Position numbers and translations under genes: made by a program. Shown here piece after piece: positions 1 to 64,000 of a stretch of 64,000 nt of DNA (positions are counted from its first letter, which is position 1; every line of letters starts with the position of its first letter). Source of the DNA: Rhodococcus coprophilus NBRC 100603 (lineage in GTDB: Bacteria > Actinomycetota > Actinomycetes > Mycobacteriales > Mycobacteriaceae); NCBI RefSeq assembly GCF_001895045.1, contig NZ_BDAM01000003.1, forward strand, positions 248,001 through 312,000, read 5' to 3'. The notes beneath the pieces were generated by a model that saw only the letters and a list, made by a program, of their open reading frames with translations, was not told the origin of the DNA and did no database searches.

Positions 1-575
1 GTCTCGTCGGACGCTCCCGCATCGCGGGCCAACTGGGCGAGAGCGGCGTTGTCGAGATCGCTGTCGCTACCCTCCGCCGGCTGCGTGTCGGGCGAGAGCA
101 ACGTGTCGTGGAACTTCGAGAACACCGCCGCGTCACCGCTTTCCGCGACGCACTGCGCGGCCGCCACGGCACGCGTCGAGTAGTCACCGCTGCTCGACAG
201 CCGGTCGAGGAACGCAAGGATGTGGTAGCGAACGGCGATATCACCGTTGTCGATCGCCTGGGCAAGTTCCTGCGAGTGCTTGTGCTCGAGTTCGGCGCAG
301 TACGGGCACATCGGGTCCTCGTAGAGGTCGATGGTCGCCGCGGCGTCGGGCCTGCCGACGAGAATCGCCCCGTCCTCGAGGCCCACCTCTACCGCCGCGT
401 TCTGCACCGTGCCGTACCCGTCGTTGCGGGCATCGCTACCGCCCGACGACAACAGCACACCGCCGATGACGAGCGCCGCGATCACCACGACGGCAACGCC
501 ACCGAGGATGTAGGTGAACTTGTTCGACGTCGGCTCAGGTGTGTACTTCGCCGACTTGACCTTCTTCGCATTCAC
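1..575 (-). CDS. DsbA-family thiol-disulfide oxidoreductase, membrane-anchored (3' end cut by window)
   Basis: This is a thioredoxin-fold oxidoreductase expected to act on exported proteins outside the membrane. The GTG start at 573-575 follows a purine-rich ribosome site (AAAGGGCAG). A lysine-rich cytoplasmic tail comes first, then one hydrophobic anchor (about residues 22-45, IGGVLLSSGG at its end), then the DsbA-type domain with the redox motif CPYC in the context YEDPMCPYCAELE. The reading frame is still open at base 1, so the C-terminal part with the cis-proline is missing. The MauE/DoxX gene lies 36 bases upstream on the same strand; MauE/DoxX proteins are often linked to thiol-redox partners, so the two probably work together. 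The family is clear; the physiological substrate is unknown. Confidence 0.85.
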   Translation of the reverse strand, partial: MNAKKVKSAKYTPEPTSNKFTYILGGVAVVVIAALVIGGVLLSSGGSDARNDGYGTVQNAAVEVGLEDGAILVGRPDAAATIDLYEDPMCPYCAELEHKHSQELAQAIDNGDIAVRYHILAFLDRLSSSGDYSTRAVAAAQCVAESGDAAVFSKFHDTLLSPDTQPAEGSDSDLDNAALAQLARDAGASDE

Positions 576-611
576 GACATCTGCCCTTTGTTCGTCTGAG
601 AATGTCCGGGT

Positions 612-1100
612 TCACTCTGCCACTGTGGACTGAGGGCGCACTGAGAACGTCCGCGATCCGGGGCCGAGTGCAAGTGGTGTGCGTGGGAACACCATGAGCC
701 ACGCAGACGCCGCGAGGAATCCGAGGTCGCGCAGGATCTCGGAGAGGTAGTCCCAGGCGCCGACGTCGTTCACGACCCCACCACCCCCGAAGCACCCACA
801 GTCGATGGACAGACCGCGTGCCCACGCGGACGCGATCGCCGCGATGAGCACGACCAGGCCGATCGCACTCGCCACTGCCGCCGGTCGCACGGCCAGACCC
901 ACCAGCAGCAGTAGCCCCAGCGCGAGTTCGAGCGCCGGGAAGACCGCTGCGAAGGGTCGCACCAGATCGGACGGAAGGAGTTGGTACGCCCGTACCGCCA
1001 CCACGGTCTGGGTGGGGTCGGAGAATTTGATCCACCCCGAGACCAGCCAGACGGCGGCGAGAGTTACACGCGCGACCGTCGAGACGATACGAATCCACAC
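612..1100 (-). CDS. MauE/DoxX-family redox-associated membrane protein
   Basis: A 162-residue integral membrane protein with about four hydrophobic segments. An amphipathic N-terminus leads into VTLAAVWLVSGWIKF, whose SGxxKF signature is typical of DoxX/MauE proteins. A conserved CGCFGGGG cysteine motif lies between the third and fourth segments. Family members sit in the inner membrane and are thought to support disulfide or quinone chemistry; the exact reaction is not established. It lies 10 bases after the MFS gene and 36 bases before the DsbA-like gene, so the three are probably co-transcribed. The CxC pair next to a DsbA partner suggests electron or disulfide relay, which is inference. 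Confidence 0.75.
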   Translation of the reverse strand: MWIRIVSTVARVTLAAVWLVSGWIKFSDPTQTVVAVRAYQLLPSDLVRPFAAVFPALELALGLLLLVGLAVRPAAVASAIGLVVLIAAIASAWARGLSIDCGCFGGGGVVNDVGAWDYLSEILRDLGFLAASAWLMVFPRTPLALGPGSRTFSVRPQSTVAE

Positions 1101-1110
1101 CGTTTCGACA

Positions 1111-2454
1111 CTACCGATCCTGTGCTCGGCTGCCAGTGTCGTTGCTCACGCCGCCGTCGTTGCTCACGCCGCCGTCGTTGCTCACGCCGCCGTCGTTGCT
1201 CACGCCGCCGTCGTTGCTCACGCCGCCGTCGCCGCTCACCGCGCCGTCGTTCCTCACGTCGTCGGCGGCGGGCGCCGCGTCGCGCGAGCGTCCGGCGAAG
1301 AACCACGGAATCGCGGCAATCAGCATGATCATGCCGGTGGCAGCGAATGCGGCCGAGAACGACAGGTGCTGGGCGAGCAAACCTGCCACGATCGGCCCGA
1401 TCACGGTGCCGATGTCAGCTGTCATCTGGAAGGTCGCGAGTACGGGGCCGCCGCGGGCCTTGCTGCCTACCACATCGGCCACCGCGGCTTGCTGCGACGG
1501 GTTCGACAATCCCGACCCCATACCGGCCACGAGCGAGGTGACGAGAAACAGCGCCACACTCTCGGTCAGGCCCATCACGATCGTCGAGACACCACACACC
1601 AGGAGCCCGGCGAGCACGAAGGGCCGTCGTCCGTAGCGGTCGGACCAGCGCCCGGATCGGATCAGGACGAGAGCGTTGCCCACGGCGAAGGCGGTCAGTG
1701 CCACGCCGGCGAACGCCTCACCCTGCTCGAGGGCTTCCACCACGAAGAGCGGCACCATGGCGACGCGGACACCGAAGACCACCCAGCCGTTCGCGAAGTT
1801 CGATCCGAGCGCGGCGCGGTAGACCGGGGAGCCGAGCGCTTCGCGCAGCCCCATCACCCGCAGTTCTTCACCTTTGGCAGGCTGCGCGAGATGCGACGAG
1901 CGCAACTGCACACCTACGACGGCAGCGGCGATCAGCAGGGCCACCGCGTAGATGAGGAACGGGGCGCGGAGCCCGAGTCCGGTGAGCGCACCGCCCACGA
2001 GAGGACCGAAGATGTTGCCGAGCAGGAAGCTGGTCGCGTACAGGCCCGAGACGCGCCCACGGGCATCGGGCGGCGCGATACGCACCAGCAGGCCCAGTGC
2101 CGACACCGTGAACATCGTGGAGCCGATACCGCCGAGCGCCCGGAAGACGAGCAACTGCCAGTAGGTCTCCGCGAAAGCACACGCGCCGGTCGAGACGGCC
2201 ACGATGAGCAAACCCGTGATGTAGATGGGCCGCTCCCCCAGCTTCTGGACGAGCCGTCCGCTGAACGGAGCGAATATCAGGCGCATCGCGGCGAACGCCG
2301 AGATGACGACCGAGGCGGCGGTCACTCCCACGTCGAAGCTGCGTGCGAACTGCGGGAGCGCCGGCGCCACGAGCCCGAAGCCGAGGGCGATGACGAAACT
2401 CGCCGCGACGAGGACCCAGATCTCCCGCGGCAACGCCGCCTCACGTGTACGCAT
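1111..2454 (-). CDS. MFS transporter with a repetitive hydrophilic C-terminal tail
   Basis: A major facilitator superfamily protein of about 447 residues with roughly 12 membrane segments. The loop-2/3 signature appears as SGRLVQKLGERP and its second-half counterpart as SGRWSDRYGRRP. It resembles drug:proton antiporters of the DHA1 type; the substrate is unknown. The ATG at 2452-2454 is preferred because the MRTREAALPREIW segment leads straight into the first membrane helix; in-frame GTG starts at 2463 and 2481 are possible. The last roughly 45 residues are unusual: after the final helix come about seven copies of a six-residue unit (GGVSND), which standard MFS proteins lack. It lies between pgm (about 80 bases away) and the MauE gene (10 bases). 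Confidence 0.85.
   Translation of the reverse strand: MRTREAALPREIWVLVAASFVIALGFGLVAPALPQFARSFDVGVTAASVVISAFAAMRLIFAPFSGRLVQKLGERPIYITGLLIVAVSTGACAFAETYWQLLVFRALGGIGSTMFTVSALGLLVRIAPPDARGRVSGLYATSFLLGNIFGPLVGGALTGLGLRAPFLIYAVALLIAAAVVGVQLRSSHLAQPAKGEELRVMGLREALGSPVYRAALGSNFANGWVVFGVRVAMVPLFVVEALEQGEAFAGVALTAFAVGNALVLIRSGRWSDRYGRRPFVLAGLLVCGVSTIVMGLTESVALFLVTSLVAGMGSGLSNPSQQAAVADVVGSKARGGPVLATFQMTADIGTVIGPIVAGLLAQHLSFSAAFAATGMIMLIAAIPWFFAGRSRDAAPAADDVRNDGAVSGDGGVSNDGGVSNDGGVSNDGGVSNDGGVSNDTGSRAQDR
1138..1263 (-). repeat. 18-bp tandem repeat encoding (GGVSND)n in the MFS tail
   Basis: Seven consecutive 18-base units. Those at 1138-1155, 1156-1173, 1174-1191, 1192-1209 and 1210-1227 are identical (plus-strand GTCGTTGCTCACGCCGCC), and two further units (1228-1263) have diverged. 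The unit length keeps the frame, so copy number can vary without breaking the gene. The perfect copies at the distal end suggest recent expansion by slippage or unequal recombination. Confidence 0.95.
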
Positions 2455-2535
2455 GATGCCCACGATGTTAGCTACGCGCACGACCCGGCCGGCGCTGCGG
2501 ATCTTCGCGCCACACGCCGACCGGGGCGGGACCGA

Positions 2536-4164
2536 TCAGGACAGGACCGACGACACGAGGTCCCGGGCGGCCCGCTGGACCTCCGCGAGGTGCTCCGGTC
2601 CCCGGAACGACTCCGCGTAGATCTTGTACACGTCCTCGGTTCCGGAGGGCCGGGCGGCGAACCAGGCGTTCTCCGTGGTCACCTTGAGACCACCGATCGG
2701 TGCCCCGTTGCCCGGTGCGGTGGTGAGCGTCGCGGTGATCGGCTCGCCTGCGAGTTCGGTCGCGTGGACCTGTTCGGGAGACAGCTTCGCGAGCACCGCC
2801 TTCTGATCCCGCGTCGCCGGTGCGTCTACCCGGGCGTACGACGGGTTGCCGTACCGCGCGGTGAGGTCCCCGTAGTACTGCGAGGGGCTCTTGCCTGCGA
2901 CGGCCGTGATCTCGGCGGCGAGCAGTGCGAGCACGATGCCGTCCTTGTCGGTGGTCCACACCGAGCCGTCGTGCCGGAGGAACGATGCCCCGGCGCTCTC
3001 CTCGCCGCCGAACCCCAGCGAGCCGTCGAGCAGACCCGGCACGAACCATTTGAAGCCCACCGGAACTTCGAGCAGCGGTCGGCCGAGTCCGGAGGCCACC
3101 CGGTCGATCATCGAAGAACTGACGAGGGTTTTTCCCACCTGACTTCCGGCGGACCAACCCGGCCGGTTACGGAACAGATAGTCGATGGCCACGGCGAGGT
3201 AGTGGTTCGGGTTGAGCAGTCCCGCGTCCGGGGTGACGATGCCGTGCCGGTCCGCGTCGGCGTCGTTTCCGGTCGCGAGGTCGAAATCCTTGCGCGCTTC
3301 GATCATGGACGCCATCGCGTTGGGCGACGAGCAGTCCATGCGGATCTTTCCGTCGGTGTCGAGCGTCATGAATCTCCAGGTCGCGTCGACCAGGGGATTC
3401 ACGACGGTGAGATCCAGATCGTGCCGTTCGGCGATCTCGCCCCAGTAGTCGACGCTCGCACCGCCCAAGGGATCGGCTCCGATACGCAGACCCGCAGCGC
3501 GAACGGCGCCCAGGTCCACGACGTTGGGCAGATCGTCGATGTAAGCGGCGAGGAAGTCGTATCGTCCGGCCGCGGCGAGCGCCGACGAGACCGGCACACG
3601 CTTCACGCCGACGAGCCCGGCGGCGAGCAGTTCGTTGGCGCGGGCGGCGATCGCGGAGGTCGCTTCGCTGTCGGCGGGACCACCGGATGGTGGGTTGTAT
3701 TTGAATCCGCCGTCGCGCGGCGGATTGTGGGAGGGCGTCACCACGATCCCGTCGGCACGGTGGCCGGCCCCGGCGTTGTGCCGCAGGATCGCATGGCTGA
3801 CCGCGGGGGTCGGGGTGTAGCGATCGCGGGAATCGACGACGACGTCGACGTCGTTGGCGACGAGCACCTCGAGCGCGGTCGCCCATGCCGGTTCGGACAG
3901 CGCATGCGTGTCGCGACCGAGGAACAACGGTCCCCCGGTGCCCTGCCCCGCCCGGTATTCGACGATTGCTTGCGTGGTGGCGAGGATGTGGTCTTCGTTG
4001 AACGCACCGGCGAGGCTCGAACCGCGATGCCCGGACGTTCCGAACGCCACCTGCTGCAGTGGGTCTTCCGGGTCCGGTTTCACGGTGTAGTACGCGGTGA
4101 CCAAGTGCGCGAGGTCTTCCAGATCCTCGGCAATCGCCCGCTGTCCCGCTCGCTCGTGCGCCAT
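2536..4164 (-). CDS. pgm: Phosphoglucomutase (alpha-D-glucose phosphate-specific)
   Basis: Interconverts glucose-1-phosphate and glucose-6-phosphate in the cytoplasm, feeding glycogen, trehalose and UDP-glucose synthesis. The 542-residue length matches the bacterial Pgm family. Visible motifs are the substrate loop GTSGHRG near residue 43, the phosphoserine loop TPSHNPP near 142, the metal-binding loop NDADADRHG near 300, and the sugar-specificity region [10 protein letters not shown] near 385. The phosphate-binding region is [13 protein letters not shown] near the C-terminus. The ATG at 4162-4164 follows a strong GAGGAGG ribosome site. In M. tuberculosis the homologue is pgmA (Rv3068c). Downstream lies the MFS gene on the same strand. 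Confidence 0.95.
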
Positions 4165-4690
4165 GCGACCTCCTCGTCGAGTGTGTGGGTCTCATCTTGC
4201 CCGTGTGCGCGTGGGCATGCGCGGGCTACACCCCGGGAGCCGACAAAGGGGCTGCTACGGCCCGATCCCGACCACCTGATCCCGAACCGGGCGGGCTACG
4301 ACCGCCCGAAAGCAGGCGGCGCGGCCGTCGTCACTCGACCCTCGCGTCCTGGTCACGTAACCCCTAGTGGTGCAACATCTTCGACGCGAACAACCGCGCC
4401 TGTTGCCGATACGATTCGGCTTCCCCCGACGGGCGCCGCTCACCTCGTCAAAGATCCCGTCGCGGAATACCGAAGGAAATGAGTGTGTTGAACGGAACGG
4501 ATCGGGACGGCACCGTGTCCCCCGGGCTCAATCCCGTTGCCATCGCGGAGTTCCGCTCGGCTGGAGCTGCGATGTGCCTCTCGCCGTGAGGCGACCGGAC
4601 GTCCCGATCCGCTTTGAACTTCCTCCCGCCCCGCGGGACTTCTTGACGCGGCTCACATGCGCTCCACGAGCGTTCACACCCCTCCGAGGA
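4165..4690. other. Intergenic stretch upstream of pgm, no convincing gene
   Basis: About 525 bases between the pgm start and the stop of the small gene on the same strand. It should contain the pgm promoter, but I cannot place one securely. A 36-codon plus-strand reading frame (4479-4589) is the only small ORF with purines in front of its ATG; it is not accepted as a gene. Confidence 0.5.
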
Positions 4691-4867
4691 CTATCGCGAA
4701 TCTCCCTCCTCTGCGGGAGTCGAAGCCTCGTCCGCATCGCCGAACATCACTGCGAGGCGCTCTTTGATCTCTGCTGTACTCATCGATCCGCGTCGGGTGG
4801 CACGGCGAATGGGATCCGAGGAAGAAGACGACGAAGTGCCGGAAGCAGAAAACGTGGAATCACTCAT
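4691..4867 (-). CDS. Small hypothetical protein, 58 residues
   Basis: Not recognised. An ATG at 4865-4867 lies about 14 bases after an AAAGGA ribosome site. The protein starts with a Ser/Thr-rich low-complexity region containing SSSSSSDP, passes through a basic patch (IRRATRRG), and ends with an amphipathic helix (AEIKERLAVMFGDADE) and an acidic tail. A second in-frame ATG gives a 30-residue alternative beginning MSTAEIKERL. No signal peptide or membrane segment is seen. Codon usage is compatible with a real high-GC gene, and it is the only plausible gene in 1.1 kb between pgm and the SRPBCC gene. Function unknown; it could be a small regulatory or partner protein. Confidence 0.45.
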   Translation of the reverse strand: MSDSTFSASGTSSSSSSDPIRRATRRGSMSTAEIKERLAVMFGDADEASTPAEEGDSR

Positions 4868-5276
4868 CTCGACCGGGTGGTCCTTTCAAGGCAATAGCTC
4901 GATACGGCCTACGTGCCTGACTGGAGAACCACCTCGATGATGACGGGTAGCCCGCTCGAGGAGAAACTCCAGACAGGCGGGCAACTGGCTGTACCCGGGC
5001 CTCCCGGCGTGACCACGCCGCAAGAGACCTCTTCTTTCTACCTCTTCTCTTCGCCCGGTGCCACTCGGACAATCGACCAGTCGCGTCGAAATCTGTTCCC
5101 GCTCAGAAGATCAGCTGCACCCCGGCATGGAGTGCTCACCGGACGGCGGAACATCCGTGAATGTCGGTGATCACGCGTACTCGGTTTCCACAGCCCGCTG
5201 GGTTCCGATGAATCATCCCCGGCCGGCGGGTCATAAACCGGACGACCGTTCCCGATCACCTCGGCAGGAGGGCACC
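4868..5276. other. Intergenic stretch between divergent small gene and SRPBCC gene
   Basis: About 410 bases between two divergent starts. It must hold both promoters, but no clear -10/-35 pair or operator stands out. No conserved RNA fold was recognised. Short reading frames here have arginine- and serine-rich translations typical of shadow frames. Confidence 0.5.
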
Positions 5277-5750
5277 GTGCCCGATACCTACAACGTCGTC
5301 AGTACCCGCACGTTCGCCGCGCCCGCCGGGGAGGTGTGGCGCGCGTGGCAGGACCCGGAACATATCAAGAGGTGGTGGGGACCTCACGGTTTCACCGTGC
5401 CGGTCGCGGACCTCGACTTCCGGGTCGGTGGCACATCGCTGGTCGGCATGCGCGCTCCGGCCGAGTACGGCGGACAGGACATGTTCAACACCTGGACCTA
5501 CCGCAGGATCGAGCCGACCAGTCTCCTCGAGTTCGACCTCGCCTTCACCGATGCGTCGGGCACGCGGGTCGCATCCCCGCCCGGGGTTCCGAACGACGTG
5601 CGGCACGTCATCACCTTCGTACCGGGCACCGACGGCCGGACAATGCTGACCGTCACGGAGTTCGGATACGCGGATGAACAGGCACGCGACATGTCGAAGG
5701 CCGGGCTCGAGCAGTGCCTCGACAAGATGACGGATCTACTGGAGAGCTAA
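5277..5750 (+). CDS. SRPBCC (AHSA1-type) domain protein
   Basis: A 157-residue START/Bet v1-like helix-grip protein of the AHSA1 group, usually a cytoplasmic ligand-binding or stress protein with no defined reaction. The GTG start at 5277-5279 is chosen because CAGGAGGG lies 5 bases upstream and because homologues begin at this point; an in-frame ATG at 5058 would add 73 unlikely residues. Visible features are FAAPAGEVWRAW at the N-terminus, the family hallmark RWWGPHGFT near residue 30, and a long C-terminal helix (AGLEQCLDKMTDLL). It ends at a strong terminator shared with the convergent tmRNA gene. Confidence 0.85.
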   Translation: MPDTYNVVSTRTFAAPAGEVWRAWQDPEHIKRWWGPHGFTVPVADLDFRVGGTSLVGMRAPAEYGGQDMFNTWTYRRIEPTSLLEFDLAFTDASGTRVASPPGVPNDVRHVITFVPGTDGRTMLTVTEFGYADEQARDMSKAGLEQCLDKMTDLLES

Positions 5751-5752
5751 CC

Positions 5753-5805
5753 CCCAAAAAAAGGACCCCAGGTGAGAAACCTTGAAAGGTCTCTCACCTG
5801 GGGTT
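5753..5805 (-). terminator. Intrinsic terminator of ssrA, possibly bidirectional
   Basis: On the minus strand a stem built from CCCCAGGTGAGA and TCTCACCTGGGG is followed by TCCTTTTTTT, a classic Rho-independent terminator directly after the tmRNA 3' end. The plus strand has only a weak T-tract after the stem, so termination of the SRPBCC transcript here is less certain. Confidence 0.85.
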
Positions 5806-6177
5806 CGGTGGAGCTGCCGGGAATCGAACCCGGGTCCTCCGCCGCCTCGCCAGGGCTTCTCCGTGTGCAGTTCGCTATGTCTCTACTTGGATCTCCCGTT
5901 CTCGCGAACAAGGCGGGATGACGATCCCAGTCGCTGTTTGATGTCCCATCCGACTCCGCGACCGAGCCGAACGGTAAAGCTCTCTAGTCGATGCCAGGAT
6001 CCGGGTCGAGAGCAAACCCGGTCTGACAGAGACGCAATCGCTACTTAGGCAGCGAGGGCGTACTCGCGCTGAGTGGTCTCGGCGCTTAATTGGTTGCAGC
6101 GACGCTTACGGTGGTCTCTTGCCTGCACCGACACGCTTCCCCTAGCTCAACGTACGCAGTCGAAACCGTTCAGCCCC
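5806..6177 (-). ncRNA. ssrA: Transfer-messenger RNA (tmRNA)
   Basis: Rescues ribosomes stalled on broken mRNA together with SmpB and tags the nascent peptide for proteolysis. The 5' end GGGGCTGAACGGTTTCGACT (complement of 6158-6177) and the 3' T-arm (GGGTTCGATTCCCGGCAGCTC) pair into the tRNA-like acceptor stem, including the expected G-U wobble at the third pair. The encoded tag reads A-ETTQREYALAA followed by TAA (complement of 6045-6083), with the YALAA degron end typical of actinobacteria. The gene encodes CC after the discriminator A but not the final A, so CCA completion is post-transcriptional. smpB lies 1.5 kb away on the same strand. Confidence 0.95.
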
Positions 6178-6299
6178 GCACGTCCCCGCGAGGCGTGTAA
6201 CCCCGCAGGACTACCCACTGTAGCCACGAATCCGCCCGTTGTCATTCTCATTTTCACAGAGGACCGACGAGAGGGAATGAGCCTGCTCACACCGCATCG

Positions 6300-6710
6300 C
6301 TACCACTGGCGGACGCGGACCGGAATCACTCGGACCGGCACCGAGTAGTCGTCGCGAAAGCGGGCGGGCGTGTAGTCGAGGGAGGCCATCTGCTGCTCGT
6401 ACTTCTCCACGTAGCGGTTCCAGTCGTCGTCCGGAACGTCGGCGTCGACGACGGCGTGGCCCGTGAACACCGCTACATCGCCGCCGTGGGCATCCGAGTT
6501 GAGGTTGAGCGCCACGCGACGATCGGCGGCGATGTTGGCGAGTTTGCGTGCGCCCGGCTGCGAGAACAGCAGGAAGCTGCCGTCCCTCCACAGGAACCAC
6601 ACGGGGGTCGGCACCGGCGTGGACTTCGCGTCCACGGTGGTCAGCCAGATCACCGATTCGTCGGCAAGCCTCCGCGCGACGGTGGCGGACAGGTCGAGAG
6701 TATCGGTCAT
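6300..6710 (-). CDS. PPOX-class F420-dependent oxidoreductase (TIGR03667-like)
   Basis: A 136-residue split beta-barrel flavoprotein of the pyridoxamine-phosphate-oxidase fold. The sequence WLTTVDAKSTPVPTPVWFLW, followed by FSQPGARKLANIAADRRVAL, is typical of the actinobacterial F420-binding group named TIGR03667. Such proteins are cytoplasmic and use deazaflavin F420 to reduce diverse substrates; the natural substrate is unknown. The ATG at 6708-6710 has GGGAGG seven bases upstream. It lies between tmRNA and the EamA gene on the same strand. Family assignment is good, cofactor assignment is inferred. Confidence 0.8.
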   Translation of the reverse strand: MTDTLDLSATVARRLADESVIWLTTVDAKSTPVPTPVWFLWRDGSFLLFSQPGARKLANIAADRRVALNLNSDAHGGDVAVFTGHAVVDADVPDDDWNRYVEKYEQQMASLDYTPARFRDDYSVPVRVIPVRVRQW

Positions 6711-6832
6711 CGGTCGCCTCCCGGCAGCTCACACGGACTCACCGGCGAGCAGAGACGAGCCCGCAGGTCGCTGTCCCGAACAACCTTCAGGCTACGGTCG
6801 GCGCTCGAGTTCCGGCCGGGCTTCGAGCAGAC

Positions 6833-7669
6833 TCACGCCGCGACACTGATGAGGGCTACCGCGACCCCCGCAGCGATCATGCCGACGAGCCGGAGGCGAC
6901 CCACGCGTTCGCCCAGCACGATCATCGCGAGGAGGACCGTCGCGGCGGGATACAGCGCGGCGACGACACTGACGAGCGACAGCATGCCCTGCTGATAGGC
7001 GAAGATCAGGGCACCGTTGGCGAGGACGTCGAGCGTACCGATCCCGAGCAGGATCGGCACCATGTCCCGGGTCGGCCACACCACCTTGCGCCAGACCACC
7101 GCGATGACGGACCACACGACGAGTGTCGCGGTCAGCCGCGAGGCGACGAGCCCCCACAGCCCGGTGCCTTCGTCGATCTGGCCCAGCGTGATGAACGACA
7201 GGGCGAACGCGATACCCGACCCCACCGTCAGCCACGCCACCTTCACGGTGAAGCGGGGATGTTCGCTGCCGACGACTGTCTCGTCGGATTCGCGGCTGAC
7301 GAGTGCCACCGCGACGACCGCGACGACTATTCCCACGTACGACAGCAGTCCCGGGCGTTCACCGAGCGAAATACCCACGAGCACAGGGATGCCCGCGACG
7401 AGAATCGCGGTGAGCGGCGACACCACCGACATCGGGCCGGAGGCGAGCGCCAGATAGAACCACCAGATCGCGATGCCGCCGGCGATCCCCGAGACCGCTC
7501 CCCACCCGAGCGACGCAGCCGTCGGCCCTCCCCCGACGAACGGCGCGACAAGGAGTGACACTACGAGCGAGACCGGGTAGGTGATCGCGATTACGCCCAG
7601 GGCGCTGGCACGGCGCGACGAGGCTCCACCCGCGAAATCGCTGAGCCCGTACGCGAGCGCCGCGACCAA
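6833..7669 (-). CDS. EamA/DMT-family transporter
   Basis: A 278-residue membrane protein with about ten hydrophobic segments in two EamA repeats, as in drug/metabolite transporters of the RhaT/YdcZ type. Examples of segments are VVSPLTAILVAGIPVLVGI in the first half and LYPAATVLLAMIVLGERV in the second; the ATVLLAMIVLGE stretch is the usual motif closing EamA domains. The substrate is unknown. The start is uncertain: a TTG at 7667-7669 is used here, but the frame is open upstream and runs into the end of smpB, so translation could be coupled to smpB termination. Confidence 0.8.
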   Translation of the reverse strand: MVAALAYGLSDFAGGASSRRASALGVIAITYPVSLVVSLLVAPFVGGGPTAASLGWGAVSGIAGGIAIWWFYLALASGPMSVVSPLTAILVAGIPVLVGISLGERPGLLSYVGIVVAVVAVALVSRESDETVVGSEHPRFTVKVAWLTVGSGIAFALSFITLGQIDEGTGLWGLVASRLTATLVVWSVIAVVWRKVVWPTRDMVPILLGIGTLDVLANGALIFAYQQGMLSLVSVVAALYPAATVLLAMIVLGERVGRLRLVGMIAAGVAVALISVAA

Positions 7670-7686
7670 CGCGAGGGCGACCGCGA

Positions 7687-8163
7687 TCAGCGGCGCATAC
7701 CTTTCACGCGCCGTCCGAGTTCGCGGGTCACCTCACGCTCGGCGGTGCGGCGCGCGAGATCCTGCCGCTTGTCGTAGTCCTGCTTGCCGCGCGCGAGCGC
7801 GAGTTCGACCTTGACCTTGCCGTCGGAGAAGTACATCGACAGCGGCACGAGAGTCTGGTTGCCCTCGCGGGTCTTGCCGACGAGGGTGTCGATCTCGCGG
7901 CGGTGCAGCAGCAGCTTGCGGGTGCGGCGCGGCGCATGGTTGGTCCATGTGCCGTGCCCGTATTCCGGGATGTGCAGGCCGCGCAGCCACACCTCGCCGT
8001 CGTCGACGGTTGCGAACGCGTCGACGAGCGACGCTTTGCCTTCGCGCAGGCTCTTCACCTCGGTTCCCACGAGAGCGATGCCCGCCTCGAAGGTGTCGAT
8101 GATGGCGTAGTTGTGACGTGCCTTGCGGTTGGTCGCGATGACCTTCCGGCCCTTTTCCTTCAC
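7687..8163 (-). CDS. smpB: SsrA-binding protein SmpB
   Basis: Binds the tRNA-like domain of tmRNA and places it in the stalled ribosome A site. The GTG start at 8161-8163 follows GGAAGGG and gives 158 residues, the normal length; an upstream ATG at 8214 would add 17 atypical residues. Motifs include [38 protein letters not shown], the tmRNA-contacting region [20 protein letters not shown], and the basic C-terminal tail ([12 protein letters not shown]) that enters the mRNA channel. It follows ftsX by about 70 bases on the same strand. Confidence 0.95.
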
Positions 8164-8232
8164 GTACAGGCCCTTCCGGTCCTCGAGCGGTCGATACAGA
8201 ACACAGTCCAGCATAGGAACCGCGACAAACTG

Positions 8233-9138
8233 TTATTCACGCACGTACAGGCGAAGGGTCACGTAAGAAGTCAACGCCGCCATTCCGACCCCGACGAGCA
8301 CGAGGAACGGGGCCACGAGCAGGATGTCGCTGTCGGTGATCCGGGCGACGATGTTCGCCTCGTACACCTCGGAGAGCATGCCGTCGACGAACACGCTCTT
8401 GGCGGTGAACAGCCCGGCGATCGCCAGTGCGGCACCGACGACGGCTGCGACGACGGCTTCGAGCAGGAACGGCAGCTGGGTGTACCAGCGGGTCGCGCCG
8501 ACGAGCCTCATGATGCCGACCTCGGTGCGACGCGTGAACGCCGCGATCTGCACCATGTTCGCGATGAGCAGCACGGCCGCGACGGCCTGGATCGTGGCGA
8601 TCGCGAAGGCGGCGTTTCGGATACCGCCGAGCACGCCGAAGAGTCGTTCCACGAGATCCTGCTGGTTGAGGACGCTGTCGACTCCAGGGCGCGTCCCGAA
8701 CTCGTCCTGGATCAAGGCGAAGCGGTCCGGGTCCGACATCTTGATCTTGAACGAAGCGGGGAAGCTGTCGGCACTCACCAGTTCGGCGAGCTCGGGTTGA
8801 TCGGCGAACACCCGGTCGGTCGCGTCGGCCACCGCGTCGTCGCGGCTGAGGTACTGCACCGACACCACGTCTTCGGTGTTCTCGATGTCGCTGCGCAACG
8901 TGCTGCACAGGTCCTGCTCGCACTCGGGGTCGAGCGAGGAGATGTCATCGGTGAGGAACACCTGGACCTCCACTCGGTCGAGGAAGATCTGCTGCGTCTT
9001 ACCCGCCATCTGGACCACCAGCAGACCTGCGCCGAACAACGCGAGAGAGATGGCGGTGGTGAGAATCATCGCGATCGTCATGGTGAGGTTGCGGCGCAGG
9101 CCGGTAGTGACCTCGCTGAACAGGAAGCTGGCACGCAT
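8233..9138 (-). CDS. ftsX: Cell division protein FtsX
   Basis: Membrane subunit of the FtsEX complex, which links cytoplasmic ATP hydrolysis to activation of peptidoglycan hydrolases (in mycobacteria, RipC) at the septum. The ATG at 9136-9138 gives 301 residues, the usual size. There is an N-terminal membrane segment (TMTIAMILTTAISLALFGAG), a large extracellular domain carrying the pair PECEQDLC, and three C-terminal membrane helices preceded by NMVQIAAFTRRTEVGIMRLV, the MacB/FtsX permease signature. It lies 50 bases after ftsE. Confidence 0.95.
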   Translation of the reverse strand: MRASFLFSEVTTGLRRNLTMTIAMILTTAISLALFGAGLLVVQMAGKTQQIFLDRVEVQVFLTDDISSLDPECEQDLCSTLRSDIENTEDVVSVQYLSRDDAVADATDRVFADQPELAELVSADSFPASFKIKMSDPDRFALIQDEFGTRPGVDSVLNQQDLVERLFGVLGGIRNAAFAIATIQAVAAVLLIANMVQIAAFTRRTEVGIMRLVGATRWYTQLPFLLEAVVAAVVGAALAIAGLFTAKSVFVDGMLSEVYEANIVARITDSDILLVAPFLVLVGVGMAALTSYVTLRLYVRE

Positions 9139-9188
9139 CGGGGTGTGGATCCTTCGGTTGCCGGATGGAACGCGGAGCGGGACTCGGA

Positions 9189-9878
9189 CTAGCGGCCGAC
9201 GCCGTAGACGCCGCGTGCCTCGTCGCGGACGAGACGCCCGAGATCGAGTTCGACGACCCGCCGCCGCATCGAGTCGACGATGTGGTGATCGTGGGTCGCC
9301 ATGAGGACTGTCGTTCCGGTGCGGTTGATGCGCTCGAGCAACAGCATGATGTCCTGGCTGGTCTCGGGGTCGAGGTTGCCGGTGGGTTCGTCTGCCATCA
9401 GCACGAGAGGCCGGTTGACGAACGCCCGCGCGATGGCGACGCGCTGCTGCTCGCCGCCGGACAGTTCCGCGGGAAGCCGGTCCGCCTTGCCCGACAGCCC
9501 GACGAGTTCGAGGACCTCGGGGACGGTGCGCTCGATCACCGAGCGGGGCTTTCCGATCACTTCGAGCGCGAACGAGATGTTCTCGGCAACCGTCTTGCGC
9601 TGCAGGAGCCGGAAGTCCTGGAACACGCACCCCAGGTTTTGGCGCAGTTTCGGCACCCGGCGGCCGGAGAGCCGATTGACGTGGAAATCCGCCACGTGGA
9701 TTTCGCCGCTGGTGGGCCGGTCCTCCCGCAACAGCAGCCGCAGGAACGTCGACTTACCGGAGCCGGACGGCCCGATGAGAAAGACGAACTCGCCCTTCTC
9801 CACTTCGACCGACACGTTGTCGAGGGCAGGACGCGTGGACGTCTTGTAGGACTTGGACACATTCTCCAGCCGGATCAC
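9189..9878 (-). CDS. ftsE: Cell division ATP-binding protein FtsE
   Basis: ATPase of the FtsEX complex, 229 residues as expected. It has Walker [10 protein letters not shown] near residue 36, Q-loop context VFQDFRLL, signature [15 protein letters not shown] near 140, Walker [14 protein letters not shown], and H-loop ATHDHHIV. It acts at the cytoplasmic face with FtsX to control cell-wall hydrolases during division. The gene is in the minus-strand cluster prfB, mscS, proline-rich protein, ftsE, ftsX, smpB, the same order as in M. tuberculosis Rv3105c-Rv3100c. Confidence 0.97.
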
Positions 9879-9909
9879 GACGCCATGCTAGCCGTTACCT
9901 CACGGTGAC

Positions 9910-10368
9910 CTACTGTCCCGGCTCTCCGGTCTCGGACGTGTCGTTCTGCTCGTTCACGGACGGAAGGCCCGGAATCTGCAGATCGAAGGGCATCTGCCTG
10001 GTCGTGGTGGTCGTGGGCGCCGGCGCAGAAGGCACCGTCCTCGTGGTGGTCGGCGCGCCCGGGGTCGACGGCACAGTCGTCGCCGTCACGGGCGGCGGTG
10101 TGCCGGTCCCGCTCGGATCAGGGGTCACCGTCGGAGGCAGCGTCGCCGACGGTGCGGTCGACGCGGGAGGCACATACGGAACGTAGGGCGTATCGGAGAT
10201 GATCACGGCCGACGGCGGAACCTCCGCCGGCTTGTCGGGCTGGTTGAGGAACAGGTAGAGCATCCACAGCGCGACCCACAGCAAACACAGCCCGAGGGTT
10301 GCGGTGCGCACCTTCCCACCGAACAGGTGGGAAGGGATGCGCGACCAGAACGGCTTCTCGTCGCTCAC
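9910..10368 (-). CDS. Proline/threonine-rich single-pass membrane protein
   Basis: A 152-residue protein with a short basic cytoplasmic N-terminus (about 25 residues), one membrane segment (TATLGLCLLWVALWMLYLFL), and an extended extracellular tail rich in Pro, Thr and Ser, such as TPPPVTATTVPSTPGAPTTT. No enzymatic motif is present. The ATG overlaps the end of the MscS gene by four bases, so the two are translationally coupled. M. tuberculosis Rv3103c, a proline-rich membrane protein, occupies the same place. The tail could span the periplasm to reach peptidoglycan, in keeping with the FtsEX neighbours; that is inference. Confidence 0.75.
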   Translation of the reverse strand: MSDEKPFWSRIPSHLFGGKVRTATLGLCLLWVALWMLYLFLNQPDKPAEVPPSAVIISDTPYVPYVPPASTAPSATLPPTVTPDPSGTGTPPPVTATTVPSTPGAPTTTRTVPSAPAPTTTTTRQMPFDLQIPGLPSVNEQNDTSETGEPGQ

Positions 10369-11249
10369 TGGGCCTCCGACCGGTCGACGACACTCGCGGT
10401 GCCGAGTTGCGGGGTGACGGTGATCCCTTGGACCCGCAGGGCACGCGCGATCCGTGCGCGGAGCAGGCGGCCCACCTGGAACTGTTTGCCGGGAAGTGTA
10501 CGAGCGACCATCCGCACGCTGAGCTGATCGACCTCGAGGCTTTCGACGCCCATCACGCTGGGTTCGTCGAGAAGCAGTTCGCGTACTCGGGTGTCGTTGT
10601 ACGCGGCGACGCCCACCTCGCGCAGGATGTCGGTGACATCGGAGATGTCGGCGCTGACCGGAATCGGCACGTCGACCACTGCGCGCGCCCAGTCCTTCGA
10701 CAGGTTGATCGCCTTGTTGATCTGGCCGTTCGGCACGATGATCACCTCGCCGGCGGTGCTCCGCACCCGGGTGACCCGCAACGTCACGTCTTCGACGGTG
10801 CCGACGGCGTCCTCGGAGGCGCCCGTGACGGAGATCTGGACGGTGTCACCGAACCCGTACTGCCGTTCGGTGATGATGAAGAAACCGGCGAGGATGTCCT
10901 GGACGATGCGCTGGGCACCGAAACCGAGCGCGGCACCGATCACGGTCGCCGGCGCCACCAGAGTTCCGAGCGGCAATTCGAGGTAATCGAAGACCTTCAG
11001 CGTCGCGATGATGTAGATGAACGAGATCAGCATCCAGGTGACGACCTGCGCCATCGAATGGCGATGCTTGGTTGCCTCCGACCGGACGAGGTCGTCGGAT
11101 TGTTCGTAGTTCTCGTCGATGCGCCGGGTGATCCGCTCGCCGCCCCAGGACACGAACCGGGCGACCAACGTCGCGCCCAGCACGGTCAGAACGATGAGCA
11201 GCCCGTTGCTCGACAGCCAAGCGAGGAGACTACTCCCGGGAAACACCAC
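10365..11249 (-). CDS. MscS-family mechanosensitive channel
   Basis: A 294-residue small-conductance mechanosensitive channel protein. It has a hydrophobic N-terminus (about residues 8-30), a second membrane helix around MAQVVTWMLISFIYIIATL, and the pore-lining third helix APATVIGAALGFGAQRIVQD with regular Gly/Ala spacing. A beta domain follows, carrying the family motif VIIVPNGQINKAINLS, and then a C-terminal alpha/beta vestibule. It releases osmolytes on hypo-osmotic shock. A GTG start at 11247-11249 is used. It lies 21 bases after prfB and overlaps the downstream proline-rich protein gene by four bases. Confidence 0.88.
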   Translation of the reverse strand: MVFPGSSLLAWLSSNGLLIVLTVLGATLVARFVSWGGERITRRIDENYEQSDDLVRSEATKHRHSMAQVVTWMLISFIYIIATLKVFDYLELPLGTLVAPATVIGAALGFGAQRIVQDILAGFFIITERQYGFGDTVQISVTGASEDAVGTVEDVTLRVTRVRSTAGEVIIVPNGQINKAINLSKDWARAVVDVPIPVSADISDVTDILREVGVAAYNDTRVRELLLDEPSVMGVESLEVDQLSVRMVARTLPGKQFQVGRLLRARIARALRVQGITVTPQLGTASVVDRSEAQ

Positions 11250-11270
11250 GCGACCGCCTCTCGCCCCACA

Positions 11271-12398
11271 TCACGACTTCTGTTCCTCCCGCATCCGCCA
11301 GCGGATCCCGGCTTCGAGGAAACCGTCGATGTCGCCGTCGAGCACAGCGGACGGGTTGTTGACCTCGTACTCGGTACGCAGGTCCTTGACCATCTGGTAC
11401 GGATGCAGCACGTACGACCGCATCTGGTTGCCCCAGGAGCTGCCGCCGTCGCCCTTGAGCGCATCCATCTCCGCGCGCTCTTCCTTGCGCTTGCGCTCGA
11501 GCAGCTTGGCCTGCAGCACGCGCATCGCGGCAACCTTGTTCTGCAACTGCGACTTCTCGTTCTGACACGTCACGACGATGCCGGTCGGGATGTGGGTCAG
11601 GCGCACCGCGGAGTCGGTGGTGTTGACCGACTGTCCGCCCGGGCCGGACGAACGGTAGACGTCGACGCGCACGTCGTTCTCGTCCACCTCGATGTGGTCG
11701 GTGGTCTCCACCACGGGAAGCACCTCGACCTCCGCGAAGGACGTCTGACGACGGCCCTGGTTGTCGAACGGGCTGATACGCACGAGGCGGTGCGTTCCCA
11801 TCTCTACCGAGAGCGTCCCGTAGGTGTACGGCGCCTTGACGGTGAAGGTCGCAGACTTGATGCCCGCTTCCTCCGCATACGACGTGTCGTAGACCTCCAC
11901 GCCGTAGCCGTGCTTGTCGGCCCAGCGGATGTACATGCGCATGAGCATCTCGGCCCAGTCCGCGGCGTCGATTCCGCCTGCACCGGCGCGGATGTTGACG
12001 AGAGCGTCGCGCTGGTCGTACTCGCCCGACAGCAGCGTCCGCACCTCCATCGCCTGGATGTCGACCCGCAGGCTCGCCCGTTCGGCGTCGGCGTCGGCGT
12101 GCGCAGCGACGGCGGCTTCGCCCTCTTCGCCTTCGGCCAGCTCGTAGAGCACCGGCAGGTCGTCGAGCCGCTCGCGCAGGTTCTCGACGCGTCGCAACTC
12201 GCCCTGCGCGTGCGACAGCTCGCTGGTCACCTTCTGCGCGTGTTCCTGGTTGTTCCACAGTTCGGGATCCGCGGCCTGGTGTTCGAGTTCGTCGATCCGG
12301 CGGCGCAACTCCTCGACGTCGAGGACGGACTCCACGGTCCGGAGGGTCGTATCGAGCTCGGCCAGGTCTGCGGAAACATCGGGGTGCACGATTTTCAA
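11271..12398 (-). CDS. prfB: Peptide chain release factor 2
   Basis: Recognises UGA and UAA stop codons and triggers peptide release. The catalytic GGQ lies in [18 protein letters not shown] near residue 240, and the RF2-type stop-recognition tripeptide SPF lies in [13 protein letters not shown] near 195. The gene is one continuous frame of 375 codons, so the programmed +1 frameshift found in many bacterial prfB genes is absent, as usual in actinobacteria. The start is uncertain: a TTG at 12396-12398 or a GTG at 12387-12389, neither with a good ribosome site. A TACCCT hexamer (12398-12403) eight bases before the GTG could drive a leaderless transcript from that GTG. Confidence 0.95.
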
Positions 12399-12408
12399 GG
12401 GTAGCCGC

Positions 12409-12414
12409 TAGCGT
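12409..12414 (+). promoter_or_regulatory. Candidate leaderless -10 element of hisN
   Basis: TAGCGT fits the actinobacterial -10 pattern TANNNT and ends seven bases before the hisN ATG; no purine-rich ribosome site lies between. Transcription would start at the A of the ATG. Only 23 bases separate hisN from the divergent prfB start. Confidence 0.5.
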
Positions 12415-12421
12415 TTCCTCC

Positions 12422-13210
12422 ATGCCCACCGACTACACCGCAGATCTGGACCTCGCCCTCCGCCTCGCCGACGACGCGGATGCGATCACCCGCAACCGCT
12501 TCGGCGCGCTCGACCTCGAGGTCGACGACAAGCCGGATCTCACCCCTGTGTCGGACGCCGATCTCGCCGTCGAACGGTCGGTGCGTGAGGTTCTCGGGAC
12601 CGAGCGACCCGGTGATGCGGTGCTCGGGGAGGAGTTCGGCGGCGACGCGGTGTTCTCCGGCCGGCAATGGGTCGTAGACCCGATCGACGGCACCAAGAAC
12701 TTCGTCCGGGGCGTTCCGGTGTGGGCGACGTTGATCTCTCTGCTCGACGACGGAGTGCCGGTCGTCGGGGTGGTGAGCGCTCCGGCCCTGAATCGGCGCT
12801 GGTGGGCTGCCGCCGGCGCGGGTGCCTTCGTCTCGTACGACTCGGGAACGCCGCGGCGACTTGCGGTGTCGCAGGTGCGAGCACCCGAATCCGCGTCGCT
12901 GAGCTTCTCGAGTCTGAGCGGCTGGCGAGAGCGGGGCCTGCGGGAGCAGTTCGTCGCACTCACCGACGAGGTGTGGCGGGTGCGCGCGTACGGCGACTTC
13001 TTTTCGTACTGCCTGCTGGCGGAAGGCGCGGTCGAGATCGCGCTCGAACCGGAGGTGTCGCTGTGGGACCTTGCGGCGCTGGACGTACTGGTTCGGGAGG
13101 CGGGCGGACGGTTCACGAATCTCGAGGGCGCCCCCGGCCCCCACGGTGGCAGCGCGATCGCGACCAACGGGCACCTGCACGACGAGGTTCTCGCGCGCCT
13201 GCGACCATAA
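12422..13210 (+). CDS. hisN: Histidinol-phosphatase, inositol-monophosphatase-like
   Basis: Hydrolyses L-histidinol phosphate in histidine biosynthesis. The 262-residue protein belongs to the Mg2+-dependent inositol monophosphatase superfamily: metal-binding Glu in LGEEFGGD near residue 65, [12 protein letters not shown] near 85, and the C-terminal [17 protein letters not shown] near 217. The [14 protein letters not shown] region fits the HisN subfamily (M. tuberculosis Rv3137) rather than generic SuhB. It is transcribed away from prfB and lies upstream of fadE24, as in mycobacteria. Confidence 0.9.
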
Positions 13211-13238
13211 CAAGATCAGGGCGATGCGGCCCGGAGAA

Positions 13239-13278
13239 CTTACCCAATAGTAGACACCGCACCTTACTCAGAAGTAAG
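13239..13278 (+). promoter_or_regulatory. Two-copy inverted-repeat operator upstream of fadE24-fadE23
   Basis: A perfect inverted repeat CTTACTCAGAAGTAAG (13263-13278; 6-bp arms, 4-bp spacer) is preceded at 13239-13254 by a degenerate copy, CTTACCCAATAGTAGA, that matches at 11 of 16 positions. The size and symmetry fit a TetR-family dimer site. It ends 43 bases before the fadE24 ATG. The regulator is not identified. Confidence 0.6.
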
Positions 13279-13321
13279 ATCGGTGATCGTCCGCTCCCGC
13301 ATCGAGAAACCTCTGGTGATC

Positions 13322-14707
13322 ATGAGCAAGCAAGACAGCGTGCCCCGGAAGACACCTCGCGACACCTCCGCCGTCGGCCTGAACCCCTTCAAACGCGACG
13401 CGATGGGGGCCGCGATGCGCGTGCTCACCCGGATCACCGGGTCCGAGCTCGCCGACCGGTACAACATCCGCCAGACCATCGACCGGGTGACGTACCAGTC
13501 CACCAAGACCGGCTTCAAGACCCTCGGCGCCGCGACCCGGACCTTCAAGAAGGTCTCGGGCGGCAGCGCGCCGCAGCGGCTGACGACGGCGAAGAACGCC
13601 GACTTCTTCGACCTCACCCCCACCGACGACCAGCAGATGATCACCGAAACCGTGCGCGAGTTCGCCGCGGAGATCATTCGCCCGGCCGCCTACGACGCCG
13701 ATGCCGCCGCGGCCGCCCCGGCCGACCTGCTCGCGCGCGCGGCCGAACTCGGCATCACCATGGTCAATGTTCCCGAGGCGTTCGACGGGGTCGCGACCGA
13801 GCGCGGGGTCGTCACCAACGCCCTCGTCGCCGAGGCGCTCGCGCACGGCGACATGGGTCTGGCACTTCCGATCCTCGCCCCGAGCGGCGTCGCCGTCGCG
13901 CTCACACAGTGGGGCACGGACGAGCAGCAGCAGACCTACCTGCCCGCCTTCGCGAGCGAGGACGTACCGCAGGCGTCGGTGGTGGTCGCGGAACCTCGCG
14001 CACTGTTCGACCCGTTCGCCTTGGAGACCAAGGCCGTACGCTCCCCCAGCGGCTACCGCCTCAACGGCGTCAAGGCGCTCGTGCCGGCCGCGGGCAGCGC
14101 GGAACTGTTCATCGTCGCAGCAGAACTCGACGGCAAGCCGTCGTTCTTCATCGTCGAGGCGAAGAGCAAGGGCGTTGTCATCGAGGCCGATCCGAGCATG
14201 GGTCTTCGCGCCGCGGGACTCGGACGCCTGCTGCTCGAGGACGTCGCGGTCCCGCAGTCCGCGCTTCTCGGCGACGAGAACCCCGACGTGCGAGCCGAGC
14301 AGTACGCCGACGCGGTGCGCCTGTCACGTCTCGGCTGGGCGTCGCTCGCGCTCGGCACCTCCCAGGCCGTCCTGGATTACGTGGTGCCCTACGTCAACGA
14401 GCGCCACGCGTTCGGCGAACCGGTCAGCCACCGTCAGGCTGTCGCGTTCATGGTCGCCGATATCAAGATCGAACTGGACGGCATGCGCCTGGTGACCCTG
14501 CGCGGAGCCTCCCGCGCAGAGCAGGGGCTCTCGTTCGCCCGCGAGGCCGCACTCGCCCGCAAGCTCGCCACGGACAAGGGCATGAAGATCGGCCTCGACG
14601 GTGTGCAACTGCTCGGAGGCCACGGTTTCACGAAGGAACATCCCGTCGAGCGCTGGTACCGCGACCTGCGTGCCATCGGTGTCGCCGAAGGCGTCGTCCT
14701 CATCTGA
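13322..14707 (+). CDS. fadE24: Acyl-CoA dehydrogenase, FadE24-like subunit
   Basis: Flavin-dependent alpha,beta-dehydrogenase of acyl-CoA thioesters. The ATG at 13322 gives 461 residues and starts MSKQDSVPRK; an upstream in-frame ATG at 13283 is less likely. An N-terminal extension of about 85 residues precedes the acyl-CoA dehydrogenase fold (DDQQMITETVREFAAEIIRP onward). The C-terminal helical domain contains LGWASLALGTSQAVLDYV and QLLGGHGFTKEHPVERWYRD. It is followed after 28 bases by fadE23. Paired fadE genes in mycobacteria encode heteromeric dehydrogenases in which one subunit lacks parts of the FAD or catalytic site, so the two products probably assemble together. The preferred acyl chain is unknown. 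Confidence 0.88.
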   Translation: MSKQDSVPRKTPRDTSAVGLNPFKRDAMGAAMRVLTRITGSELADRYNIRQTIDRVTYQSTKTGFKTLGAATRTFKKVSGGSAPQRLTTAKNADFFDLTPTDDQQMITETVREFAAEIIRPAAYDADAAAAAPADLLARAAELGITMVNVPEAFDGVATERGVVTNALVAEALAHGDMGLALPILAPSGVAVALTQWGTDEQQQTYLPAFASEDVPQASVVVAEPRALFDPFALETKAVRSPSGYRLNGVKALVPAAGSAELFIVAAELDGKPSFFIVEAKSKGVVIEADPSMGLRAAGLGRLLLEDVAVPQSALLGDENPDVRAEQYADAVRLSRLGWASLALGTSQAVLDYVVPYVNERHAFGEPVSHRQAVAFMVADIKIELDGMRLVTLRGASRAEQGLSFAREAALARKLATDKGMKIGLDGVQLLGGHGFTKEHPVERWYRDLRAIGVAEGVVLI

Positions 14708-14735
14708 GCGGCCCGATCCGAACAAGGAACCTGTG

Positions 14736-15950
14736 ATGATCAATCTCGAACTTCCCAAGAAGCTCAAGGCCTCCGCGAACCAGGCCCACCAGGTCGCCGC
14801 GCAGATCTTCCGTCCCATCTCCCGCAAGTACGATCTCGCCGAGCACGAGTACCCCGTCGAACTCGACACGATGGCGGCGATGGTCGAAGGGCTCAACGAC
14901 TCGGGTCAAGGTGCCGCGGGCGCGACGCTCGGTCGCGATGCGAAAGCCAAGTCCGACGGCGCGGCCGGAAACCTCAACGGCGGCAACATGGCCGGGCTCC
15001 TGAACGTCATCGAAACCTGCTGGGGCGACGTGGGCCTGACCCTGTCCATCCCGTATCAGGGCCTGGGCAACTCCGCCATCGCGGCCGTCGCCACCGACGA
15101 ACAACTCGAGCGTTTCGGCAAGGTGTGGGCATCGATGGCCATCACCGAACCGGGGTTCGGGTCGGACTCCGCCGCCGTGACCACGACCGCCGTACTCGAC
15201 GGCGACGAATGGGTTCTCAACGGCGAGAAGATCTTCGTCACCGCCGGTGAGCGTTCCACGCACGTGGTGGTGTGGGCGACCGTCGACAAGTCCAAGGGCC
15301 GTGCCGCGATCAAGTCGTTCGTCGTCCCGCGGGAAGCCCCGGGGCTGAGCGTCGCCCGGCTCGAACACAAGCTCGGCATCAAGGCGTCCGACACGGCGGT
15401 CCTGCTGCTCGACAACTGCCGCATCCCCAAGGACAATATCCTCGGCTCCCCCGAGGTGAACGCCGAAAAGGGTTTCGCCGGGGTCATGCAGACCTTCGAC
15501 AACACCCGCCCGATCGTCGCGGGTATGGCGATCGGTCTCGGCCGCGCGGTGCTCGAGGAGTTGCGCGCCATCCTGAAGGACGCCGGGGTCGAGGTGTCCT
15601 ACGATGTGCCCGCCAACAATCAGCACGCGGCAGCAGCCGAATTCCTTGCGCTCGAAGCAGATTGGGAAGCCGCGTATCTGCTCGCCCTCCGGGCGACGTG
15701 GATGGCCGACAACAAGAAGCCCAACTCGCTCGAGGCGTCGATCTCCAAAGCGAAGGCCGGACGTACCGGTACGGCCGTATCGCTCAAGGCAGTCGAACTG
15801 GCCGGAACGTACGGCTACTCGGAGCGCCCCCTGCTCGAGAAGTGGTCGCGCGACTCGAAGATTCTCGACATCTTCGAAGGCACCCAGCAGATCCAGCAGC
15901 TCATCGTCGCACGACGCGTGCTGGGCAAGACCTCGGCTGAGCTGAAATAA
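14736..15950 (+). CDS. fadE23: Acyl-CoA dehydrogenase, FadE23-like subunit
   Basis: Second subunit of the probable FadE23/24 heteromer, 404 residues, close to the normal acyl-CoA dehydrogenase length. It has the FAD-binding motif AITEPGFGSDSAAVTTTA, the middle-domain segment WVLNGEKIFVTAGERSTH, and the C-terminal signature YGYSERPLLEKWSRDSKILD with FEGTQQIQQLIVARRVLG at the end. The ATG at 14736 has AAGGAAC upstream; a longer frame from 14601 would start inside fadE24. The pair is transcribed behind the two-copy operator and ends at a 13-bp hairpin. Confidence 0.9.
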   Translation: MINLELPKKLKASANQAHQVAAQIFRPISRKYDLAEHEYPVELDTMAAMVEGLNDSGQGAAGATLGRDAKAKSDGAAGNLNGGNMAGLLNVIETCWGDVGLTLSIPYQGLGNSAIAAVATDEQLERFGKVWASMAITEPGFGSDSAAVTTTAVLDGDEWVLNGEKIFVTAGERSTHVVVWATVDKSKGRAAIKSFVVPREAPGLSVARLEHKLGIKASDTAVLLLDNCRIPKDNILGSPEVNAEKGFAGVMQTFDNTRPIVAGMAIGLGRAVLEELRAILKDAGVEVSYDVPANNQHAAAAEFLALEADWEAAYLLALRATWMADNKKPNSLEASISKAKAGRTGTAVSLKAVELAGTYGYSERPLLEKWSRDSKILDIFEGTQQIQQLIVARRVLGKTSAELK

Positions 15951-15972
15951 CCTGCGCCGCAACAGAACGGAC

Positions 15973-16004
15973 TGACGGGCGGCACCGAGTGGTGCCGCCC
16001 GTCA
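15973..16004. terminator. Hairpin between convergent fadE23 and mycolyltransferase genes
   Basis: TGACGGGCGGCAC and GTGCCGCCCGTCA form a 13-bp stem around a 6-base loop (CGAGTG). There is no T-tract, so it is a probable actinobacterial-type or bidirectional terminator serving both convergent genes. Confidence 0.6.
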
Positions 16005-16018
16005 CTCGTCTCAGGGAA

Positions 16019-17002
16019 TCAGCGGGCGCGGAGTGCGTCCAGGATGTGGGGTCGCGCGCGCCACAGTTCCTCGGACCAGTACGGCCAGCTGTGGGTGCCG
16101 ACGTTCGGGAAGCTGTACGCCGCACCGATACCCAGGCTGTCCAGCCGCGCCTGGAACGCCCGCGTGGTAGCAAGCGACAACGCTTCGAGTCCCATGCCGT
16201 TGGCGGTGTTGACGACGTCCACCATATTCTCGACCCGGTTGGCGTATCCGGGGATCCCGCTACCCGCGGAGATGTACATCGGCAGCCCGCGCAGGCCCTC
16301 GGCCTGCGTATACGGGTCGTTGCGGGCCCAGGACTCGTCCCAGGGCGGTCCGTACATCGCATCGACGTTGTAGAGCCCGGCGTCGAGCATCGCGATCCGG
16401 ATCGCGGAGCGCATGCCCGGAGCATTGAGCCAGAGATACCCGGAGAAGGATGCGGCGAACTTGAACTGGTCGCGGTGGTGCGCGGCGAGGTTCAGCGCCG
16501 CGGTGCCGCCCATCGACAAGCCGGCGATGCCGGTGCGGCTGCGGTCCACGCCGCGCCCGGCGAGCGCTGCAGGCAGGTGACGAGTCAGGAACGTCTCCCA
16601 CTTGTACGTCACACCCTGCTGGTTGAAGTTGCTGGCGTTGTACCAGTCGCTATACCAACTGGACTCGCCGCCCACCGGCATCACAAGCGTGACGTTGTCG
16701 AGCGCGAACTGTTCGAAGGCGTTCGTCTCGAACGACCACGCGTTGGCATCCGGACGGGCGCGCATACCGTCGAGCAGGTACAGCGACGCGCTGCCTCCCC
16801 GCTTCGCCCACTGCACCTGGCACTTGATCGGGCCCATCTCCGAGTTCACCCAGATCTCTTCGTACCCTCCCGGGGGTACTGCTCGCGCCACTGCCGGCAC
16901 CGAGGTGGACAGGGCGGTGGCGCCGGCGAGTCCGGCTGCGCCCGCAAGCGCGGTCTTGAGCATCGTTCGCCTACTGAGCGGGGAGTTGTCGGAGCGGGTC
17001 AC
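16019..17002 (-). CDS. Mycolyltransferase (antigen 85-type esterase), exported
   Basis: Transfers mycolates between trehalose mycolates and arabinogalactan outside the cell; its presence supports a mycolic-acid-bearing host. The twin-arginine-like signal SRRTMLKTALAGAAGLAGAT is followed by a mature alpha/beta hydrolase domain. It shows the oxyanion region LLDGMRARPDANAW, the nucleophile motif GLSMGGTAALNLA, and the C-terminal catalytic His in GTHSWPYWSEEL. The GTG at 17000-17002 gives 327 residues with the signal close to the N-terminus; an in-frame start at 17059 is possible. It is one of several paralogues expected in Rhodococcus, so I do not assign a specific Fbp number. Confidence 0.88.
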   Translation of the reverse strand: MTRSDNSPLSRRTMLKTALAGAAGLAGATALSTSVPAVARAVPPGGYEEIWVNSEMGPIKCQVQWAKRGGSASLYLLDGMRARPDANAWSFETNAFEQFALDNVTLVMPVGGESSWYSDWYNASNFNQQGVTYKWETFLTRHLPAALAGRGVDRSRTGIAGLSMGGTAALNLAAHHRDQFKFAASFSGYLWLNAPGMRSAIRIAMLDAGLYNVDAMYGPPWDESWARNDPYTQAEGLRGLPMYISAGSGIPGYANRVENMVDVVNTANGMGLEALSLATTRAFQARLDSLGIGAAYSFPNVGTHSWPYWSEELWRARPHILDALRAR

Positions 17003-17214
17003 GAGGAGCACCTGCACCCTTTCTGTGGGCATGTCACCCACGGACGGTCGGTCGGGCATTCACTTGTGCATCGATGCCCGTTGCGCCCGTATTACCCGGC
17101 TCCGCACCCCATGACCGGAAACCCCCAGGTAGCGACCGTCCCGGAGTGAGATGTCCCACGACCACCCTCAGGGTGTGGCACGACCCCGGGCATGAATTCG
17201 GACATTCCGGTATA

Positions 17215-17230
17215 TGTGATGCGCGTCACT
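17215..17230 (+). promoter_or_regulatory. CRP/GlxR-like binding site upstream of the acyl-CoA ligase gene
   Basis: TGTGATGCGCGTCACT matches the consensus TGTGA-N6-TCACA of actinobacterial CRP/GlxR at nine of ten fixed positions. It ends 52 bases before the ATG at 17283, so it may lie in or near the promoter and could activate or repress. Confidence 0.55.
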
Positions 17231-17282
17231 ATTAGGGTATATGCAAATCCTCCATCCATGTCCGAAGCCGAAAGGGCCACCG

Positions 17283-18971
17283 ATGCCGGTGCTCGATCTC
17301 GCCAAGAATGTCCGAGGTGCCGTCGACGGCATCACCGATGCGGTCGGCGCCCTCGCCGTGATGCGCCGGGCCGGACTGCTCCACTTCCCCCGCGTCGACC
17401 AGAGCCTTGCCACCATGGCCGCCGCCCGGAAATACGGGCCGTTCGCGGGACCGGTGCATGCCCACTCGACTCGCATCCCGAACGTGGCCGCGATCGTCGA
17501 CGAGCGAGGTGAAGTCACCTACCGGCAGCTCGAGACTTGGTCCAACGCCCTCGTGCGCGCTTGGCAGGAAGCCGGCATCACGCCGGGTTCGTCGCTGGGG
17601 CTCATGGCTCGCAATCACCGCGGACTCGTCGTCACGATGCTCGCGGCCGCCAAGCTCGGTGTGCGGGCAGTGATGATGAACACCGGGTTCGCGCCGCGTC
17701 AGCTCGCGGAAGTCGCTGCGCGTGAGAACGTCACGAGCTTCGTGTTCGACTCCGAATTCGCCGCTGTTGCCGAGGCCCTTCCCGACAGCGTGGTCCGCTA
17801 CCTGTCGTGGAAGGACGAGGAGGTGCCCGGGGTCCCCACTCTCGAAGAAGCAATCGAAGGTTTCGACACCTCACCGCTCCCGTCACCGACGGTTTTCGGC
17901 GGCTTCGTCCTGCTCACCAGCGGCACCACCGGGACGCCGAAGGGGGCTCCGCGGGGGCGTACCTCACCGCTCGCCTCTGCCCAGTTCCTCGACCGGGTGC
18001 CACTGCGCCCGGGCCAGACGATGCTGATGGCCGCGCCCGCGTTCCACGGGACCGGAGTCTCGCAGTTCGCGCTGGCCCTCGCACTGGGGCAGACGGTCGT
18101 GATGATGCGCCGCTTCTACCCGTCGGAGACCCTGGGGCTGATCGAACGGCATCACGCGAACGTACTGGTCGTGGTGCCCACGATGTTGCAACGGATTCTC
18201 GAGCTCGGCCCCGAAAAGATCGCGGAGTACGACACGTCGAGCCTCGAGATCATCTTCTCGGCCGGCTCAGCACTCTCCCCCGACCTGTGCCGCCGCACGC
18301 GCGAGTCGTTCGGAGAGGTGCTGCACAACCTGTACGGATCCACCGAATGCGCCGTTGCCACCGTCGCGACTCCCGAGGACATCCGCCTTGCTCCCGGAAC
18401 CGCAGGGCGGCCCCCTGTGACGTGCCGGGTGGTGCTGTACGACGCCGACGGCGCCCCGATCACCGAACCTAATGTTGTGGGCCGCATCTTCGTCGCCAGC
18501 GGCCTGAGCTTCGCCGGATACACCGACGGCCGGGACAAGGAGCGCATCGACGGGATGCTCTCGATCGGCGACCTCGGCCACTGGGACGAGCAAGGGCTCC
18601 TGTTCGTCGACGGTCGCGACGACGACATGATCGTCTCCGGCGGGGAGAACGTCTATCCACTCGAAGTCGAGAACCTGCTCGCCGAACGCGACGACGTGTT
18701 CGACGTGGCGGTCGTGGGAATTGCGGATCCGGAGTTCGGGCATCGCCTCCGAGCGTTCGTGGTGCCGTCGCCGACGTCCGGACGAGATGCCGAGGAGATC
18801 AAGGCCTTCGTACGGTCCAACCTCGCGCGGTACAAGGTTCCGCGAGACGTGATCTTCCTCGACGAGTTGCCGCGCAACGCGACCGGGAAGCTGTTGCGCA
18901 GGGTGCTCGTCGAGATGGATCCGCCGGGCACCGGAGCCGACGAAGGAGCGTCCGACGCGCCCACCGGCTGA
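17283..18971 (+). CDS. Acyl-CoA synthetase / AMP-dependent ligase (FadD-type)
   Basis: Activates a carboxylic acid to its acyl-CoA through an acyl-AMP. The ATG at 17283 follows GAAAGG by seven bases and gives 562 residues. The adenylate-forming P-loop LLTSGTTGTPKG lies near residue 217, followed by the A5 motif NLYGSTECAVAT and A7/A8 as SIGDLGHWDEQGLLFVDGRDDD. The hinge and A10 lysine region is LPRNATGKLLRR near the C-terminus, and GGENVYPLEVENLL precedes it. It resembles FadD12-like ligases; chain-length preference is unknown. It is monocistronic, followed by a 14-bp hairpin, with a CRP-like site upstream. Confidence 0.9.
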   Translation: MPVLDLAKNVRGAVDGITDAVGALAVMRRAGLLHFPRVDQSLATMAAARKYGPFAGPVHAHSTRIPNVAAIVDERGEVTYRQLETWSNALVRAWQEAGITPGSSLGLMARNHRGLVVTMLAAAKLGVRAVMMNTGFAPRQLAEVAARENVTSFVFDSEFAAVAEALPDSVVRYLSWKDEEVPGVPTLEEAIEGFDTSPLPSPTVFGGFVLLTSGTTGTPKGAPRGRTSPLASAQFLDRVPLRPGQTMLMAAPAFHGTGVSQFALALALGQTVVMMRRFYPSETLGLIERHHANVLVVVPTMLQRILELGPEKIAEYDTSSLEIIFSAGSALSPDLCRRTRESFGEVLHNLYGSTECAVATVATPEDIRLAPGTAGRPPVTCRVVLYDADGAPITEPNVVGRIFVASGLSFAGYTDGRDKERIDGMLSIGDLGHWDEQGLLFVDGRDDDMIVSGGENVYPLEVENLLAERDDVFDVAVVGIADPEFGHRLRAFVVPSPTSGRDAEEIKAFVRSNLARYKVPRDVIFLDELPRNATGKLLRRVLVEMDPPGTGADEGASDAPTG

Positions 18972-19014
18972 TCGCTTCAGCTGGGCGCTCCGCGCAGGCG
19001 CTCGATACATGACA

Positions 19015-19048
19015 AAGGCCCGGGAATCGGATCTGATTCCCGGGCCTT
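19015..19048. terminator. Hairpin between the ligase gene and tRNA-fMet
   Basis: AAGGCCCGGGAATC and GATTCCCGGGCCTT form a perfect 14-bp stem with a GGATCT loop. It lies four bases beyond the tRNA 3' end and 43 bases past the ligase stop, so it can terminate both convergent transcripts; no long T-tract is present. Confidence 0.7.
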
Positions 19049-19052
19049 GCCG

Positions 19053-19129
19053 TGGTAGCGGGGACAGGATTTGAACCTGCGACCTCTGGGTTATGAGCCC
19101 AGCGAGCTACCGAGCTGCTCCACCCCGCG
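19053..19129 (-). tRNA. Initiator tRNA-fMet (CAT)
   Basis: A 77-base cloverleaf on the minus strand with anticodon CAT in the loop CTCATAA, flanked by the three G-C pairs (GGG/CCC) diagnostic of initiator tRNA. The unpaired C1-U72 at the acceptor end is a second initiator hallmark. The T-loop reads GGTTCAAATCC, and CCA is encoded at the 3' end. Confidence 0.95.
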
Positions 19130-19140
19130 TTGCATGATCG

Positions 19141-19170
19141 AACCTACAGCAGCGCGGAAACGGAAAGCAA
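19141..19170 (-). promoter_or_regulatory. Promoter of tRNA-fMet
   Basis: On the minus strand a -35 TTGCTT (19165-19170) and a -10 TAGGTT (19141-19146) are separated by 18 bases. The -10 ends 11 bases before the mature tRNA 5' end, leaving a short leader for RNase P. Confidence 0.55.
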
Positions 19171-20129
<959 letters not shown>

Positions 20130-20161
20130 TCCGAAAGAGCGGCGTCCGCCGCCACGATACG

Positions 20162-20200
20162 AAGCGGGGCCCTGCGGTAAGTAACCGCAGGGCCCCGCTT
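20162..20200. terminator. Rho-independent terminator after rpf
   Basis: AAGCGGGGCCCTGCGGT pairs with ACCGCAGGGCCCCGCTT around a short TAAGTA loop, followed on the plus strand by CTTTCGTT. The stem is symmetrical, so it may also stop the convergent UPF0182 transcript. Confidence 0.8.
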
Positions 20201-20248
20201 CTTTCGTTCGTCCCACCCGCTGAGCGGGCGGTTCACCGGACGCGGAGA

Positions 20249-23242
20249 TCAGCCTCCGCTGGACTCGTAGGCGTCCGTCGCGCGCTGCAACCGTTCCAGC
20301 GCCCTGCCGTACGCGGCGAAGTCACCGCTGCTCTGCGCGTCGGCCAACTCTCTGAGTGCGGCATCCAGTTCGGCGACCGCGGCATCGCGGCCCGCCGGGA
20401 TCGGCGCAGCCGGGGACGACGGCTGCTCGCCGGGCGTCGGCTCGGCCGAGCCTTGCACGGCTTCTGCCCGCGCCTGGTCATCGACTTCGGCTGTCGGGAC
20501 GGCGACACCGCCGGGTGCGGTAGCAGCATCGCCGACACCCGCACCGAACACCTGGTCGAGCGCTGCCGCCAGCGTCGGCGCGTAGCCGATCCTCACGCCA
20601 CCACCGGTCCCCGGCTCGCGGTAGCTCACGAGCACCCGCGAAAGCTGCGGGAACGTCGAGGTGCTGCCCGCCGTCGGATTACGTTCGGTGTACATCGGCT
20701 GCACGTAGAGGATGCCGCCCTGGGCGATCGGCAACGTGAGCAGGTTGCCGTACTGGATACGGTTCGATCTCTCGAGCAGGGTGCGTTCCGATGCCACACG
20801 CGTATCGGAGATCATCGCGTTCTGCGTCTGCTCCGGACCGAAAGTCTGTGTGTCCGTGGGCAGCTGCAGGATCTTGAACTTGCCGTAGTTCTCCGGGTCG
20901 GCCTCTACCGAGATGTACGCGGAGAGGAACTGCCGGTTGTAGCCCACCATCGCCGACGTCAGCCTGAATGCCGGTTCGGCATTCTCCTGATTGCCGGTGA
21001 GCAGGTAGTACGGCGGCTGGTTGGCGCTGGTGTCCACCGTGGGGTCCGCGGGCACCGACCAGAACGCGTTGTTGGTGAAGAATTCACGCGGGTCGTCCAC
21101 GTGGTACTTCGCGAGCATCTCGCGCTGGACCTTGAACAGATCCTCCGGGTACCGGAAGTGCGAGCGCAGTTCGTCGGAGATCTGGTCCTGGGGCGTCACC
21201 GCACCGGGGAACACCCCCATCCACGCATCGAGAACGGGGTCTTCGTCGTCGACCTGGTACAGGGTGACCGTGCCGTCGTACGCGTCGACCGTCGCCTTCA
21301 CCGAGTTGCGGATGTAGGAAACTTCCTTGCGCGGCAGCAACCGGCCGGTGTTCTGATCGACGCTGTCCTCGACCAGTCCCTCGAGGGAAGAGCGCTGAGC
21401 GTACGGGTAGTCGTCGAGCGTGGTGTAGGCGTCGACGATCCACACGATGCGCCCGTCGACGGCGGCCGGATACGCGTCGCCGTCCGCGGTGAGCCACGGT
21501 GCAACCTTGGTCACACGCTCACGCGGGTCACGGTTGAACAGGATCTTCGAGTTCTCGCCGATGGCGCTCGAGAACAGGATGTTGCGTTCGGCGTACTTCG
21601 CAGCGAACGCGAGCCGGTTGAACCAGTTGCCGATCCCGACGCCACCGCTACCGGTGTACGTGTACTTCTCGGTGTCGGTGTCGTACTCACGCGGCCCGGA
21701 AGCATCGGCGCTGTTGCCGACGATCGCGTAGTCGGGATCCGCCTCGGCGATGACCTCACCGAAGTAGATACGCGGCTGCTCGACCGGAATGACCTGGTTC
21801 TCGGCGGCCAGCGACGCGAGGTCGCTGATCATGTAGACCGGGTAGCCGCTGTTGCTGTTCGCGGCTTCTTCCGCCGACGCGCTCGCCGCAGCGTTGACAC
21901 GGTTCGCCGGCGCTGTGACCAGGCCGTTGCCGTGGGTGTACACGGTGTGGCGGTTGATCCAGTCGGTCTGGTTGCCCGTCAGGCTCGTGGGCGAGAGCTC
22001 ACGCGCAGCGACGATATAGTCCTCGACCTTGCCGTCGACCTCATAGCGGTCGATGTCGAGCGACTCCGGATAGCCGTAGAAGTTTTTCAGCTGGGTCTGC
22101 TGCGTGAAGGTACGGGGCAGCACGTTGGGATCGAGCAGACGCGCGTTCGCGATCGTCGTGATGTCGGCCGGTACCTCTTCCGGGGAGGTGGTGCCCACCC
22201 CGGGGTAGTCCTCGTACTCGACCTTGTCGTCGGTGATCCCGTACGCCACCCTCGTGGCAGCGATGTTGCGTTCGATGTACTCGCTCTCCTTGTCGGCCGC
22301 GTTCGGGCGGACGGAGAACTGCTCCACCATCAGCGGGTAGACAGCACCGACCAGGATCGACGAGAGCACCAGCAGCGCGGTCGCGAGGGCAGGAATCCGC
22401 AGGTCACGCAGGAAGATCGCCGCGAAGAACGCGATCGCACAAATGACCGCGATCGCGAGCAGAATCAGCTTCGCCGGGAGCACCGCGTTGATGTCGGTGA
22501 AGCCCGGACCCGTGAACGTGGGTTCCTTGCGTGCGCTCCACAGCAGTTCGTACCGGTCGAGCCAGTAGGCCACTGCCTTGAGGGCGACGAAGACACCGGC
22601 CAGGACGGCGAGCTGGACACGAGCGGCCGTCGACACGCTGCCACCGCGACCCGCGAGCCGGATGCCACCGAAGATGTACTGCGTGACGAGGTTCGCGAAG
22701 AACGCCAGTACGACGGCGACGAACAGCCAGTTGAGCAGGAACCGGTAGAACGGCAGGTCGAAAGCGTAGAAGCCGACGTCGAGCCCGAACTGCGGGTCGG
22801 TCGTTCCGAAGTCACCGCCGTTGAAGAACATCTGCACGGTGACCCAGCTCGCCTGGGCGACGAGCCCGGACAGCACACCCAGCACGATCGGGATGCCGAG
22901 GCCGAATGCGCGCATCCGGGTCAGCACGCTCGTGCGGTAGCGGGCCACCGGGTCGTTGGGACCGGTGGTGGGGACGAATACCGGCCGCGATCGGTACGCG
23001 AGCAGCATTGCCAGCCACACCACCAGGCCGACGAAGAGACCCACCGCAAAGAAGAGGATGATTCTGGTCAGAAGGACTTTGATGTAGACGTCGCGGAAAT
23101 CGACTTCCCCGAACCAGAGCCAGTTGGTGTACGTATCCACCAGCCGCGGTCCCAGCAACAGCAGCACAGCGGCCGCCAGTGCGAGAACCAGCAGGACTTT
23201 GCTCCGTCTCGACAATGTCGGTACTCCGGTCGGGGGCCTCAT
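20249..23242 (-). CDS. UPF0182 family large membrane protein
   Basis: A protein of about 997 residues with seven or so membrane segments in the first 300 residues (for example VLLVLALAAAVLLLLGPRLV and IILFFAVGLFVGLVVWLAML). A very large extracellular domain of about 650 residues and an acidic, Pro-rich C-terminus follow. The family is universal in actinobacteria (M. tuberculosis Rv3193c) but has no established biochemical function. The ATG at 23240-23242 (MRPPTGVPTLSRRSK) is preferred over an upstream start at 23263. It is monocistronic and divergent from the PPA1309-family gene across about 195 bases. Confidence 0.9.
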   Translation of the reverse strand: MRPPTGVPTLSRRSKVLLVLALAAAVLLLLGPRLVDTYTNWLWFGEVDFRDVYIKVLLTRIILFFAVGLFVGLVVWLAMLLAYRSRPVFVPTTGPNDPVARYRTSVLTRMRAFGLGIPIVLGVLSGLVAQASWVTVQMFFNGGDFGTTDPQFGLDVGFYAFDLPFYRFLLNWLFVAVVLAFFANLVTQYIFGGIRLAGRGGSVSTAARVQLAVLAGVFVALKAVAYWLDRYELLWSARKEPTFTGPGFTDINAVLPAKLILLAIAVICAIAFFAAIFLRDLRIPALATALLVLSSILVGAVYPLMVEQFSVRPNAADKESEYIERNIAATRVAYGITDDKVEYEDYPGVGTTSPEEVPADITTIANARLLDPNVLPRTFTQQTQLKNFYGYPESLDIDRYEVDGKVEDYIVAARELSPTSLTGNQTDWINRHTVYTHGNGLVTAPANRVNAAASASAEEAANSNSGYPVYMISDLASLAAENQVIPVEQPRIYFGEVIAEADPDYAIVGNSADASGPREYDTDTEKYTYTGSGGVGIGNWFNRLAFAAKYAERNILFSSAIGENSKILFNRDPRERVTKVAPWLTADGDAYPAAVDGRIVWIVDAYTTLDDYPYAQRSSLEGLVEDSVDQNTGRLLPRKEVSYIRNSVKATVDAYDGTVTLYQVDDEDPVLDAWMGVFPGAVTPQDQISDELRSHFRYPEDLFKVQREMLAKYHVDDPREFFTNNAFWSVPADPTVDTSANQPPYYLLTGNQENAEPAFRLTSAMVGYNRQFLSAYISVEADPENYGKFKILQLPTDTQTFGPEQTQNAMISDTRVASERTLLERSNRIQYGNLLTLPIAQGGILYVQPMYTERNPTAGSTSTFPQLSRVLVSYREPGTGGGVRIGYAPTLAAALDQVFGAGVGDAATAPGGVAVPTAEVDDQARAEAVQGSAEPTPGEQPSSPAAPIPAGRDAAVAELDAALRELADAQSSGDFAAYGRALERLQRATDAYESSGG

Positions 23243-23438
23243 GCCCACGTGCCACGCTCCCAATCATCCGGCGGCGCGAAGAACGCCGCGTATCTACACA
23301 TCGTGCGTCACACCGCGTGACCGTTTCGCCCCACTCTACGGACTTCGCCCAGGACAGGTACGCGGTCGTCGATCCGGAGTTGCCGGGCGGGGCACCACAG
23401 CCGACACCTGCCGGACCTACCAATGACAGGATAGGCGT

Positions 23439-24041
23439 GTGAATCAGCACCTTCCCGTCCCTTCCGAAGCCGCTCTCGCGCGCACCGTGCACGAGATCAT
23501 CGACTACGTCGACGCAGAGGGGTGGGACCAGCCTCCCATCATGTTCGCGCTGGTGCCGACGGTATTGCTGGCGGCGTCCGAGCCCAGCCTCAGCGACCAG
23601 CTCGACGAGGGGCACGAGTACACGCCGATCGCGCAGGAACCGTTTCCCGACGACGTGCAGGGTGGCAGCCCCGCCCTCGGTGAGTTCCTCGCGACGACGA
23701 GCTGGCCGTCGTCGGTCGCCGGCTGCGCGCTGGTCCAGGAGATCGTGGTCCTGCCACCGAACGCCGGCGCTGATTTCGACGGAGCACCGGTTCCGCTCGT
23801 CACCGACGCGCACGCCGTCGACGACGCCGCGCGCTACGCCGCGTACGCCCATCCCGACAGCCGGCGGGCGCGGCTGATCAGCGCGGTGCTGCGTGACGGC
23901 CCGGCGATGACGTTGCTGCAGCTCCGCCCCACAGACGAGGACGACCCGTTCGCCGGTGCGGAACTGCGGACCTACGAGAATCTCGCTCCCGAGGTAGCCG
24001 CCGCGCTCTACGCCACACTCGAGGCCGAAGACGACGACTGA
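23439..24041 (+). CDS. PPA1309 family conserved protein
   Basis: A 200-residue acidic soluble protein with no membrane segment, matching by eye the actinobacterial PPA1309 family: AEGWDQPPIMFALVPT near the N-terminus, WPSSVAGCALVQEIVVLPP in the middle, and DSRRARLISAVLRDGPAMTL near the C-terminus. The family has no known activity. A GTG start is used. It faces the PDZ/Lon-type protease gene, with their stops only six bases apart, and is divergent from the UPF0182 gene. This neighbourhood is conserved in actinobacteria, but its meaning is not known. Confidence 0.8.
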   Translation: MNQHLPVPSEAALARTVHEIIDYVDAEGWDQPPIMFALVPTVLLAASEPSLSDQLDEGHEYTPIAQEPFPDDVQGGSPALGEFLATTSWPSSVAGCALVQEIVVLPPNAGADFDGAPVPLVTDAHAVDDAARYAAYAHPDSRRARLISAVLRDGPAMTLLQLRPTDEDDPFAGAELRTYENLAPEVAAALYATLEAEDDD

Positions 24042-24047
24042 CCTGCA

Positions 24048-25070
24048 CTAGCAGGTGGGTGCGTCGCCGCCCGCCGCGATCGATTCCAGCGCGTCGGCCG
24101 CACCCTCGAGTGTCTCGACCTTGACGAGACGCATCCCGTCCTGCTCGTTGGTGCGCGCTTCGGCGCAGTTGTCGGCGGGGACGAGGAACACCTCGGCGCC
24201 GTCCTCGGCCGCAGCCGTGAGCTTGTGGGTGATGCCGCCGATGGGCCCGACCATGCCGTCGGAGTCGATGGTTCCGGTGCCTGCGACGTTGAGCCCCCCG
24301 TTGATTTCGCCGGGGCTGAGCTTGTCGACGAGCGCGAGGCTGAACATCAGCCCGGCCGACGGCCCACCGATGTCGGCGAGGTTGAAGACCACCTCGAACG
24401 GCACCTCGGGTATCTCCTCGGTCGCGATACCGAGGAACCCGGCTCCCTCGCCGCCCGGGCGTTCCCCGACGACGACATCGACGGTTTCCTCTGCGTCGCC
24501 GCGCACGACGGTGATGGCGACGCTCTCACCCGGTGCGACCGCCCCGACCGCACGCTGCACCTGCCCGGCCGTCTCCACCGGTTCGCCGCCGATCGCCACG
24601 ATCCGGTCGTCGACCTGGAGATGGCCCGACGCGGGCGCGTCCTCCGCGACCTCGGCGACCCGAAGAGTGACGGGCAGGTCCAGATAGTGCAGGGCAGCTA
24701 GCTCGGCGCTGCGCTCGGACTGCGCGAACTGCGCCTGGTCGACGGCCCGCACCTCGTCCTTGCTGCGGTTGGGCGGGTACACCTGCTCGCGCGGCGCCAG
24801 CCCGTACCGGCCGCTGAGCCACGCGGTCACCGTCTGAGCGAGGTTCAGGTTGTCGGTGACGCCGACCGTCGTCATCACCAGGCTGCCCGTGGTCTCGTCC
24901 GACTCGACGCCTTCGAGTTCGATGACAGGCTTGCCCTCCACCTCGCCGAGAGTGTCGAACGTCGGGCCGGGACCGAGCGCAACGTAGGGCACCTTCAGAT
25001 TGAACGCGATCACGACGAGCGTGAGAACCGGGAGCAGCACAGCGAGAGGCATCACGAAGCGTCGATTCAC
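24048..25070 (-). CDS. Membrane-anchored PDZ / Lon-type (S16) serine protease, YlbL-like
   Basis: A 340-residue protease with an N-terminal membrane anchor (MPLAVLLPVLTLVVIAFNL) and an extracytoplasmic module containing a PDZ domain (about residues 135-205, GHLQVDDRIVAIGG). A Lon-type catalytic domain follows, with the nucleophile Ser in NLADIGGPSAGLMFSLA and the dyad Lys in GPIGGITHKLTAAAEDG. YlbL-type proteases are implicated in envelope and cell-cycle quality control in Gram-positives. A GTG start at 25068-25070 is preceded six bases upstream by TACTCT, suggesting a leaderless message. It corresponds to Rv3194c. Confidence 0.92.
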   Translation of the reverse strand: MNRRFVMPLAVLLPVLTLVVIAFNLKVPYVALGPGPTFDTLGEVEGKPVIELEGVESDETTGSLVMTTVGVTDNLNLAQTVTAWLSGRYGLAPREQVYPPNRSKDEVRAVDQAQFAQSERSAELAALHYLDLPVTLRVAEVAEDAPASGHLQVDDRIVAIGGEPVETAGQVQRAVGAVAPGESVAITVVRGDAEETVDVVVGERPGGEGAGFLGIATEEIPEVPFEVVFNLADIGGPSAGLMFSLALVDKLSPGEINGGLNVAGTGTIDSDGMVGPIGGITHKLTAAAEDGAEVFLVPADNCAEARTNEQDGMRLVKVETLEGAADALESIAAGGDAPTC

Positions 25071-25076
25071 CCGGCC

Positions 25077-25082
25077 AGAGTA
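25077..25082 (-). promoter_or_regulatory. Candidate leaderless -10 element of the PDZ protease gene
   Basis: On the minus strand TACTCT ends six bases before the GTG start, with GGCCGG between. No ribosome site is seen. Confidence 0.45.
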
Positions 25083-25144
25083 TCGGTCCGACCGTGTTCG
25101 CGGTCAGCGTGACCACGATGCCCGTGCTCCGCAGGCGCGCCTTG

Positions 25145-25150
25145 TACCGT
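25145..25150 (+). promoter_or_regulatory. Candidate leaderless -10 element of the DUF2342 gene
   Basis: TACCGT is followed by exactly seven bases and then the ATG at 25158, with no Shine-Dalgarno-like purine run in correct position. Confidence 0.5.
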
Positions 25151-25157
25151 TGAGAAC

Positions 25158-26573
25158 ATGAGTGACACGCCCTTCGGATTCTCGAATCCCGACGACGACC
25201 CCGACCGCAAGAAGGACGAGGGTTCAGGAAGCGGGGGCGGGAACCCGTTCGGTTTCGGCCTTCCCGGTGGTAGCGACAGTCCTTTCGGCGCGCAGGGCTT
25301 CGATCCCGCGCAGTTCGGGCAGATGCTGAGCCAGTTCGGCCAGATGCTCGCCGGCATGGGCAGCGCGATGGGCACCGGTGGCTCCGGCCCGGTCAACTAC
25401 GAGATCGCAGCCAAGCTCGCACGCCAGCAGATCGGATCGGTCACTCCCGTTTCCGCGGGTACAGCCGACGCGGTGCGCGACGCGTCGCGGCTCGCAGAAC
25501 TCTGGCTCGACGCCGCGACCACGCTGCCCGCGGGCGCTACCAAGACGGTGGCCTGGACGCCGGTCGAATGGCTCGAGAGCACCCTCGACACGTGGAAGCG
25601 CCTGTGCGATCCGATCGCCGAGCAGGTCAACGGCATGATGCTGCAGGGCTTGCCGGAAGAGGCCCGCGCGATGGCCGGCCCGATGATGGGCATGTTTTCG
25701 CAGATGGGCGGCGTCGCATTCGGGTCGCAGCTCGGCCAGGCCCTCGGCCAGCTTTCCAAGGAGGTGCTGACCTCCACCGACATCGGTCTGCCGCTGGGCC
25801 CGGCCGGCACTGCGGCTCTGCTGCCTGCCGCGATCGAGACCTTCGGTGAGGGCCTCGAAGAGCCCGCGCAGGAGATCCTCGTATTCGTCGCCGCGCGGGA
25901 AGCAGCGCATCAGCGGCTCTACAGCCACGTGCCGTGGCTGCGACAACGGCTCCTCGCCATCGTCGAGGAATACGCCCGCGGGATCCGGATGGACATGTCG
26001 TCGATCGAAGATCTCGCGCAGGGACTCGACCCGTCCGCGCTGAGCGACCCGTCCAAGCTCGAGGAGATCCTCAAGCAGGGCGCCTTCGAACCGCAGACCA
26101 CTCCCGAGCAGATCGCTGCGCTCGAGCGGCTCGAGACGATGCTCGCTCTCGTCGAGGGCTGGGTCGAGACGGTCGTGATCGACGCGCTCGGTGATCGTCT
26201 CCCCGGAGTGGCGGCGCTGAGCGAGACCCTTCGTCGCCGCCGGGCCACGGGTGGTCCCGCCGAGCAGACCTTCGCGACGCTGGTCGGTCTCGAACTGCGT
26301 CCCCGCAAGCTCCGGGAGGCCGCCGCGTTGTGGCGCAAGCTCACCACCGATGCGGGCATGGATGCCCGCGACCGCGTGTGGGAACACCCCGACCTGCTTC
26401 CGGATGCGTCGGATCTCGACAATTCCGCGGCGTTCGTCGACCGCGTCATCGGCGGAGGCACCGGAGTCTTCGAGGATCCGATCGCTCAGCTGCGCGAGAC
26501 GATGGAACGCGAACAAGCGGAGCGGGATCAACCCGATCAGGATACGGACGACGATTCCGGAAAGAAGCCCTGA
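25158..26573 (+). CDS. DUF2342 family protein, annotated zinc-dependent metalloprotease type
   Basis: A 471-residue soluble protein corresponding to M. tuberculosis Rv3195. It starts with a Gly/Ser/Pro-rich region, then a Met/Gly-rich helix (GQMLSQFGQMLAGMGSAMG), and a large helical domain. Databases name this family coenzyme F420 biosynthesis-associated or zinc-dependent metalloprotease. The conserved motif visible here is ILVFVAAREAAHQRLYSHVP near residue 245; it carries AREAAH rather than a textbook HExxH, so a peptidase role is unproven. The C-terminus is acidic and rich in Glu, Gln and Asp. It is followed by the E1-like gene and the ABC1 kinase on the same strand. Confidence 0.85.
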   Translation: MSDTPFGFSNPDDDPDRKKDEGSGSGGGNPFGFGLPGGSDSPFGAQGFDPAQFGQMLSQFGQMLAGMGSAMGTGGSGPVNYEIAAKLARQQIGSVTPVSAGTADAVRDASRLAELWLDAATTLPAGATKTVAWTPVEWLESTLDTWKRLCDPIAEQVNGMMLQGLPEEARAMAGPMMGMFSQMGGVAFGSQLGQALGQLSKEVLTSTDIGLPLGPAGTAALLPAAIETFGEGLEEPAQEILVFVAAREAAHQRLYSHVPWLRQRLLAIVEEYARGIRMDMSSIEDLAQGLDPSALSDPSKLEEILKQGAFEPQTTPEQIAALERLETMLALVEGWVETVVIDALGDRLPGVAALSETLRRRRATGGPAEQTFATLVGLELRPRKLREAAALWRKLTTDAGMDARDRVWEHPDLLPDASDLDNSAAFVDRVIGGGTGVFEDPIAQLRETMEREQAERDQPDQDTDDDSGKKP

Positions 26574-26666
26574 CGGTTCGTCGTCGCTGGTCCGCAGGGG
26601 TATGACCCTGTGGACAACCCGTCGTGGGGCGACCGCGGCGGGTGGACCGCCTGCGATGCTGCGGGC

Positions 26667-27599
26667 ATGACTTCCGTCGCACCGGCTGCCGGCGCTCTCG
26701 TCCTCGACCCCGACGTGCTGGTGCTCGACCGTCTCGATGGTTCGGTGCAGCTCGGATGGGGTCCCGAAACGGCAACCGTGATCGTGCCACCCGACGAGAT
26801 GGATGCGTTCGAGGTTCGCATCCTGCTCGGGCTGCTCGACGGCACCCTGGGCTACGAGCACGTCCTCGTCGCGGCGACCGCACGTGGTCTGCCGATCGAG
26901 GCGGTCCGGGTGCTGCTCGACGAACTCGTCGAGGCCGGGTCCGTGCAAACCTGCCGGGCGTCCGCCGACCGGACTTCTTCCGGCCGGTCTTCCTGCACTG
27001 CAGTCCCGTCGTCTCCACCCAGCGTCCGGCTGTTCGGGGCAGGGCCTCTCGCCCACGCGCTGGTTCCCCATCTGGCGCTGTGGGACACGCGGTGGCTGCG
27101 GTCGCCCCCACGTGTCGACGACGCCGGACTGTCGACCCGGATCCCGGACTGTGTCGTCCTCGCCGACACCCAGGTTCCCGATCCCCGGCTCGTACTGGCT
27201 GTGATGCGCCTCCGGATCCCGCATCTGCTGGTGCGCGTCCGGGACGGCCGCGGTGTGATCGGCCCGTTCGTGGTTCCCGGACGCACCAGTTGTCTCCGAT
27301 GCGCCGACCTGACCCGCACCGATGCCGATCCGTCGTGGCCCAGGCTGGCTGCCCAGCTCTCCGGTCGAGAGGGCCGCGCGGAGCGCGCCGTGATTGCCGC
27401 CACTGTTGCCGCGGCCGTCGCACAGCTCGACATGTTCTTCGCCCGAACTCACCCGGCCCCAGGAACCCCGCGCAAGGACGCGCTTGCTCTGGATCGCACG
27501 ATCGAGTGGGATCTGCGCAGCACACAGCTCGTCACCCGACGATGGACCCGTCACCCCCACTGCGACTGCTCGACTATCTTCCCTTCCGTTCAGGCATGA
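26667..27599 (+). CDS. E1-like (ThiF/TOMM-cyclodehydratase-related) protein with an RRE-like N-terminus
   Basis: About 310 residues, equivalent in position to Rv3196. Residues 1-90 (LVLDPDVLVLDRLDGSVQLG through LLDELVEAGSVQ) look like the winged-helix peptide-binding domain found in RiPP cyclodehydratase partner proteins. A shortened Rossmann segment follows (VRLFGAGPLAHALVPHLALW), then a segment with CLRCADLTRTDADPSWPRLA and a final HPHCDCS. These give a CxxC plus CxC set likely to bind zinc, as in the E1-like partners of YcaO enzymes. No YcaO gene or obvious precursor peptide is in the window. The ATG at 26667 is preferred; a GTG at 26610 is possible. Its stop overlaps the kinase start. Function unknown. 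Confidence 0.75.
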   Translation: MTSVAPAAGALVLDPDVLVLDRLDGSVQLGWGPETATVIVPPDEMDAFEVRILLGLLDGTLGYEHVLVAATARGLPIEAVRVLLDELVEAGSVQTCRASADRTSSGRSSCTAVPSSPPSVRLFGAGPLAHALVPHLALWDTRWLRSPPRVDDAGLSTRIPDCVVLADTQVPDPRLVLAVMRLRIPHLLVRVRDGRGVIGPFVVPGRTSCLRCADLTRTDADPSWPRLAAQLSGREGRAERAVIAATVAAAVAQLDMFFARTHPAPGTPRKDALALDRTIEWDLRSTQLVTRRWTRHPHCDCSTIFPSVQA

Positions 27600-28921
27600 T
27601 GGGGAGCGTGTCAGACATCCCCCGCAGAAGCTCTTCGCGTACCGCCAAACTCGCGAGCATCCCGCTGGGCATCGCCGGACGCGCCGCCGTAGGTTTCGGT
27701 CGGCGTCTCGCCGGTGGCGACCGCGACGAGATCGATGCCGAGATGACGGCGAAGGCCGCCGAGCAGCTGTTCACGGTGCTCGGGGAACTCAAGGGCGGCG
27801 CCATGAAGTTCGGCCAGGCCCTGAGTGTCATGGAAGCCGCCGTTCCGGAAGAATTCGCCGAGCCGTACCGGGAAGCACTGACCAAGCTGCAGGCCGAAGC
27901 GCCTCCCCTTCCTGCCAAGGCGGTGCACCGTGTGCTCGACCAGCAACTGGGCACCCGGTGGCGCGAACGGTTCGTCTCGTTCGACGATGTGCCCACAGCG
28001 TCGGCGAGCATCGGACAGGTACACCGAGCGGTGTGGTCCGACGGACGCGATGTCGCTGTGAAGGTGCAGTATCCCGGCGCCGACGAAGCACTGCGGGCCG
28101 ACTTGCGGACGTTGTCGCGATTCGCGGGAGTGTTCGCGACGATGATGCCGGGCGCCGATGTCCGTGCGCTGCTCGACGAACTGACCGCGCGCACCGAAGA
28201 AGAACTCGACTACCGCACCGAAGCGGACAGCCAACGGGCGTTCGCGCGTGCCTTCGAGGGCGACGAGAAGTTCCTCATCCCCCACGTGGTGGCGAGTTCG
28301 CCGAAGGTAATGGTGACGGAATGGCTTTCCGCCACACCACTTTCCGTAATCATCAACGAGGGCACCCGTGAGCAGCGCGACCGAGCGGGTGCACTCCTCG
28401 CCGAATTCCACTTCTGCAGTCCGGCGAGAGCAGGTCTGCTGCACTGCGACCCGCACCCCGGCAATTTCATGTTGCTCGAAGACGGGCGCCTGGGTGTGAT
28501 CGACTTCGGTGCGACCGCGGCGATGCCGAACGGCTTCCCGCCGGTGCTCGGGCGGATGGTGCGACTCGCCGTCGAGGAACGCTTCGACGAACTGACCGCC
28601 CTGCTCTACGACGAGAAGTTCGTCCTTCCCGGGCGCACCGTCACCGATCAGGAGATCGCCGACTACCTGCGGCCTTTCACCGACCCGATCCAGACCGAGT
28701 CGTTCCACTTCACGCGGGCATGGCTGCAGAAGGTGGCGGGCACCGCGACGGATTTCTCGAGTGCGCAGTTCCGGACTGCACGGACGTTGAACCTGCCACC
28801 GGAGTACGCGAGCATCTTCCGCGTTCTGCTCGGGTCGGTGGGTATCTGCGCGCAACTCGACGCGCAGGCTCCGTACATGGCGATTCTCTCCGAATGGCTG
28901 CCCGGCTTCACCGAGGAGTAG
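27596..28921 (+). CDS. ABC1/ADCK (UbiB-like) atypical kinase
   Basis: About 441 residues of the UbiB/ADCK family (Rv3197 equivalent). Motifs are the family-specific KxGQ helix (GGAMKFGQALSVMEAAVPE), an Ala-rich nucleotide loop ASASIGQVHRAVW, a lysine in VAVKVQYPG, the catalytic loop LLHCDPHPGNFML near residue 283, and the metal-binding DFG-like segment GVIDFGATAAM. UbiB proteins affect isoprenoid or quinone lipid homeostasis; mycobacterial Rv3197 has been linked to macrolide resistance, from memory. The start is uncertain: ATG codons at 27596 and 27599 overlap the E1-like stop, and a GTG at 27608 is the alternative. Convergent whiB7 lies 19 bases downstream. Confidence 0.9.
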   Translation: MMGSVSDIPRRSSSRTAKLASIPLGIAGRAAVGFGRRLAGGDRDEIDAEMTAKAAEQLFTVLGELKGGAMKFGQALSVMEAAVPEEFAEPYREALTKLQAEAPPLPAKAVHRVLDQQLGTRWRERFVSFDDVPTASASIGQVHRAVWSDGRDVAVKVQYPGADEALRADLRTLSRFAGVFATMMPGADVRALLDELTARTEEELDYRTEADSQRAFARAFEGDEKFLIPHVVASSPKVMVTEWLSATPLSVIINEGTREQRDRAGALLAEFHFCSPARAGLLHCDPHPGNFMLLEDGRLGVIDFGATAAMPNGFPPVLGRMVRLAVEERFDELTALLYDEKFVLPGRTVTDQEIADYLRPFTDPIQTESFHFTRAWLQKVAGTATDFSSAQFRTARTLNLPPEYASIFRVLLGSVGICAQLDAQAPYMAILSEWLPGFTEE

Positions 28922-28940
28922 TCGGGGCCGGGCAGCCGAT

Positions 28941-29261
28941 TCAGGCGTACACCAGTTCTTTTCGCGGTTCGGCGACGACCGTCTTCCGTGGTCGTCCGCG
29001 GGGGCGCTTGCGAGCGACGATCGTGCCCTGGTTGATGATTTCGCCGCCCCACACACCCCACGGTTCTTCGCGGTCCAGTGCTGCCGCGAGGCAGCGTGCG
29101 CGTACGGGGCATCCGGCGCACAGCGATTTCGCCAGTTCCAGATCTGCCGGGGCCTCGGCAAACCACAGATCGGGATCGTCGCCGTGACAGGGCAGGATAT
29201 CGCCCGCACGGATGGTTTTTTCGCCGACACCTGATGCGGTCGAAGGGTTTTCACTCGGCAC
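28941..29261 (-). CDS. whiB7: Redox-sensing transcriptional regulator WhiB7
   Basis: A 106-residue iron-sulfur regulator that binds the principal sigma factor and activates intrinsic multidrug resistance genes. Four cluster-binding Cys are seen (LPCHGDD, then CAGCPVRARC), followed by the GVWGG turn and the C-terminal AT-hook RGRPRK that defines WhiB7. The GTG at 29259-29261 is chosen because TAGGAG lies five bases upstream. The gene carries a roughly 300-base leader with an upstream ORF and an attenuator, and an AT-rich block next to the -35, as expected for autoregulated whiB7. Confidence 0.96.
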   Translation of the reverse strand: MPSENPSTASGVGEKTIRAGDILPCHGDDPDLWFAEAPADLELAKSLCAGCPVRARCLAAALDREEPWGVWGGEIINQGTIVARKRPRGRPRKTVVAEPRKELVYA

Positions 29262-29312
29262 GAGGACTCCTAGAGGTTCGATCGAAAGAGATGCGATGCG
29301 AACTCCGGCCGG

Positions 29313-29355
29313 AAAAGAGAAAGGCCACGGGTCCGCTGGGCGGTTGTCCGTGGCC
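29313..29355 (-). terminator. Attenuator: terminator hairpin in the whiB7 leader
   Basis: On the minus strand GGCCACGG (29348-29355) pairs with CCGTGGCC (29323-29330), and TTTCTCTTTTCC follows, a complete intrinsic terminator about 52 bases before the whiB7 GTG. The 5' arm extended to ten bases (29346-29355) is perfectly complementary to 29401-29410 inside the upstream ORF, giving a mutually exclusive antiterminator. Confidence 0.8.
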
Positions 29356-29370
29356 TGGAGTCGGAAGGGA

Positions 29371-29511
29371 CTACCGCGTAGGTGTCCCGACGAGTCGTCC
29401 GGCCACGGACGAGAAGGCTGCTGCGCGCCGGCGCCATGTACGCGGGACGGCGGCGAATGCGGCGCGCGCCACGACGGGCGCGGCGGCCGCATAGATATTG
29501 ATGCTGATCAT
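29371..29511 (-). CDS. Upstream ORF (leader peptide) of whiB7
   Basis: A 46-codon ORF starting ATG ATC AGC (29509-29511; an in-frame GTG directly precedes it) with GAGGTGG upstream as ribosome site. The peptide begins MISINIYAAAAPVVARAAF and ends VAGRLVGTPTR; it is Ala/Arg-rich with no known domain. Its stop lies 15 bases before the terminator 5' arm. Codons 34-37 contain the segment that can pair with the terminator arm, so a ribosome finishing the ORF would favour termination and one stalled early would favour read-through. Such ribosome-sensing leaders are known for whiB7 in mycobacteria and Streptomyces; peptide sequence is poorly conserved, so assignment rests on layout. Confidence 0.75.
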   Translation of the reverse strand: MISINIYAAAAPVVARAAFAAVPRTWRRRAAAFSSVAGRLVGTPTR

Positions 29512-29571
29512 CACGGGCCACCTCGCTTTCGTCGTCACGCACGGGCTTCTCCCGTGGCAATGCAATACACA

Positions 29572-29609
29572 ATAGTAACGCTGTTGCGATCGGCACAAGT
29601 TATTTTCTA
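29572..29609 (-). promoter_or_regulatory. whiB7 promoter with AT-rich WhiB7-response block
   Basis: On the minus strand an AT-rich TAGAAAATAAC (29599-29609) directly precedes a -35 TTGTGC (29593-29598), with a -10 TACTAT at 29572-29577. An AT-rich block touching the -35 is the known signature of WhiB7-activated promoters, where the AT-hook binds. The 15-base spacer is short, so the exact -10 may differ. Confidence 0.6.
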
Positions 29610-29674
29610 GCTGGGGTTTTGTCGAATTTTTGTCGCGCGTGGTCCGATTCGCCGCTCGCACGCTCACGCGCAAC

Positions 29675-29680
29675 TAGAGT
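29675..29680 (+). promoter_or_regulatory. Candidate leaderless -10 element of the VOC gene
   Basis: TAGAGT is followed by seven bases (CCCGGCC) and then the ATG at 29688. No ribosome site is present. Confidence 0.5.
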
Positions 29681-29687
29681 CCCGGCC

Positions 29688-30065
29688 ATGCCGCTGTCGA
29701 CAACGAAATATGTATCGGTGCTCGATTGCCCCGATCCCCGAGCACTCGCCGGTTTCTACCGGGACCTGCTCGGCTGGACCACCGCGCAGGACGACGACGA
29801 CTGGGTCGAACTCGCGCGCGACGACGCGAATTCGCTCGCATTCCAGCGCGCACCCGATTTCGCGCCCGCGCGTTGGCCTTCCGAAAGTGTGCACGTCCAC
29901 CTCGACTTCTACGTCCCCGAATTCGAGGACGCCGAACGTCTCGCGCTCGAGCTCGGTGCGACCCGAGTCGACGATCCGTCGAGCGCCAAGAGTTTCCGCG
30001 TGTACCGCGACCCCGCGGGCCACCACTTCTGCCTCTGTGTGGAACCGGCGGGTCTAGAGATCTAG
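29688..30065 (+). CDS. VOC (glyoxalase/bleomycin-resistance fold) protein
   Basis: A 125-residue vicinal-oxygen-chelate protein. The N-terminal half has [24 protein letters not shown], the classic beta-alpha-beta start of the fold, and the C-terminal half has [18 protein letters not shown], close to the usual DPxGhxF motif. The HVHLDFYV strand carries possible metal-binding His residues. The function in the cell (isomerase, dioxygenase or binding protein) cannot be told from the sequence. The ATG at 29688 gives the normal length. The 3' end overlaps uvrD2 by 12 bases in convergent orientation. Confidence 0.85.
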
Positions 30066-32189
30066 CGCTGCCGCCTTACGTTCGCCGCGAACGAGGGCGA
30101 GCACGTCGGCGCCGTACTGTTCCAGCTTCTTCGCGCCGATGCCGGGGATCGACACGAGCGCGCGGTCGTCGCGCGGCTGCTGTTCCGCAATCGCCACCAG
30201 GGTGTTGTCGCTGAACACGACGTAGGCGGGAACCTTCATCTCCTTCGACCGCTCGCGTCGCCATTCCTTGAGCGCGACGAGCAGTTCCTCGTCGAGGTCG
30301 GACGGACAGCTCTCGCACCGGCCCAGCATCGTCGAGGTGGCGCCGAGGAGTTGCTTGCCGCAGATCCGGCACTGCGGGCGCTTCTTCTTCGAGGAGGCCG
30401 GCTCAGCGATCTTCGACGCCGGGGAGCTGTCGGGGATCAACCCGTGCAGGAACCGCGAGCGGCGACGCGATCGGCGGCCCCCTTCGGTACGTGAGAGCGC
30501 CCACGACAAGGCGAGATGCACCCGGGCACGGGTGACCCCGACGTAGAGCAGGCGCCGCTCCTCCTCGATACCGGCCTCGTCCGGCGGGGTGTCCTTGTCT
30601 CCGGTGACGTGCGTGATCGGCAGGGTGCCGTCGGTGAGCCCGACGAGGAACACCGCGTCCCACTCGAGTCCCTTCGCCGCGTGCAGCGACGCCAGCGTCA
30701 CACCCTGGACCGTGGGAGGTTGCCGCGACTCGGCGCGGGCCGCGAGGTCGCGCAGCAGACCGGTGAGCGTCAGGTCGGGTTCGTGCTCGAGCAGTTCCTC
30801 GGTGAGCTGGACCAGCGCCGTGAGCGAGGCCCACCGTTCGCGGGCCTGCGCACCGGTGGGTTCGGTGTCGGTCAGGCCCAACGGCACCATCGTCGCTCGC
30901 ACCAGCGTCACGAGATGGGAGCCGCGATCGGCGCCCTCCGGGAGGTCGTTGCGTGCATCCACTTGCCGGAGCGCGTTGATCGCCTGCCGCACCTCGGCGC
31001 GGTTGAAGAAGCCCTCGCCGCCGCGCACCTGGTACGGGATACCGGTCTCGGTGAAGGCCTGCTCGTACACCTCCGATTGCGCGTTGATCCGGTACAGCAC
31101 AGCGATTTCCGACGCCGGCACGCCGTCGCGCATCAGTTTCGCGATGGCCTTGGCCGTCGCCTTCGCCTCGGCCGGTTCGTCGTCGTACTCGGCGAAGGTG
31201 GGTTCCGGTCCGGGTGGGCGTTGCCCGATCAGCTTCAGGCGGGTACCCGCGATACGTCCGCGGGCTTCGCCGATCACCCGGTTTGCCAGTTCCACCACCT
31301 GCGGTGTGGAGCGGTAGTCGCGTTCGAGCCGGACGACGGTGGCGTCGGGGAACCTGCGCGAGAAGTCGAGCAGGTACTTGGGCGAGGCACCGGTGAACGA
31401 GTAGATCGTCTGGTTGGCGTCGCCGACGACGGTGAGGTCGTCGCGGTCGCCGACCCACGCGTCGAGCACGCGTTGCTGCAGCGGCGTGACGTCCTGGTAT
31501 TCGTCGACGACGAAACAGCGATAGCGGTCGCGGAACTCCTCCGCGACGGCGGTGTTGTCCTCGAGCGCCGCCGCCGTGTGCAACAGCAGGTCGTCGAAAT
31601 CGAGATAGAACCCTTCGTCGCCGCGGAACTTGAGCGACTCGTACATCTCGTACACCGCCGCGACGCGCTCGGCGGCAGCGGGAGGTTCGCGGCGGACCCG
31701 CGCGACAGTGGCCGGGTAATCCTCCGGCGCGATCAGCGACCCCTTGGACCATTCGATCTCGGAGAGCAGGTCGCGCACGGTGTCGGTGTCGGTCGGGAAG
31801 CCACACCGGTGTGCCGCCTGCGAGACGACGGCGAATTTGCGGTCGAGCAACTGCCACGGCGTGTCGCCGACGACCTGCGGCCAGAAGTAGCGCAGCTGAC
31901 GGAGCGCAGCGGCGTGGAACGTCCGCGCCTGCACGGACGGCCCGGGCGCACCGACCCCCAGTTCGCGCAATCGCGAGCGCATCTCGCCGGCGGCCCGTGC
32001 GGTGAACGTGACGGCGAGTACCTGCCCCGCGGCGACGTGCCCGTCGGAGACCAGGTGCGCGATGCGGCGGGTGATGGTGCGTGTCTTGCCGGTCCCTGCG
32101 CCGGCCAGCACGCACACAGGGCCACGCGGCGCGCGCACAGCCGCCGCCTGCTGAGGGTCCAGGCCTTCCGTTACCGCATCCACACGCAT
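30054..32189 (-). CDS. uvrD2: ATP-dependent DNA helicase UvrD2
   Basis: A superfamily 1A 3'-to-5' helicase of 711 residues. N-terminal motifs are Q-motif [11 protein letters not shown], Walker [17 protein letters not shown], Walker [13 protein letters not shown] and motif [16 protein letters not shown]; later come [13 protein letters not shown] and the [20 protein letters not shown] motif. The C-terminus has a tetracysteine segment (CRICGKQLL, then CESC) and an HRDC-like domain ending [14 protein letters not shown], the UvrD2-specific architecture. It corresponds to Rv3198c, essential in M. tuberculosis. The ATG at 32187-32189 ([14 protein letters not shown]) is preferred; MEPM just upstream is possible. 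Confidence 0.95.
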
Positions 32190-32319
32190 GGGCTCCATCA
32201 TGACAGTGCGAACCGACATCGCGACCGCGCGCACATTGCGCCGGCGAGCGGACTGTGTGCGCGACCACATTCGGGGACCGGTCGGAACAGATCGGAACGG
32301 CTGTGATGTTCTCGAAGTC

Positions 32320-32574
32320 ATGACCACCACCGATGCACCCGCCTTGACCGTCTACTCCACCACGTGGTGCGGCTACTGCAAACGACTCAAGAAGCAGCTG
32401 GACGAGAACGGGATCGCCTACACCGAGATCGACATCGAGGCCGATCCCTCGGCGGCCGAATTCGTCGGCAGCGTCAACAACGGCAACCACATCGTGCCGA
32501 CCGTCAAGTACGCGGACGGCACCACCGCCACCAATCCCCCGCTGTCGGCGGTCAAGCGCGCGCTGGGCGTGTAA
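32320..32574 (+). CDS. mrx1: Mycoredoxin (glutaredoxin-like, CGYC)
   Basis: A small 84-residue oxidoreductase that removes mycothiol from S-mycothiolated proteins in actinobacteria. The active site [13 protein letters not shown] lies near residue 16, the cis-Pro segment is [10 protein letters not shown], and [14 protein letters not shown] ends the fold. It corresponds to Rv3198A. The ATG at 32320 gives the normal length. It is divergent from uvrD2 across 130 bases and convergent with nudC, whose stop lies six bases away. Confidence 0.93.
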
Positions 32575-32580
32575 CCCGGA

Positions 32581-33480
32581 TCAGCCCTGTGCCCAGCCCT
32601 CGAGCATGCCCCGCGCGATCGAGATCGAGCCGGGCAGCAGGAGGGGCACCTCGTCGGCCGACGCCCAGTCGCCCACCTCGAGCGCAGCGCGCACTTCGTC
32701 GCGCGTGAACCACCGCGCCTCGCCGATCTCGCCGTCCCTGAACTCCAGGGACTGGGCGGGGTCGGCGACGGCCGCGAACCCGAGCATGAGCGACCGCGGG
32801 AACGGCCACGGCTGGCTACCGAGGTAGCGGATGTCGCGCACGTCGACGCCGACCTCTTCGCGAATCTCCCGCACCACACACGATTCCAGCGACTCGCCGG
32901 CCTCGACGAATCCCGCCAGGACCGAGAACCGCCGCTCCGGCCACACCGGCTGACGCGCGAGCAGAACCTGGTCGCCCCCGTCGTGTACCAGGCAGATCAC
33001 GGCGGGGTCGGTGCGCGGAAACTCCTCGTGCCCCGTCGCCGAACTGATCCGTGACCATCCGGACATGGTGGGTTCGCTGGCGGAACCGTCGACCGCGCTG
33101 AATCCCGCCTGGTCGTGCCAGTTGAGCAAGGCCACTGCACTGACCATCAGGTCGGCGTCTGCATCGTCGAGCCGGTCGCCGACGCGGCGCAGATCCGCGA
33201 CCTCCCCCGTCTGCGCGAGCACGCGGACTGCCCACACGTGCCGGTCGTCGCGCACACCGAGGAAGACGGCTCCGGACACCGGCGCGGGGCCCAGATCCGC
33301 AGCGGGATGGAACACGAGTGCCCCGTCCGCCACGGGGACCTGTCCCCGCCGATCCACCTTCAGCAGTTTCGCGTCGGCCCAGCCCGCGCGCAGCGCGTCC
33401 TCGTCGGAGCGGAGTTCTTCGGCGCGCTCGACGACGGTGCGCGACAGGAGTGGGGTACCGGACAGAGAGAAACTGGTCAC
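32581..33480 (-). CDS. nudC: NAD+ diphosphatase / NAD-capped RNA decapping Nudix enzyme NudC
   Basis: Hydrolyses NAD(H) and removes NAD caps from RNA in other bacteria. The Nudix box is GFVEAGESLESCVVREIREE, and the NudC-specific motif SQPWPFPRSLMLGF lies 16-18 residues downstream. The protein has 299 residues from a GTG at 33478-33480. The region before the Nudix domain (SAVDGSASEPTMSGWSRISS) aligns with the usual zinc ribbon, but all four zinc-binding Cys are replaced, so the enzyme seems to be a zinc-free variant. It lies 10 bases after the potassium channel gene on the same strand and matches Rv3199c. Confidence 0.92.
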   Translation of the reverse strand: MTSFSLSGTPLLSRTVVERAEELRSDEDALRAGWADAKLLKVDRRGQVPVADGALVFHPAADLGPAPVSGAVFLGVRDDRHVWAVRVLAQTGEVADLRRVGDRLDDADADLMVSAVALLNWHDQAGFSAVDGSASEPTMSGWSRISSATGHEEFPRTDPAVICLVHDGGDQVLLARQPVWPERRFSVLAGFVEAGESLESCVVREIREEVGVDVRDIRYLGSQPWPFPRSLMLGFAAVADPAQSLEFRDGEIGEARWFTRDEVRAALEVGDWASADEVPLLLPGSISIARGMLEGWAQG

Positions 33481-33490
33481 TTCGAGCACA

Positions 33491-34579
33491 CTAGCCGCGC
33501 ATCGCGCCCGGTTGCGTGCCCACGAGCCGGATGTAGAGCAGCTTGTCACCGGCCTCGACCGCGTCGACCTCGGGTGAGCCGATTCGCCACATCCGGCCGT
33601 CGCGCACCACCGCGAGGACGATGTCCTTCAGGTGTCGTGGCGAACCCCCGATCTCCGACGGCTCGACATCACGCTCGGCGATGGCGAATCCGGCCTCGGG
33701 AGTGAGCAAATCCTCGATCATCTCGACGACGTTGGGCGTCGTCGTGGCGATCCCCAGCAGACGGCCCGCGGTCTCGGACGAGATGACCACCGAGTCGGCG
33801 CCCGACTGCCGCAACAGGTGGGTGTTCTCGGACTCACGGATGGCGGCGACGATCTTCGCCTTGGGCGCGATCTCCCGGGCACTGAGGGTCACCAGCACTG
33901 CGGTGTCGTCGCGGTTCGCGGCGACGATCACGGCGGCCGCGTGCTGCACACCGGCGAGGCGGAGCACGTCCGACTTGGTGGCCGAACCCTGAACCGTCAC
34001 CAGCCCTTGCCCCGCGGCCGATTCCAGGACGACGGGATCGGTGTCGACCACCACGATGTCGGACGGGGCGACCCCGTCGCCCAGCATGGCGTCGACGGCG
34101 GTGCGGCCCTTGGTGCCGTAGCCGATGACGACGGTGTGATTACGCACGCGGCGCCTCCATCGTTGGATCTTGAATGCTTGCCGGGAACTTGCGGTCAGGG
34201 CCGACAACGTCGTCCCGACCAGCACGATGAGGAAGAACACCCGCAGTGGCGTGATCACGAGAACGTTGATCAGTCGCGCTTCGGGTGTGAACGGGGTGAT
34301 GTCGCCGTAGCCGGTGGTCGACAGTGACACGGTCGCGTAGTAGATGCAGTCCAGCAGCGACAGCGCATCGCCTTGCGCGTCGCGATACCCGTCGCGGTCG
34401 AGGTAGACGATCAGCACGGCGAACGCCAGCGCGGCGAACGCGTAACCGATGCGACGCGCGATCGCGATACCGGGGCTCGTCTGCTCCTCTGGTACGCGGA
34501 GGACACCGACCAGCGCGAAATCCGGGCGCTCGGTGAGCTGATCGGAGCGACTGAACCTCGCACGCAATCTACCGGGCAT
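33491..34579 (-). CDS. Potassium channel with RCK/TrkA domain
   Basis: A 362-residue two-helix channel subunit. A membrane helix (IGYAFAALAFAVLIVYL) is followed by the pore loop with selectivity filter STTGYGDITP near residue 85, a second membrane helix (VLVITPLRVFFLIVLVGTT), and a cytoplasmic RCK domain starting HTVVIGYGTKGRTAVDAML, a GxGxxG-type nucleotide-binding fold. A TrkA-C-like segment ends the protein. The ATG at 34577-34579 has GGTGGAG upstream. It corresponds to Rv3200c and is probably co-transcribed with nudC. Confidence 0.93.
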   Translation of the reverse strand: MPGRLRARFSRSDQLTERPDFALVGVLRVPEEQTSPGIAIARRIGYAFAALAFAVLIVYLDRDGYRDAQGDALSLLDCIYYATVSLSTTGYGDITPFTPEARLINVLVITPLRVFFLIVLVGTTLSALTASSRQAFKIQRWRRRVRNHTVVIGYGTKGRTAVDAMLGDGVAPSDIVVVDTDPVVLESAAGQGLVTVQGSATKSDVLRLAGVQHAAAVIVAANRDDTAVLVTLSAREIAPKAKIVAAIRESENTHLLRQSGADSVVISSETAGRLLGIATTTPNVVEMIEDLLTPEAGFAIAERDVEPSEIGGSPRHLKDIVLAVVRDGRMWRIGSPEVDAVEAGDKLLYIRLVGTQPGAMRG

Positions 34580-34682
34580 CGTGCTTACTCCACCTCGTCT
34601 CGGTCCCCGGCGGGGGACCTCACTCCACCGTATCGATGCCCGGACGGCCATCGTTCCGGATCGCAGCCTACGCGCAGGCCGC

Positions 34683-34688
34683 TACTGT
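34683..34688 (+). promoter_or_regulatory. Candidate leaderless -10 element of the DoxX-like gene
   Basis: TACTGT is followed by seven bases (GGCGCCC) and then the ATG at 34696, with no ribosome site. Confidence 0.5.
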
Positions 34689-34695
34689 GGCGCCC

Positions 34696-35100
34696 ATGTC
34701 CACAACCCAGCCGTCCCGGCGACCGGCCCTGCGACTCGCGGCGTTGCTGCTCGGCGCAGGCACGATGCATTTCGTCCGCCCGGAACCGTTCGACGGCATC
34801 GTTCCCCGAGGACTTCCCGGTGACGCGCGCACATACACCTACGCGTCGGGGGTCGCGGAGATCGTGGTCGGTGTCGCACTCACGGTTCCTCGTACCCGCA
34901 GGATCGGTGGGGCGGCGGCCGCGGCCTTGTTCCTCGCGGTGTTTCCCGCCAACGCTCAGATGGCCGTCGCATGGCTGCGCAGCAACCGGATCCCGCCTGC
35001 TGCGAAGGCCGCCGCGCTGGCACGTCTGCCCCTGCAGATCCCGCTGGTCACCGAGGCACTGAAGGTTCGCCGCCTCGCACCGGGCGCGCCCCGCCGCTAG
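34696..35100 (+). CDS. DoxX-like small membrane protein
   Basis: A 134-residue membrane protein with three to four hydrophobic segments (LRLAALLLGAGTMHFV, GVAEIVVGVALTV, IGGAAAAALFLAVFPANAQM). The GTMHFVRPEPFDGIVPR and FPANAQM segments are typical of the DoxX/MauE-related YkgB-like group. Function is not known; relatives affect oxidative-stress tolerance. It starts at ATG 34696 behind a likely leaderless promoter and overlaps the convergent alpha/beta hydrolase gene by four bases. Confidence 0.75.
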   Translation: MSTTQPSRRPALRLAALLLGAGTMHFVRPEPFDGIVPRGLPGDARTYTYASGVAEIVVGVALTVPRTRRIGGAAAAALFLAVFPANAQMAVAWLRSNRIPPAAKAAALARLPLQIPLVTEALKVRRLAPGAPRR

Positions 35101-35801
35101 GACGATCCGGGCGGGTGCGCCGCCGGATCGAGCAGGATTCCGGCGAGTTCGGCCGGGCGCGCAAGTGCCACAAGATGTCCCGAGTCCACGACCAGAGGCT
35201 CCGTGCCGACCCGCGCCCGGGAGAGTTCGGTGAGGAACGGCAGCGGAAACAACCGGTCCCGGCTTCCCGCGACGACACGGACCGGCACGTCGGGCCAGCG
35301 TTCGGCGTCCCAGGACGGTTCGAACGCGGCGTCCGACAATGCGATCTCCTCCTGGGTGAGCGCCTCCTCGGTGAGGTCCTCGGGTACGTCGTGGAAGAAC
35401 AACTCCCGCATGTCGAGCGGCGCGTCCGGGTCCCGGCCGTCGGCGACCGCCTCGGCTCGCTGAGCCTCCTCGTGCCCGACATTGCCCCACCACTGCGCCG
35501 GCGACTCACCGGGTGCCGGAATCATCGGCGCGACCAGGACGAGTTCGTCGACAGCGCACCGCTGCGCGACCCGAACCGCCGTGAACGCCGACATCGACTG
35601 CCCGACCACGACCAGCGGCCTGCGCACATCGCCCAGTCCCGCCACGACCAGATCGGCGTAGTCGTCCTGGTCTGCGTTCTCGTCGGCGTACGGAAGGTCG
35701 ACGGCGACGACGTCGTGGCCCCGGTCCTCGAGCAGCGGCACCACTCGCTGCCAGTACCACGAGTTCGAACCAGCGCCGGGCAACAGCACGAACGTCGACA
35801 T
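35097..35801 (-). CDS. Alpha/beta-fold hydrolase
   Basis: A 234-residue soluble hydrolase. STFVLLPGAGSNSWYWQRV forms the first strand and oxyanion loop, the nucleophile elbow is VVGQSMSAFTA near residue 67, and VVAGSRDRLFPLPF and VVDSGHLVALARP supply the acid and His. It resembles the AB_hydrolase_6/EstC-like group (salicylate or pheophorbide esterase-like); the substrate is unknown. It lies 65 bases downstream of adnB on the same strand. Confidence 0.85.
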   Translation of the reverse strand: MSTFVLLPGAGSNSWYWQRVVPLLEDRGHDVVAVDLPYADENADQDDYADLVVAGLGDVRRPLVVVGQSMSAFTAVRVAQRCAVDELVLVAPMIPAPGESPAQWWGNVGHEEAQRAEAVADGRDPDAPLDMRELFFHDVPEDLTEEALTQEEIALSDAAFEPSWDAERWPDVPVRVVAGSRDRLFPLPFLTELSRARVGTEPLVVDSGHLVALARPAELAGILLDPAAHPPGSS

Positions 35802-35865
35802 CGCGCGCTCCTTCGGTGGAAGGTGCCCACGATGCTACCGGCGTCCGGCACCGGCGGTTCGGCGT

Positions 35866-38800
35866 TCAGTCACCCGACGGCAGGACCTCCTGCTCGTCGA
35901 CGGAGCGGCTTCCGGCGCCGCGCACCAATTGCTCGAGCGCGCGAGCGCCGGGCAGATCCTCGGGCGCGACGGTGCGGCCGGTCCGGACGTAATGGAACGC
36001 CGCACGCACCTTGTCGAGCGGGAGTTCGGCCGGTCGTCCGGTGATCCGCGTGGTGCGGGCAGCCATGAGCTGCGCCCACGCCAGGCGATACGCCGCGAGC
36101 TGCAGCCCGACCGACGCCAGTTTGTCCGCGTCCGGTTCCGCGCCGGTCTTCCAGTCGATCACCGTCCATCCACCGTCGGGATCCTCGAACACCGCGTCGA
36201 TCCGGCCTCGGATCACCGTGCCGGCGAGGGACGTCTCGAAGGGAACCTCCACCTCGACCGGGTTGCGTGCAGCCCACGGCGAGCGCAGGAAGGCCTCCTG
36301 TAGCCGGTCGAAGTGGGATTCGTCCCCGCCCTCGTCGTCCGCACCGGGAAGCTCGTCGAGATCGAGCAGACGGGTCGCACCGAATCGGCGCTCGAGCCAC
36401 GCATGGAAGGCGGTTCCCCTGCGTGCCAACGGGTTCGGACGGAACGGCAACGGACGACGCAGGCGTGCGGCCAGCCCCTGCGGATCGCTCGCCAGGTCGA
36501 CGAGCTGACTGACCGACAGTTGTGCCGGGAGCATCACTTCGGCGGCCTTCTCGAAGCGTTGTTCCCGTTCGGCGAGCAACGCGTCGACGTCGGCGGCCCA
36601 CTCGTCCGGGTCGTCGTCGATGCTCCGCGGCGGCTCGGGTTCACCGGCGTCGAGGGCGGCGAGAACGAGCGCCGCACCCCGCTCGACGTCGGCGCGACGC
36701 GAACCGAGTGGGTCTCGCGGCCACATGGCGCTTCGCGGCGACTCCGTCATGGGATTGTGCTCGCCCGGCTCCGGCGCAGGCTCCCACGTCTCTATACATC
36801 CCAGAGCCGTTCGTGCGGTGACCAATTCGTGCAGTTCCTGCAAGAAGTCGGAGGGGCCGCGCGGTTCGGACCCGGTGTCGCCCCAATGGTGACCGGACAC
36901 GAAGAGCGCCCGTTCCGTACGGGTGAGCGCGACGTAGAACAACCGGCGATCCTCGTCGAGCTTGCGGGCCTTGAGGGCATCCTTGTGCCGGTCGATCGCG
37001 TTCTCGAGCATCTTGCGGTCGAAGATGTCGTCGAGTTCGAGCACCGGCACTCCGTCGGTGCTCGAACCCGGGTCGTCGCTGGGCAGTGCGCGGTCGCCAC
37101 GGAGCTGTGGAGGCAGTTCGGTCACCGACCCCAGCCAGGTTGCGGCGGCGGACGAGGACGGGAAGATTCCCGCGGTGACGTGCGGTACCGCCACGACCTG
37201 CCATTCGAGGCCCTTCGCCGAATGGACCGTGAGTACCTGGACCCTTTCGGGATCCACCTCCACCTCGCCGGGCGCGAGTCCCTTCTCGATCTCCTCCGCG
37301 GCCGCGAGATAGCCCAGCAGTCCAGCGAGGGTCGCGTGGGTGCGCGCCGCGTACGACGCGACGACGTCGGCGAACGCGTCGAGATGTTCGCGACCGGCAA
37401 CTCCCCCGCGCCCTCCGACGCGAGCTTCCGCCTCGATACCGATTCCGAGGACACGTTCGACTTCGGCGACGAGTTCGGTGAGGGGCTGGCCGAGACGCTC
37501 CCGAAGCGACGCGAGTTCGCGGGCCAGCGCGGTGATGCGCGCGAACCCGAACTCCGAGTACTGATCGGGATCACCCGGGTCGGAGATCGCGTCTGCCAGC
37601 CCCGCCTGGTCGGCGTACTCGCCGGGCAACGCCGAATCGAGTGCCTCGTCGAGCGCCTCCGGATCGGTGACGACCCCGGCCACGCCGTATCGGCCCGCAA
37701 TGGCGAGTTTCTGCGCGCGGCGCCACAGTGCCTTCAGGTCGGCCGCGCCGATCTGCCACCGCGCACCGGTCAGCACCCGCACCGCGGCGCTGCCGGCCGA
37801 CGGGTCCGCGGCGAGCCTCAGCATGGCGAGCAGGTCGGCGACCTCGGGAGTGTGCAGCAGACCGCCGATACCGACGACCTCCACCGGCAGGCCCCGCGCC
37901 CGCAGCGCTTCGGCGATCGGGGCGGCGTCGGCGTTGCGTCGTACCAGTACCGCCGCACTCGGCGGCGGGGTGCCGGCCTCGTGCGCTGCCGCATATTCCG
38001 CTGCGATGCGGTCGGCCACCCAGTTGCGTTCGGCTTCGACGTCGGTGTGCAGCGCCAAGCGCACGTCGCCGGCGACGGCATCGGGCCGGGGACGCAGACG
38101 GCTGACGGCCACTCCGCGATCGCGCAGCGGTTCGGAGGAGTGATTCGCCAAGTCGAGCGCCTCGGGCGGATTGCGCCAGCTCGTCAGCAGTTCGAGTGTC
38201 GGCGCGGGGCGTCCGCCCAGGAGCGGGAAGTCCGCGACGAAACGCGGCAGGTTCGCGGCCGAGGCTCCACGCCAGCCGTAGATCGACTGCATGGGGTCGC
38301 CCACCGCCGTCACGGCGAGACCCGGGTCCTGTGCGCCGCCGAAGAGTGCTGCGAGCAGGACCCGTTGCGCATGGCCGGTGTCCTGGTATTCGTCGAGCAG
38401 CACGACGCGGAAACGCTCGCGTTCGCCGGCGCCCACCTCGTGATGGTCGCGGGCCACTCGCGCCGCAAGCGACATCTGGCTCCCGAAATCGAGGGCACCT
38501 TCGCGGCGCAGCGTGTCGGCGAGCCGCTGGACGAGCGGAAGCAACTGCAGCCGCTCCTCCTGGGTCTCGAGATATCCGAGGAGGGTCTTCGACGGCCCGC
38601 CGCGCTGGCCCGGACCTGCCGGGAGCGAGAGGATCAGCTTGTCGAGCTCGGTGTGGGCCTCGCGCAGATCTTCGGGTTCGACGAGGTGTTCGGCGAGCTG
38701 ACCGGACAGGGCGAGGACTGCCTCCGTGACCGACGCGGGGTTGCGATCGGTGTCGAGTTCGCCGTCCCATGCGCTCACGACCCGGTGGGCGACCTGCCAC

Positions 38801-39246
38801 AGTTCGGTCTCGGACAGGAGCGCGGCAGTGGGCTCGATGGGCAGCAGCAGCCCGTGCTCGGCGAGCAACCGTCCGGCGTACGCGTGGTACGTCCCCACCT
38901 CGGGTTCGCCCGAGAGGATCCGTGCGCGGAGGCCTCCTTCCGGATCCAGATCCCGGACGAGTGCCGACCCCGCGAGCTTGGCGAGCCGGGTACGGATGCG
39001 GGCGGTGAGCTGCTGGGCTGCTTTGCGGGTGAAGGTCAGACCGAGCACCTGTTCCGGCTCGACGAGACCGTTGGCGACCAGCCACACCACCCGTGCCGCC
39101 ATCGTCTCCGTCTTGCCCGCTCCGGCACCCGCCACGACCAGCGCGGGGCCCATCGGGGCCTCGATGACGGCCGCCTGCTCGGCAGTCGGCGGATGCTGTC
39201 CGAGCGCCTCGGCCAGCCGGGCCGCGCTCACCCTGGGCGGGGTCAT
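35866..39246 (-). CDS. adnB: Helicase-nuclease subunit AdnB
   Basis: Motor and nuclease subunit of the AdnAB double-strand-break resection complex that substitutes for RecBCD/AddAB in mycolata. The protein has 1126 residues: UvrD-like motor with Q-motif PPTAEQAAVIEAP, Walker A VAGAGAGKTETMAARV, Walker B LLDEYQDTGHAQRV and motif III DPMQSIYGWRGA. VLTVHSAKGLEWQVV follows, and the C-terminal RecB-like nuclease has GRIDAVFEDPDGGWTVIDWK near residue 1020. The ATG overlaps the adnA stop as ATGA, showing translational coupling. It corresponds to Rv3201c. In the mycobacterial enzyme the AdnB motor is reported to drive translocation. Confidence 0.94.
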   Translation of the reverse strand: MTPPRVSAARLAEALGQHPPTAEQAAVIEAPMGPALVVAGAGAGKTETMAARVVWLVANGLVEPEQVLGLTFTRKAAQQLTARIRTRLAKLAGSALVRDLDPEGGLRARILSGEPEVGTYHAYAGRLLAEHGLLLPIEPTAALLSETELWQVAHRVVSAWDGELDTDRNPASVTEAVLALSGQLAEHLVEPEDLREAHTELDKLILSLPAGPGQRGGPSKTLLGYLETQEERLQLLPLVQRLADTLRREGALDFGSQMSLAARVARDHHEVGAGERERFRVVLLDEYQDTGHAQRVLLAALFGGAQDPGLAVTAVGDPMQSIYGWRGASAANLPRFVADFPLLGGRPAPTLELLTSWRNPPEALDLANHSSEPLRDRGVAVSRLRPRPDAVAGDVRLALHTDVEAERNWVADRIAAEYAAAHEAGTPPPSAAVLVRRNADAAPIAEALRARGLPVEVVGIGGLLHTPEVADLLAMLRLAADPSAGSAAVRVLTGARWQIGAADLKALWRRAQKLAIAGRYGVAGVVTDPEALDEALDSALPGEYADQAGLADAISDPGDPDQYSEFGFARITALARELASLRERLGQPLTELVAEVERVLGIGIEAEARVGGRGGVAGREHLDAFADVVASYAARTHATLAGLLGYLAAAEEIEKGLAPGEVEVDPERVQVLTVHSAKGLEWQVVAVPHVTAGIFPSSSAAATWLGSVTELPPQLRGDRALPSDDPGSSTDGVPVLELDDIFDRKMLENAIDRHKDALKARKLDEDRRLFYVALTRTERALFVSGHHWGDTGSEPRGPSDFLQELHELVTARTALGCIETWEPAPEPGEHNPMTESPRSAMWPRDPLGSRRADVERGAALVLAALDAGEPEPPRSIDDDPDEWAADVDALLAEREQRFEKAAEVMLPAQLSVSQLVDLASDPQGLAARLRRPLPFRPNPLARRGTAFHAWLERRFGATRLLDLDELPGADDEGGDESHFDRLQEAFLRSPWAARNPVEVEVPFETSLAGTVIRGRIDAVFEDPDGGWTVIDWKTGAEPDADKLASVGLQLAAYRLAWAQLMAARTTRITGRPAELPLDKVRAAFHYVRTGRTVAPEDLPGARALEQLVRGAGSRSVDEQEVLPSGD

Positions 39247-42200
39247 CCGTCGGTCACCTGTCTTCCTTCGTCGTGCGCGGGGCAACTCGACAGCACCGGG
39301 CAGTGCCGGCACCCGTCGTTGACGCGTGCGAGGAACTGCGGTCCCTGTGTCGCCGCGGCCGCCTCATGGATCACCTCTCGCCAATGCGCGAGACCGTCCT
39401 CGTCGAGCGGTGGTTGCAGCCGTTGGGCCGCGCCCTCCTTGTTGTGGGGTTTGGCCACGAATACCAGGCGGGCCCCGCCGGGAGGCGTTGCCGGCAGACC
39501 TTCGATGGCTCCGGCGGCCGCTGCCACCTGATAAGCGGCGAGTTGCGCGTGGTCGCGCGCGGCGTCCTTCGAGACGGGATTCTTCGCGGTCTTGACGTCC
39601 ACTACGACGGGTCGCCCGTCCGGGTCGCGCTCGAGCCGGTCGATGCGGCCTTTCAACCGCACGCGCGGCTTGTCGTCGGACAGCGGTTCGAGGATGCCGT
39701 CCACACTGACCTCGACGCCGATCTCCGTGAGGTCGCCGCGGGTGCCCTGGAGCCAGGTCGAGAACGTGTCGAGCATGCGGCGGGTGCGTTCGAGCTCACG
39801 TCGCGCAAACCAATCCGAACCCAGATCGACTCCATCCCAGGCCTTCTCGAGTGCCTGGTCGATGCGCTCGGGTGGAATGCGTCCGGCCAGTGCCTGCACG
39901 AGCGTGTGGACGAGCGTGCCGGTGACGGCCTGGCTGTTCTCGCCGTCGGCGCCCCCGTGCCGTTCGAACATCCAGCGCAGGGGGCAGGTCGCGAGCTGTT
40001 CGACGGTGGAGGGGGACATCCGGACCGCATCGTCTTCGGGATCCCACAGCGGCGCAGAGGTACTCGGATCGGAGATTCCGTACCAGTCGTCGGGGTGCGC
40101 ACCGCGCACACCGGCGCGGGCGAGCCGGGACAACTGCTCGGCCGCTCTGAGCTGCCGCTCCGGCTCGTGTTCGGCGACCAGCGGATCGCACACCACGCTG
40201 CGCAATTCGGCGACGAGCGCGGGCAACGCGAGAACCCGGATGTGGGTGGCCTCGGGGATCTCCTCGGGATCGGGCACCTCGTCGCCGGAAGTATCACCGG
40301 CGAGCAGTTCGTCGACGAACCGCGACCGCACGAGTTCGGTGTCACCGCTCACCGAGTCGACCGCGGTGACCAGCAGGCGCTTGCGCGCGCGAGAGCAGGC
40401 GACCAGGAACAGGCGTCGCTCGTCGGCGAGCAACGGCGCCGTTCGCGACAATCGCACCGACGCTTCCTCACCGCCGTCGGCGCCCGACACCGCGTCGAGG
40501 AGCGATTCGATGCCGAGCAATGTGCCGCGCGCCCGCAGGCTCGGCCACAGTCCTTCCTGCACCCCGGCGACCACGACGACATCCCATTCGCGCCCTGCCG
40601 CCGAATGGGCGCTGACCACCGTGACCGCTTCGGTTTCGGCGACCAGTCGCGTACGCACCGTGCCGGGGATCTCCTGCTCGGTGAGATAGTCCACGAATCC
40701 GGCGATGTGCGCGCGGGGAAGACGGTCGACGTAGTCGGCCGCGGCGTCGAAGAGCGCGACGACCGCGTCGAGGTCGCGGTCGGCCTGAGCGCCGACCGGG
40801 CCGCCGCGGGCCGATGCTGCGGCCCAGCGTCGTTCGAGGCCCGTGGCCTGCCAGGCCTCCCACAGCACGTCTTCGAGGCCTCCGCCGCGCAACGCCGCGG
40901 AGCGGGCCTTTCGCAGGACGCCGAGAACCTTTCTCAGCGGGGCTGATTCCACGTCGGTCAGGCCGCGCACGAGGTGCGCCGTCTCGTCATCGTCGTCACC
41001 GTCGGTGAGCAGCAGACGCAGCAGTTCTGCCGAGTCGCGGTCGCGTCCGGATGCCAGTTCGACGCGCCGGAGACCGCGTCGCAGGCGGCGCAGCGCGACC
41101 GGCTCGGCCCCGCCGACCGGACCCGACAAGAGTGCGAGCGCTTCTTCGCCGCCGAACCGGCGACCGGATACGGCCCGCAGCACCAGCAGCAGCCCCGCCA
41201 CGCTGTGCTGCCGCGCGAGCGGGAGTTCGGAAGCCGCGGTGGTCATCGGGACTCCGGCGGCGAGCAGCGCGCGCCGCAGGGGTGCGAGGACGCGCGGCAC
41301 CGAGCGGACGACGATGGCCATGCGGGACCACGGCACACCGTCGACGAGGTGGGCCCGGCGCAGGGTGTCGGCGACGAGCGCGGCTTCCTTCGCCTGGGAC
41401 GGCTGCACGGCCACCCGCACACTGCCGGGCTCGTCTCCGGCCGCGGGTACGGCGCCGCGGTGCGGGGGAAGTCCGGGCAGTCTGCGCGCGACGCGGTCGG
41501 TCACCGCTGCCACCTCGGGTGCCGCTCGGTGATTGGTGCCCAGGACGATGCGACGGGCCGGGTCGTCCTCGGCCAGTCGTTCGAGGAAGGTTGGATCGGC
41601 GCCCCGGAAGCCGAACACGCTCTGGTCCGGGTCTCCCGCAACGGTGCTCGTGCGTGTGCCGGCGCCGATGACCCGGACCAGCTGTGCGGCCTGCGGATCG
41701 AGGTGCTGCGCGTCGTCGACGAGCAGATGACGGATCCGCGTGCGTTCGGACGCAAGCAGTTCGGGGTCCGTCGCGAAGGCCGCCAGGGCAGCGCCGACCA
41801 GTTCGGCCGCGTCGAGGGCGGGCGCGGTGGCCTCGGGTGCCTCCAGCCCGACCGCCCCGCGCAGGAGCATGACGTGCTCGTATCGCTGCGCGAACAGGCC
41901 GGCGGCGACCCATTCGGGACGGTCGCGCCGTTCGCCGAGCGCGACGAGGTCTTCGGGACCGAGTCCACGCTCGTTGGCGCGCAGCATCAGGTCGCGCAGT
42001 TCGACGGCGAAGCCGGTCATGCCGAGCGCGGGACGGAGTCTTTCGGGCCACATGCCGGCACCGTCGTCGATGTCGCCGCGGAGCAGTTCGCGCAGGACGG
42101 CATCCTGTTCGGCGCCGGTGATCAGTCGCGGCGGCGGGTTGCCGTGCGCCGTCGCCTGCAAGCGCAGGACCGCGAACGCGTACGAATGGACGGTACGGAC

Positions 42201-42548
42201 GAGTGGTTCGCGAGTGGCGCGCGCTCCGGCACCGAGCAACCCTGCGGTCACCGCCTCACGCAGCGCCGTTGCGGCTCGCCGGGAGTGGGTGAGCACGAGA
42301 ACCGATTCGGGGTCGGCGCCGGAGGCGATGCGGTGGACCACGAGGTCGACCAGCAGCGACGTCTTTCCGGTACCCGGTCCGCCGAGCACCTGCCACGGAC
42401 GCCACCGCGGGGCGGGCGGTGCGTCGGCGAAGACCGCGCGCACATCCTCGGGCCACGTCCTCACGGCGGGCGCGACAGCCGGTCGCCGGACCAGTCGCGC
42501 GGCCGGGCGGCGCGGCCGGTCGGGCACGCGGAGGTCGGAGTCGGGCAT
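39243..42548 (-). CDS. adnA: Helicase-nuclease subunit AdnA
   Basis: Partner subunit of AdnB, 1101 residues. The motor domain has Walker A LGGPGTGKTSLLVDLV near residue 57 and a helicase motif at LLVDDAQHLDPQAAQLV. The C-terminal RecB-like nuclease contains LKGRIDRLERDPDGRPVVVD followed by KTAKNP. One Cys in ATCPLRWMFERHG and three in CRHCPVLSSC at the C-terminus form the Fe-S cluster set seen in AddB/AdnA nucleases. It corresponds to Rv3202c. The start ATG lies 168 bases from the divergent siderophore-binding gene. It is the first gene of an adnA-adnB-hydrolase unit. Confidence 0.94.
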   Translation of the reverse strand: MPDSDLRVPDRPRRPAARLVRRPAVAPAVRTWPEDVRAVFADAPPAPRWRPWQVLGGPGTGKTSLLVDLVVHRIASGADPESVLVLTHSRRAATALREAVTAGLLGAGARATREPLVRTVHSYAFAVLRLQATAHGNPPPRLITGAEQDAVLRELLRGDIDDGAGMWPERLRPALGMTGFAVELRDLMLRANERGLGPEDLVALGERRDRPEWVAAGLFAQRYEHVMLLRGAVGLEAPEATAPALDAAELVGAALAAFATDPELLASERTRIRHLLVDDAQHLDPQAAQLVRVIGAGTRTSTVAGDPDQSVFGFRGADPTFLERLAEDDPARRIVLGTNHRAAPEVAAVTDRVARRLPGLPPHRGAVPAAGDEPGSVRVAVQPSQAKEAALVADTLRRAHLVDGVPWSRMAIVVRSVPRVLAPLRRALLAAGVPMTTAASELPLARQHSVAGLLLVLRAVSGRRFGGEEALALLSGPVGGAEPVALRRLRRGLRRVELASGRDRDSAELLRLLLTDGDDDDETAHLVRGLTDVESAPLRKVLGVLRKARSAALRGGGLEDVLWEAWQATGLERRWAAASARGGPVGAQADRDLDAVVALFDAAADYVDRLPRAHIAGFVDYLTEQEIPGTVRTRLVAETEAVTVVSAHSAAGREWDVVVVAGVQEGLWPSLRARGTLLGIESLLDAVSGADGGEEASVRLSRTAPLLADERRLFLVACSRARKRLLVTAVDSVSGDTELVRSRFVDELLAGDTSGDEVPDPEEIPEATHIRVLALPALVAELRSVVCDPLVAEHEPERQLRAAEQLSRLARAGVRGAHPDDWYGISDPSTSAPLWDPEDDAVRMSPSTVEQLATCPLRWMFERHGGADGENSQAVTGTLVHTLVQALAGRIPPERIDQALEKAWDGVDLGSDWFARRELERTRRMLDTFSTWLQGTRGDLTEIGVEVSVDGILEPLSDDKPRVRLKGRIDRLERDPDGRPVVVDVKTAKNPVSKDAARDHAQLAAYQVAAAAGAIEGLPATPPGGARLVFVAKPHNKEGAAQRLQPPLDEDGLAHWREVIHEAAAATQGPQFLARVNDGCRHCPVLSSCPAHDEGRQVTDG

Positions 42549-42638
42549 ACCGGCATCCCATCAGAGAGGTCCGACAGTTCGCCGTGCCGGCCTGCTCTGG
42601 CCCGAGCAGTTCCACTGACCGGCACCGAAGGCAAAGTG

Positions 42639-42656
42639 AAGGTAAGGCTAGGTTAA
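42639..42656 (+). promoter_or_regulatory. IdeR/DtxR-like iron box
   Basis: AAGGTAAGGCTAGGTTAA matches the DtxR/IdeR core TAGGTTAGGCTAACCTAA at 13 of 18 positions and lies 60 bases before the siderophore-binding-protein start. It predicts repression of the import operon when iron is plentiful. Confidence 0.6.
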
Positions 42657-42716
42657 GCTCTGCTCGGCTGCGGCACCACGCCGCCGACCCGTCGAAGCAG
42701 AACGAGGATCACAGCT

Positions 42717-43709
42717 ATGAACGCCATCCGAAACTACCGGCGCGCCGCAATCGGCGCCCTGGCCGTCATCGCCCTGGCCGGGTGCTCCACTTCCACGACC
42801 GACGACGCAGACACCACTGCGGCAGCTCAGACGGTCGCGATCGAGGACAACTTCGGCGAGCAGACCGTGACAACCCCGCCGAAGTCCGTGGTGGCCACCG
42901 ACAACACCTTCTTCGAGACCCTCGACTCCTGGGGCGTGGACCTGTCGGCCGCTTCTGTGAGCCTGATGCCGAACACGATCGGCTACAAGCAGGACGACAG
43001 CATCATCGACCTCGGTACGCACCGCGAGCCGAACCTCGAAGCGGTTGTCGCGGCCGAGCCCGACCTCATCATCAACGGCGGCCGGTTCGCAGAGTTCCGC
43101 GCGGACTTCTCGCGCCTCGCGCCCGGCGCCTCGATTGTCGAGGTCACCCCGCGCGACGACCAGCCGTTCGAAGCCGAACTCAAGCGCGGCACCACGGCTC
43201 TCGGTGAGATCTTCGGCAAGCAGGCCGAAGCGCAGGAACTCAACGACGCGTTCGACGCCTCGATCGCGCGCGTGAAGGCTGCATACTCCCCCGATACGTC
43301 GGTGATGGGCCTGATCACCTCCGGTGGCGAGATCGGTTACGTGGCCCCGAGCAACGGCCGCACGATCGGCCCCATGTTCGACATCTTCGGTTTCACCCCG
43401 TCGCTCGAGGTACCCGAGAGCTCCGACAACCACCAGGGTGACGACATCTCCGTCGAGGCCATCGCGGCGTCGAACCCCGACCTGATCATCGTGATGGACC
43501 GCGACGCCGGAACCGCCAACGGCGGCGGCGAGGGATTCGTCCCCGCGGCGAACATCATCCAGGACGCCGAAGCACTGAAGTCCGTCGGCGCGGTGAAGGA
43601 CGGCAAGGTGATCTTCCTGCCGACCGACACCTACACCAACGAGAGCATCCAGACGTACACGGAGTTCTTCAACTCGCTCGCCGACCTGCTCGAGCAGCAG
43701 AAGTCCTGA
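42717..43709 (+). CDS. Iron-siderophore ABC transporter substrate-binding lipoprotein
   Basis: A 330-residue FepB/FatB-like binding protein. The lipobox VIALAGCSTS places the lipidated Cys near residue 23, so it is anchored outside the membrane. Both lobes of the TroA-type fold are seen: NFGEQTVTTPPKSVVATDN at the start, HREPNLEAVVAAEPDLIING, and the second lobe with AIAASNPDLIIVMDRD. The best functional analogy is FatB/CeuE-type binders of ferric catecholate or mixed siderophores; the exact ligand cannot be told. It heads an operon of two permeases and an ATPase and lies behind an iron box. Confidence 0.9.
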   Translation: MNAIRNYRRAAIGALAVIALAGCSTSTTDDADTTAAAQTVAIEDNFGEQTVTTPPKSVVATDNTFFETLDSWGVDLSAASVSLMPNTIGYKQDDSIIDLGTHREPNLEAVVAAEPDLIINGGRFAEFRADFSRLAPGASIVEVTPRDDQPFEAELKRGTTALGEIFGKQAEAQELNDAFDASIARVKAAYSPDTSVMGLITSGGEIGYVAPSNGRTIGPMFDIFGFTPSLEVPESSDNHQGDDISVEAIAASNPDLIIVMDRDAGTANGGGEGFVPAANIIQDAEALKSVGAVKDGKVIFLPTDTYTNESIQTYTEFFNSLADLLEQQKS

Positions 43710-43725
43710 CCCGCTTCACCCTGTA

Positions 43726-43750
43726 GCCCCGCGGGTTCGTCCCGCGGGGC
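43726..43750 (+). other. Stable hairpin between the binding-protein and permease genes
   Basis: GCCCCGCGGG and CCCGCGGGGC form a perfect 10-bp stem closed by TTCGT. Without a T-tract it is more likely to stabilise the upstream mRNA 3' end or act as a partial attenuator than to be a full terminator; this would keep binding-protein levels above permease levels. Confidence 0.6.
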
Positions 43751-43789
43751 ACAGCCATCGAAAGCTTCACGAGAGACGGCAGTACCCAC

Positions 43790-44788
43790 ATGAGCGCACC
43801 GACTGCTTCCCCTCCAGCAGAGGTTTCCCCTCCTGCGAAGGGGAAACTGTTCGACTGGAAGCTTCTGCTCGGAATCCTCGGAGTCTGCGCACTGCTGACC
43901 ATGTCCCTGTTCACCGGCGTCTACGACATCTTCGGCGGCGACAACGGGTGGGAGATGTTCGAGATCACCCGTATCCCCCGCACCATCGCGCTCGTCCTGG
44001 CGGGCGCGGCAATGGCGATGTCGGGCCTGGTGATGCAGTTGCTCACGCAGAACCGGTTCGTGGAACCCACCACCGCGGGCACCACCGAATGGGCGGGGCT
44101 CGGGCTCATCGTGATGATGATCGTCGCGCCCGCGTCGGGTCTGGTGCCCCGCATGATCGGGGCCGTGGTCGCCGCGTTCATCGGCACGATGATCTTCTTC
44201 CTGTTCCTGCGCCGGGTGTCGCTGTCGTCCTCGCTGATCGTGCCGATCGTGGGCATCATGCTCGGCGCGGTCGTCGGCTCGATCACGACGTACCTCGCCC
44301 TGGCCACCGACATGCTGCAGAGCCTCGGTGTCTGGTTCGCCGGCAGTTTCACCTCGGTCCTGCGGGGACAGTACGAGGTGCTGTGGATCGTCGCGGCCGT
44401 TGCGGTCGCGGTGTTCCTGGTCGCCGACCGGTTCACCGTGGCCGGGCTCGGCGAAGACGTGGCGACCAACGTCGGCCTGAACTACACCCGGCTCATCTTC
44501 CTGGGCACGGGCCTGATCGCCATTGCCACCGGTGTGGTCACCGTCGTGGTGGGGAATCTGCCGTTCATCGGCCTCATCGTCCCGAACATCGTCTCGATGT
44601 TCCGAGGCGACGACCTGCGCAGCAACCTGCCCTGGGTGTGCTTGCTGGGTATCGCGATCGTGACGGTGTGCGACCTCATCGGACGGACGATCATCGCGCC
44701 GTTCGAGGTACCGGTCTCCCTCATCCTCGGCGTGGTGGGCGCCGTCGTGTTCATCGCCCTCCTGCTGCGGAGCCGCCGCCATGCCTGA
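43790..44788 (+). CDS. FecCD-family iron-siderophore ABC permease (first subunit)
   Basis: A 332-residue permease with about nine to ten membrane helices. Family signatures are RIPRTIALVLAGAAMAMSGL, MQLLTQNRFVEPTTAGTTE and the coupling region VGNLPFIGLIVPNIVSMFRG near residue 265, which contacts the ATPase. Helix segments such as LLGILGVCALLTMSLFTGVY are evident. It works with the next gene as a heterodimeric channel for the siderophore. The ATG at 43790 gives the usual size, and the 3' end overlaps the next permease by eight bases. Confidence 0.92.
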   Translation: MSAPTASPPAEVSPPAKGKLFDWKLLLGILGVCALLTMSLFTGVYDIFGGDNGWEMFEITRIPRTIALVLAGAAMAMSGLVMQLLTQNRFVEPTTAGTTEWAGLGLIVMMIVAPASGLVPRMIGAVVAAFIGTMIFFLFLRRVSLSSSLIVPIVGIMLGAVVGSITTYLALATDMLQSLGVWFAGSFTSVLRGQYEVLWIVAAVAVAVFLVADRFTVAGLGEDVATNVGLNYTRLIFLGTGLIAIATGVVTVVVGNLPFIGLIVPNIVSMFRGDDLRSNLPWVCLLGIAIVTVCDLIGRTIIAPFEVPVSLILGVVGAVVFIALLLRSRRHA

Positions 44789-45842
44789 CACCGTCTCCCC
44801 CCTCACGACTTCGGCGATCGAAGCGCCCTCCCCCGCGGAACCGCCTGCCTGCGAGTCCTTTCCCGATACGAAGGCTCGCCGCCGCTACTGGATCCTGCTC
44901 GGCGCACTGGCGGTTCTCGCGGTCCTCTTCGCGGCGGGAACGCTGATGTGGAACAACCCGATGCCCTTCGGGACTTCCGGTTTCTGGCGGATCACCGAGA
45001 TGCGCGCGACCAGCCTGGTCGTCATCGCGATCGTCGTGGTCTGCCAGGCCACCGCCACCGTCGCGTTCCAGACCGCGACGAACAACCGGATCATCACGCC
45101 GTCGATCATGGGTTTCGAGGCGCTCTACGTCGCGATCTCCACCGCGGCGGTGTACTTCCTCGGCGCAGTGGGAGTCGCTGCCCTCCGCGGAACTCCGCAG
45201 TTCCTCCTGCAGATCGCCCTGATGGTCTTCTTCTCGCTCGTGCTCTACGGGTGGTTGCTGTCGGGCAAGTACGGCAACCTGCAGGTGATGCTGCTCGTAG
45301 GCATCATCCTGGGCGGTGGTCTCGGCTCGGTATCGACCTTCATGCAGCGTCTCCTCACGCCGAGCGAGTTCGACATTCTCACCGCCAGGTTGTTCGGGTC
45401 GGTCTCCAACGCGGACGTGTCCTACCTCCCCGTCGCCATCCCGCTGTGCGTGGCTGCGGCCGCCGCACTGTGGTGGCGTGCGCGCAAGCTCAACCTGGTG
45501 GCGCTGGGGCGCGACATCACGACCAGCCTCGGCCTGAATCACCGCCGCGAGATCATGATCGTGCTGTTCCTGGTGTCGGTCCTGATGGCGGTCTCCACCG
45601 CCCTCATCGGCCCCATGACCTTCCTGGGCTTCCTGGTGGCCACCCTCGCCTACCAGCTGGCCAACACATACGACCACCGGTACGTGTTCCCGGTGGCCGT
45701 ACTCACCGGATTCGTCGTCCTCACCGGCGCCTATTTCGTTCTCAAGAACGTCTTCTACGCCGAGGGCGCCGTGTCCATCATCATCGAGGCCGTCGGCGGT
45801 TCGGTGTTCCTCTACGTCCTCCTCCGAAAGGGCAGACTGTGA
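44781..45842 (+). CDS. FecCD-family iron-siderophore ABC permease (second subunit)
   Basis: A 353-residue second permease. An N-terminal cytoplasmic tail of about 35 residues is followed by a first membrane helix (YWILLGALAVLAVLFAAG) and further helices, including VVVCQATATVAFQTATNNRI and MGFEALYVAISTAAVYFLG. The coupling segment is LIGPMTFLGFLVATLAYQLA near residue 275. It overlaps the first permease gene by eight bases and the ATPase gene by four (GTGA), so the three are translationally coupled. Overall resemblance is to FatC/YclO-type permeases. Confidence 0.92.
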   Translation: MPDTVSPLTTSAIEAPSPAEPPACESFPDTKARRRYWILLGALAVLAVLFAAGTLMWNNPMPFGTSGFWRITEMRATSLVVIAIVVVCQATATVAFQTATNNRIITPSIMGFEALYVAISTAAVYFLGAVGVAALRGTPQFLLQIALMVFFSLVLYGWLLSGKYGNLQVMLLVGIILGGGLGSVSTFMQRLLTPSEFDILTARLFGSVSNADVSYLPVAIPLCVAAAAALWWRARKLNLVALGRDITTSLGLNHRREIMIVLFLVSVLMAVSTALIGPMTFLGFLVATLAYQLANTYDHRYVFPVAVLTGFVVLTGAYFVLKNVFYAEGAVSIIIEAVGGSVFLYVLLRKGRL

Positions 45843-46597
45843 TCGAACTCAAAGGTGTCCGTAAGGATTACAGCGACGAGGTGTCGATCGGCCCCGTCGA
45901 CCTGCAGATCCCAGCCGGAGGTATCACCGCACTGGTCGGCCCCAACGGTGCCGGTAAGTCGACGCTGCTGACGATCATCGGCCGCCTGCTCGGCGCGGAT
46001 TCGGGCACCATCGAGATCGCGGGATACGACATCGCGCGCACCCCCTCGAAGGACCTTGCGAAGATCGTCTCCATCCTTCGACAGGAGAACCACTTCGTCA
46101 CCCGGCTGACGGTGCGTCAACTCGTCGGTTTCGGCAGGTTCCCCCATTCGAAGGGCCGCATCACCCGGCACGATCAGGAGATCATCAGCCGCGCCATCGA
46201 GTTCTTCGACCTCGGGCCGCTCGAAAACCGTTACCTGGATCAGCTTTCCGGTGGGCAGCGCCAGCGCGCCTATGTCGCGATGGTGTTGTGCCAGGAGACC
46301 GACTACGTCCTTCTCGACGAGCCGCTCAACAACCTCGACATGCGGCATTCGGTGCTGATGATGCAGCACCTGCGCAGGGCCGCCGACGAACTCGGACGGA
46401 CGGTGGTCATCGTCCTGCACGACATCAACTTCGCCGCCCATTACGCCGACCGCATCTGCGCTGTGAAGGACGGCCGCGTGGTCGAGTTCGGGACTCCGGA
46501 GGAGATCCTCGTCGACGACACGCTCACGCGCGTGTTCGACACCCCGGTGACGTGCGTCGACGGGCCCAACGGCCGACTGGCCGTCTACTACCGCTGA
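45839..46597 (+). CDS. Iron-siderophore ABC transporter ATP-binding protein
   Basis: A 252-residue ATPase of the FepC/FecE class. It has Walker A VGPNGAGKSTLLTIIGRLLG near residue 35, Q-loop SILRQENHFVTRLTVRQLVG, signature LDQLSGGQRQRAYVAMVLCQ near 137, Walker B YVLLDEPLNNLDM, and H-loop VLHDINFAAHYADRI. The GTG at 45839-45841 overlaps the stop of the second permease. It completes the importer. Likely co-regulated by iron through the box upstream of the binding-protein gene. Confidence 0.94.
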   Translation: MIELKGVRKDYSDEVSIGPVDLQIPAGGITALVGPNGAGKSTLLTIIGRLLGADSGTIEIAGYDIARTPSKDLAKIVSILRQENHFVTRLTVRQLVGFGRFPHSKGRITRHDQEIISRAIEFFDLGPLENRYLDQLSGGQRQRAYVAMVLCQETDYVLLDEPLNNLDMRHSVLMMQHLRRAADELGRTVVIVLHDINFAAHYADRICAVKDGRVVEFGTPEEILVDDTLTRVFDTPVTCVDGPNGRLAVYYR

Positions 46598-46619
46598 CCC
46601 GGGTGCCATAGTGGGCGGA

Positions 46620-47405
46620 GTGAGCGCTTCCGAGAATCTCCACACCCACGTGTTCGGCCCCTCCGACGGGCCGCAGATCCTCGCGCTGCACGGGCTCACC
46701 GGTCACGGTCTCCGGTGGCGGAATCTGGCGAACCGTCATCTGCCGGAGGCCCGGTTCATCGCACCCGATCTGCGTGGTCACGGCCGATCGCCCTGGACAC
46801 CGCCATGGACCTTCGAGCGGCACGTCGCCGACCTGCTCGACGTGCTCGACGCGCACGCGTCGGGCCCGGTCACCGTCGTGGGCCATTCGTTCGGGGGCGC
46901 ACTCGCACTGCACCTCGCCGCCACCGCCCCCGAACGGGTCCGCTCGATCGTCCTGCTCGACCCCGCCATCGCCCTGCCTCCGGAGCAGATGCTCGAAGTC
47001 GCCGACTCCACGGCCCGTTACCCGGATTACACCGACGAGGCCGAAGCGCGCGCCGAGAAGGTCCATGCGGACTGGGCTGAGGTGGCGCCGGAACTGCTCG
47101 ATGCGGAAGTCGGCGAGCACCTGGTACCGGCGGACTCCGGTCGCGTCGCCTGGCGGGTGTGTATGCCCGCGATCGTGACGTCGTGGAGCGAACTGGCCCG
47201 GGACCATGTGCTGCCACCGGCGCATGTCCCCACCGTGTTCGCGCGGGCCGGGAAGGTGCAGCCCGGGTACACCTCTCCCGAATTCCGCGCCGCACTCGCC
47301 CACCGGCTCGGGTCGAACCTGACCGAGGTCGAGATCGACTGCGACCACATGATCGACCAGGCTCGTCCCGCGGACGCCGCCGAACTCATCGCCCGGGTGC
47401 TGTAG
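46620..47405 (+). CDS. Alpha/beta hydrolase (LipV-like)
   Basis: A 261-residue esterase/lipase-fold protein. LALHGLTGHGLRWRNLANRH forms the oxyanion-hole strand, PDLRGHGRSPWTPP the next loop, the nucleophile is in VVGHSFGGALALHLA near residue 92, and the catalytic His is probably in DCDHMIDQARP. By position it corresponds to M. tuberculosis Rv3203 (lipV). The GTG at 46620 is used; an in-frame GTG at 46611 is possible. It sits 22 bases after the ABC ATPase and directly abuts the alkyltransferase-like gene. Confidence 0.85.
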   Translation: MSASENLHTHVFGPSDGPQILALHGLTGHGLRWRNLANRHLPEARFIAPDLRGHGRSPWTPPWTFERHVADLLDVLDAHASGPVTVVGHSFGGALALHLAATAPERVRSIVLLDPAIALPPEQMLEVADSTARYPDYTDEAEARAEKVHADWAEVAPELLDAEVGEHLVPADSGRVAWRVCMPAIVTSWSELARDHVLPPAHVPTVFARAGKVQPGYTSPEFRAALAHRLGSNLTEVEIDCDHMIDQARPADAAELIARVL

Positions 47406-47768
47406 ATGGCCGCGACCACCGACGAGCAGATCGAGACCGTGCGCGCGCTCGTCGCCGCCATCCCGGCGGGGCGCGTCGCCACCTACGGCGACATCGCCGA
47501 TGCCGCAGCCCTTTCCAGCCCGCGCACGGTCGGGTGGATCATGCGCACCGATACGGCCGACCTCCCGTGGCATCGCGTCGTACCCGCGTCGGGCCGACCG
47601 GCGACCCACCTCGCCCACCGGCAACTGGCCCGGCTGGCTCTCGAAGGCACACCCCTGCACGGGGATCGCGTCGACCTGGCGCGCGCCCGCCACCGGTTCG
47701 CGCAGCCCCACGAACGCCCGTCGCCGGGTGGGCCCGGACATCCGGACCCACCCGGCGACGAGGACTGA
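47406..47768 (+). CDS. Alkyltransferase-like (ATL) protein, MGMT fold without catalytic Cys
   Basis: A 120-residue small relative of O6-alkylguanine-DNA alkyltransferase. AIPAGRVATYGDIADAAAL and SSPRTVGWIMR supply the helix-turn-helix and arginine finger, and the active-site motif reads LPWHRVVPASG, with Trp where MGMT has the acceptor Cys (PCHRV). ATL proteins bind alkylated guanine and hand it to nucleotide excision repair rather than repairing it directly. The C-terminus is Pro/Gly-rich and acidic (PSPGGPGHPDPPGDED). Position matches Rv3204. The ATG at 47406 follows the LipV-like stop at once. Confidence 0.88.
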   Translation: MAATTDEQIETVRALVAAIPAGRVATYGDIADAAALSSPRTVGWIMRTDTADLPWHRVVPASGRPATHLAHRQLARLALEGTPLHGDRVDLARARHRFAQPHERPSPGGPGHPDPPGDED

Positions 47769-47780
47769 ACCGGAAGGGCG

Positions 47781-49031
47781 TCAGGCGCGTACCGGCTTGG
47801 TCGACGCCAACGCGCCGAGGGCGATGACACTGCTGACGACCATCGCCACCGCCATGGGGACGGCGGTCTCCTCTCCCCCGATGCCGACGAGCGGAGCAAT
47901 CGCTGCCGCGAGCAGGAACTGCAGAGCGCCGAGCAGCGCCGAACCGGTGCCCGCCGCACGCCGGGCCTCACCGAGAGCCAGAGTGGTGGCGTTCGCGATG
48001 ATGAGACCGAGGCTGCTCATGGTGCACCACAGCAGAATCAGCGTCACCCACATCGCCGGTCCGGCAAGGCTGTTCACGAGCATCAGCACCGACATCGAGG
48101 CAAGGACGGTCAGTCCGATCCGCAGTGTCCGTCCCGAGCCGATACGTCGCACGATGTTGTCGTTCGCGACGCTGCCGACCACGAGACCGAGCGCATTGGC
48201 GGTGAAGGCCACCGTGTACCAGCCGGTGGAGATGCCGTGGAGATCCTGCAGCACGAACGGCGACGCGGAGATGTACGCGAACATCACGCCGAAGGCGAAC
48301 GCGTACGTGAGGGTGTAGCCGACGTACCGGCGGTTGCGCAGAACCTCACGCGCGTCGCGCAGCATCGCGGAGGCACCGCCCTGGGTGCGACGTTCGACAG
48401 GGTGTGTTTCGGAGACAAGGAACAGCACAGCCAGGAACATGAGGACCGACATTCCGGCGAGCGCCCAGTACACGGCGCGCCAGCCGAGATTGGTCACGAT
48501 CACGCCACCGACGAGCGGTGCGACGATGGGAGCCACCGCGTTGATGACCACGAGCAGGCCGAACAGTTTCGCTGCCGCGACGCCCGTCGCGCGATCGGAG
48601 ATGACCGCGCGGCCGAGCACGATGCCGGCCGCACCGGCGAAGCCCTGAACGAATCGAGCGCCCGCGAGCAGTTCGATGGTCGGGGCCAGGGCACTCGCGG
48701 CGCTGAACACCGCGCAGGCCAATGTGCCGACAAGCAGAAGCGGGCGGCGGCCGAACCGGTCGGACAACGGCCCGAACACGAGCTGGCCGATGGCCATACC
48801 GAGCAGGAAGGTCGTGAGCGTCAGCTGGATCGCCGTCGCGCTTGTACCGAATTCCTTCGCCATCTCGGGCAAGGCGGGCAGGTACATGTCGATTGCCAGG
48901 GGCGCGACCGCTGCGAGAAGCGCGAGCACCGCGATCAATCTGCCCGGGAAGGGCTTGCCGGTGTCTGCGTCGGTCTCGTTGTGGCCGGGTGGTTCCCGTC
49001 CCTCGGTGGTGACGGGGTGTTGCGCGGGCAT
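47781..49031 (-). CDS. Bcr/CflA-type MFS drug exporter
   Basis: A 416-residue multidrug transporter with 12 membrane helices. RLIAVLALLAAVAPLAIDMY is the first helix with the conserved Asp-Met-Tyr, and LPEMAKEFGTSATAIQLTLT the typical Bcr/CflA loop. GQLVFGPLSDRFGRRPLLLV is the MFS motif, and ARFVQGFAGAAGIVLGRAVI is motif C. The ATG at 49029-49031 has AAAGG five bases upstream; a GTG at 49037 is the alternative. It is divergent from a MarR gene, with a double palindrome between them, so MarR repression of this exporter is likely. Confidence 0.92.
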   Translation of the reverse strand: MPAQHPVTTEGREPPGHNETDADTGKPFPGRLIAVLALLAAVAPLAIDMYLPALPEMAKEFGTSATAIQLTLTTFLLGMAIGQLVFGPLSDRFGRRPLLLVGTLACAVFSAASALAPTIELLAGARFVQGFAGAAGIVLGRAVISDRATGVAAAKLFGLLVVINAVAPIVAPLVGGVIVTNLGWRAVYWALAGMSVLMFLAVLFLVSETHPVERRTQGGASAMLRDAREVLRNRRYVGYTLTYAFAFGVMFAYISASPFVLQDLHGISTGWYTVAFTANALGLVVGSVANDNIVRRIGSGRTLRIGLTVLASMSVLMLVNSLAGPAMWVTLILLWCTMSSLGLIIANATTLALGEARRAAGTGSALLGALQFLLAAAIAPLVGIGGEETAVPMAVAMVVSSVIALGALASTKPVRA

Positions 49032-49047
49032 GCTCACCTTTCGTTAC

Positions 49048-49075
49048 AGATTTATATTTAAATCTATATATAGAT
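49048..49075. promoter_or_regulatory. Overlapping double-palindrome MarR operator
   Basis: AGATTTATATTTAAATCT (49048-49065; 7-bp arms, 4-bp spacer) and the perfect palindrome ATCTATATATAGAT (49062-49075) share the ATCT half-site. The AT content stands out sharply in a high-GC window. It lies between the exporter and MarR starts and near both promoters. Confidence 0.75.
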
Positions 49076-49083
49076 TGTTGAGC

Positions 49084-49089
49084 TAAAAT
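49084..49089 (+). promoter_or_regulatory. Candidate leaderless -10 element of the MarR gene
   Basis: TAAAAT ends six bases before the ATG at 49096 and no ribosome site exists, so the mRNA would start at or next to the start codon. The palindromic operator lies just upstream, over the expected -35. Confidence 0.55.
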
Positions 49090-49095
49090 CGTAGC

Positions 49096-49551
49096 ATGGG
49101 CGAACCGCAGGCCGTAAGCGAAAGTGACGTCGAGAGCCTCGCGCGGACGGCGCGGTCCCTGGTCTGGGCGCTCCGCAGATTCGGCGAGCGGGAAGCCGGC
49201 CTGTCTGCGATGCCCAACTCCGAGATCGAGGTCCTGCGAGCAGTGGCGGAGCAACCGGGAAGCTCGGTCTCGGAACTCGCACGGGCACTCGACCTGCAGA
49301 ACAGCAACGTCAGCACCACCGTGAGCCGCCTGGTCGATCGCGGACTGCTCGAGCGGCGCGCCGATCCGAACGATCGTCGCTCGCACCGGATCCACCAGAC
49401 CGGACTGGCGCGGCACAACAACGGACTGATCGACGCGATGTGGACCAGAGGCGTACGCGACCTGCTCGACTCCTTGACCCCCGGCGAGGCTCGCACCCTG
49501 ATCGAAGCGGCGCCCCTCCTCGCCCGGTTGAGCTCCATGCCCAAGAATTGA
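49096..49551 (+). CDS. MarR-family transcriptional regulator
   Basis: A 151-residue winged-helix repressor. LSAMPNSEIEVLRAVAEQPG leads into the HTH (SVSELARALDLQNSNVSTTV) and the wing carries LLERRADPNDRRSHRIHQT, the typical MarR wing with conserved Asp and Arg. N- and C-terminal helices form the dimer interface. It is divergent from the Bcr/CflA exporter across a 64-base AT-rich region with two overlapping palindromes; it most likely represses itself and the exporter, released by an unknown ligand. Confidence 0.9.
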   Translation: MGEPQAVSESDVESLARTARSLVWALRRFGEREAGLSAMPNSEIEVLRAVAEQPGSSVSELARALDLQNSNVSTTVSRLVDRGLLERRADPNDRRSHRIHQTGLARHNNGLIDAMWTRGVRDLLDSLTPGEARTLIEAAPLLARLSSMPKN

Positions 49552-49632
49552 TGCCCGCGAGCTACCGACGACACACCGGCAGGTCGGGCGGCCCTCGTGA
49601 AAGCCACAGCGTCATGGGGCAGCATGAACGCC

Positions 49633-51372
49633 ATGAGTGCACTGACCGGCGTCGAGGCAGTGATCGTGGCGGGCGGCCGCGCAACCCGCATGGGAGGCGT
49701 CGACAAACCCGCCTTGACGGTCGGCGGCCGGCGCCTCCTCGACACCGCCCTCGCATGCGTCGCCGGATGCGCCCGGATCACCGTGGTCGGCCCCTGGCGC
49801 AACGACCTCGACCCGGCGATCGTGCAGGTGCAGGAAACACCTGCCGGCGCCGGCCCGGTCGCGGCACTCGCCGCGGCGGACCCCGCGTCGGACGCCGTGG
49901 TGACTCTCGCAGCAGATCTGCCTTTCGTCACCGCGGACATCGTGGCGACATTGCTCGAGGCGCTCGACACCGATCCCGCCGCTGACGCGGCCTTCGCGGT
50001 GGACGACGACGGCCGAATGCAGTATCTGCTCGCGGCCTGGCGGGGCCCCGCACTGTCCGCACGGATCGCCGGCTTCGGCACCGATGTGGCCGGTCGGCCG
50101 ATGAAGGCACTGCTGCCCGACCGGTACGTCTCCGTCCCCGTTCCGGGTACCACCGACTGCGACACCCCCGCCGACTTGCACCGGGCGCGGGTCGCCCACG
50201 GTTCCGGCCGTATCGCCGCAGACCCGGACGAGGCACGCACCCTCATACGAGAAGCTCTATTGCCGTTGCCCGTTCGGCGTGTTCCCGCCGCTGCGGCGGA
50301 GGGCACCACCCTGGCTGCGCCACTCGTCGCCGCCGAAGCGCTACCAGCCGTGCCGTCATCGGCGATGGACGGCTACGCGGTCGCCGGCCGCGGCCCGTGG
50401 ACCCTGCGCCCCGAAGTCCGGCGGGCGGGTGATCGTTCGGGGTTGACACTGCTCGACGGTGAGGCCGCCCGGATCGCCACTGGTGCGCATCTTCCCGCCG
50501 GCGCAACCGCAGTGGTCCGAGACGAATTCGTCGAGGTCGAGGGTCACACGCTCCGCCGCCTGCCGCAGTGCCCGGTGCGGGACGACACCCGCCGCCGGGG
50601 TGAGGACTGGGAGCCCGGATTCGTGCTGGCCGCCCGCGGCGACCACGTGGGTCCGGCCGTCGTCTCGGCTGCACTGAGCGGCGAGGTCGCGGAGATCGAT
50701 GTGCGCGGCCCGCTGCGGGTGCATGTGGTGGTGAGCGGCGACGAGATCCTGCGTCACGGCCCGCTGCAGGTGGGCCAGACCCGGGATTCCCAGGGGCCGG
50801 TTCTTCCCCGTTTCGTGCGCTGGTGTGGTGCCGAGCCGGTCGGCGAGACCCATCTGCGCGACACCCCGGGCGGATTCGACGCACTCTTCGCCGAGACGAC
50901 CACCGTGGACGCGCTGGTCGTCGTGGGCGCCACCGGTGGCGGCGCCGCCGACCAGCTGCGCGGCGCGCTCGACCGGGCCGGCGCGCACGTCGTGGTCGAG
51001 CGGGTTCGCTGTAAACCCGGCGGTTCGCAGGTCGCCGCGGTCCTGCCCGACGGCCGCGCCGTACTGGGACTTCCGGGCAACCCGGTTGCCGCGCTGTCGA
51101 CGCTTCTCGTCATGCTCCCGGCGGTCGTGGACGGCCGTACCGGTCGCACCCCGCCGCTGCCCTTCCTCGGCACACTGGCGAACGCGTCGGAGGTCGAGGG
51201 TGATCGCACCCGCCTCCTGCCCGCCCGCCAGCGCTCCGACGGACAGTGGCTGTGCGACAACGCCGTACGCACCGCACATCTCGCGGGGCTGATCGGACGT
51301 ACTGCGATTGCTCTGGTGCCGCCGCGGGCGACGGACGGCGCGGTCGTGGAATTGCTGCCGCTCCCCCGGTGA
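49633..51372 (+). CDS. MobA-MoeA fusion protein for molybdenum cofactor synthesis
   Basis: A 579-residue fusion. Residues 1-190 are a MobA-type nucleotidyltransferase (VIVAGGRATRMGGVDKPAL; LAADLPFVTADIVATLL) that attaches GMP to molybdopterin. Residues 200-579 are a MoeA-type molybdenum insertase (LPAVPSSAMDGYAVAG, RIATGAHLPAGATAVVRDE, ATGGGAADQLRGALDRAG, VLGLPGNPVAALSTLLVML). In the usual MoeA TSGG loop this protein has ATGGGAADQ. The start ATG 49633 is preferred; ATG 49624 and GTG 49597 are possible. It converges on the nitrite operon, and nitrate reductase is the obvious molybdenum client, but no such gene is in the window. Confidence 0.9.
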   Translation: MSALTGVEAVIVAGGRATRMGGVDKPALTVGGRRLLDTALACVAGCARITVVGPWRNDLDPAIVQVQETPAGAGPVAALAAADPASDAVVTLAADLPFVTADIVATLLEALDTDPAADAAFAVDDDGRMQYLLAAWRGPALSARIAGFGTDVAGRPMKALLPDRYVSVPVPGTTDCDTPADLHRARVAHGSGRIAADPDEARTLIREALLPLPVRRVPAAAAEGTTLAAPLVAAEALPAVPSSAMDGYAVAGRGPWTLRPEVRRAGDRSGLTLLDGEAARIATGAHLPAGATAVVRDEFVEVEGHTLRRLPQCPVRDDTRRRGEDWEPGFVLAARGDHVGPAVVSAALSGEVAEIDVRGPLRVHVVVSGDEILRHGPLQVGQTRDSQGPVLPRFVRWCGAEPVGETHLRDTPGGFDALFAETTTVDALVVVGATGGGAADQLRGALDRAGAHVVVERVRCKPGGSQVAAVLPDGRAVLGLPGNPVAALSTLLVMLPAVVDGRTGRTPPLPFLGTLANASEVEGDRTRLLPARQRSDGQWLCDNAVRTAHLAGLIGRTAIALVPPRATDGAVVELLPLPR

Positions 51373-51390
51373 CGCGCCGAACGGACCTCG

Positions 51391-52098
51391 TCAGGGGTTC
51401 GGCTGCGCCCCGGCGCCGGCCCGCAGCGTGGGCACGGCCGCGCGGTACCGCCGGGCGACCAGGTCGACGACGGGCTCGGTGACGCCGAGCGGCGCCGCGA
51501 CCCCGTCGGCACCGGCCTCGGACAACCTCGAGTGGAACAGCCCCTCCGCCAGCAGGTACGACGCGACGAACACCCGCACACCCGGCTGCCGCGACTCCGC
51601 GACCACCTGCGGCACGCGGGGTTCCCCGGTCGCGACGTAACCGATGCGCACAGGTGTGAACGTCAGAACCGACAGCAGGTGCGCCGCCCGTTGCACGTCG
51701 TGGCGGGCCCGCGGGTCGGACGACCCTGCGGCAGCGAGCACGATCGCGTCTCCCGGGCGCCACCCGGCTTCACGCAACCGCTGGACGAGCACACCGGCGA
51801 GGGCGGGGTCGGGCCCCAGCGCCCGGGTGACCGCGACCGCGCGGTGTCCGCTCTCGGCGACCTCACGTGGTACGTCGTTGTGGACGTGGTACCCGGAGGC
51901 CAGGAACGCCGGAACCAGCACCACCGGACCCCGGATCTCGCGCAGCGCCTCGGCAGGTGACGGACCGAGCACGTCCACGAACGCCACCCGGGTGGTGCCG
52001 ACCCGGTCGGCGACCGCGTCGGCGAGCCGGGCGATCATCTCGACTCCGCGCGGATTGCGGGTGCCGTGGGCAACGAGCAGCAGAGCGGGGTCGGGCAT
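51391..52098 (-). CDS. Sirohydrochlorin chelatase (CbiX/SirB-like)
   Basis: A 235-residue class II chelatase with two CbiX-type repeats. LLLVAHGTRNPRGVEMIA holds the metal-binding His of the first half, VLVPAFLASGYHVHNDVP the second His region, and LAAAGSSDPRARHDVQRAA opens the second repeat. It inserts iron into sirohydrochlorin to make siroheme, the cofactor of NirB. Last gene of the narK-nirB-nirD-nnaR-cbiX series, four bases after nnaR. Confidence 0.9.
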   Translation of the reverse strand: MPDPALLLVAHGTRNPRGVEMIARLADAVADRVGTTRVAFVDVLGPSPAEALREIRGPVVLVPAFLASGYHVHNDVPREVAESGHRAVAVTRALGPDPALAGVLVQRLREAGWRPGDAIVLAAAGSSDPRARHDVQRAAHLLSVLTFTPVRIGYVATGEPRVPQVVAESRQPGVRVFVASYLLAEGLFHSRLSEAGADGVAAPLGVTEPVVDLVARRYRAAVPTLRAGAGAQPNP

Positions 52099-52101
52099 GG
52101 T

Positions 52102-53235
52102 TCAGAGTCCTTCCGGATCGACCGCCAAGCGGTAGCCGCGTTTGACCACGGTCTGCACGATCGACGGCGCGCCGAGCGCCGAACGCAGTCGCGCGACGGC
52201 GGTTTCGACGGCATGGGTGTCTCCTCCGCCTCCGGGAAGTGCAGCGAGGAGTTCTTCGCGGGAGACGACGCGTCCCGGCCGCGCGGCGAGCGTACGGATC
52301 AGCGCCATGCCCGCCGGGGCCAGGCAACAGGTGGTGTCGTCGACCATCACGCACCGCCCCCGCATTCCGAGTACGTGTCCGCCGGCTTCGATGCGAACGG
52401 CACGGCGGGGAAGTTCCTCGGCGAGGTGCCGTGCCAGCGACCCGAGGCGCGCACGCGACGGCATCGTCACCGGCACTTCGAGAGCGGCGAACGGCGCGGC
52501 CGTGACCGGCCCGACGCACACCGCCGTGACGCCGCTGCGCAACCCGCGCAGCATCAGCTCGAGCATTCCGGTTTCCTTGGCGCGCATGAGCATCGACGCC
52601 ACCGCGGGGGCGCTCGTGAAACTCACCGCATCGAGGCCGTAGTCGGCGATCTGCTCGATCATGCGGTCGAGGACGGCGGGGTCGTCGGGCGGGGTCCATC
52701 GGTAGACGGGCACGGCGACCACGTCGGCGCCCGCGTCCCGCAACGCCTCGCACACGTCGGTGCCGGGCTCCCACTCGGTGCGCTCACCGTGCAGTTGCAC
52801 CGCGATCCTGCGGCCCCGGACTCCCTCGGCCAGCAGATGTTCGAGGACTTCGGCCGACGATTCCGATGCCGGAGACCATTCCTCACGCAGCTCGGCGGCG
52901 CGGATCGCGCCGGTGACCTTCGGGCCCCGAGCGAGGATGCGGCTTCCCGCGAGCGAGCGCGACAGCTCGTCGGACAGTCCCCACCCGTCGGCAGCGCCCA
53001 TCCACCCGCGGAATCCGATCGCGGTCGTCGCGACGGTGATGTCCGGTGGATTCGCGACGATGCTGCGGGTGACCCGCTCGAGTTCGGTGTCGTCGGACAG
53101 CGGGATGATCCGGATGGCCGGTGCGTGCACCACTTCCGCGCCACGCCGCGTGAGCAACGTGGCGAACTCGTCCGCGCGACGCGCCGCCGTCACCCCGACG
53201 GTGAAACCCCGCAGCGGCGTGGTGTCCGGGCTCAC
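52102..53235 (-). CDS. nnaR: HemD-like domain fused to winged-helix DNA-binding domain (NnaR-type regulator)
   Basis: A 377-residue protein. Residues 1-260 form a uroporphyrinogen-III synthase-like fold (FTVGVTAARRADEFATLLTR; LDAVSFTSAPAVASMLMRA; AVCVGPVTAAPFAALEVP). Residues 290-377 form an OmpR-type winged helix (LIRTLAARPGRVVSREELLA; HAVETAVARLRSALG; VVKRGYRLAV). In Streptomyces the same architecture, NnaR, activates nitrate/nitrite genes together with GlnR. Whether it also keeps HemD activity for siroheme supply is unknown. GTG start 53233-53235 overlaps the nirD stop by four bases (GTGA). Confidence 0.88.
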   Translation of the reverse strand: MSPDTTPLRGFTVGVTAARRADEFATLLTRRGAEVVHAPAIRIIPLSDDTELERVTRSIVANPPDITVATTAIGFRGWMGAADGWGLSDELSRSLAGSRILARGPKVTGAIRAAELREEWSPASESSAEVLEHLLAEGVRGRRIAVQLHGERTEWEPGTDVCEALRDAGADVVAVPVYRWTPPDDPAVLDRMIEQIADYGLDAVSFTSAPAVASMLMRAKETGMLELMLRGLRSGVTAVCVGPVTAAPFAALEVPVTMPSRARLGSLARHLAEELPRRAVRIEAGGHVLGMRGRCVMVDDTTCCLAPAGMALIRTLAARPGRVVSREELLAALPGGGGDTHAVETAVARLRSALGAPSIVQTVVKRGYRLAVDPEGL

Positions 53236-53672
53236 GAAAGCTCGGCGTCGGTCGCCGGACCGCCGTCGGTGGGCGCGCCCGTGAGGTGGCTGTGGACCTG
53301 CACGACACCCGCCCACACGCGCACGTCGTAGACCGGCAGCCGCACCGACGGGTCGTCGAGGCATCGGCCGTCGTCGAGCGAGAACACCTGCTTGAGAAGG
53401 GGTGAGGCGACGGTGGGTTCGCCCCCGCGGTCTCCCACGATGCCTCGCGACATCACTGCGGCGCGGCCGAAGGGATCGAAATTGCCGACGGCGCGCAGGG
53501 TGCCGTCGTCGAGCAGGAACACCGCGACCTGTTCGCCCCCGCGCAACAGCACGGCCACTCCGCGGCCGGGGATCAGGTGGCTGAGAGGACACGCCGACGT
53601 CCACTCCAGGCGTCCGTCGAACACGCTGGCACGCGTCGAACCCTCGGCGGTATGCGACTCGATGACGGTCAT
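53232..53672 (-). CDS. nirD: Nitrite reductase [NAD(P)H] small subunit NirD
   Basis: A 146-residue Rieske-type small subunit that associates with NirB. Motif LEWTSACPLSHLIPGRGVAV starts the fold, and GTLRAVGNFDPFGRAAVMSR is where Rieske proteins carry CxH; here, as in other NirD, cluster-binding residues are absent (NFDPFG). The ATG at 53670-53672 has AAGGAGG seven bases upstream. It lies 95 bases after nirB and overlaps nnaR by four bases. Confidence 0.93.
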   Translation of the reverse strand: MTVIESHTAEGSTRASVFDGRLEWTSACPLSHLIPGRGVAVLLRGGEQVAVFLLDDGTLRAVGNFDPFGRAAVMSRGIVGDRGGEPTVASPLLKQVFSLDDGRCLDDPSVRLPVYDVRVWAGVVQVHSHLTGAPTDGGPATDAELS

Positions 53673-53767
53673 TGGATGGTTCCTCCTTGAAACTGCCGTC
53701 CTGGCATTCTGTGGCCACGGTGTTTCGCGTGCGTTACTCGCCGATTCCCTCCACGTAAGCAGGGACG

Positions 53768-56290
53768 TCAGGCAGGCGTATCCCGGCCGATCTTCGGCAT
53801 GCCGACCAGAACGGGCACCTTCCGCTTCCCCGAGTCGTCGAATCGGACGGTCGGGTCGGGCTGGTCGGGCGCGTTGACGAAGGAGACGAACCGCGCGAGC
53901 AACTCGGGATCCTCGAGTACCCCTGCCCACTCGTCCTTGTAGCCGGCGACATGCTTGGCCATCGCTGCTTCGAGTTCGTCGGCGATGCCGAGGCTGTCGT
54001 TGCACACGACGTCCTTCAGGTGCTCGAGCCCACCGTCGAGTGCGTCGAGCCACGGCGCTGTGCGCTGCAACCGGTCGGCGGTACGGATGTAGAACATCAG
54101 GAACCGGTCGATGTAGCGCACCAGGGTCTCGTCGTCGAGGCCACCGGCCAGCAGCTGCGCGTGTTTCGGAGACTGCCCGCCGTTGCCGCAGACGTACAGG
54201 TTCCAGCCGTTCTCGGTGGGGATCACGCCGACGTCCTTGCCCCGCGCTTCGGCGCACTCGCGCGCACAGCCGGAGACACCGAACTTGAACTTGTGCGGCG
54301 CTCTCAGCCCGCGGTATCGCAGTTCGAGATCCACCGCCATGCCCACCGAGTCCTGCACGCCGTACCGGCACCAGGTCGACCCGACACAGCTCTTCACGGT
54401 GCGCAGCGATTTGCCGTACGCCTGACCGGATTCCATCCCGGCGTCGACGAGCCGCTTCCAGATCAGGGGAAGCTGTTCGACCCGGGCGCCGAACATGTCG
54501 ATGCGCTGACCGCCCGTCATCTTCACGTACAACCCGAAGTCCCGGGCGACCTCGCCGATGACGATGAGCTGTTCGGGCGTGCATTCACCCCCCGGCATCC
54601 GCGGCACCACCGAGTACGTGCCGTTCTTCTGGATGTTGGCGAGGAAGTGGTCGTTGGTGTCCTGCAGGCCGGCCTGCAGACGGTGCAGAACGTGGTCGGA
54701 ATCGGTGGAGGCGAGAATCGACGCGACGACGGGTTTGCAGATGTCACAACCTCGGCCCGTGCCGTAACGCGAGATCAGGGCCGAGAACGTACGGATCTCG
54801 GTGGCACGCACGATCTCGAACAGTTCGGCACGCGACTGCTCGAAGTGCTCGCACAGCGCCTTCGACATCGGCACACCCGAACTGCTGAGCAGCTGCTTGA
54901 CGGTCGGTAGGCACCCGCCGCAGGTCGTACCCGCATTGGTGCATGCCTTGACCTGCGCGATGTCGCAGGCGCCGTCCGCGATCGCCCCGCAGATCGCGCC
55001 CTTCGTGACGCCGTTGCACGAACACACTTCGGCGTCGTCGGGAAGCGCTCCCGCACCGGGCTTCTCACCCGCCGGGGAGATCAGTGCCGCTGGGTCACCG
55101 GGAAGTTCGCGGCCGACGAGCGGTCGCAGGGTCCCGTAAGCCGACGCGTCGCCGACAAGAATGCCGCCGAGCAGCGTCTTCGCGTCGTCCGACACGACCA
55201 GCTTCGCGTAGGTGCCCTTCGCCGAGTCGGACAACACCACCTCGAGCGCACCCGGCGTGACCCCGTGCGCGTCGCCGAAACTCGCGACGTCCACCCCGAG
55301 CAACTTGAGCTTGGTCGACAGGTCTGCTCCGGGGAATTCCGCTGTGCCGCCAAGTAATCGGTCCGCGACAACCTCCGCGGTGCTGTAGCCGGGAGCGACG
55401 AGTCCGTAGCAGGTTCCCTCGATCGCTGCGCACTCCCCGATCGCGTAGATCGCCTCGTCGGTGGTGCTGCGGCACCCGAGGTCGGTGAGGACACCGCCGC
55501 GAGCGCCGACATCGAGGCCGGCGTCGCGGGCCAGAGCGTCCTGCGGCCGGACACCTGCCGAGAACACCAGCACCGACGCGTCGATCGTCGAACCGTCGGA
55601 CAGCTCGACGACCAGACCCGCACCGCTCTCGGTGATTCCGGCCGTCCCGACCCCGGTGTGCACGGTCAGTCCGAGGTCGGTGACGAGGCGTTCGAGTACC
55701 CGTCCGCCGCCCTCGTCGACCTGCAGTGGCATCAGGCGTGGCGCGAACTCCACGACGTGCGGGGCCATTCCGAGCCTGCGGAGCGCGTTCGCGGCTTCCA
55801 GACCGAGCAGTCCGCCGCCGACGACGACACCGACGGGCAACTCGCCGCGGGCGGCAGCCGATTCTGCCGCCGCCCGGATGCCGTCGAGATCGTCGAGAGT
55901 GCGGTACACGAAGCAACCCGGAAGGTCCTTGCCCGGGATCGGCGGCACGAACGGGTACGAACCGGTGGCGAGAACGAGCGCGTCGTACGGCAGGGTGTCG
56001 CCGGAGTCTATGGTCACGACCCGCGCGTCACGGTCGATGGAGACGACGCGGGTCGAGACCCGGAGATCGACGAGAGTGTCTGCCGCATAGTCGTTTCCGG
56101 CAAGCGCAAGTTCCTTGCGATCCCATGTGTCGACGTAGGACGACAATCCCACCCGGTCGTACGCGGGGTCGGATTCCTCGCAGAGCACCGTGATCTTCCA
56201 TGCGTCCTGCTCGTCGCGGGCACGCAATGCCTCCACAAAGCGGTGCCCGACCATTCCGTGTCCGACGACGACGACGTTCTTGCGGCTCAT
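53768..56290 (-). CDS. nirB: Nitrite reductase [NAD(P)H] large subunit NirB
   Basis: Assimilatory siroheme nitrite reductase, 840 residues, reducing nitrite to ammonium. An FAD/NAD domain begins VVVVGHGMVGHRFVEALRA, with the second dinucleotide site at GVVVGGGLLGLEAANALR. A [2Fe-2S] BFD domain lies near residue 425 (CSCNGVTKGAICG and CTNAGTTCGGC). The ferredoxin-like half-domains of sulfite/nitrite reductase follow, with the [4Fe-4S]-siroheme Cys set KSCVGSTWCRYG and GVSGCARECAEARG near 640-690. It lies 34 bases downstream of narK. Confidence 0.96.
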   Translation of the reverse strand: MSRKNVVVVGHGMVGHRFVEALRARDEQDAWKITVLCEESDPAYDRVGLSSYVDTWDRKELALAGNDYAADTLVDLRVSTRVVSIDRDARVVTIDSGDTLPYDALVLATGSYPFVPPIPGKDLPGCFVYRTLDDLDGIRAAAESAAARGELPVGVVVGGGLLGLEAANALRRLGMAPHVVEFAPRLMPLQVDEGGGRVLERLVTDLGLTVHTGVGTAGITESGAGLVVELSDGSTIDASVLVFSAGVRPQDALARDAGLDVGARGGVLTDLGCRSTTDEAIYAIGECAAIEGTCYGLVAPGYSTAEVVADRLLGGTAEFPGADLSTKLKLLGVDVASFGDAHGVTPGALEVVLSDSAKGTYAKLVVSDDAKTLLGGILVGDASAYGTLRPLVGRELPGDPAALISPAGEKPGAGALPDDAEVCSCNGVTKGAICGAIADGACDIAQVKACTNAGTTCGGCLPTVKQLLSSSGVPMSKALCEHFEQSRAELFEIVRATEIRTFSALISRYGTGRGCDICKPVVASILASTDSDHVLHRLQAGLQDTNDHFLANIQKNGTYSVVPRMPGGECTPEQLIVIGEVARDFGLYVKMTGGQRIDMFGARVEQLPLIWKRLVDAGMESGQAYGKSLRTVKSCVGSTWCRYGVQDSVGMAVDLELRYRGLRAPHKFKFGVSGCARECAEARGKDVGVIPTENGWNLYVCGNGGQSPKHAQLLAGGLDDETLVRYIDRFLMFYIRTADRLQRTAPWLDALDGGLEHLKDVVCNDSLGIADELEAAMAKHVAGYKDEWAGVLEDPELLARFVSFVNAPDQPDPTVRFDDSGKRKVPVLVGMPKIGRDTPA

Positions 56291-56324
56291 GGGAAATCTC
56301 TCTCTGTTTCGTGCAGTGAAAATG

Positions 56325-57791
56325 TCAGACCGCGGCGTCGGACAGCGGCGTCGCCTGTGCCGGCACGGGTGCGGACGGCGCCGGTGTGACGGTGGGCTGC
56401 GGACGACGGAGGAAGACGAACCAGGTCACCGCGATGCAGACGAGGTAGAAGATCGCGAACACCCAGAAGGCCATGGTCGCGGACTGCGCCTCGCCGCCGT
56501 AGGAACCGCGGAACACCAGGTTGATCCCCACGCCGCCGAGCCCGCCGATGGCACCCGCGAACCCGATGAGGGCGCCCGACATGCTGCGCGACCATGCCGC
56601 CTTCGCTGCGCGATCGGCACCCGGGAGTCCCTGGGCCTTCGCTTCGAAGATCGACGGGATCATCTTGTACACCGAGCCGTTGCCCACACCGGACAGCAGG
56701 AACAGTGCGATGAACCCGAGCACCATGGCCGTGAAGACGCCACCGCTCGCCGCGCCCGCACTCGCGTCGTCGAGGGTGCCCGCGACGATCAGCACCGCGG
56801 CGGCGAGTGCCATACCCACGAACGTGTACATGGTGATCTTGCCGCCGCCGATACGATCGGCGAGTTTGCCGCCGAGAGGACGCGAGATCGAACCGAGCAG
56901 CGGTCCGATGAATGCGATCTGGGCGGCGTGCAACGACGCCTGGGCCGCGGTGTCGCCACTGGCGAGGAAGTTGATCTGCAGTACCTGGCCGAATGCGAAG
57001 CTGAACCCGATGAACGATCCGAACGTGCCGATGTACAGGAACGAGATGACCCACGCGTCGCTGAACTTCAGCGCCCGGCCCATCGCACGCAGGTCTGCTT
57101 TCTGGTCACCGAGGTTGTCCATGAACAGTGCGGCACCGAGCGCGGCGACACCGCAGAACACCAGGTAGGCCGCGCAGACGATCCACGGTTCCGTGTTTCC
57201 GAGGGTGGCGATGACCAGCAGGCCGACCAGCTGGATGGCCGGTACGCCGATGTTGCCGCCACCGGCGTTGAGCCCGAGCGCCCATCCCTTGAGCCGCTGC
57301 GGGTAGAAGGCGTTAATGTTGGTCATCGACGAGGCGAAGTTGCCGCCACCGACGCCGGCCAACGCGGCGACCAGCATGAACGTCGTGTACGAATGCCCGG
57401 GGTTGAGCATCAGGTACAACGCGCCCAGCAACGGCACCAGCAGGACCAGAGCGCTGAAGACCGTCCAGTTGCGGCCACCGAATCGCGCCGTGGCCACCGT
57501 GTACGGAATGCGCAGCAGGGCACCGACGAGTGTCGGGACAGCCACGAGGAAGAATTTGCCCGCGGCGTCGATGCCGTAGACGTCGGTGGGCATGAACAGC
57601 ACCATCACCGACCACACGGACCATACGGAGAAGCCGACGTGTTCCGCGATCACCGACCAGATCAGGTTGCGCTTGGCGACGTCCTTTCCGCCGTTCTCCC
57701 ACGCCTCGACATCCTCGGCGTCCCAGCTGTCGATGTAGTGCTTGCGTGCGAATCTCTGTCGGAGAGTTTCGGTTCGGACCGTATCCGCCAT
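56325..57791 (-). CDS. narK: Nitrate/nitrite MFS transporter NarK-type
   Basis: A 488-residue MFS transporter with 12 helices. Nitrate-porter signatures are visible: AEHVGFSVWSVWSVMVLFMP in helix 1, RIPYTVATARFGGRNWTVFS in helix 2/3, and GGGNFASSMTNINAFYPQRL, the first nitrate signature. SRPLGGKLADRIGGGKITMY follows in the second half. The ATG at 57789-57791 has GAAGGG upstream. First gene of the narK-nirB-nirD-nnaR-cbiX operon. Confidence 0.94.
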   Translation of the reverse strand: MADTVRTETLRQRFARKHYIDSWDAEDVEAWENGGKDVAKRNLIWSVIAEHVGFSVWSVWSVMVLFMPTDVYGIDAAGKFFLVAVPTLVGALLRIPYTVATARFGGRNWTVFSALVLLVPLLGALYLMLNPGHSYTTFMLVAALAGVGGGNFASSMTNINAFYPQRLKGWALGLNAGGGNIGVPAIQLVGLLVIATLGNTEPWIVCAAYLVFCGVAALGAALFMDNLGDQKADLRAMGRALKFSDAWVISFLYIGTFGSFIGFSFAFGQVLQINFLASGDTAAQASLHAAQIAFIGPLLGSISRPLGGKLADRIGGGKITMYTFVGMALAAAVLIVAGTLDDASAGAASGGVFTAMVLGFIALFLLSGVGNGSVYKMIPSIFEAKAQGLPGADRAAKAAWSRSMSGALIGFAGAIGGLGGVGINLVFRGSYGGEAQSATMAFWVFAIFYLVCIAVTWFVFLRRPQPTVTPAPSAPVPAQATPLSDAAV

Positions 57792-57830
57792 GCCGGCCAC
57801 CCTTCTCAGGTCTGTGATGACCTCAAGGTA

Positions 57831-57846
57831 GGCAACCGGTGTTGCC
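57831..57846. promoter_or_regulatory. Inverted repeat upstream of narK
   Basis: GGCAACCGGTGTTGCC has 6-bp arms (GGCAAC/GTTGCC) around CGGT and ends 40 bases before the narK ATG. It is a possible operator for NnaR or another nitrogen regulator; no classical GlnR box was recognised. Confidence 0.4.
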
Positions 57847-57927
57847 ACGGTGCTGCACGCGGTGACCGTCGCGTCAAGAGATGCTCACCCGGCGCGAGGT
57901 GGCGGTGTGAGGTGGATGTAACCGGGC

Positions 57928-58782
57928 TCAGAGCAGGAATCGGACCAGGTCGGCGGTGTGTGCCAGCCCGGGAAACGCTTCTTCGGTGGAGCGCGGGTGC
58001 AGCGCGTGCACCGCAAGCCGGAAGATCACGGCCCGCAACAGCATCTGCGGCCACTCCGGAAGGTCCTCCCACCGGGTGATCAGGGCGTCGTCGGCGCCGC
58101 CCCACGACAACGCGTCCACGACGGTGACGGCGGCGGCCCAGGACGCGGGACGCCAGTAGGGGGTGATGTCGGTCAGTCCGGGCGCTGCCCGGCCCGCGAA
58201 CAACACGGTCCCGAAGAGGTCGCCGTGCACGAGCTGATCGGGCAGATGCACCGGTTTGCGGAACGTGGCGAGTTGCCCGATGAGATCGAGGCTCTTGCGG
58301 CCGTCGGGAGTGACGGTCTCGGGAGCACCCGCAGCGCGCGCGGTACGCAACGGCACGGTCTCCCACGCCGCGCGGTCGGCAGCGACGAAGACGTCGACGT
58401 CCTGCCACGGCGCCACGGGGGGCTGCATCAGGAAGCGGGGGCGCTCGAGTTGCGCGGTCGCGACGTGCAGCCTCAGCGACAGCGAGACCACTTCGTCGTG
58501 CCGGGGCTCGGATGTCCCGACGATGTAGGTGTCGGCGCGCCATCCCGACACCACGTAGCGCCCGTCGGTCGAGCGGACGGGCCGGGCGAGGCGGACCCCG
58601 TCGACGCTCAGGGTCTCCCTGATCTTTGCGGACCACGCGGCGCGGGCGTGGTCGGCGACCCTGGACAGGACCACGTCTCCACACCGGAAGCCACCGTCCC
58701 AGTCGGCACCGAGCGCGATCGGCTCGACGTCGCGGAGGCCGAACGTGGAGCACACGTGCTGCGGTGGTTCGAGTGAGCTCAC
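57928..58782 (-). CDS. TIGR02569 family protein (aminoglycoside-phosphotransferase-like)
   Basis: A 284-residue soluble protein corresponding to Rv3205c. It belongs to the actinobacterial TIGR02569 group, distantly related to APH/choline-kinase folds: LALGADWDGGFRCGDVVLSR-like N-lobe region (residues 23-41) and the catalytic-loop-like LPDQLVHGDLFGTVLF near residue 183, followed by PGLTDITPYWRPASWAAAVT in the metal-binding position. A phosphotransferase reaction is plausible but undemonstrated. GTG start at 58780-58782, behind a probable leaderless -10. Confidence 0.85.
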   Translation of the reverse strand: MSSLEPPQHVCSTFGLRDVEPIALGADWDGGFRCGDVVLSRVADHARAAWSAKIRETLSVDGVRLARPVRSTDGRYVVSGWRADTYIVGTSEPRHDEVVSLSLRLHVATAQLERPRFLMQPPVAPWQDVDVFVAADRAAWETVPLRTARAAGAPETVTPDGRKSLDLIGQLATFRKPVHLPDQLVHGDLFGTVLFAGRAAPGLTDITPYWRPASWAAAVTVVDALSWGGADDALITRWEDLPEWPQMLLRAVIFRLAVHALHPRSTEEAFPGLAHTADLVRFLL

Positions 58783-58788
58783 GCCATC

Positions 58789-58794
58789 AAGGTA
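58789..58794 (-). promoter_or_regulatory. Candidate leaderless -10 element of the TIGR02569 gene
   Basis: On the minus strand TACCTT is followed by six bases (GATGGC) and the GTG start; no ribosome site. Confidence 0.45.
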
Positions 58795-58906
58795 CCGGCG
58801 TACAGGTCAGGTCCCCGGGAGGCACTCCGCTGGATTTCGATCACAGCTCCGCTACAACCGGACCGGCGCACGCCCGACCGCAGCCGCGGGATCGTCCGCC
58901 CGCAGG

Positions 58907-60106
58907 TCAGTAGACGGGCAGCGACGGGTCCACCTGCTGCGCCCAGGCGAGCACACCACCGCGAAGATGGGTGGCGTCGGAGAAGCCGGCACGCGCGAGC
59001 ACCGCGAGTGCTTCCGCGGACCGGATACCCGTCTTGCAGTAGAGGACGATGGGCCGGTTCTGCGGCAATTCGGCGAGCGCTTCCCCCGACAGGATGCTGC
59101 CCTTGGGTACGAGCCGGGCACCGTCGATACGGACGATGTCCCACTCCACCGGCTCCCGTACGTCGACGAGTTCGATGTCGCGGCCCTCGTCGAGCATCCT
59201 GCGCAACTCGCCCGGCGTGATCGTCGCGTCTGCGGACGCGGCCGCATCGTCCGGCACGACCCCGCAGAACACGTCGTAGTCGATGAGTTCGGTGACCGGT
59301 ACCCGTCCGGGGTCGCGGCGCAGCGTCACGGTGCGGAACGACATCGCCAGGGCGTCGTAGATCATCAGCCGGCCCAGCAGTGGCTCCCCGATCCCGGTGA
59401 TCAGTTTGATCGCTTCGGTCGCCATGATCGTGCCCACGGTTCCGGGCAGGACCCCCAGGACCCCGCCCTCCGCGCACGACGGCACCATGCCCGGTGGCGG
59501 CGCTTCGGGATACAGGTCGCGGTAGTTCAGGCCCCGCCCGCCTGGTGCGTCCTCCCAGAACACCGACACCTGGCCCTCGAAGCGGAAGATCGATCCCCAT
59601 ACGTACGGTTTTCCCGCGAGCACCGCCGCGTCGTTGACGAGGTAACGGGTCGCGAAGTTGTCGGTGCCGTCGACGATCAGGTCGTACTGCTCGAAAAGCT
59701 CCACCGCGTTGTCCGTGTCGAGGCGAACCGGGTGCAGTCGCACGTCGACGTGCTCGTTGATCGCTTCGATGCTGTCACGGGCGCTTTCGCCCTTCGCCCT
59801 GCCCACGTCGGACCGGCCGTGGACGACCTGGCGCTGCAGATTCGACATGTCCACCTCGTCGAACTCGACGATGCCCAGGGTGCCGACGCCCGCGGCGGCC
59901 AGGTACAGCAGCACCGGCGATCCGAGGCCGCCCGCACCGATGCACAGCACCTTCGCGTTCTTGAGTCGCTTCTGCCCCGTGACACCGACGTTCGGAACGA
60001 TCAGGTGCCGGCTGTAGCGGGCCACCTCGTCGTGATCGAGGTCGGCAGCCGGCGCAACGAGGGGAGGAAGCGCACTCGGTTCGACGGCGGGCGGCGATAC
60101 GGTCAC
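58907..60106 (-). CDS. moeZ: Adenylyltransferase/sulfurtransferase MoeZ (ThiF-rhodanese)
   Basis: A 399-residue two-domain protein that adenylates and thiolates sulfur-carrier proteins such as MoaD and CysO. The E1 domain (about residues 20-270) has RYSRHLIVPNVGVTGQKRL, the nucleotide loop CIGAGGLGSPVLLYLAAAG, DGTDNFATRYLVNDAAV, and the Cys loop PSCAEGGVLGVLPGTVGT. The C-terminal rhodanese domain (about 295-399) carries the persulfide Cys in VLYCKTGIRSAEAL. GTG at 60104-60106 is chosen because GAGGAGA sits four bases upstream; an ATG at 60142 is possible. It corresponds to Rv3206c. Confidence 0.94.
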   Translation of the reverse strand: MTVSPPAVEPSALPPLVAPAADLDHDEVARYSRHLIVPNVGVTGQKRLKNAKVLCIGAGGLGSPVLLYLAAAGVGTLGIVEFDEVDMSNLQRQVVHGRSDVGRAKGESARDSIEAINEHVDVRLHPVRLDTDNAVELFEQYDLIVDGTDNFATRYLVNDAAVLAGKPYVWGSIFRFEGQVSVFWEDAPGGRGLNYRDLYPEAPPPGMVPSCAEGGVLGVLPGTVGTIMATEAIKLITGIGEPLLGRLMIYDALAMSFRTVTLRRDPGRVPVTELIDYDVFCGVVPDDAAASADATITPGELRRMLDEGRDIELVDVREPVEWDIVRIDGARLVPKGSILSGEALAELPQNRPIVLYCKTGIRSAEALAVLARAGFSDATHLRGGVLAWAQQVDPSLPVY

Positions 60107-60167
60107 GGATTCTCCTCGGGCGGCGGTACGGACGGTGTCCATTGTTCCACCGGTCACACCGGTGGCG

Positions 60168-61265
60168 TCACGCTCGCGGGTACGGCCACGGATTGAAGCG
60201 ACATCCCATCCCGTCGGCCGGGACGACACCGCCGGGATCGAGCCGGGCGATGTCGTCGTTCGCGGTCCCGAAGGTCTGTTGCATCATGATCGGCGCGAGC
60301 CCGTCGGGCGCCGCGCACCGCTCGTGCTGAGCGAATCCGAGCGCGTGCCCGACCTCGTGATTGATCAGGTACTGGCGGTAGGAGCCGATGTCGCCCTGGA
60401 AGGCGACCGCTCCCCGGACCCAGCGCGCCTCGTTGAGCAGGACCCGGCCGAGGGATGCGTTGAAGCATGAGCCTTCGAGCCGGATCTGGTAACCGCATCC
60501 CTCCCGGATGGTCATCTGGGAGGTCAGGGACACGCGGAAGTCGGGTGTGCCGACGTCGATACGGCGGAAGCCGAAATCGGGGTTGCCGATCCAGCTACGC
60601 GGATCGGCCAGCGTTCGGTCGACCATGACGGCGAACGCGTCGTCACCGCCGTAGCCTGCGGTGTCGACGCCGTCCTCGACCTCGATCGTGTAGGTGAGGG
60701 TGCGCGCTGCCTCGGCCCCGACGCGCTCGGTCGTTCCGGGCAGCACCCTCCACCGCTGTGCACCACGCGCGGTGAACGGGCCGCCCTCGGGCAGCGCCCC
60801 GGAGGCGAGATCGGGTGGAAACTCGCCGTCGGCGAGCGGTGCTTCCGCAACGATCCGATCGGCTCCCAGCGGACTCTGCTCCACGGTGCCGCTGCCGTCG
60901 TCGTCACCTACGCTTCCGCCACCTACGCTTCCGACCGCGTCCCACAGCACCAAGGCGGTGACGACGACCAGCACGGGCACCACGTAGGCGCGCCAGCCGT
61001 AGGTTGCGACGAACTTGCCGAGCCGGCTCTGCTTCCGCACGTCCCGGACGGGACGCGGCCTGCGGGGTTCGCGCGAGCGGTCGTCACCGGCCACCGGATC
61101 CCACTGGGCTCGCAGCGGCTGGTAGGAGTCCCGTTTCGGGACCCGCGACGCGCCGGCGGACCGGCGCACTTCGGAAGGCTGTCGCTGTGCCGGGGGACCG
61201 GGCGGCGGGTTCTGGGTGGAGTCCTCCGCAGACCTACTCGGGCGCACTCCTCCTCGCTCGATCAC
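60168..61265 (-). CDS. DUF3152 membrane-anchored putative zinc metalloprotease
   Basis: About 365 residues: a basic, Pro/Arg-rich cytoplasmic N-terminus (about 85 residues), one membrane segment (AYVVPVLVVVTALVLWDAVG), and an extracellular domain. The domain ends with the zincin motif INHEVGHALGFAQHERC, i.e. HExxHxxGxxH, followed by MQQTFGTAN. The motif strongly suggests a metalloprotease of the metzincin type; substrates are unknown. Corresponds to Rv3207c. The start is uncertain: GTG at 61263-61265 (used) or 61245-61247. It is divergent from fasR. Confidence 0.85.
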   Translation of the reverse strand: MIERGGVRPSRSAEDSTQNPPPGPPAQRQPSEVRRSAGASRVPKRDSYQPLRAQWDPVAGDDRSREPRRPRPVRDVRKQSRLGKFVATYGWRAYVVPVLVVVTALVLWDAVGSVGGGSVGDDDGSGTVEQSPLGADRIVAEAPLADGEFPPDLASGALPEGGPFTARGAQRWRVLPGTTERVGAEAARTLTYTIEVEDGVDTAGYGGDDAFAVMVDRTLADPRSWIGNPDFGFRRIDVGTPDFRVSLTSQMTIREGCGYQIRLEGSCFNASLGRVLLNEARWVRGAVAFQGDIGSYRQYLINHEVGHALGFAQHERCAAPDGLAPIMMQQTFGTANDDIARLDPGGVVPADGMGCRFNPWPYPRA

Positions 61266-61435
61266 GGTTGACAGGATGTCACACCGACGTGAACGCGACC
61301 CGGTCCACTCGGAGTCCGGCCGGTGGCCGGGCGAGAAAAGCGGATACTCGACAGAGGGCCGACCAGGAGAAAGGCGAGGCGGCCTGTAATCTGCAAGGAC
61401 GATCGATGTCGAAGTGGCGCTGCTCACTTCGGTGA

Positions 61436-62110
<675 letters not shown>

Positions 62111-62151
62111 CTTCTCACCCGGCTGCACTCGTGCGCCGGGGGCTTCTAGCG

Positions 62152-62195
62152 ATACGGCGAGAGGCCGGGGCCATGGCCCCGGCCTCTCGCCGTAT
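62152..62195. terminator. Perfect 44-bp palindrome between convergent fasR and DUF3107 genes
   Basis: ATACGGCGAGAGGCCGGGGC continues through CATG to its exact reverse complement, so all 44 bases are self-complementary. The RNA would fold into an approximately 20-bp stem in either direction, without a T-tract. A bidirectional terminator for the two convergent genes is the simplest reading. Confidence 0.75.
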
Positions 62196-62208
62196 ATCGG
62201 TCCTGCGG

Positions 62209-62439
62209 TCAGAGGGCTGCGAAGCCGACCTTCCCGATGGTGGAGGGGCCGATCTCCACGTATGCGATCTTCGCCGCCTGCACCAGGACCTTGCGGCCCT
62301 TCTCGTCGATGAGAGCGAGCACGCCGCTGTCGCTGCCGCTCAGTGCGTCGGTCACAAGCTTTTCCACCTCGTCGTGCGTCTGGTCGCTGACGAGGACGAG
62401 TTCACGCGGGCTGTCCGCAACGCCGATCTTGACCTCCAC
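62209..62439 (-). CDS. DUF3107 family small protein
   Basis: A 76-residue soluble protein corresponding to Rv3208A (TB9.4). It begins MEVKIGVADSPRELVLVSDQ and ends KIAYVEIGPSTIGKVGFAA, the conserved family signature. The family is universal in mycolic-acid actinobacteria but of unknown function. GTG start at 62437-62439, with GGAGG six bases upstream. It ends facing fasR across the 44-bp palindrome. Confidence 0.9.
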   Translation of the reverse strand: MEVKIGVADSPRELVLVSDQTHDEVEKLVTDALSGSDSGVLALIDEKGRKVLVQAAKIAYVEIGPSTIGKVGFAAL

Positions 62440-62484
62440 TGGGGACCTCCGAAATCTCAGGCTGTACTGCTTGTCACCGCCAGG

Positions 62485-63177
62485 CTAATGCAGTCCCAGC
62501 ACTGCCATCCGTTTGGTGTGCTCGACCTGCATACGGTCGAACAAGGCGGCGATGCCGGCGAGGTCCCCGCAGGTGAGAATCACCAGTTCGGCGAGTTCCT
62601 CGTTCTGGGCGAGCACGTACTGGGCCTGGGTGATGGCTTCGCCGAGCAACCGGCGGCCCCACAGCATCAGGCGGTCCTTCTGGAGCGGGCTCCGTTCCAC
62701 GACTTCGCGCACTTCCCGGACGACGAATTCGGAGTGCCCCGTCTCGGCGAGGACGTCGCGCACGACCGCCGCCACCTCGGGATCCAGCCGATCGGCGATC
62801 TCACAGTAGAAGTCGGCGGCGATTCCGTCGCCCACGTACGCCTTCACCAGTGATTCGAGCCACGTCGACGGGGTGGTCGACGCGTGATAAGCGTCCAGGG
62901 CCTGCCGATACGGCTCCATCGCCGCGTAGATCTCCACACCGCGGTCGACGAGCGCCGCGCGCAGGGTCTCGAAGTGACTCATCTCTGCCCCCGCCATGCT
63001 CGCGAGAGCGACACGCCCCCGCAGCGACGGGGAGAACTTCGCATCGTCGGCCAGACGGTAGAACGCGGCGATCTCGCCGTAGGCGATCACCGCGAACAAC
63101 TCGGCGACGCCGGGATGACCGGCGGGGACGAGGGTCGGGCTGGATGATGTTGTGGACGGCGACGATTCGGCTCCCAT
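62485..63177 (-). CDS. Ferritin-like fold protein (MiaE-related)
   Basis: A 230-residue helical protein corresponding to Rv3210c. Two iron-ligand helix pairs are visible: AVIAYGEIAAFYRLADDAKF with MAGAEMSHFETLRAALVDRG, and DGIAADFYCEIADRL with VLAETGHSEFVVREVREVVE; the Glu residues and ExxH motifs fit a di-iron site. Database models place the family near tRNA-(ms[2]io[6]A)-hydroxylase; the substrate here is unknown. The ATG at 63175-63177 is preceded by TACGCT eight bases upstream, a possible leaderless start. It is divergent from the DEAD-box helicase. Confidence 0.82.
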   Translation of the reverse strand: MGAESSPSTTSSSPTLVPAGHPGVAELFAVIAYGEIAAFYRLADDAKFSPSLRGRVALASMAGAEMSHFETLRAALVDRGVEIYAAMEPYRQALDAYHASTTPSTWLESLVKAYVGDGIAADFYCEIADRLDPEVAAVVRDVLAETGHSEFVVREVREVVERSPLQKDRLMLWGRRLLGEAITQAQYVLAQNEELAELVILTCGDLAGIAALFDRMQVEHTKRMAVLGLH

Positions 63178-63405
63178 GACGACAAAGCGTAGTACTACCT
63201 CGGCAAATCCGCCCGAACCGGTACAATGGTTCTTGAAGTTCGCGCTTCGAGCCACTGAACGTGGCCCGCGAGCTTCACCGATAATGTGCGCGCACCCGAC
63301 CGCGGATCGCCGCGCTTCGCCGAGCCAGAGATGCTCGTGCTGAGGCGCAGGCCGGTCCCCTGCCCAACCTCGTGCGTGCGTGCCGAGACCAGGAAGGCCG
63401 GACCC
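63178..63405 (+). other. Intergenic region and long 5' leader of the DEAD-box helicase gene
   Basis: A 228-base region between divergent ferritin-like and helicase genes. It holds both promoters. An in-frame GTG at 63376 lies upstream of the chosen start. Long leaders often control DEAD-box helicases in response to cold, but no specific element was recognised. Confidence 0.4.
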
Positions 63406-64000
63406 CTGAGCAAGATCACAATCGACCACGAAGACGACGCGACCGAATCGACCGTCTCCGCACAACTCGACTCCACCCACGTTCCCCCCACCTTCGGAGA
63501 GCTCGGCGTCCGCGACGAGATCGTCCGGGCACTCGCCGAGGTGGGCATCGAACGCACCTTCGCAATCCAGGAGCTCACGCTCCCCCTCGCCCTCGCCGGC
63601 GACGACCTCATCGGCCAGGCCCGGACGGGCATGGGTAAGACCTTCGGCTTCGGGGTCCCCCTGCTCAACCGCATCACCACCGACGGATCGGGCACCACGA
63701 CCCTCGACGGCACCCCCCGCGCGCTCGTGATCGTCCCGACGCGCGAGCTCTGCGTGCAGGTGACCGGCGACCTGGTGAACGCCTCGAAGTACCTGCCCGG
63801 CAGCGGCAAGAAGGGCCTCGAGGTCCTGTCGATCTACGGCGGGCGCCCCTACGAACAGCAGATCGCCCAGTTGCAGAAGGGCGTCGACGTCGTCGTCGGC
63901 ACCCCGGGACGACTCCTCGACCTCGCCAACCAGGGTCATCTGATCCTCGGCAAGATCGGCGTACTCGTCATGGACGAGGCCGACGAGATGCTCGACCTCG
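63406..64000 (+). CDS. DEAD-box RNA helicase (3' end cut by window)
   Basis: An ATP-dependent RNA helicase corresponding to Rv3211 (rhlE). Visible are the Q motif FAIQELTLPLALAGDDLIGQ, motif I ARTGMGKTFGFGVPLL, motif Ia IVPTRELCVQVT, motif Ib VVVGTPGRLLDLA and motif II VLVMDEADEML; the frame is open at base 64000. The start appears to be a rare CTG at 63406-63408, because AGGAAGG lies eight bases upstream in ideal position; an in-frame GTG at 63376 is the alternative. The protein begins with a short acidic region (LSKITIDHEDDATE). Confidence 0.9.
   Translation, partial: MSKITIDHEDDATESTVSAQLDSTHVPPTFGELGVRDEIVRALAEVGIERTFAIQELTLPLALAGDDLIGQARTGMGKTFGFGVPLLNRITTDGSGTTTLDGTPRALVIVPTRELCVQVTGDLVNASKYLPGSGKKGLEVLSIYGGRPYEQQIAQLQKGVDVVVGTPGRLLDLANQGHLILGKIGVLVMDEADEMLDL

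Follow-up and report, generated by a model that had tools for sequence, protein, structure and literature searches.

The leader of whiB7 in Rhodococcus coprophilus NBRC 100603 is very probably an attenuator of the whiB7/wblC type, in which a translating ribosome controls transcription (probability roughly 0.88). This reading is based on the parts of the leader, their conservation, spacing and covariation, and folding energetics. From these we infer the transcription start, translation of an upstream open reading frame (uORF), premature termination, the inducing stresses, a steric block and autoregulation. The leader lies in a 64,000-nt stretch of contig NZ_BDAM01000003.1, which is called the window here and to which the coordinates below refer.

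Parts of the whiB7 leader

The promoter, uORF, antiterminator segment, terminator and whiB7 are all on the minus strand. In the 5' to 3' direction, the order is AT block, -35-like element, -10-like element, a 5' hairpin (P1), ribosome site, uORF, terminator and whiB7, as listed here.

29602..29608, minus strand: AT-rich block AGAAAAT immediately upstream of the -35, a candidate site for the AT-hook of WhiB7
29593..29598, minus strand: -35-like TTGTGC, seen by eye in genus leaders (TTGTGT in some relatives)
about 29569..29574, minus strand: putative -10-like TATTGT, from a by-eye alignment to TAGGCT of relatives
29540..29556, minus strand: 5' hairpin P1, CACGGG-AGAAG-CCCGTG, a pattern in 18/19 genus leaders
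29521..29527, minus strand: uORF ribosome site AGCGAGG
29371..29511, minus strand: regulatory uORF, alanine-rich, 46 sense codons plus stop, MISINIYAAAAPVVARAAFAAVPRTWRRRAAAFSSVAGRLVGTPTR
29401..29410, minus strand: antiterminator segment 2 (e2), GTCCGTGGCC, inside the uORF from the third base of codon 34 to codon 37
29313..29355, minus strand: intrinsic terminator, GGCCACGGACAACCGCCCAGCGGACCCGTGGCC + TTTCTCTTTT, fold of -22.7 kcal/mol
29355-29323, minus strand: terminator stem-loop, with arms e3 (29355-29348) and e4 (29330-29323)
29322-29313, minus strand: terminator T-tract, interrupted
29271-29267, minus strand: whiB7 ribosome site AGGAG
28941..29261, minus strand: whiB7 coding sequence, with a GTG start and a C-terminal RGRPRK AT-hook (Pfam PF02467 Whib, E 4.5e-16)

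The leader stands directly upstream of a whiB7 orthologue, as seen from the Pfam Whib match, the closest relatives and a uvrD2-like neighbour. The closest named relative, in Rhodococcus sp. 105337, is 93% identical, and relatives at an E value of 1e-20 or better were found in 55 of the 61 genomes searched. NCBIfam gave no match to the whiB7 product. The uvrD2-like neighbour encodes a UvrD/HRDC helicase, with the HRDC domain recognised by Pfam, and the second neighbour is what we take to be an ABC1-type kinase gene. Helicase and ABC1-type kinase genes also make up the whiB7 neighbourhood in Mycobacterium, matching the window. A glyoxalase-like gene (PF18029; 29688-30065, plus strand) sits between uvrD2 and whiB7. 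Two other loci (L015 and L018) have the end of uvrD2 about 400 nt closer to whiB7, which may reflect insertion or loss of the glyoxalase-like gene within the genus.

The uORF and its ribosome site are both present in the leader sequence. An in-frame GTG stands immediately upstream of the uORF start, at 29514, and several relatives have a stronger uORF ribosome site of the AGGAGGTGGC type. Alanine accounts for 13 of the 46 codons (28%). Between the uORF and whiB7, a Rho-independent terminator is predicted in silico. A generic terminator scan, with loops limited to 3-8, missed it, and a consensus promoter scan of the region found no sigma-70 site and missed the promoter parts. Rfam over the leader gave no family at the gathering score and three sub-threshold matches. 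When the genome was searched at the DNA level, the sole other match was a weak one of 35 bases to part of the uORF.

The preliminary description of this DNA had listed a promoter block, a 46-codon uORF with a ribosome site and a terminator, and all were found at the coordinates that it gave; it left the minus strand unstated. Its claim of a perfect 10-base complement between 29410-29401, in codons 34-37, and 29355-29346 was exact. In 100 dinucleotide shuffles of the 60 nt upstream, no ten-base complement arose. The 4.55-Mb genome has the pattern GTCCGTGGCC-N20-45-GGCCACGGAC at a single place, which is reported for both strands since the pattern is its own complement; the reversed control gave 0. 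The terminator pattern GGCCACGGA-N8-26-CCGTGGCC was found once in the window genome, in 18/18 genus genomes and in 165/301 family genomes, and the family matches need not all adjoin whiB7. Single matches elsewhere can be due to chance, because the reversed control also matches in 4/18 genus genomes.

Conservation within the genus

Of 128 loci fetched, 127 had a whiB7 match, and removal of seven duplicates (L003, L033, L036, L041, L042, L099 and L100) left 120 leaders, with near-duplicates of one species retained. Nineteen of them, the window included, belong to the genus. Three loci named Rhodococcus (L037, L056 and L076) were counted outside it since they are absent from its 18 genomes. L076 (JOAA01000003.1), labelled Rhodococcus rhodnii, has a WhiB7 and leader like those of the Kibdelosporangium loci L080 and L083, unlike R. 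rhodnii L056, and is possibly a mislabelled assembly.

The AT block, P1 and segment 2 are present in 18 of the 19 genus leaders, segment 2 and the terminator are both kept in the same proportion, and CGTCCGTG is found within segment 2 in 18/19. The AT block stands exactly 52 nt 5' of P1 in all 18 leaders that keep it. The AT-hook of WhiB7 and the AT-rich motif adjoining the -35, with its role, have been described in mycobacteria (PMC3905903). The exception is L034 (= L100; about 1240-1510), an additional copy of whiB7 in Rhodococcus sp. 105337 that is 75% identical to that of the window. Its leader keeps the terminator, but neither an AT block nor P1 nor an intact uORF was recognised there, and it reads as a decayed or differently controlled duplicate.

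The longest complement to the terminator arm has a mean of 8.8 bases in the 19 genus leaders vs 5.3 in shuffles. For segment 2, the complement is 10 bases in 9 leaders, 8 in 7 and 7 in 3, and it lies within 5% of shuffles in 15/19, with the other four at 0.06-0.09.

A uORF with a ribosome site was found in 17/19 genus leaders, with a length of 40-60 codons, and the frame is kept in 17 of the 18 leaders having the other parts. Despite this range of lengths, all 17 have their stop 18-21 nt upstream of the terminator stem. The exceptions to this spacing are L034, which is without the other parts, and the frame-shifted L011. In L011 (G005:C219), the uORF does not share a frame with its usual stop; since this assembly is a draft of 950 contigs, a sequencing error may be the cause. 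Constraint on the peptide is weak, with a pN/pS of about 0.70 over five close leaders, and the window peptide (P0001) had no match in Pfam or NCBIfam; on both grounds, the peptide itself was rejected as the signal. Since the peptide is weakly constrained, it seems that the passage of the ribosome, rather than the peptide, is what matters.

The terminator and segment 2 across Actinobacteria

The terminator GGCC[A/G]CGG...CCG[T/C]GGCC was found in 99 of the 120 whiB7 leaders of Actinobacteria: 19/19 in the genus and 80/101 outside it. By the search rule, it was absent from 21 of the 101 leaders outside the genus, including six Acidimicrobiia-type loci (L092-L097). In the 80 leaders with it, the longest complement to the terminator arm has a mean of 6.6 bases vs 4.9 in shuffles. 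A uORF was picked by rule in 75 of these 80, with 74 of the 75 stops at -14 to -35; the stop was allowed to lie anywhere from -75 to +25, and some picks, e.g., L053, are doubtful.

Position 5 of the terminator stem is A-T in 56 leaders, G-C in 41 and something else in two (n = 99), under a search rule that favoured A or G at this position. A TCCG[T/C]G segment 25-75 nt upstream was seen in 52/99 leaders and not in the other 47. In the A-T class, segment 2 has T in 39 leaders, C in two and both in one; in the G-C class, it has C in 10/10. The association of segment 2 with stem class gave a Fisher p of 5e-9 for 51 unambiguous rows, with relatedness ignored. Across genera, segment 2 tracks the terminator arms. 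The leaders without TCCG[T/C]G at the tested place include 31 of the 41 of G-C type, and several carry another complement, e.g., GCCTCGA against the foot of the stem. The G-C type arms, GGCCGCGG / CCGCGGCC, are found in other actinobacterial leaders (no named Streptomyces among them), often with segment 2 in another register.

The Mycobacterium leaders are a close parallel among the known systems. Like the window, they have an AT-block promoter and an alanine-rich uORF (28-45% alanine in 17/18; in L053, the rule picked another short ORF), and whiB7 stands beside a uvrD2-like end, as judged by eye. The 8-base GTCCGTGG lies near the uORF end in 9/18, and at least the 7-base GTCCGTG is there in 15/18. 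The terminator arms are of the same A-T type as in the window in 18/18, and the uORF stop is 17-29 nt before the stem. Unlike the window, they have another peptide sequence and another terminator loop. The distance from AT block to uORF is 80 nt in 10 of 16 measured Mycobacterium leaders vs 93-95 nt in 17 genus leaders, and in 15 of those 16 the 5' hairpin is weaker than that of any genus leader. A number of non-Mycobacterium leaders have a 5' hairpin in a similar place, near the presumed transcription start, with unrelated sequences.

The preliminary description took both the leader peptide and the alternative fold to be specific to this lineage. The claim about the fold did not hold up. Because the Mycobacterium leaders share the segment and the arms, and segment 2 follows the arms across genera, the fold is, on this comparison, old and not lineage-specific. 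The claim about the peptide survived for its exact sequence, but an alanine-rich uORF with the same segment is found in Mycobacterium too. Only the exact sequence of the peptide and that of the 5' hairpin look genus-level.

Folding and the position of the ribosome

Folding was done with 18 genus leaders, L034 being left out. The ribosome was given an assumed footprint of -15 to +15. For L011, the start used in the stall folds was off by one base, which shifts the assumed ribosome by no more than that. In the window, the antiterminator hairpin has an energy of -38.3 kcal/mol vs -22.7 kcal/mol for the terminator. The antiterminator z-score was below -2 in 18/18 leaders, and antiterminator and terminator are mutually exclusive in silico. 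A hairpin near the uORF stop, between segment 2 and the terminator, is not claimed; its z-score was only -0.8 in the window and ranged from -3.6 to 0.0 in the 18 leaders, with 9 of them at -2.0 or lower.

With the ribosome stalled at the start codon and the second terminator arm still unmade, the antiterminator reached 0.98-1.00 in 18/18 leaders, and a stall at codon 10 gave 0.86-1.00, again in 18/18. A codon scan of the window, which excluded pairs across the ribosome and scored the antiterminator before the terminator's second arm was made, gave 1.00 at codons 1-29, 0.71 and 0.25 at codons 30-31, and 0 from codon 32. Under the assumed footprint, a passing ribosome covers segment 2 at codons about 30-42.

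Once both arms are made, the folds are near balance, with a mean antiterminator value of 0.36 for the start-codon stall and 0.52 for codon 10. At equilibrium of the whole RNA, the terminator exceeded 0.5 in 11/18 leaders with the start-codon stall and in 9/18 with the stall at codon 10; its values in the window were 0.68 and 0.87. Because the terminator often exceeds 0.5 once the whole RNA equilibrates, the models imply that the switch must be kinetic, that is, decided during transcription.

Without a ribosome, the antiterminator formed first (0.70-1.00), and the full RNA was mixed, with the antiterminator at 0.00-1.00 and a mean of 0.61. An untranslated leader therefore gives no clean off state. 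When the window leader was folded over a greater length, up to the start of whiB7, the terminator was present instead. That fold also paired GACUCC, which immediately precedes the terminator arm, with the ribosome site of whiB7; this pairing was dropped because, by eye, relatives did not seem to conserve it.

In the preliminary description, a ribosome that completes the uORF masks segment 2, and this part has to be revised. With the P site on the last uORF codon, the assumed footprint ends 9 nt short of 29401-29410. When a ribosome at this place acted by masking alone, the antiterminator stayed at 0.96-1.00 before the second arm was made (18/18) and above 0.5 afterwards in 15/18 (the exceptions being L005, L013 and L023). 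For a ribosome at the last codon, folding gave the terminator a value of 1.00 because pairs across the ribosome were excluded; the antiterminator is prevented by a ribosome at the uORF end only under this exclusion and not by masking alone. Since masking alone still yields the antiterminator, we infer that its exclusion at the stop codon has to be steric, and the off state depends on this assumed block. With pairs across the ribosome excluded, segment 2 of the window is free for a stall at codons 1-29, partly free at 30-31 and not free at 32-46.

Proposed mechanism and alternatives

In the mechanism that we propose, RNA polymerase would transcribe the leader while a ribosome follows it and translates the alanine-rich uORF. 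During normal growth, the ribosome would pass segment 2 and reach the stop codon, where its leading edge would stand about 5 nt short of the terminator stem. There, it would separate segment 2 from the first terminator arm, so that the two could not pair, the terminator would form and whiB7 would be off. The free RNA on either side of this ribosome, about 9 and 5 nt, would be too short to pair around it, and such a steric block fits the narrow spacing of 18-21 nt between stop and stem. A stall or slowing in about the first 29 codons would leave segment 2 free to pair with the first terminator arm once that is made. With the antiterminator formed, there would be no terminator, and whiB7 would be transcribed. 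WhiB7 would then raise the activity of its own AT-block promoter. The logic of the preliminary description, in which a stalled ribosome leads to the antiterminator and to whiB7 expression, is supported by conservation, spacing, covariation and folding.

The stall could be caused by a ribosome-targeting drug or by a shortage of charged tRNA, most plausibly alanyl-tRNA because 9 of the 13 alanine codons lie in the first 29 codons. Poulton 2024 reportedly described the induction of whiB7/wblC by amino-acid starvation. One alternative is that the uORF is mainly a sensor of alanine starvation rather than of drugs, with the supply of charged alanine as the physiological signal. The 17 genus uORFs found average 32% alanine, with the window at 28%, and the bulk of the window's alanine codons stand where a stall frees segment 2. 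Outside the genus, however, the average over the 75 uORFs picked is 20%, and a number have only 8-15%. Also, any stall in codons 1-29 would do, so drugs should be sensed too. We consider this alternative rather unlikely as the main role of the uORF, although the two signals are mutually compatible. Alanine supply is plausible as a second signal beside drugs, because a response of whiB7/wblC to amino-acid starvation has been reported (PMC11550727) and the uORF is rich in alanine.

Another alternative concerns the 5' arm of P1 (e1), which is able to pair with segment 2 (e2) as well. According to it, once a ribosome has moved past segment 2, this arm (about 29558-29546) pairs with that segment and, as an anti-antiterminator, keeps it from the terminator arm, and a stall between them blocks the pairing. 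The 5' transcript end of the genus would then carry a fourth switch segment that captures segment 2, and the uORF ribosome would gate two competing long-range pairings. We regard this as improbable. Taken as far as the start of whiB7, the window leader has a minimum-energy fold in which the P1 arm pairs with segment 2. When the ribosome stands at the stop, the probability of e1:e2 pairing in the RNA upstream is 0.5 or more in 14/18 leaders, but 0.23 or less in the other four (L010, L016, L017 and L023). The leaders' own e1:e2 energies beat those of permuted partners (p 0.016), but the 8 representatives in that comparison were hand-picked and related. Against shuffled 5' regions, z was below -2 in only 3/17 genus leaders (mean -1.2) and in 1/40 leaders outside the genus (mean +0.2), with 35 of the 92 leaders left out because their AT block was unrecognised. 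Given the choice, segment 2 pairs with the terminator arm. If true, a fourth segment would explain the silence of segment 2 though the stop-codon ribosome does not cover it.

That the terminator is constitutive or Rho-mediated and the uORF incidental is very hard to credit: the peptide is weakly constrained and the T-tract interrupted, but the stop-to-stem spacing is narrow, uORFs of differing length retain the frame and, from genus to genus, segment 2 varies along with the terminator arms.

Relation to known attenuators

The attenuator reading places the leader beside several described systems. Attenuation of whiB7/wblC by ribosome stalling is established in Streptomyces and mycobacteria, as the preliminary description had stated (PMC11550727, PMC9618640, PMC4128351, PMC13236596). 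The uORF attenuator of Streptomyces wblC is described as working like our model for the window, with translation leading to the terminator and stalling to the antiterminator (PMC11550727, PMC9618640). The model also resembles amino-acid leaders of the trp/ilv type, in which the position of the ribosome in a leader ORF picks terminator or antiterminator. Unlike those, the window leader controls a stress transcription factor, and it should respond to a stall anywhere within about 29 codons, rather than at a single run of regulatory codons. Unpublished work on whiB7 of R. jostii is mentioned in one paper (PMC3905903). Among the papers listed for whiB7 with Rhodococcus, or for conserved actinobacterial whiB7 uORFs, no title or abstract opening pointed to a study of a Rhodococcus leader.

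The mechanism is already known, and the Rhodococcus leader adds one more case to the whiB7/wblC class of uORF attenuators, which is widespread in Actinobacteria. The comparative data, namely the narrow spacing between stop and terminator and a segment 2 that tracks both arms, support the published model, and the simple masking picture proved incomplete. By itself, the attenuator does not open up a new mechanism, but it does predict that these bacteria have an intrinsic drug tolerance that can be induced.
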